Assembly (NCBI GenBank): GCA_030039575.1
Contig: JASHVH010000421.1
Span: forward strand, 1-12,373
Length of the DNA stretch: 12,373 bases
Source: Acidimicrobiales bacterium
Lineage (GTDB): Bacteria > Actinomycetota > Acidimicrobiia > Acidimicrobiales > Palsa-688
Direction: 5' to 3'
The translations under genes were made by a program, and so were the position numbers. The notes under the pieces are model-generated. The model saw only the letters and a program-made list of their open reading frames with translations, had not been told where the DNA came from and ran no database searches. Below, piece by piece: positions 1 through 12,373 of this stretch (the first letter of the stretch is position 1; each line of letters opens with the position of its first letter).

Positions 1-125
1 CCGTCGCCACGGTCGACGACGCCTGGTACAACCTGGCCGCCTGTTTGGCGTTCTATGAGAGTGCCCGAACTGGAGAGAGGGTGTCACCCGTGGCAATGCC
101 ACAATTACAGCCGATGACCCGATGA
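1..125 (+). CDS. Gfo/Idh/MocA-family oxidoreductase, C-terminal fragment (5' end outside window)
   Basis: The frame starting at base 3 is open from the window edge to a TGA at 123-125 and encodes about 40 residues. The segment reads DAWYNLAACLAFYESARTGE, which resembles the last helix of Gfo/Idh/MocA sugar dehydrogenases, where an acidic residue, an aromatic/Leu helix and 'YESARTG' usually close the C-terminal domain. Those enzymes oxidise or reduce a sugar hydroxyl with NAD(P). The stop overlaps the start of the next gene as ATGA, and that neighbour is of the same family, so two related dehydrogenases lie in tandem. Only the tail is visible, so substrate and completeness cannot be judged. 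The family call rests on a short motif and on the neighbour. Confidence 0.7.
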   Translation, partial: VATVDDAWYNLAACLAFYESARTGERVSPVAMPQLQPMTR

Positions 126-1393
126 CAGGCAGTCCACTTCGGCTTGGAGTGTTGGGTGCGGGCACGATAGCGACCGTGGACTACGGGATCCTCCCCAACC
201 TGAACAAAATCCGCAACAAAGTGCGGGTCGTTTCGATCGCGGACCTCGTGATTGAGCGGGCACGCGCGGCGGCCGAGGCGTTCGGCATCCCGATGGCCTG
301 CGCCAGCCTGGACGAGCTACTCGCCGGCCCCGAGACGGATGCCATCGTCAACCTCACGCCGATACCGGTGCACGGCGAGACATCTATACAGGTACTGCGG
401 GCGGGTAAGCATCTCGTCACCGAGAAGCCCTTGGCCACGAGCATGGCCGACGCCGACCGGATCTGCTCGCTGGCCCAGGCGGCAGGCTTGGTGGTCGTCT
501 GCGCCCCGTACAACATGCTGTTCCCCGACCGGTTGGCAGCCTACCGGCTGGTGGCTAGCGGGGCCGTCGGCAAGGTGGCGTTCGCTCGGGTCCGGTCCTC
601 GCACGGGGGACCGGCCGCCGGGACCTGGCCCTACGACCCGTCGTGGTTCTACCAGAAAGGTTCCGGCCCGTTGTTCGACATGGGTGTCTACGGGATCCAC
701 GAGATCACAGGCATTCTCGGTCCGGCCCGGCGGGTTGTCGCGTTTGCAGGGGTAACCGAGCCCAGCCGGGTCGTACGGGGCGGGCCCTACCGGGGCAGGA
801 CAATCGAGGTCACTGCCAATGACAACGTCCTCATGATGCTCGATTTCGGCGACGCCACCTTTGCCGTTGTCGACGGCACTTTCAACGTCAACGCCGGCAG
901 GGGGCCCAAGCTGGAAGTGTTCGGGCGGGAGGGCACCCTGAACCTGAGTGGCGCCCCGTGGGCGGGTGAAGGGCCGGTGCTCGAAGTGTTCAAGATGGAT
1001 GCGGTAAACGAATTGCGCGGGTGGGTTACGCCCTCGCTGGGTGAGGTCAACCAGCGGATGGACTGGGTCCTCGGGTTGCACCGCGCCGCCATGGTCGACC
1101 ACCTGGCCGACTGCCTGCACTACGGCCTTGACCCGCTTTTGAACGTCGACCATGCCCGGCACATCCTGGAGATCATGCTGGCCGCCGAGGAGTCCGCCCA
1201 GTCCGGCTGCGCCGTGGCACTGGAGACCTCGTTCTCGTTACCCACAGAACTGTGGTGGGAGGCGGGCTATGCCACCACTCATCCCGAAGATGCCGGCGCC
1301 GCCTTGGCCAGTCTCGCCTCCGTCACTGATGCAGGCGCGACCGCGACCGCGACCACCCCAACTGCCCACGAGCACGGAGTTCCGAAGAAGTGA
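122..1393 (+). CDS. Gfo/Idh/MocA-family NAD(P)-dependent sugar oxidoreductase
   Basis: A 423-residue cytoplasmic dehydrogenase expected to oxidise or reduce a sugar, cyclitol or glycoside hydroxyl. The N-terminal Rossmann fold shows G12-A-G14-T-I-A17 and an acidic D41 at the end of the second strand, which suggests NAD preference. The family motif EKP is at 101-103, with the lysine expected in catalysis. The mixed-sheet domain carries D186-M-G-V-Y190, a variant of the DxGxH/Y motif. The length is slightly above the usual 330-400. The extra part is a low-complexity Ala/Thr tail (about 402-423) encoded partly by a tandem hexamer. The ATG at 122 overlaps the previous stop as ATGA, and no clear ribosome-binding site precedes it, so translational coupling is likely. 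Adjacent ThuA and TIM-barrel genes fit a keto-sugar pathway, as in ThuB (trehalose) or DgpA-like (C-glycoside) systems. The substrate is unknown. Confidence 0.92.
   Translation: MTGSPLRLGVLGAGTIATVDYGILPNLNKIRNKVRVVSIADLVIERARAAAEAFGIPMACASLDELLAGPETDAIVNLTPIPVHGETSIQVLRAGKHLVTEKPLATSMADADRICSLAQAAGLVVVCAPYNMLFPDRLAAYRLVASGAVGKVAFARVRSSHGGPAAGTWPYDPSWFYQKGSGPLFDMGVYGIHEITGILGPARRVVAFAGVTEPSRVVRGGPYRGRTIEVTANDNVLMMLDFGDATFAVVDGTFNVNAGRGPKLEVFGREGTLNLSGAPWAGEGPVLEVFKMDAVNELRGWVTPSLGEVNQRMDWVLGLHRAAMVDHLADCLHYGLDPLLNVDHARHILEIMLAAEESAQSGCAVALETSFSLPTELWWEAGYATTHPEDAGAALASLASVTDAGATATATTPTAHEHGVPKK
1337..1354 (+). repeat. tandem GCGACC hexamer, three copies
   Basis: Three perfect consecutive copies of GCGACC lie inside the 3' end of the Gfo/Idh/MocA gene and encode part of an Ala-Thr-Ala-Thr tail. 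The tract is in frame, so changes in copy number would alter tail length by two residues without a frameshift. Confidence 0.75.
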
Positions 1394-2061
1394 GCCAGGA
1401 CCAACCACTTTCGGCGATGGTCGTCGTCGCCGGTTCAGATGTGCACCATGACCTCATTGGAGGAGCACTAACTCTCCAGTCTCTGCTGGTTGACGCCGGC
1501 ATCCGGACCAGGCGGGCGGTCGGGCTGGAACGCTTCGTTAACCCGCTCCCCGCCACCGCGGGCACAGATGTGTTCGTGTTGTATACGGCAGGCGGCGCAC
1601 TGAGCGGCCGCGAGCAGGAGTCGTTGTCCGACCTCGTCGCGGCGGGAAAGGGAGTGGTGGCGGTCCATGCCTCCATCGTGTTCGCCTCGGACGGCACCGA
1701 AGGTTCCCCCGACCGCACGCGGGCCGAGCTGCTGGGCTGCCGCTACCTCTCCCACGGCCCCGACGGCGTTTCAGGCCGTTACAAGGTCCAGATCCTGGGG
1801 CAGCACCCCATTACAGAGGGGGTCGAGGACTTCGATATCGACGATGAGTACTACCACATCGAACTGATAGAGACCTCCAAGGCCGAGGTGCTGGCACAAC
1901 GCTGGTCTTCGATCGGAGACGAGCCCATCCTCTATGTGCGCCAGCACGGCGAGGGACGGGTGTGCTACCTCTCCCTGGGCCACGACATGCGCGCTTGGGG
2001 CAACCCGGGCTTCCGCTCCCTCGTCCGTCAAGCGGCGCTGTGGGCCGGAGGTGAGCGTTGA
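1390..2061 (+). CDS. ThuA-like domain protein
   Basis: A 223-residue protein matching the ThuA-like (class I glutamine amidotransferase-like fold) family. An Asp-rich DVHHD segment lies at 17-21 and VFVLYT at 61-66 is a core strand. HPITEGVEDFDIDDEYY at 139-155 and GRVCYLSLGHDMRAWG at 189-204, followed by a helix ending LWAGG, are typical of the family. ThuA of rhizobia works with a Gfo/Idh/MocA partner (ThuB) in trehalose use through a 3-keto intermediate; the chemistry of most homologues is unsettled. The GTG start overlaps the upstream stop as GTGA, and the gene ends in a TTGA overlap with the next. The protein is probably cytoplasmic, since no signal peptide is seen. Its position between an oxidoreductase and a TIM-barrel isomerase supports a role in processing a keto-sugar. 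The family call is firm, the reaction is not. Confidence 0.88.
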   Translation: MSQDQPLSAMVVVAGSDVHHDLIGGALTLQSLLVDAGIRTRRAVGLERFVNPLPATAGTDVFVLYTAGGALSGREQESLSDLVAAGKGVVAVHASIVFASDGTEGSPDRTRAELLGCRYLSHGPDGVSGRYKVQILGQHPITEGVEDFDIDDEYYHIELIETSKAEVLAQRWSSIGDEPILYVRQHGEGRVCYLSLGHDMRAWGNPGFRSLVRQAALWAGGER

Positions 2062-2852
2062 CCCCCGCCACCATCGGCGTCCAGATGTACTCGGTCGACG
2101 AACAGGCAGCGAAGGACTACAGGTACGCGCTGGAGCGCATCTCCCGCATGGGGTACGCGGGAGTGGAGCTTTATGGCTTGCACGGCCAGTCCCCGGCGGA
2201 GGTCCGCAAGTGGGCCGACGATCTCGGCCTCGTGTTTTCAAGCGCGCACGCACCATTTCCTGTCGGCCCCGCCGGCCGCCAGACCCTCGACCAGCTGGCC
2301 GAACTCGGGGTGCCGACGCTTACTTGGAGCCTCGAGGCGGACGAGTTCCGGAGCCGCGACAGCATTGCTTCGGGGTCGGTCCGGGTAAACGAGGGTGCGG
2401 CCCAGGCCGCTTCGTACGGGATAGAGGTGGCATACCATAACCACTGGGCCGAGTTCACGACCACTTTCGAGGGGCGGCCTGCCTACGACGTTCTCTGGGA
2501 CCACCTCGACCCACGCGTCCTGGCCGAAGTCGACGTGTACTGGGTACAGCTTGGTGGGGCCGACCCGGTGGCTGTCCTGGAACGGCTCGGTGAGCGAGCG
2601 CGTTACCTTCATGTGAAGGACGGGCCGGCAGACGACCCTCTTGCGCCAATGGTGGCCACCGGCGGAGGTGCTCTCGACATCCCGCGGATAATCGCGGCTG
2701 CGCCTCACGCTCGCTGGCACCTGGTCGAATTCGATCGCTGCGCCACGGACACGTTTGTGGCCCTGGCCGAAAGCTACCGGTACCTGATCGGCCGTGGCCT
2801 TTCCGGCGGCGGGAAAAGAGCCGTGGAGCCGCAGCTCTGGGAGGAAGGATGA
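2058..2852 (+). CDS. sugar phosphate isomerase/epimerase-type TIM-barrel protein
   Basis: A 264-residue protein of the xylose-isomerase-like / AP-endonuclease family 2 fold. It starts with TIGVQMYSV and GYAGVELYG (33-40), then has SSAHAPF (61-67) and YHNHWAEF (126-133). EVDVYWVQLG (157-166), LHVKDG (184-189) and HLVEFD (221-226) follow. By position, E132, D159, H185 and E224 should form the divalent-metal site, and H127/H129 should line the active site. Relatives include IolE/IolI-type enzymes, ketose epimerases and deglycosylating enzymes that act on 3-keto-glycosides. The start is TTG at 2058, overlapping the ThuA stop. A GGAGGTGA stretch at 2047-2054 lies just upstream, and no better in-frame start is seen. 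The stop overlaps the amine-oxidase start as ATGA. The substrate cannot be read from the sequence. Confidence 0.9.
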   Translation: MTPATIGVQMYSVDEQAAKDYRYALERISRMGYAGVELYGLHGQSPAEVRKWADDLGLVFSSAHAPFPVGPAGRQTLDQLAELGVPTLTWSLEADEFRSRDSIASGSVRVNEGAAQAASYGIEVAYHNHWAEFTTTFEGRPAYDVLWDHLDPRVLAEVDVYWVQLGGADPVAVLERLGERARYLHVKDGPADDPLAPMVATGGGALDIPRIIAAAPHARWHLVEFDRCATDTFVALAESYRYLIGRGLSGGGKRAVEPQLWEEG

Positions 2853-4804
2853 CCGTGACCGGGACCGGGCAACCGGTTAACGCCGCACAGGCCCCCACCC
2901 GGCACCCGCTCGACCCGGTCACCGAAGCCGAGTTTACCGTCGGGCGAGAAGTCATGGCCCGGGCGGGCCTGGTGCGGGAGTCGACGCGTTTCGCCTACGT
3001 CGGGCTCGAGGAACCGGCGAAGCAACATGTGTTGTCCGGCCCGGGCGGCACCGGGTGCGAGCGGCGTCTGCGTGCTTTCCTCATCGATTTGGCCACCGGG
3101 CGGTCAAGCGATGTGGTTGTGTCCCTCGACAAAGGCGAGGTCGTTTCCCGACGGGACATCGACTGTACTAAGGAGGGTCAGCTTCCCATCCTGGAGGAGG
3201 ACTTCGAACGCATCGACCAGGCGGTGCATAACGACGCGGCCTGGCGCGCCGCGATGGAGAAGCGGGGCCTGACGGACATGTCCAAAATCCGTACGTGCCC
3301 ACTGACCGCGGGGTCGCACGTTTTCCCGGGCGAAGAAGGCCGGCGAATGGTGCGGGTTTTGGCGTTCGTCCAGGAAGACGAGGCCGACCTGGCGTGGGCG
3401 CACCCCGTCGACGGCGTCGTGGCCTACGTCGACATCATCGAGGGCCGCGTGCTCCAGCTAGTAGACGACGTCAACCTGGCCGTCCCCGTGCAGAGCGGCA
3501 ACTACGATGACGAGAAGGTAAGCGGCCCACCGCGCACAACGTTGCGGCCGATCGAGATCAGCCAGCCCGAGGGCTCCAGCCTCCGCGTCGACGGGCATCG
3601 GGTCGACTGGGACCGCTGGACGTTGCGAGTCGGCTTCGACGCCCGCGAGGGCCTCGTGCTGTACCAGGTCTGCTACCAGGACGGTAGCCGTCAGCGTCCG
3701 ATAATTTATCGAGCCTCGGTGCCTGAAATGGTCGTCCCCTATGGCGACCCAAGCCCCACCCGCTTTTTCCAGGCTTACTTCGACAGCGGTGAGTTTTTGC
3801 TCGGCCGCTATGCGAACTCACTCGAGCTGGGGTGCGATTGCCTCGGAGAGATCACTTATCTCGACGCCACCGTTACCGACGACTACGGCCGGCCCCGGAC
3901 CATCGCCAACGCGATCTGCCTGCACGAAGAGGATTTCGGGATCCTGTGGAAGCACACGGACATCTTCAACCACTCGGCGCAGACGCGACGCCAGCGCCGG
4001 CTGGTGGTCTCCTTCTTTTGCACTGTCGGCAATTATGACTACGGTTTCTACTGGTACTTCTATCTGGACGGCACGATCGAGCTCGAGATAAAGCTCACCG
4101 GGGTGATTTTTACCTCGGCCTACCCGGGGCCAGGGTACAGGTACGCGACCGAGGTCGCCCCCGGTCTCGGTGGCCCATACCATCAGCATCTCTTCAGCGC
4201 CCGGCTCGACATGATGGTCGACGGCGTACCCAATGCCGTCGAGGAGGTCGACGTCGAAGCCCCTCCTCTTGGGCCAGATAACCCTTATGGCAATGCACTG
4301 GTCCGCTCCGTGACCAGGCTCAAGCGGGAGGGCGAAGGACGCCGTCTGGCGGCCCCGGCGAAGGGACGTTTTTGGCAGGTGCTCAGCACCGAACGGGCCA
4401 ACTCGCTCGGGCAGCCGGCCGCATACGCGCTGGTGCCGCAGGTGGCGCCGACGCTGCTCGCCGACCCCAGTTCAGCCATCTACGGGCGAGCAGGGTTCGC
4501 CACGCACCACCTCTCTGTTACTGCGTATGACCCGGCTCAACGCTACTCGGCCGGCGATTTTGTCAACCAGCACCCTGGAGGCGGCGGCTTACCCAGCTAT
4601 GTTTCGGGCGACCGCGCCATCGACGGGACCGACATCGTCCTCTGGCACACCTTCGGGCCGACTCACATTCCCCGTCCTGAAGATTGGCCGGTGATGCCGG
4701 TCGAGCGGTGCGGGTTCAGTTTGAAGCCGATGGGTTTCTTCGATCGAAACCCGGCTCTCGACGTCGCCCCACCAGCACGGCACTGCCACGAGGGATCGCC
4801 GTAG
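2849..4804 (+). CDS. copper-containing (TPQ) primary amine oxidase
   Basis: A 651-residue quinoprotein that converts a primary amine, O2 and water to an aldehyde, NH3 and H2O2. The topaquinone precursor is Y396 in TVGNYDYG. Copper ligands are H445 and H447 (HQH) and H605 in THIPRPEDWPVMP. D312 in YFDSGE is the catalytic base, and Y310 sits at the gate position. Compared with the remembered numbering of Arthrobacter globiformis phenylethylamine oxidase (Y382, H431, H433, H592, D298, Y296), the offset is 14, or 13 for the last histidine. The enzyme therefore looks colinear and intact. There is no signal peptide, so it should be cytoplasmic. It starts at an ATG overlapping the isomerase stop (GAGGAAGG just upstream), making it part of the sugar operon. 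Aromatic amines such as phenylethylamine or tyramine are common substrates, but the substrate here is not established. Confidence 0.96.
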   Translation: MTVTGTGQPVNAAQAPTRHPLDPVTEAEFTVGREVMARAGLVRESTRFAYVGLEEPAKQHVLSGPGGTGCERRLRAFLIDLATGRSSDVVVSLDKGEVVSRRDIDCTKEGQLPILEEDFERIDQAVHNDAAWRAAMEKRGLTDMSKIRTCPLTAGSHVFPGEEGRRMVRVLAFVQEDEADLAWAHPVDGVVAYVDIIEGRVLQLVDDVNLAVPVQSGNYDDEKVSGPPRTTLRPIEISQPEGSSLRVDGHRVDWDRWTLRVGFDAREGLVLYQVCYQDGSRQRPIIYRASVPEMVVPYGDPSPTRFFQAYFDSGEFLLGRYANSLELGCDCLGEITYLDATVTDDYGRPRTIANAICLHEEDFGILWKHTDIFNHSAQTRRQRRLVVSFFCTVGNYDYGFYWYFYLDGTIELEIKLTGVIFTSAYPGPGYRYATEVAPGLGGPYHQHLFSARLDMMVDGVPNAVEEVDVEAPPLGPDNPYGNALVRSVTRLKREGEGRRLAAPAKGRFWQVLSTERANSLGQPAAYALVPQVAPTLLADPSSAIYGRAGFATHHLSVTAYDPAQRYSAGDFVNQHPGGGGLPSYVSGDRAIDGTDIVLWHTFGPTHIPRPEDWPVMPVERCGFSLKPMGFFDRNPALDVAPPARHCHEGSP

Positions 4805-4860
4805 TGCCACCTGCGAACGGGGATGCCCCGAAAGCCCGGGCGTACGAAGCCCACTCTCAC

Positions 4861-4869
4861 GGAGAGGAA
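4861..4869 (+). promoter_or_regulatory. ribosome-binding site deciding the SIS gene start
   Basis: GGAGAGGAA ends three bases before the ATG at 4873, placing its core at normal spacing. It supports ATG 4873 over the in-frame GTG at 4804, which overlaps the amine-oxidase stop by one base and has only a weaker GAGGG at 4788-4793. Confidence 0.65.
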
Positions 4870-4872
4870 AGA

Positions 4873-5892
4873 ATGGACTATTACCAGGCGGTCGGCTCAC
4901 AGCCCGCCAACCTCGAACGCTCAGCCGTAAGCGTCCGGAACGGACTGGAGGAGAAGGACCTCACGCCGTGGCGCAATGGCGTGCTGGCAGTCGCCTCGAT
5001 GGGGGCGAGCACCCACGCCGGCCACGCATTAGTCGACTGCCTTAGGCGTAACGGACGGCGTGCCTTCAACCTTGATGCCTCATCAATCATGATGCTGGCA
5101 GATGTTGTCGACCTCGCCGATAGCTATGTGTTCGTCTCCGAGGGCGGCCGGAGCAGGGAGACGGTAGACGCGGCCACGCGGGTACCGGCGGGACGCCGTC
5201 TAGGTCTGACCAACGAGCCCGACAGCCCGTTTGGGGAAGTGATCGATGTGGTCGTCGACCTCGGCCATGGCCCTGACAGCCCGGTTTATACCGTGGGTTA
5301 TACGGCCACCCTGCAGGCCTTTGGCCTCCTGGCGGAGGCGCTGTGCCATGAATATGGAGGAGAGGACTGGAAAAGCCTGCCCGGCCAAGTCGAAGAGACG
5401 TTAACGGTGTACGCCCCGGTCATAGCCGGCATAGCCTCAGGCGCCACCTCCCTCTCTTCAGTGGACTTCGTGGGGTGCGGTCCATCGCTTTCGTCGGCGG
5501 CGGAGGGAGCACTGCTGTTACGGGAGTCGACGCGCATGGCGACGGCCGCGTTTGAGACCTACCAGTACCTCCATGGCCCAATGGAGTCCCTGGACGTAAA
5601 CTGCGGCTGCGTCATCTTCGGCAATGACCGCGAGGTGCAGCTGGCCGGGTACCTGGCCGAGCGGGGTGTGTTCACGATTTTGGTGACATCCGCGAAGGTC
5701 AAGGCAGAGGCGTCCTTGAGGGTCGTGCAGATCCCGGAGGTCGGCCCGATCAGTCGAACGATCCTGGAGATCCTCCCGGTACAGCTGTTGGCTGGAGAGC
5801 TAGCCCGGCTGCGCGGCCTGGAGATCAAAGACTTCCTCTACCACCAGGATGACTCCAAGATCGCAGTCGGCACGGGGCTCCTGGGTAACTAA
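4873..5892 (+). CDS. SIS-domain sugar-phosphate isomerase/deglycase-like protein
   Basis: A 339-residue stand-alone double-SIS protein related to the isomerase half of GlmS and to FrlB/FraB fructosamine-6-phosphate deglycases. The opening YYQAVGSQPANLERS is the usual family N-terminus. Phosphate-binding loops are ASMGASTHAG (41-50) and SEGGRSRETV (89-98). The second domain has EGALLLRES (211-219) and HGP (234-236). E218 and H234 align with GlmS E488 and H504, the same 16-residue spacing. The lysine at GlmS 485 is L215 here, and the C-terminal NLAKS lysine of GlmS is not recognisable (tail HQDDSKIAVGTGLLGN). That points away from Schiff-base isomerase chemistry and toward a deglycase or other lyase. 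It lies 68 nt after the amine oxidase, same strand, probably same transcript. Amino-sugar-phosphate deaminase/isomerase is the alternative. Confidence 0.85.
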   Translation: MDYYQAVGSQPANLERSAVSVRNGLEEKDLTPWRNGVLAVASMGASTHAGHALVDCLRRNGRRAFNLDASSIMMLADVVDLADSYVFVSEGGRSRETVDAATRVPAGRRLGLTNEPDSPFGEVIDVVVDLGHGPDSPVYTVGYTATLQAFGLLAEALCHEYGGEDWKSLPGQVEETLTVYAPVIAGIASGATSLSSVDFVGCGPSLSSAAEGALLLRESTRMATAAFETYQYLHGPMESLDVNCGCVIFGNDREVQLAGYLAERGVFTILVTSAKVKAEASLRVVQIPEVGPISRTILEILPVQLLAGELARLRGLEIKDFLYHQDDSKIAVGTGLLGN

Positions 5893-5899
5893 TCCTGCG

Positions 5900-7030
5900 T
5901 CAGGCGCTTTTACCGGGCCTCTGCCTTGTGGCCGGGCGTCTACGGGCTGGTGCACTGCGTACCGGGGTGCCCTTCGCTGCACCGGTTGATTCGCGCACCA
6001 CCAGGGCCGTTGGCAGCCGCCCGAGCTGCGTCGAACCCCCGGGAGGGCCTAATGCCACCGTGACGGCGAGCCGCCCCATCTCGGCCATCGGCACCCTAAT
6101 TGTCGTTAGGGGAGGCTGGAGATCCTCGGCGACGGGGATGTCGTCGAAACCGGCGACGGATACGTCGCGGGGGACACGGAGCTTGCGTTCTCGCAAGATC
6201 GTGAGCGCTCCAATAGCCATAACGTCGTTGAGGGCGAAGATGGCTGTGAGCCCGACCACCGAGTCCAGTAGGTCGCTAGTGGCGGCCCGGCCACCATCGC
6301 GGGTGAAGTCGCCTTCGCGGATCTGCTCGTCGTTGAGGTCGACCCCTAGCTTGGCCAGCTGGTCCCGGAAACCGGCCAGCCTGCTGGCCGTTAACCCGGC
6401 CGGGCCGGCGATGACACCAATACGGCGGTGGCCCAGGTCCACCAGGTGATTGGCCATCTGGCGACCACCATCGACGTTGTCAGACATTACGGCGTCGCCG
6501 GTCGCCTGATAGTGGCCCATCAGCGCCGCCCGCCCGCCACCTCGCTTGAACTCGAGGATTTCCTTGGCGATCCGCTCCCCGACCTCACCTTCACCGCTTC
6601 CGGCGAGCAGCAAGGCATCTACGCGCTGTGCCCGGAAATGACGGATGTACGCCAACTCGCGCTCTGCGTCCCGATATGTATTACAGATAAAGAGCATCCG
6701 CCCGCTCTTCTCGGCAGCCTCGAGCGCACCGCGCACGATCTCGGAGAAATACGGGTCGCTGACATCGTGCACAACGACGCCCACCGAGGTATCGCGCGAG
6801 CTCGCCAGCGCCCGTGCATGAGGGTTGGGCTGGTAGTTGAGTTTGGCGGCGGCGGCGATCACGCGTTGGCGAAGTTCGACACCAACGTTGCGTGAGTTCC
6901 GCAGTACCCGAGAAGCAGTGGCATCCGACACCCCCGACAGCTCGGCCACGTCGCGCAAGCTGGTGGCCCGGTGACTGAGTGGCCCTACAGCGGGTATGCG
7001 TTTTGCACTCGCGGTCCTTGCACTTGGCAT
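5900..7030 (-). CDS. LacI-family transcriptional repressor
   Basis: A 376-residue LacI/GalR regulator. The DNA-binding domain is ATSLRDVAELSGVSDATASRVL (about 22-43), with hinge NYQPNPHARALAS (65-77) including the minor-groove leucine L75. A periplasmic-binding-protein-like sensor follows, with VVVHDVSDPYFSEIVRG and later RRIGVIAGPAG, FALNDVMAIGAL, VSVAGFDDIPVAEDLQPPLTTIRVP. ATG 7030 is preferred to TTG 7036 because the minus-strand AGGA (7040-7043) lies 9 nt from the ATG but only 3 nt from the TTG. About 20 residues precede the helix-turn-helix, more than usual, and a basic tail (PARRRPATRQRPGK) ends the protein. It is convergent with the SIS gene (7-nt gap) and divergent from the SDR gene. 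It probably controls the cluster in response to a sugar and may repress itself through the site at 7114-7129. Confidence 0.94.
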   Translation of the reverse strand: MPSARTASAKRIPAVGPLSHRATSLRDVAELSGVSDATASRVLRNSRNVGVELRQRVIAAAAKLNYQPNPHARALASSRDTSVGVVVHDVSDPYFSEIVRGALEAAEKSGRMLFICNTYRDAERELAYIRHFRAQRVDALLLAGSGEGEVGERIAKEILEFKRGGGRAALMGHYQATGDAVMSDNVDGGRQMANHLVDLGHRRIGVIAGPAGLTASRLAGFRDQLAKLGVDLNDEQIREGDFTRDGGRAATSDLLDSVVGLTAIFALNDVMAIGALTILRERKLRVPRDVSVAGFDDIPVAEDLQPPLTTIRVPMAEMGRLAVTVALGPPGGSTQLGRLPTALVVRESTGAAKGTPVRSAPARRRPATRQRPGKSA

Positions 7031-7091
7031 CGGCAATGATCCTAACGAAAATCAGACCGCTCCGCTGGGGTTGGGCGGGAGGGCCATCTCT

Positions 7092-7108
7092 TCTGCCGAG
7101 CAGGCAGA
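7092..7108. repeat. inverted repeat TCTGCC-N5-GGCAGA in the divergent intergenic region
   Basis: Perfect 6-bp arms with a 5-bp spacer lie 5 bp to the left of the LacI-type operator core region. It could be a second regulator site, or a small hairpin in the 5' leader of the repressor mRNA. Chance occurrence is possible at this GC content. Confidence 0.35.
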
Positions 7109-7113
7109 GCTGT

Positions 7114-7129
7114 GGGTAAGCGCTTGCTG
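7114..7129. promoter_or_regulatory. LacI-type operator GGGTAAGCGCTTGCTG
   Basis: The core GTAAGCGCTTGC (7116-7127) is palindromic except for one pair and has the central CG of LacI/GalR-family operators. It lies between the divergent LacI and SDR genes, 86 bp from the repressor start and 121 bp from the SDR start. This is the expected place for autoregulation and for control of the right block. A related palindrome at 8301-8316 matches it at 11 of 16 positions. Binding by this particular repressor is inferred. Confidence 0.65.
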
Positions 7130-7195
7130 GTGTGAGGCTAGGCTGGGCCGCGGGCAGACGGTGCAGGAGAAACCTTAGGGACAACAATAGGGAAA

Positions 7196-7230
7196 GGCCG
7201 GCATCGCGCCCGTACCGATGCCATTTGGCC
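7196..7230 (+). repeat. inverted repeat / leader hairpin before the SDR gene
   Basis: GGCATCG (7200-7206) pairs with CGATGCC (7216-7222) around a 9-nt loop. GGCC (7196-7199) can extend the stem with GGCC (7227-7230) across a 4-nt bulge, giving about 11 bp. It ends 7 nt before the ribosome-binding site at 7237-7243. It has no following T-run, so it is not a terminator; a leader structure or protein-binding site is possible. Confidence 0.4.
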
Positions 7231-7249
7231 GGCTAAGGGAGGAAGCGAC

Positions 7250-8239
7250 GTGGGTGCGTTGCAGGTCTTGTTCATAGGTGGGACCGGCATGATCAGTTCA
7301 GCGTGCGCGGCCGAGGCTTTGGCCCGAGGAGCTGAGGTCACAGCGGTGACTAGAGGACAGGGCCATAAGCGCCCCGTCCCAGACGGTGTTGAACTGTTAC
7401 AAGCGGACGCGCGAGACCGGGTAGCTTTCGAGGCCGCGCTGGGGGACCGCAGCTTCGACGTGGTGGCGAATTTCATCGGCTATACGCCGGACCACGTGCA
7501 GGCCGACGTCGACCTGTTCGGGCCCGGCGGCCGGGCGCCTGTCAGGCAATACATCTTTATAAGCACAACGTCGGTCTATCAGCGGCCGGTGGTCCAGCTA
7601 CCGATCCTGGAGTCGACCCCGCGTTCCAACCGCGCGTGGCCGTACCCCAGTGACAAAATCGACTGCGAACTGCTCCTCGAGGAGGCGCACCGCCGCACGG
7701 GTTTCCCGGTAACGATTGTCAGGCCGTGTCATACCTATGACAACGGAGTCGTCCCGGTACACGGGGGGTGGACCGTGGTAGACCGGATGCGCCGCGACAA
7801 GCCGGTGGCTGTGCACGGTGACGGGACATCGCTGTGGGTGCTTACCCACCGAAGCGACTTCGCTCGCGGTTTCGGTGGACTTCTCTACAATGTCCACGCC
7901 ATCGGCGACAGCGTCCATATAACCAGTGACGAAGTGCTGACGTGGGACCAAATCTATGGTGAACTGGGCCGAGCCGCCGGGGTGGAGCCCAGGCTTGTTC
8001 ACCGCTCGAGCGAGCAGATCGCTCAACAAGTCCCGGCGTGGGGCCCGTCCCTGGTGTCCGATTTTGCCCACTCGCTCATCTTCGACAACTCGAAGATCAA
8101 GCGTTTCGTCCCTGGTTTCGTCGCCACCCACTTGTTCAGTTCAGAGGCACGCGAAATAATCGCGTTCCACGACGCCCACCCCGAGCTGTGCCGCGTCGAC
8201 CCCGAGCTCGATGCCGCCCTGGACCGTCTGGTGTCGTAG
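7250..8239 (+). CDS. NAD(P)-dependent epimerase/dehydratase (extended SDR family)
   Basis: A 329-residue extended short-chain dehydrogenase. The N-terminal nucleotide loop is GGTGMIS (10-16), a variant of GGTGxxG with Ser in the last position. TR at 34-35 after the second strand hints at NADP binding. Catalytic residues are probably T107 in STTSVY (105-110) and Y132/K136 in YPSDK. A GRP-like IVRPCHTYD segment and TSLWVLTHRSDFARGF follow, as in sugar-nucleotide-epimerase-like proteins, and the length fits the family. The start is GTG 7250 with GGGAGGA at 7237-7243. It is the first gene of the right block, divergent from the LacI gene and downstream of the operator. The 170-nt gap to the next gene holds its own regulatory signals. 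A role in oxidising or epimerising a sugar intermediate is likely; the substrate is unknown. Confidence 0.9.
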   Translation: MGALQVLFIGGTGMISSACAAEALARGAEVTAVTRGQGHKRPVPDGVELLQADARDRVAFEAALGDRSFDVVANFIGYTPDHVQADVDLFGPGGRAPVRQYIFISTTSVYQRPVVQLPILESTPRSNRAWPYPSDKIDCELLLEEAHRRTGFPVTIVRPCHTYDNGVVPVHGGWTVVDRMRRDKPVAVHGDGTSLWVLTHRSDFARGFGGLLYNVHAIGDSVHITSDEVLTWDQIYGELGRAAGVEPRLVHRSSEQIAQQVPAWGPSLVSDFAHSLIFDNSKIKRFVPGFVATHLFSSEAREIIAFHDAHPELCRVDPELDAALDRLVS

Positions 8240-8300
8240 GCGCGTTCGGGCTTGTCGAGCAGGGCCTTGCGACGGGCAGCATTCGCGGCCTAATGTCTAA

Positions 8301-8316
8301 GGGAAAGCTCTTTCCC
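8301..8316. promoter_or_regulatory. operator-like palindrome GGGAAAGCTCTTTCCC
   Basis: Arms GGGAAAG and CTTTCCC are perfectly complementary around a 2-bp centre, too tight for a hairpin and typical of a dimer-binding site. It lies 51 bp upstream of a TTGACA and matches the LacI-type site at 7114-7129 at 11 of 16 positions, sharing GGGNAAGCNCTTNC. No T-run follows. It may bind the same LacI protein, which would place the aldehyde dehydrogenase genes under the same control; this is inferred. Confidence 0.5.
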
Positions 8317-8367
8317 AACATGCGTGGCCATAACTGTTTTGGGCCTTGCGTCCGGGTTCAGGGCCGT

Positions 8368-8395
8368 TTGACAGCTGCGAGCCATCGTGTACAGA
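8368..8395 (+). promoter_or_regulatory. possible sigma70-type promoter for the aldehyde dehydrogenase
   Basis: A perfect -35 hexamer TTGACA (8368-8373) is followed after 16 nt by a weak -10 TACAGA (8390-8395). Initiation would fall near 8402, leaving a leader of about 8 nt in front of ATG 8410, so the ribosome-binding site would be partly at the 5' end. The -10 is only half matching, so the call is tentative. Confidence 0.35.
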
Positions 8396-8409
8396 GATCG
8401 GGGAGGGAA

Positions 8410-9873
8410 ATGGCGAGCATTCAGGGCGAATGGGAAGAGAGCCTCTTTGTAGACGGGCGTTTTCGTGCCGCAAGCCGAGGAACGACGCTCGAGGTGCTGG
8501 ACAAGGGTAACGGTGAGGCCCTCGGTGTCGTCGGCCTGGCTGGACCGGCCGATGTGGATGAGGCGGTGGCCGGCGCCTGCCGTGCGCAGCGGGAGTGGGC
8601 CGAGCGGAGCTACGTGGACCGGGCTGCGCTCCTGAGAGGCGTCGCCGCTGAGCTGGAGCGGCGCAGTGCGTTGTTACGGGAGGTAATCGTCCGAGAAACC
8701 GGCTCGATCGCCGGGAAGGCTGACTATGAAGTCGGGGCGGCGGTGTCCGAGCTTCTGGAGGCGGCCGGCCTGGCCGGGCGACCGTTCGGCGAGTTGTTGC
8801 GATCCAGTCACAGCGGCCGAATTTCGGTTTCGGAGCGGACGCCCCTCGGCGTAGTCGGTGCCATAACGCCGTGGAACTTCCCGCTCATACTGGGGATGCG
8901 GGTAATAGCCCCGGCGCTGGCGCTCGGGAACGTCGTCGTTCTGAAGCCGTCTCCCGAAACTCCGCTAAGCGGCGGCCTGTTGCTGGCAGAGGTTTTCGCC
9001 GCCGTAGAGGCTCCGCCGGGGATTTTCCAGGTGGTGCCCGGAGGCGACGACGTCGGACGGAGGCTGGTGGAACACCCGGGCGTAGCCATGGTGCACTTCA
9101 CCGGGTCCACCAGGGTCGGGAGGGAGATAGCCAGCTCCGCCGGCAAGCTGCTGAAGAAGGTCTCGCTCGAGCTCGGCGGGAACAACGCGCTGATCATCTT
9201 CGACGATGTCGACATCGACGAGGCGGCCATGATCGGTGCCTGGTCGAGTTTTCACTACCAGGGCCAGACTTGCATCACCGCCGGGCGTCACATAGTACAG
9301 CGAGGCGTTGCGGCCGACTACGTGGAGCAGTTGGCCAAGCGGGCCACTGCGATCGTCGTGGGAGACCCGTTTCGCGACAAGGTAGGGCTCGGCCCGATGA
9401 TCAACTCGGGCCAGCTCGAACGAGCCCGATCGATGCTCGAAGAAGCCACGCGCGACGGCGCCCGCATCGTCGCCGGGGGGACCACTAACGGCAGGTACTT
9501 CCTGCCCACGGTGGTCGCGGAAGTTCGTCCCGAAATGCGCTTGTGGCAAGAAGAGATCTTTGCCCCGATCGCACCCGTGCTGGCCGTCGAAGGCGAGGAT
9601 GAAGCCGTCGAGGTGGCGAACGATACGGACTACGGGCTCGTCAATTCGGTGCTGAGCGGCGACCCAGCGCGCGCACTGCGCGTTGCTCGCCGCCTCAGAG
9701 CGGGCATGGTGCACGTCAACGACGCCACCCCGCAGGATGAAGCCGTCGCCCCGTTCGGCGGGACCGGCAGCTCCGGCTTGGGTGGCCGCTCCGGCGGGGA
9801 AGCAAACCTCGAGGAATTTACCGAAAGGCGCTGGCTAACCGTGGCGACGGCACCCCCCCATTACCCGTATTAA
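8410..9873 (+). CDS. aldehyde dehydrogenase, benzaldehyde-dehydrogenase type
   Basis: A 487-residue NAD(P)-dependent aldehyde dehydrogenase, full length. N156 in PWNFP, K179 in LKPSPETP, E254 in LELGGNNA, C288 in GQTCIT and E382 in EEIFAP form a complete catalytic and cofactor set. The N-terminus (EWEESLFVDGRFR) and GQTCITAGRHIV resemble benzaldehyde/aryl-aldehyde dehydrogenases (XylC-like) more than betaine or succinate-semialdehyde enzymes. ATG 8410 is chosen because GGGAGGG (8401-8407) precedes it and the family N-terminus begins there. The open frame extends upstream into the SDR gene but that extension has no family similarity. It could oxidise the aldehyde made by the amine oxidase encoded in the left operon. 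The next gene starts 25 nt downstream. Substrate assignment is inference. Confidence 0.95.
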   Translation: MASIQGEWEESLFVDGRFRAASRGTTLEVLDKGNGEALGVVGLAGPADVDEAVAGACRAQREWAERSYVDRAALLRGVAAELERRSALLREVIVRETGSIAGKADYEVGAAVSELLEAAGLAGRPFGELLRSSHSGRISVSERTPLGVVGAITPWNFPLILGMRVIAPALALGNVVVLKPSPETPLSGGLLLAEVFAAVEAPPGIFQVVPGGDDVGRRLVEHPGVAMVHFTGSTRVGREIASSAGKLLKKVSLELGGNNALIIFDDVDIDEAAMIGAWSSFHYQGQTCITAGRHIVQRGVAADYVEQLAKRATAIVVGDPFRDKVGLGPMINSGQLERARSMLEEATRDGARIVAGGTTNGRYFLPTVVAEVRPEMRLWQEEIFAPIAPVLAVEGEDEAVEVANDTDYGLVNSVLSGDPARALRVARRLRAGMVHVNDATPQDEAVAPFGGTGSSGLGGRSGGEANLEEFTERRWLTVATAPPHYPY

Positions 9874-9898
9874 ACGACTCTCCCCGAAGGAGCGAGCC

Positions 9899-10879
9899 GT
9901 GTGGTGCAGCCAGGTCGTGGGACCGGGAAAATCGGAGGTCGTCACCGTCCCCGACCCCGCACCCGGGCCAGGACAAGTCCTGGTCAAAGTAGAGGCCAGC
10001 GGCGTCTGCGCGTCGGACCGGGAGGCCTGGCGTAGCCACAGCGGCGGCAAACCACGCCGGCTCGGCCACGAGGTAGCTGGGTCGATCGTCGCTGTCGGTG
10101 GACAGGTTTATGGTTGGGCCGCCGGTGAGCGAGTGACCGGCCTCGGTAGTCCTGGTAACGCCGAACTTCTGGTCATGGACGCGGCGTCCATCCTGCCTGT
10201 CCCGGATGGCGTGCCTTCCGAAGCCGCTCTGGGCGAGCCCCTGGCCTGCCAGGCCGAGACTTTCCTGCGCACGCCTGGTATCAACGGGGCGCGTTTCGGA
10301 GTGGTCGGGCTCGGTTACATGGGACTTGGGTTCCTTCAGCTAGCGCGCCAGAGCGGCCCTTCTGCCATCATCGGCGTGGATCTGACCGAGACAGGCCGAA
10401 AGGTGGCGCTCAGCCTTGGGGCCAGCGAGGTGTACCACCCGGAGGCTCTGCCGGAAGGCTACCGCAGCTCTTCCAATGTGACATTGGCTCTGGACCCGCG
10501 CTGCCGTGTCGTGCTCGAGGCGACAGGATCGGCCGCCGGCCTCGCGCTGGCGGGGGAGATGGTCGCCCCGGACGGTGTGCTCGTCGTTCTCGGCTATCAC
10601 GCCAGTGGTCCTCGCCAGCTTGACCTATCGCTCTGGTACAAGGGCGTGACGATCATCAACGGCTTTACGGGCAATCGCGTGCGGCGCATGCAGGCGATGG
10701 CCTGGGGGCTGGGCCTGATCCGGGAACGCACGATCAGTTACGCACCGATGATCACTCACCGCTTCGGGTTGGAGGACGTAGATGCCGCTTTCAACCTGTT
10801 CGACGAGCGGCCCAACGGCTTCGTGAAGGCTGTCATCACCCCTGAATTTGAGCGCCCCAATTTGGCGCGCCCGTCATAG
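9899..10879 (+). CDS. zinc-type medium-chain alcohol/sugar dehydrogenase lacking the structural-zinc loop
   Basis: A 326-residue MDR-superfamily dehydrogenase. The catalytic zinc ligands expected from sorbitol/threonine-dehydrogenase relatives are present: C37 in GVCASD, H57-E58 in GHE, and E113 in GEPLAC. The nucleotide fold has GLGYMG (137-142) and D161 ending the second strand, suggesting NAD. The four-cysteine structural-zinc lobe is absent, which accounts for the short length against the usual 340-360. GTG 9899 is selected with AAGGAG (9887-9892) six bases upstream. It lies 25 nt after the aldehyde dehydrogenase and so is probably co-transcribed. Sugar or polyol oxidation at a secondary hydroxyl is the likely activity; reduction of an aldehyde is possible. 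Confidence 0.9.
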   Translation: MWCSQVVGPGKSEVVTVPDPAPGPGQVLVKVEASGVCASDREAWRSHSGGKPRRLGHEVAGSIVAVGGQVYGWAAGERVTGLGSPGNAELLVMDAASILPVPDGVPSEAALGEPLACQAETFLRTPGINGARFGVVGLGYMGLGFLQLARQSGPSAIIGVDLTETGRKVALSLGASEVYHPEALPEGYRSSSNVTLALDPRCRVVLEATGSAAGLALAGEMVAPDGVLVVLGYHASGPRQLDLSLWYKGVTIINGFTGNRVRRMQAMAWGLGLIRERTISYAPMITHRFGLEDVDAAFNLFDERPNGFVKAVITPEFERPNLARPS

Positions 10880-10887
10880 AGGCATTG

Positions 10888-10897
10888 AGGTGCACCT
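10888..10897. repeat. perfect 10-bp palindrome AGGTGCACCT
   Basis: It lies in the 42-nt gap between the dehydrogenase and kinase genes and is followed by TTTAGTTTT. As a hairpin it allows only a short stem, so it is at best a weak attenuator; a protein-binding site or chance are equally possible. Confidence 0.3.
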
Positions 10898-10921
10898 TTT
10901 AGTTTTGCCAGATGTAACCAA

Positions 10922-11917
10922 ATGAAACCGGCAGCAGGGAGCAGGTTGAGGGGTTCGCTCATCGTTGGCGCGGACGTCGGGGGCAGCAAAGCCAGCGTCA
11001 TCATTTCCTATGCTGACACGGCCACAGTGAAGAGAGCGGTAACGGTGCCAAGCATCGAGTGGTACCGCACCGGGCTTCAGGCCGTGGCCGAGGGACTGGC
11101 CGCGGCGCTCGATGACGGCGAGCGAGACGAGGTCAGTACCGTTGTGGTCGGGGCTCACGGCTGCGACACGCGCGAGCAGTGCCACCGCCTGGAGCGCGCT
11201 CTCGGGACCATCCTGGGCGTGCCCGTACTTGCTCTTAATGACGCCGAGCTGGTGCTTCCCGCCGCTGGTGCCGTGTCCGGGATAGGCCTGATCAGCGGCA
11301 CTGGTTCGATAGCCGTGGGGTATGACCGGGACGGAAGGCTCATCGCGGCGGGTGGATGGGGAGGTTTCATCGGTGACGAGGGGAGCGCCACGGGCCTCTT
11401 CCGGGACAGCGCCCGGGCCGCCGTCCTGGCCTACGACCGGGGAGACCAGGAAGACCCGCTATCGACTGCCCTGTTGGAGTTACTTGATTTGGCCGACTTA
11501 CGCGACTTACCAGCGCGGTTGGCTACCGATGTGCCGCCAACGGCGTGGGCGGTGCTCGCCCCGCCGGTCCTCGAAAGAGCTCTGTCAGCCGGGTCGTCAC
11601 TCGCCTCGCGTGTGGTCGACGAATCGGCTGCGGCCCTCGCCGATTTGGTCGTGGTGCTCGGCGAGCGAGGCGGTGACACTACCGTGGTCGTAGCCGCCGG
11701 AGGTCTCGTCACCAACGCCGAGTGGATGCGCAGCGCGCTATTACGCGTGTTCTCGGAGCGCTTGCCGGCTAGTCGTATATCGTTCCTCGACGCCGAGCCT
11801 GTGCTCGGTGCCGTCCGTCTCGGCATCGATTTCGCTGGTCTCTTGGCGGGCCGAGAACCCTCCCATGGCCTGCACCCTCGCTTGCGCGAATCACTTCTAT
11901 CATTAGGGCCTGTTTGA
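10922..11917 (+). CDS. BadF/BadG/BcrA/BcrD-type ATPase, N-acetylglucosamine-kinase-like sugar kinase
   Basis: A protein of up to 331 residues in the ASKHA kinase fold, NAGK-like branch. The phosphate-1 loop is GADVGGSK (16-23). LNDAEL (105-110) contains the probable catalytic base D107. ISGTGSIAVGY (124-134) and GGWGGFIGDEGSA (144-156) are the hallmark phosphate-2 and sugar-site segments. VVVAAGGLV later gives the adenosine motif. It should phosphorylate a sugar or amino sugar with ATP in the cytoplasm. The start is uncertain. ATG 10922 has no visible ribosome-binding site, whereas TTG 10946 has AGGGAG (10936-10941) four bases upstream and would remove eight residues before the first strand. 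It follows the dehydrogenase by 42 nt. Together with the SIS protein it could supply the phosphosugar to be cleaved; this is inference. Confidence 0.88.
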   Translation: MKPAAGSRLRGSLIVGADVGGSKASVIISYADTATVKRAVTVPSIEWYRTGLQAVAEGLAAALDDGERDEVSTVVVGAHGCDTREQCHRLERALGTILGVPVLALNDAELVLPAAGAVSGIGLISGTGSIAVGYDRDGRLIAAGGWGGFIGDEGSATGLFRDSARAAVLAYDRGDQEDPLSTALLELLDLADLRDLPARLATDVPPTAWAVLAPPVLERALSAGSSLASRVVDESAAALADLVVVLGERGGDTTVVVAAGGLVTNAEWMRSALLRVFSERLPASRISFLDAEPVLGAVRLGIDFAGLLAGREPSHGLHPRLRESLLSLGPV

Positions 11918-12138
11918 CGTGGAGAAGATCCATGGGGGCCGCCGCAGAGAGGTTGCTGCCGTTCGGGGAGGGAACCCGCTTCCTGGCGGCGTGGTTCGAC
12001 TCGCGATCGTGCAGGGCCAATGGAACCGCTGTTCAGCGCTCCTCGGCCTGACGAGCGGAAAGTTCCGATATCCGGAGCCGCAGGTGAAGTTGGGACCGGC
12101 GTCGTAAAACGAACCCGACAGTGAAAGGAACACTGACC
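11918..12138. other. intergenic stretch between the kinase and the secreted-protein gene
   Basis: About 220 bases without a convincing gene. A 39-codon frame (11932-12051) has GGAGAAG in front of it and begins MGAAAERLLPFGEGTRFLAA, but it matches nothing I recognise. A second weak inverted repeat, CAGTG-N7-CACTG (12119-12135), encloses AAGGAA. I see no clear promoter or terminator. Confidence 0.4.
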
Positions 12139-12159
12139 ATGAGAGGAAGCGGAAAATGA
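12139..12159 (+). CDS. possible hexapeptide leader ORF (MRGSGK)
   Basis: ATG 12139 opens a six-codon frame ending in TGA at 12157-12159, which overlaps the ATG of the secreted-protein gene as ATGA. AAGGAA (12125-12130) lies eight bases upstream at normal spacing. The same bases (GAGAGGAAG) inside this mini-ORF also serve as the ribosome-binding site for the next start, so translating it would directly affect that start. It may be real coupling or chance. Confidence 0.3.
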   Translation: MRGSGK

Positions 12160-12373
12160 GACGGAAAACAACGCAGTACCGACTTGTGGGAACCACCGCA
12201 GTCATGTCGGTGACGTTGCTCGCTAGCGTGCAAAGCTCCGTCGTGGCCACCCCGGTCGCAGCCGGCAGACTGGTACCGGCAGCGTCCGAGCAGACGGTAC
12301 AGCTCTGGAACTGGGACACCGTCGGTGATGACCCGGGCGAGCACGCCACGGTCCCGGTCGCCATCACCGAGAT
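12156..12373 (+). CDS. secreted protein, N-terminal fragment (3' end outside window)
   Basis: The ATG at 12156 follows GAGAGGAAG (12141-12149) and opens a frame that runs to the window edge, 72 codons. The N-terminus MRRKTTQYRLVGTTAVMSV is basic, followed by a hydrophobic core to about residue 31. The possible cleavage site is VVA-TP (29-33) or VAA-GR (34-38), giving a Sec-type signal peptide. No lipobox cysteine is present. The mature part begins EQTVQLWNWDTVGDDPGE, which I do not recognise with confidence. Position next to a sugar cluster suggests either a substrate-binding protein or a secreted carbohydrate-active enzyme, but 40 mature residues cannot decide this. Confidence 0.7.
   Translation, partial: MRRKTTQYRLVGTTAVMSVTLLASVQSSVVATPVAAGRLVPAASEQTVQLWNWDTVGDDPGEHATVPVAITE

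Follow-up and report, generated by a model that had tools for sequence, protein, structure and literature searches.

The closest described systems are those for fructosamines, frlBONMD of Bacillus subtilis, frlABCD of Escherichia coli and fra of Salmonella, which combine import, a sugar kinase and a SIS protein that cleaves the C-N bond between sugar and amine. The kinase of these systems is of the PfkB type (FrlD is annotated as a fructoselysine 6-kinase). Soil, plant residues and heated food commonly contain Amadori and Heyns products, and all bacterial routes for them that we know of release amino acids.

We analysed a stretch of 12,373 nucleotides from an Acidimicrobiales bacterium (contig JASHVH010000421.1; the window), which encodes a SIS protein, a BadF/NAGK-type kinase, a copper amine oxidase (CAO) and an aldehyde dehydrogenase (ALDH). 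As for the fructosamine systems, we propose import, a sugar kinase and C-N bond cleavage by a SIS enzyme, and the SIS protein retains the active-site Glu and His. The differences are that the kinase is not PfkB, that the SIS protein is nearer to GlmS and that CAO and ALDH are added, pointing to an amine rather than an amino acid as product. In Shewanella, a BadF-type kinase is paired with a SIS enzyme (NagK/NagB-II, SO3507/SO3506), and these are among the nearest NCBIfam models; however, the window proteins score far lower (SIS 27.9 bits, NagB-II cut-off 430; kinase 51 bits, NagK_SO3507 cut-off 370), CAO and ALDH are present, and no NagA-like gene was noticed when the gene lists of the window, L004, L027, L029 and L034 were read (a reading of lists, not a model search). 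The CAO shares family and motifs with the phenylethylamine oxidase of Arthrobacter globiformis, and the ALDH is of the aryl type, as in aryl-amine oxidation, but here both are tied to a sugar kinase, a SIS protein and a LacI-operator-like site. Finally, Gfo/Idh-ThuA-TIM clusters for sugar oxidation, which are of the 3-keto-glycoside type, contain the three genes that share one operon in the window, but the window has CAO and SIS directly downstream and a kinase-SIS route in addition. A literature search found no description of this combined system.

Gene content of the locus

The window has the following features:

3..125, plus strand: C-terminal part of an upstream gene truncated at the contig edge; its frame stays open up to a stop at 123-125
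122..1393, plus strand: Gfo/Idh/MocA oxidoreductase (PF01408, 72.7 bits; PF22725, 69.5 bits)
1390..2061, plus strand: ThuA-family protein (PF06283, 82.1 bits)
2058..2852, plus strand: xylose-isomerase-like TIM barrel, sugar isomerase/epimerase class (PF01261, 43.3 bits)
2849..4804, plus strand: copper (TPQ) primary-amine oxidase, AGAO-like by PRK11504, 1rjo and motifs
4873..5892, plus strand: double-SIS sugar-phosphate protein, proposed to catalyse the C-N cleaving step
5900..7036, minus strand: LacI-family regulator (PF00356, PF13377)
7115..7128, no strand: palindrome resembling a LacI operator, in the gap from LacI to the rightward block, with 1 mismatch to GGNAAGCGCTTNCC
7250..8239, plus strand: NAD-dependent epimerase/dehydratase family protein (PF01370, 71.0 bits)
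8302..8315, no strand: second operator-like palindrome, 1 mismatch, 94 bases 5' of the ALDH start
8410..9873, plus strand: aryl-aldehyde-type aldehyde dehydrogenase (PF00171, 498.8 bits)
9899..10879, plus strand: zinc-type alcohol/polyol dehydrogenase (PF08240, PF00107)
10922..11917, plus strand: BadF/NAGK-type sugar kinase (PF01869, 61 bits)

The stop of the truncated upstream gene overlaps the start of the Gfo/Idh/MocA gene (ATGA). The genes from Gfo/Idh/MocA to CAO are linked by 4-base overlaps, the last of which, into CAO, is again ATGA, and the SIS gene starts 68 bases past the CAO end. LacI lies on the minus strand and thus sets off the genes at 7250-11917, among them kinase and ALDH, as a rightward block of their own. 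All named genes are intact and open, and gene calls and matches thus bear out the layout that the sequence-only reading had described: an intact TPQ amine oxidase within a sugar operon and followed by SIS, and a neighbouring block that contains an aryl-type ALDH and a BadF/NAGK-type kinase. The Gfo/Idh/MocA protein passed no NCBIfam equivalog cut-off. ThuA (54-55% identity, four clusters), the TIM barrel (44-46%), the epimerase/dehydratase (54-57%) and the alcohol/polyol dehydrogenase (48-49%) have relatives in a group of clusters referred to as type C.

The window is one contig of a metagenome-assembled genome (MAG) that is 68% complete, and misbinning is therefore possible. A search of two genomes from the same genus gave no SIS. 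The window contains no transporter, and its genome has only 24-29% identical relatives of the type A transporter, on other contigs.

Linkage of the four genes in other genomes

Homologues were drawn from genome, plasmid and contig searches. The four genes that had been read as one pathway recur together: CAO, SIS, BadF and ALDH lie at most 10 kb apart not only in the window but also in an actinomycete MAG and in genomes drawn as relatives of it, 10 further genomes in total. Three gene orders occur, including a tight CAO-SIS-BadF-ALDH operon. The set is found in 12 loci: two of type A, eight of type B, the window and one of Sinorhizobium. Seven of the type B loci are close kin (SIS 91-100% identical) and the eighth, of G581, has 77% identity; nine genes are common to all eight (a substrate-binding protein, two permeases, GntR, Gfo/Idh, CAO, SIS, BadF and ALDH). 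In the type B locus L029, CAO is followed after 22 bases by SIS, and SIS, BadF and ALDH are joined by 4-base overlaps. All 11 related loci with the four genes have a carbohydrate-type ABC transporter, and both type A loci have an amino-acid (APC) permease within the CAO operon.

The proximity of CAO and SIS exceeds chance: 9 of 198 genomes have SIS, six of these with CAO within 5 kb (two lineages and hence not six independent cases), while CAO density predicts about 0.008 of 9 within 10 kb, taking 7.3 Mb per genome. On the SIS tree, CAO linkage requires at least two changes on the starred branches, and the group of the window, L004 and L027 stands apart from type B; the CAOs of this group and of type B form one clade. 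Among 30 CAO loci read, from 196 genomes, SIS, BadF and ALDH adjoin CAO in 6 of 13 clade members, and none of the 17 outside the clade has SIS, BadF, this ALDH or the APC permease nearby. For the other seven clade CAOs, SIS is absent out to 10 kb or the end of the contig. Conversely, SIS and BadF occur without CAO or ALDH in the four type C clusters and in four Leifsonia/Glaciihabitans loci.

The LacI of the window has 38-45% identity to its counterparts in L004 and in six SIS-less clade CAO loci. Perfect copies of the LacI-operator-like palindrome GGNAAGCGCTTNCC lie 5' of CAO/ALDH or APC operons in eight related loci: the 18 clade loci (310 kb) have nine copies, spread over eight loci, and the 26 control loci (481 kb) have none. 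Both single-mismatch copies of the window are in upstream gaps. At two mismatches the palindrome is hardly enriched (36 in clade loci versus 23 in shuffles), and type B loci have no copy at 0 or 1 mismatch. In type A, an operator-like site lies between SIS and ALDH, which suggests that SIS/BadF is transcribed apart from ALDH/APC/CAO.

These neighbourhoods allow another reading, which we regard as quite improbable: Gfo/Idh, ThuA and TIM (Gfo, DUF993 and TIM in relatives) would oxidise an amine N- or O-glycoside and split off its aglycone, which would then be oxidised by CAO, with SIS and kinase handling only a by-product sugar. The 3-keto chemistry is putative here. The 4-base overlap that joins CAO to the Gfo/ThuA/TIM genes in the window fits such a route, as do five of the seven SIS-less clade loci: these have Gfo and DUF993 (three also TIM), a LacI 38-41% identical to that of the window and a perfect operator copy. 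However, the type B loci L029, L030, L032 and L034 keep CAO-SIS-BadF-ALDH with no ThuA, TIM or DUF993 match near the operon, and the Gfo of the window is only 23% identical to that of L004. A literature search on DUF993 returned nothing.

Enzyme identities and a proposed pathway

The CAO is predicted to be an AGAO-like primary-amine oxidase: it scores 883.9 bits against the NCBIfam model PRK11504 (cut-off 651) and has the motifs GNYDYG, YFD and HQH/WHTFG, which we take to hold the TPQ cofactor, the catalytic base and the copper ligands, respectively. Its closest solved relative is phenylethylamine oxidase (1rjo, 742 bits). Channel residues, compared by eye in 23 CAOs, do not clearly separate clade from outside CAOs. 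The ALDH, 64-66% identical to its counterparts in 10 loci, has its nearest solved relatives among enzymes for aromatic aldehydes, including 4-hydroxybenzaldehyde (351 bits), salicylaldehyde, benzaldehyde and vanillin dehydrogenases; of the SIS, kinase and ALDH proteins scanned, none passed an NCBIfam equivalog cut-off. PaaA/PaaC, as a test for a phenylacetate endpoint, were present in 5 of 16 genomes (G501, G550, G519, G618 and G576) and were found neither in the incomplete MAG of the window and six further genomes nor in the four type B genomes tested (G535, G581, G585 and G611), and phenylethylamine is therefore not favoured for the latter.

The SIS protein had been taken for an FrlB/FraB-type enzyme. 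Its catalytic residues agree: E218 and H234 are invariant and align with GlmS E488/H504 and with the Glu/His of E. coli FrlB, but this is not specific for FrlB/FraB, as GlmS shares both residues. Fold and profile do not agree and are nearer to GlmS, NagB-II and glucosamine-6-phosphate deaminases; the NCBIfam frlB equivalog (cut-off 430 bits), which E. coli FrlB matches with 812 bits, gave no match at E 0.001. An Amadori substrate is thus a candidate only. K329, invariant in A1 and A2, aligns three residues off the C-terminal lysine K603 of GlmS. The kinase belongs to the BcrAD_BadFG family, with an N-acetylmuramic acid/N-acetylglucosamine kinase (8zo3, 81 bits) as top solved match.

These similarities would suit an amino-sugar pathway, in which the kinase acts on glucosamine or a relative, SIS is an amino-sugar-6-phosphate deaminase releasing ammonia and CAO either comes in at an earlier step or attacks a further amine within the molecule (aminomethyl group or amine aglycone). 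The SIS profile and fold, the weak kinase similarity to NagK and MurNAc/GlcNAc kinases and three SIS relatives that adjoin NagA-like genes point in this direction. We nevertheless consider it unlikely: a plain amino sugar needs neither CAO nor aryl-ALDH, yet type B has both in the SIS/BadF gene run; all 33 aligned family sequences have Leu or Met (Leu215 in the window) in place of GlmS Lys485, which lies beside the catalytic Glu; and the five gene lists read showed no NagA-like gene. Identity with the glucosamine system of Sinorhizobium meliloti was rejected, as neither SIS nor BadF found a match at E 1e-5 on pSymB, presumably the home of the published glucosamine kinase gene SM_b21217 (judging by the SMb tag); this is a weak test.

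On balance we favour a role of the cluster in breaking down a small sugar-amine conjugate, whose amine would be primary and probably of the aryl type, with reactions and their order deduced from the gene content. The conjugate would enter by the carbohydrate-type ABC transporter seen in related loci, and the Gfo/Idh, ThuA, TIM, epimerase and alcohol dehydrogenase enzymes might reshape its sugar. The BadF/NAGK-type kinase would then phosphorylate the sugar and the SIS enzyme would cleave the C-N bond to a hexose phosphate and a primary amine, which CAO would turn into an aldehyde and ALDH into an acid. The substrate could be a ketosamine (Amadori type, a 1-amino-ketose yielding glucose-6-phosphate) or an N-substituted aldosamine (Heyns type, a 2-amino-aldose yielding fructose-6-phosphate). 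The pathway of the sequence-only reading is thus kept as far as four linked enzymes and a sugar-amine conjugate are concerned; its Amadori example, given the GlmS-like SIS protein, is one of two candidate substrate types. If correct, such a route, through release and oxidation of a primary amine, would broaden the chemistry of Amadori and Heyns product breakdown, give a function to the CAO clade in sugar operons and help to assign the plasmid BadF-SIS pair. It could also supply a deglycating enzyme whose active site resembles that of GlmS.

A related cluster on a Sinorhizobium plasmid

A plasmid of Sinorhizobium sp. B11 has a cluster orthologous to that of type B in transporter (68-75% identity), Gfo (75%), SIS (53%) and BadF (50%). 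It adjoins a different oxidase and dehydrogenase: CAO and ALDH are only 42% and 34% identical to the type B pair, lie on the opposite strand and adjoin a transporter of their own, of the polyamine type, and a copper-chaperone family protein.

This arrangement bears on whether a sugar and an amine module are merely neighbours or co-regulated, serving two separate nutrients from the same plant or soil material. The opposite strand and separate transporter in Sinorhizobium, the operator-defined units of type A and the existence of clade CAOs without SIS and of SIS-BadF without CAO would all be expected in that case. Against it, type B is a single tight gene run, none of the 17 CAOs read from outside the clade adjoins SIS or BadF, and another phylum has placed a different CAO and ALDH next to the orthologous SIS/BadF cluster; we think two nutrients very improbable. 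A bolder version of the favoured reading, which we put forward tentatively and at somewhat less than even confidence, is an undescribed, horizontally mobile catabolic system for sugar-aryl-amine conjugates, in which the phosphate of an N-substituted 2-amino-aldose (Heyns) or 1-amino-ketose (Amadori), formed by a BadF-type kinase, would be split at its C-N bond by a GlmS-like SIS enzyme before CAO and aryl-ALDH act. This system would be present in actinomycetes and would have been put together anew in a rhizobium, there with another oxidase and dehydrogenase.

BadF and SIS occur together in all 25 plasmid records that hold the SIS family, five Enterococcus records excepted. Ten neighbourhoods of the 25 records with SIS and BadF were fetched, and only that of B11 has CAO (9 of 10 have none); the comparison drew on 60 of 80 CAO records, and the other 15 SIS-BadF records may hold CAO. 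In seven of the 11 records that come next in CAO similarity, SIS, BadF, B11-type ALDH and B11-type PotD are all missing within 9 kb. B11 is also the sole record with a type-B-like transporter (68.5% identity; the next has 44%).

The amine module in the window

The window comprises the entire contig G000:C41 of a MAG of 3.83 Mb (565 contigs, 68% complete) and has ten complete genes. The genes for Gfo/Idh, ThuA, a TIM-barrel protein and the copper primary-amine oxidase (CAO) are joined by 4-base overlaps and, after a gap of 68 bases downstream of the CAO gene, are followed by the gene for the double-SIS sugar-phosphate protein (SIS). An oppositely oriented LacI regulator gene lies between SIS and a rightward block with the order epimerase, aldehyde dehydrogenase (ALDH), zinc-type dehydrogenase and BadF-type kinase. 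Reading of the genes confirmed what had been noticed from the sequence alone: an intact amine oxidase in a sugar operon with SIS next to it, and kinase and ALDH in the neighbouring block. The CAO is AGAO-like. Closest to the ALDH are 4-hydroxybenzaldehyde, salicylaldehyde, benzaldehyde and vanillin dehydrogenases; betaine-aldehyde dehydrogenases come further down the list. At positions 12156-12373, a gene with a signal-peptide-like N-terminus starts and is interrupted by the contig end. A further SIS gene (L038, on G000:C230; 35-37% identical) is present elsewhere in the MAG, and its neighbours look like a kinase of the ribokinase/PfkB type and an ABC permease.

Distribution and arrangement of the gene set

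The SIS gene is rare. Among 119 relatives, only the window's own genome had a match (E 1e-20); matches were also obtained in four of 396 genomes of a phylum sample that includes this genome (E 1e-30), in nine of 198 relatives of genome G501 (E 1e-40) and, when a type B SIS (see below) served as the query, in 17 of 247 genomes related to G535 (E 1e-40). The G501 and G535 searches combined gave 19 SIS-bearing genomes, and all 19 neighbourhoods were examined, using gene lists or matches to the window's genes. The suggested co-occurrence of SIS with amine oxidase, kinase and ALDH was borne out: CAO, BadF and ALDH are all within 10 kb of SIS in 10/19 genomes (G501, G550, G535, G581, G585, G611 and G701-G704). 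The gene set is real and conserved. Five of the 19 genomes have no CAO or ALDH match near SIS (G552, G599, G564, G576, G725): the SIS neighbour in G552 is presumably a PfkB-like kinase, SIS of G599 is accompanied by BadF and by genes that we take to be ABC-like, and in G564, G576 and G725 SIS adjoins what is probably a NagA-like protein.

Gene arrangements at SIS loci
Type A (L004, L027): BadF, carbohydrate ABC transporter, SIS, then ALDH, APC permease, CAO
Type B (8 genomes): SBP, two permeases, GntR, Gfo/Idh, then CAO-SIS-BadF-ALDH as a tight run
Type C (G606, G571, G709, G727): ThuA, TIM, epimerase, GntR-like gene, SIS, BadF, ADH

L004 is from an actinomycete MAG and the other loci came from genomes sampled as its relatives. 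All nine type B genes were found in 8/8 loci. Neither CAO nor ALDH is present in the type C clusters (4/4 genomes), for which the GntR label is our assumption. The window has a third gene order among the CAO-bearing loci and contains the type C genes with CAO and ALDH in addition. Because seven of the type B genomes are closely related to one another (SIS identity 91-100%, against 77% for G581), the independent lineages are few, namely the window, type A and type B. The type C order ThuA-TIM-epimerase-GntR-like-SIS-BadF-ADH occurs with transporter-like genes at L033, L058, L059 and L060; a Pfam search at E 0.001 gave no family for the L033 putative binding protein.

CAO phylogeny and a putative operator

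In the SIS tree, the CAO label changes at least twice on starred branches and the group of window, L004 and L027 is separate from type B, with weaker support for placing the window beside L004/L027 (87/70). The SIS-linked CAOs form, together with seven SIS-less CAOs, one clade (support 95/91). As the SIS groups are apart but the CAOs are one clade, either the CAO lineage was kept with a differing SIS partner or the link arose twice.

Of 196 genomes, 47 have CAO matches (64 in all); loci were obtained for 30 and sorted by the tree into 13 inside and 17 outside the clade. Six of the 13 clade loci have SIS, BadF and ALDH as neighbours. All seven SIS-less clade loci have an APC permease, six have LacI (38-44% identity to that of the window), five have Gfo and DUF993 and one has ALDH. 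SIS, BadF, this ALDH and the APC permease were found within 10 kb at none of the 17 outside loci at the score limits used, with some contigs shorter than 10 kb (one of 4.6 kb); LacI was present at two (29-30%), one of them also with Gfo/Idh (25%). A Gfo/Idh-DUF993 operon recurs beside LacI and APC permease-CAO genes (L101, L102, L104, L105, L107, L004:81-3243), including a TIM barrel in L004, L102, L105 and L107; a search of the open-licence PMC literature for DUF993 found no paper.

The core AAGCGCTT lies upstream of the window's epimerase gene. The wider palindrome GGNAAGCGCTTNCC, derived from this core and picked after the sites had been seen, occurs nine times without mismatch in the 310 kb of the 18 clade loci; these copies are spread over 8 loci, and every one of them precedes the ALDH/APC/CAO operon or sits between LacI and Gfo. 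The 481 kb of the 26 control loci contain no perfect copy and three instances of the bare core. Of copies with one mismatch, the window has two, one between LacI and epimerase and the other 94 bases ahead of the ALDH start, and the control has three. Permitting two mismatches leaves only a weak signal: there are 36 copies in clade loci, 23 in shuffled sequence and 24 in control loci. Type B loci, where the regulator is GntR instead of LacI, have no copy at 0 or 1 mismatch. The palindrome, which we take to resemble LacI operators, is a putative operator that links the amine module with a regulator of the sugar type, both in the window and in its type A kin; in type A, this putative operator also separates ALDH/APC/CAO from SIS/BadF.

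Possible substrate and plasmid settings

The idea that the cluster degrades a sugar conjugated to a primary amine is, in its general form, the best explanation; the specific reading, an Amadori product cleaved by an FrlB-type SIS, was not established. With an ALDH of the aryl type and an AGAO-like CAO, the amine may be aromatic. PaaA/PaaC are present in 5/16 genomes and were found in 0/4 type B genomes tested, so phenylacetate is no general endpoint. Judged by title or abstract opening, none of the papers listed from the open-licence PMC literature describes the gene set, whether for the gene combination or for Heyns catabolism. Glucosamine and galactosamine genes of S. meliloti are treated in passages of PMC11378808 and PMC4961836; active-site terms are absent from the text of PMC12051030.

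A fourth case of SIS/BadF beside CAO and ALDH is found in another phylum, on a plasmid of Sinorhizobium sp. B11 (L129); it is the only CAO-bearing one of ten neighbourhoods fetched from 25 plasmid records with SIS and BadF, and no other plasmid record has a type-B-like transporter. L129 is orthologous to type B in transporter (68-75% identity), Gfo/Idh (75%), GntR (52%), SIS (53%) and BadF (50%), and its adjacent CAO (42%) and ALDH (34%) are non-orthologous to the type B pair. These two genes run in the opposite direction and are accompanied by a copper-chaperone family protein and by a PotD/PotA-like transporter, which scores below the cut-off of the PotD model and above that of the polyamine ATP-binding model; the neighbourhood might consist of two independent operons. 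With its ALDH belonging to the succinate-semialdehyde type, the Sinorhizobium locus gives no pointer to an aromatic product.

Elsewhere, SIS-BadF pairs are accompanied by amino-acid ABC transporters, a YfcC-family permease or carbohydrate ABC transporters, in one further case the latter together with alanine racemase and a DSD1-family enzyme. Such mixed transporter partners would fit a family whose substrates are sugar-amino conjugates, without proving it. On a Klebsiella conjugative plasmid (L126, 8980-18873), the SIS-BadF-YfcC permease set adjoins a LacI-SIS-PfkB-amino-acid ABC transporter set, and on an Agrobacterium plasmid (L128, 12356-13471) a gene of the L-tyrosine/L-tryptophan isonitrile synthase family is close to a SIS-BadF-amino-acid transporter set.
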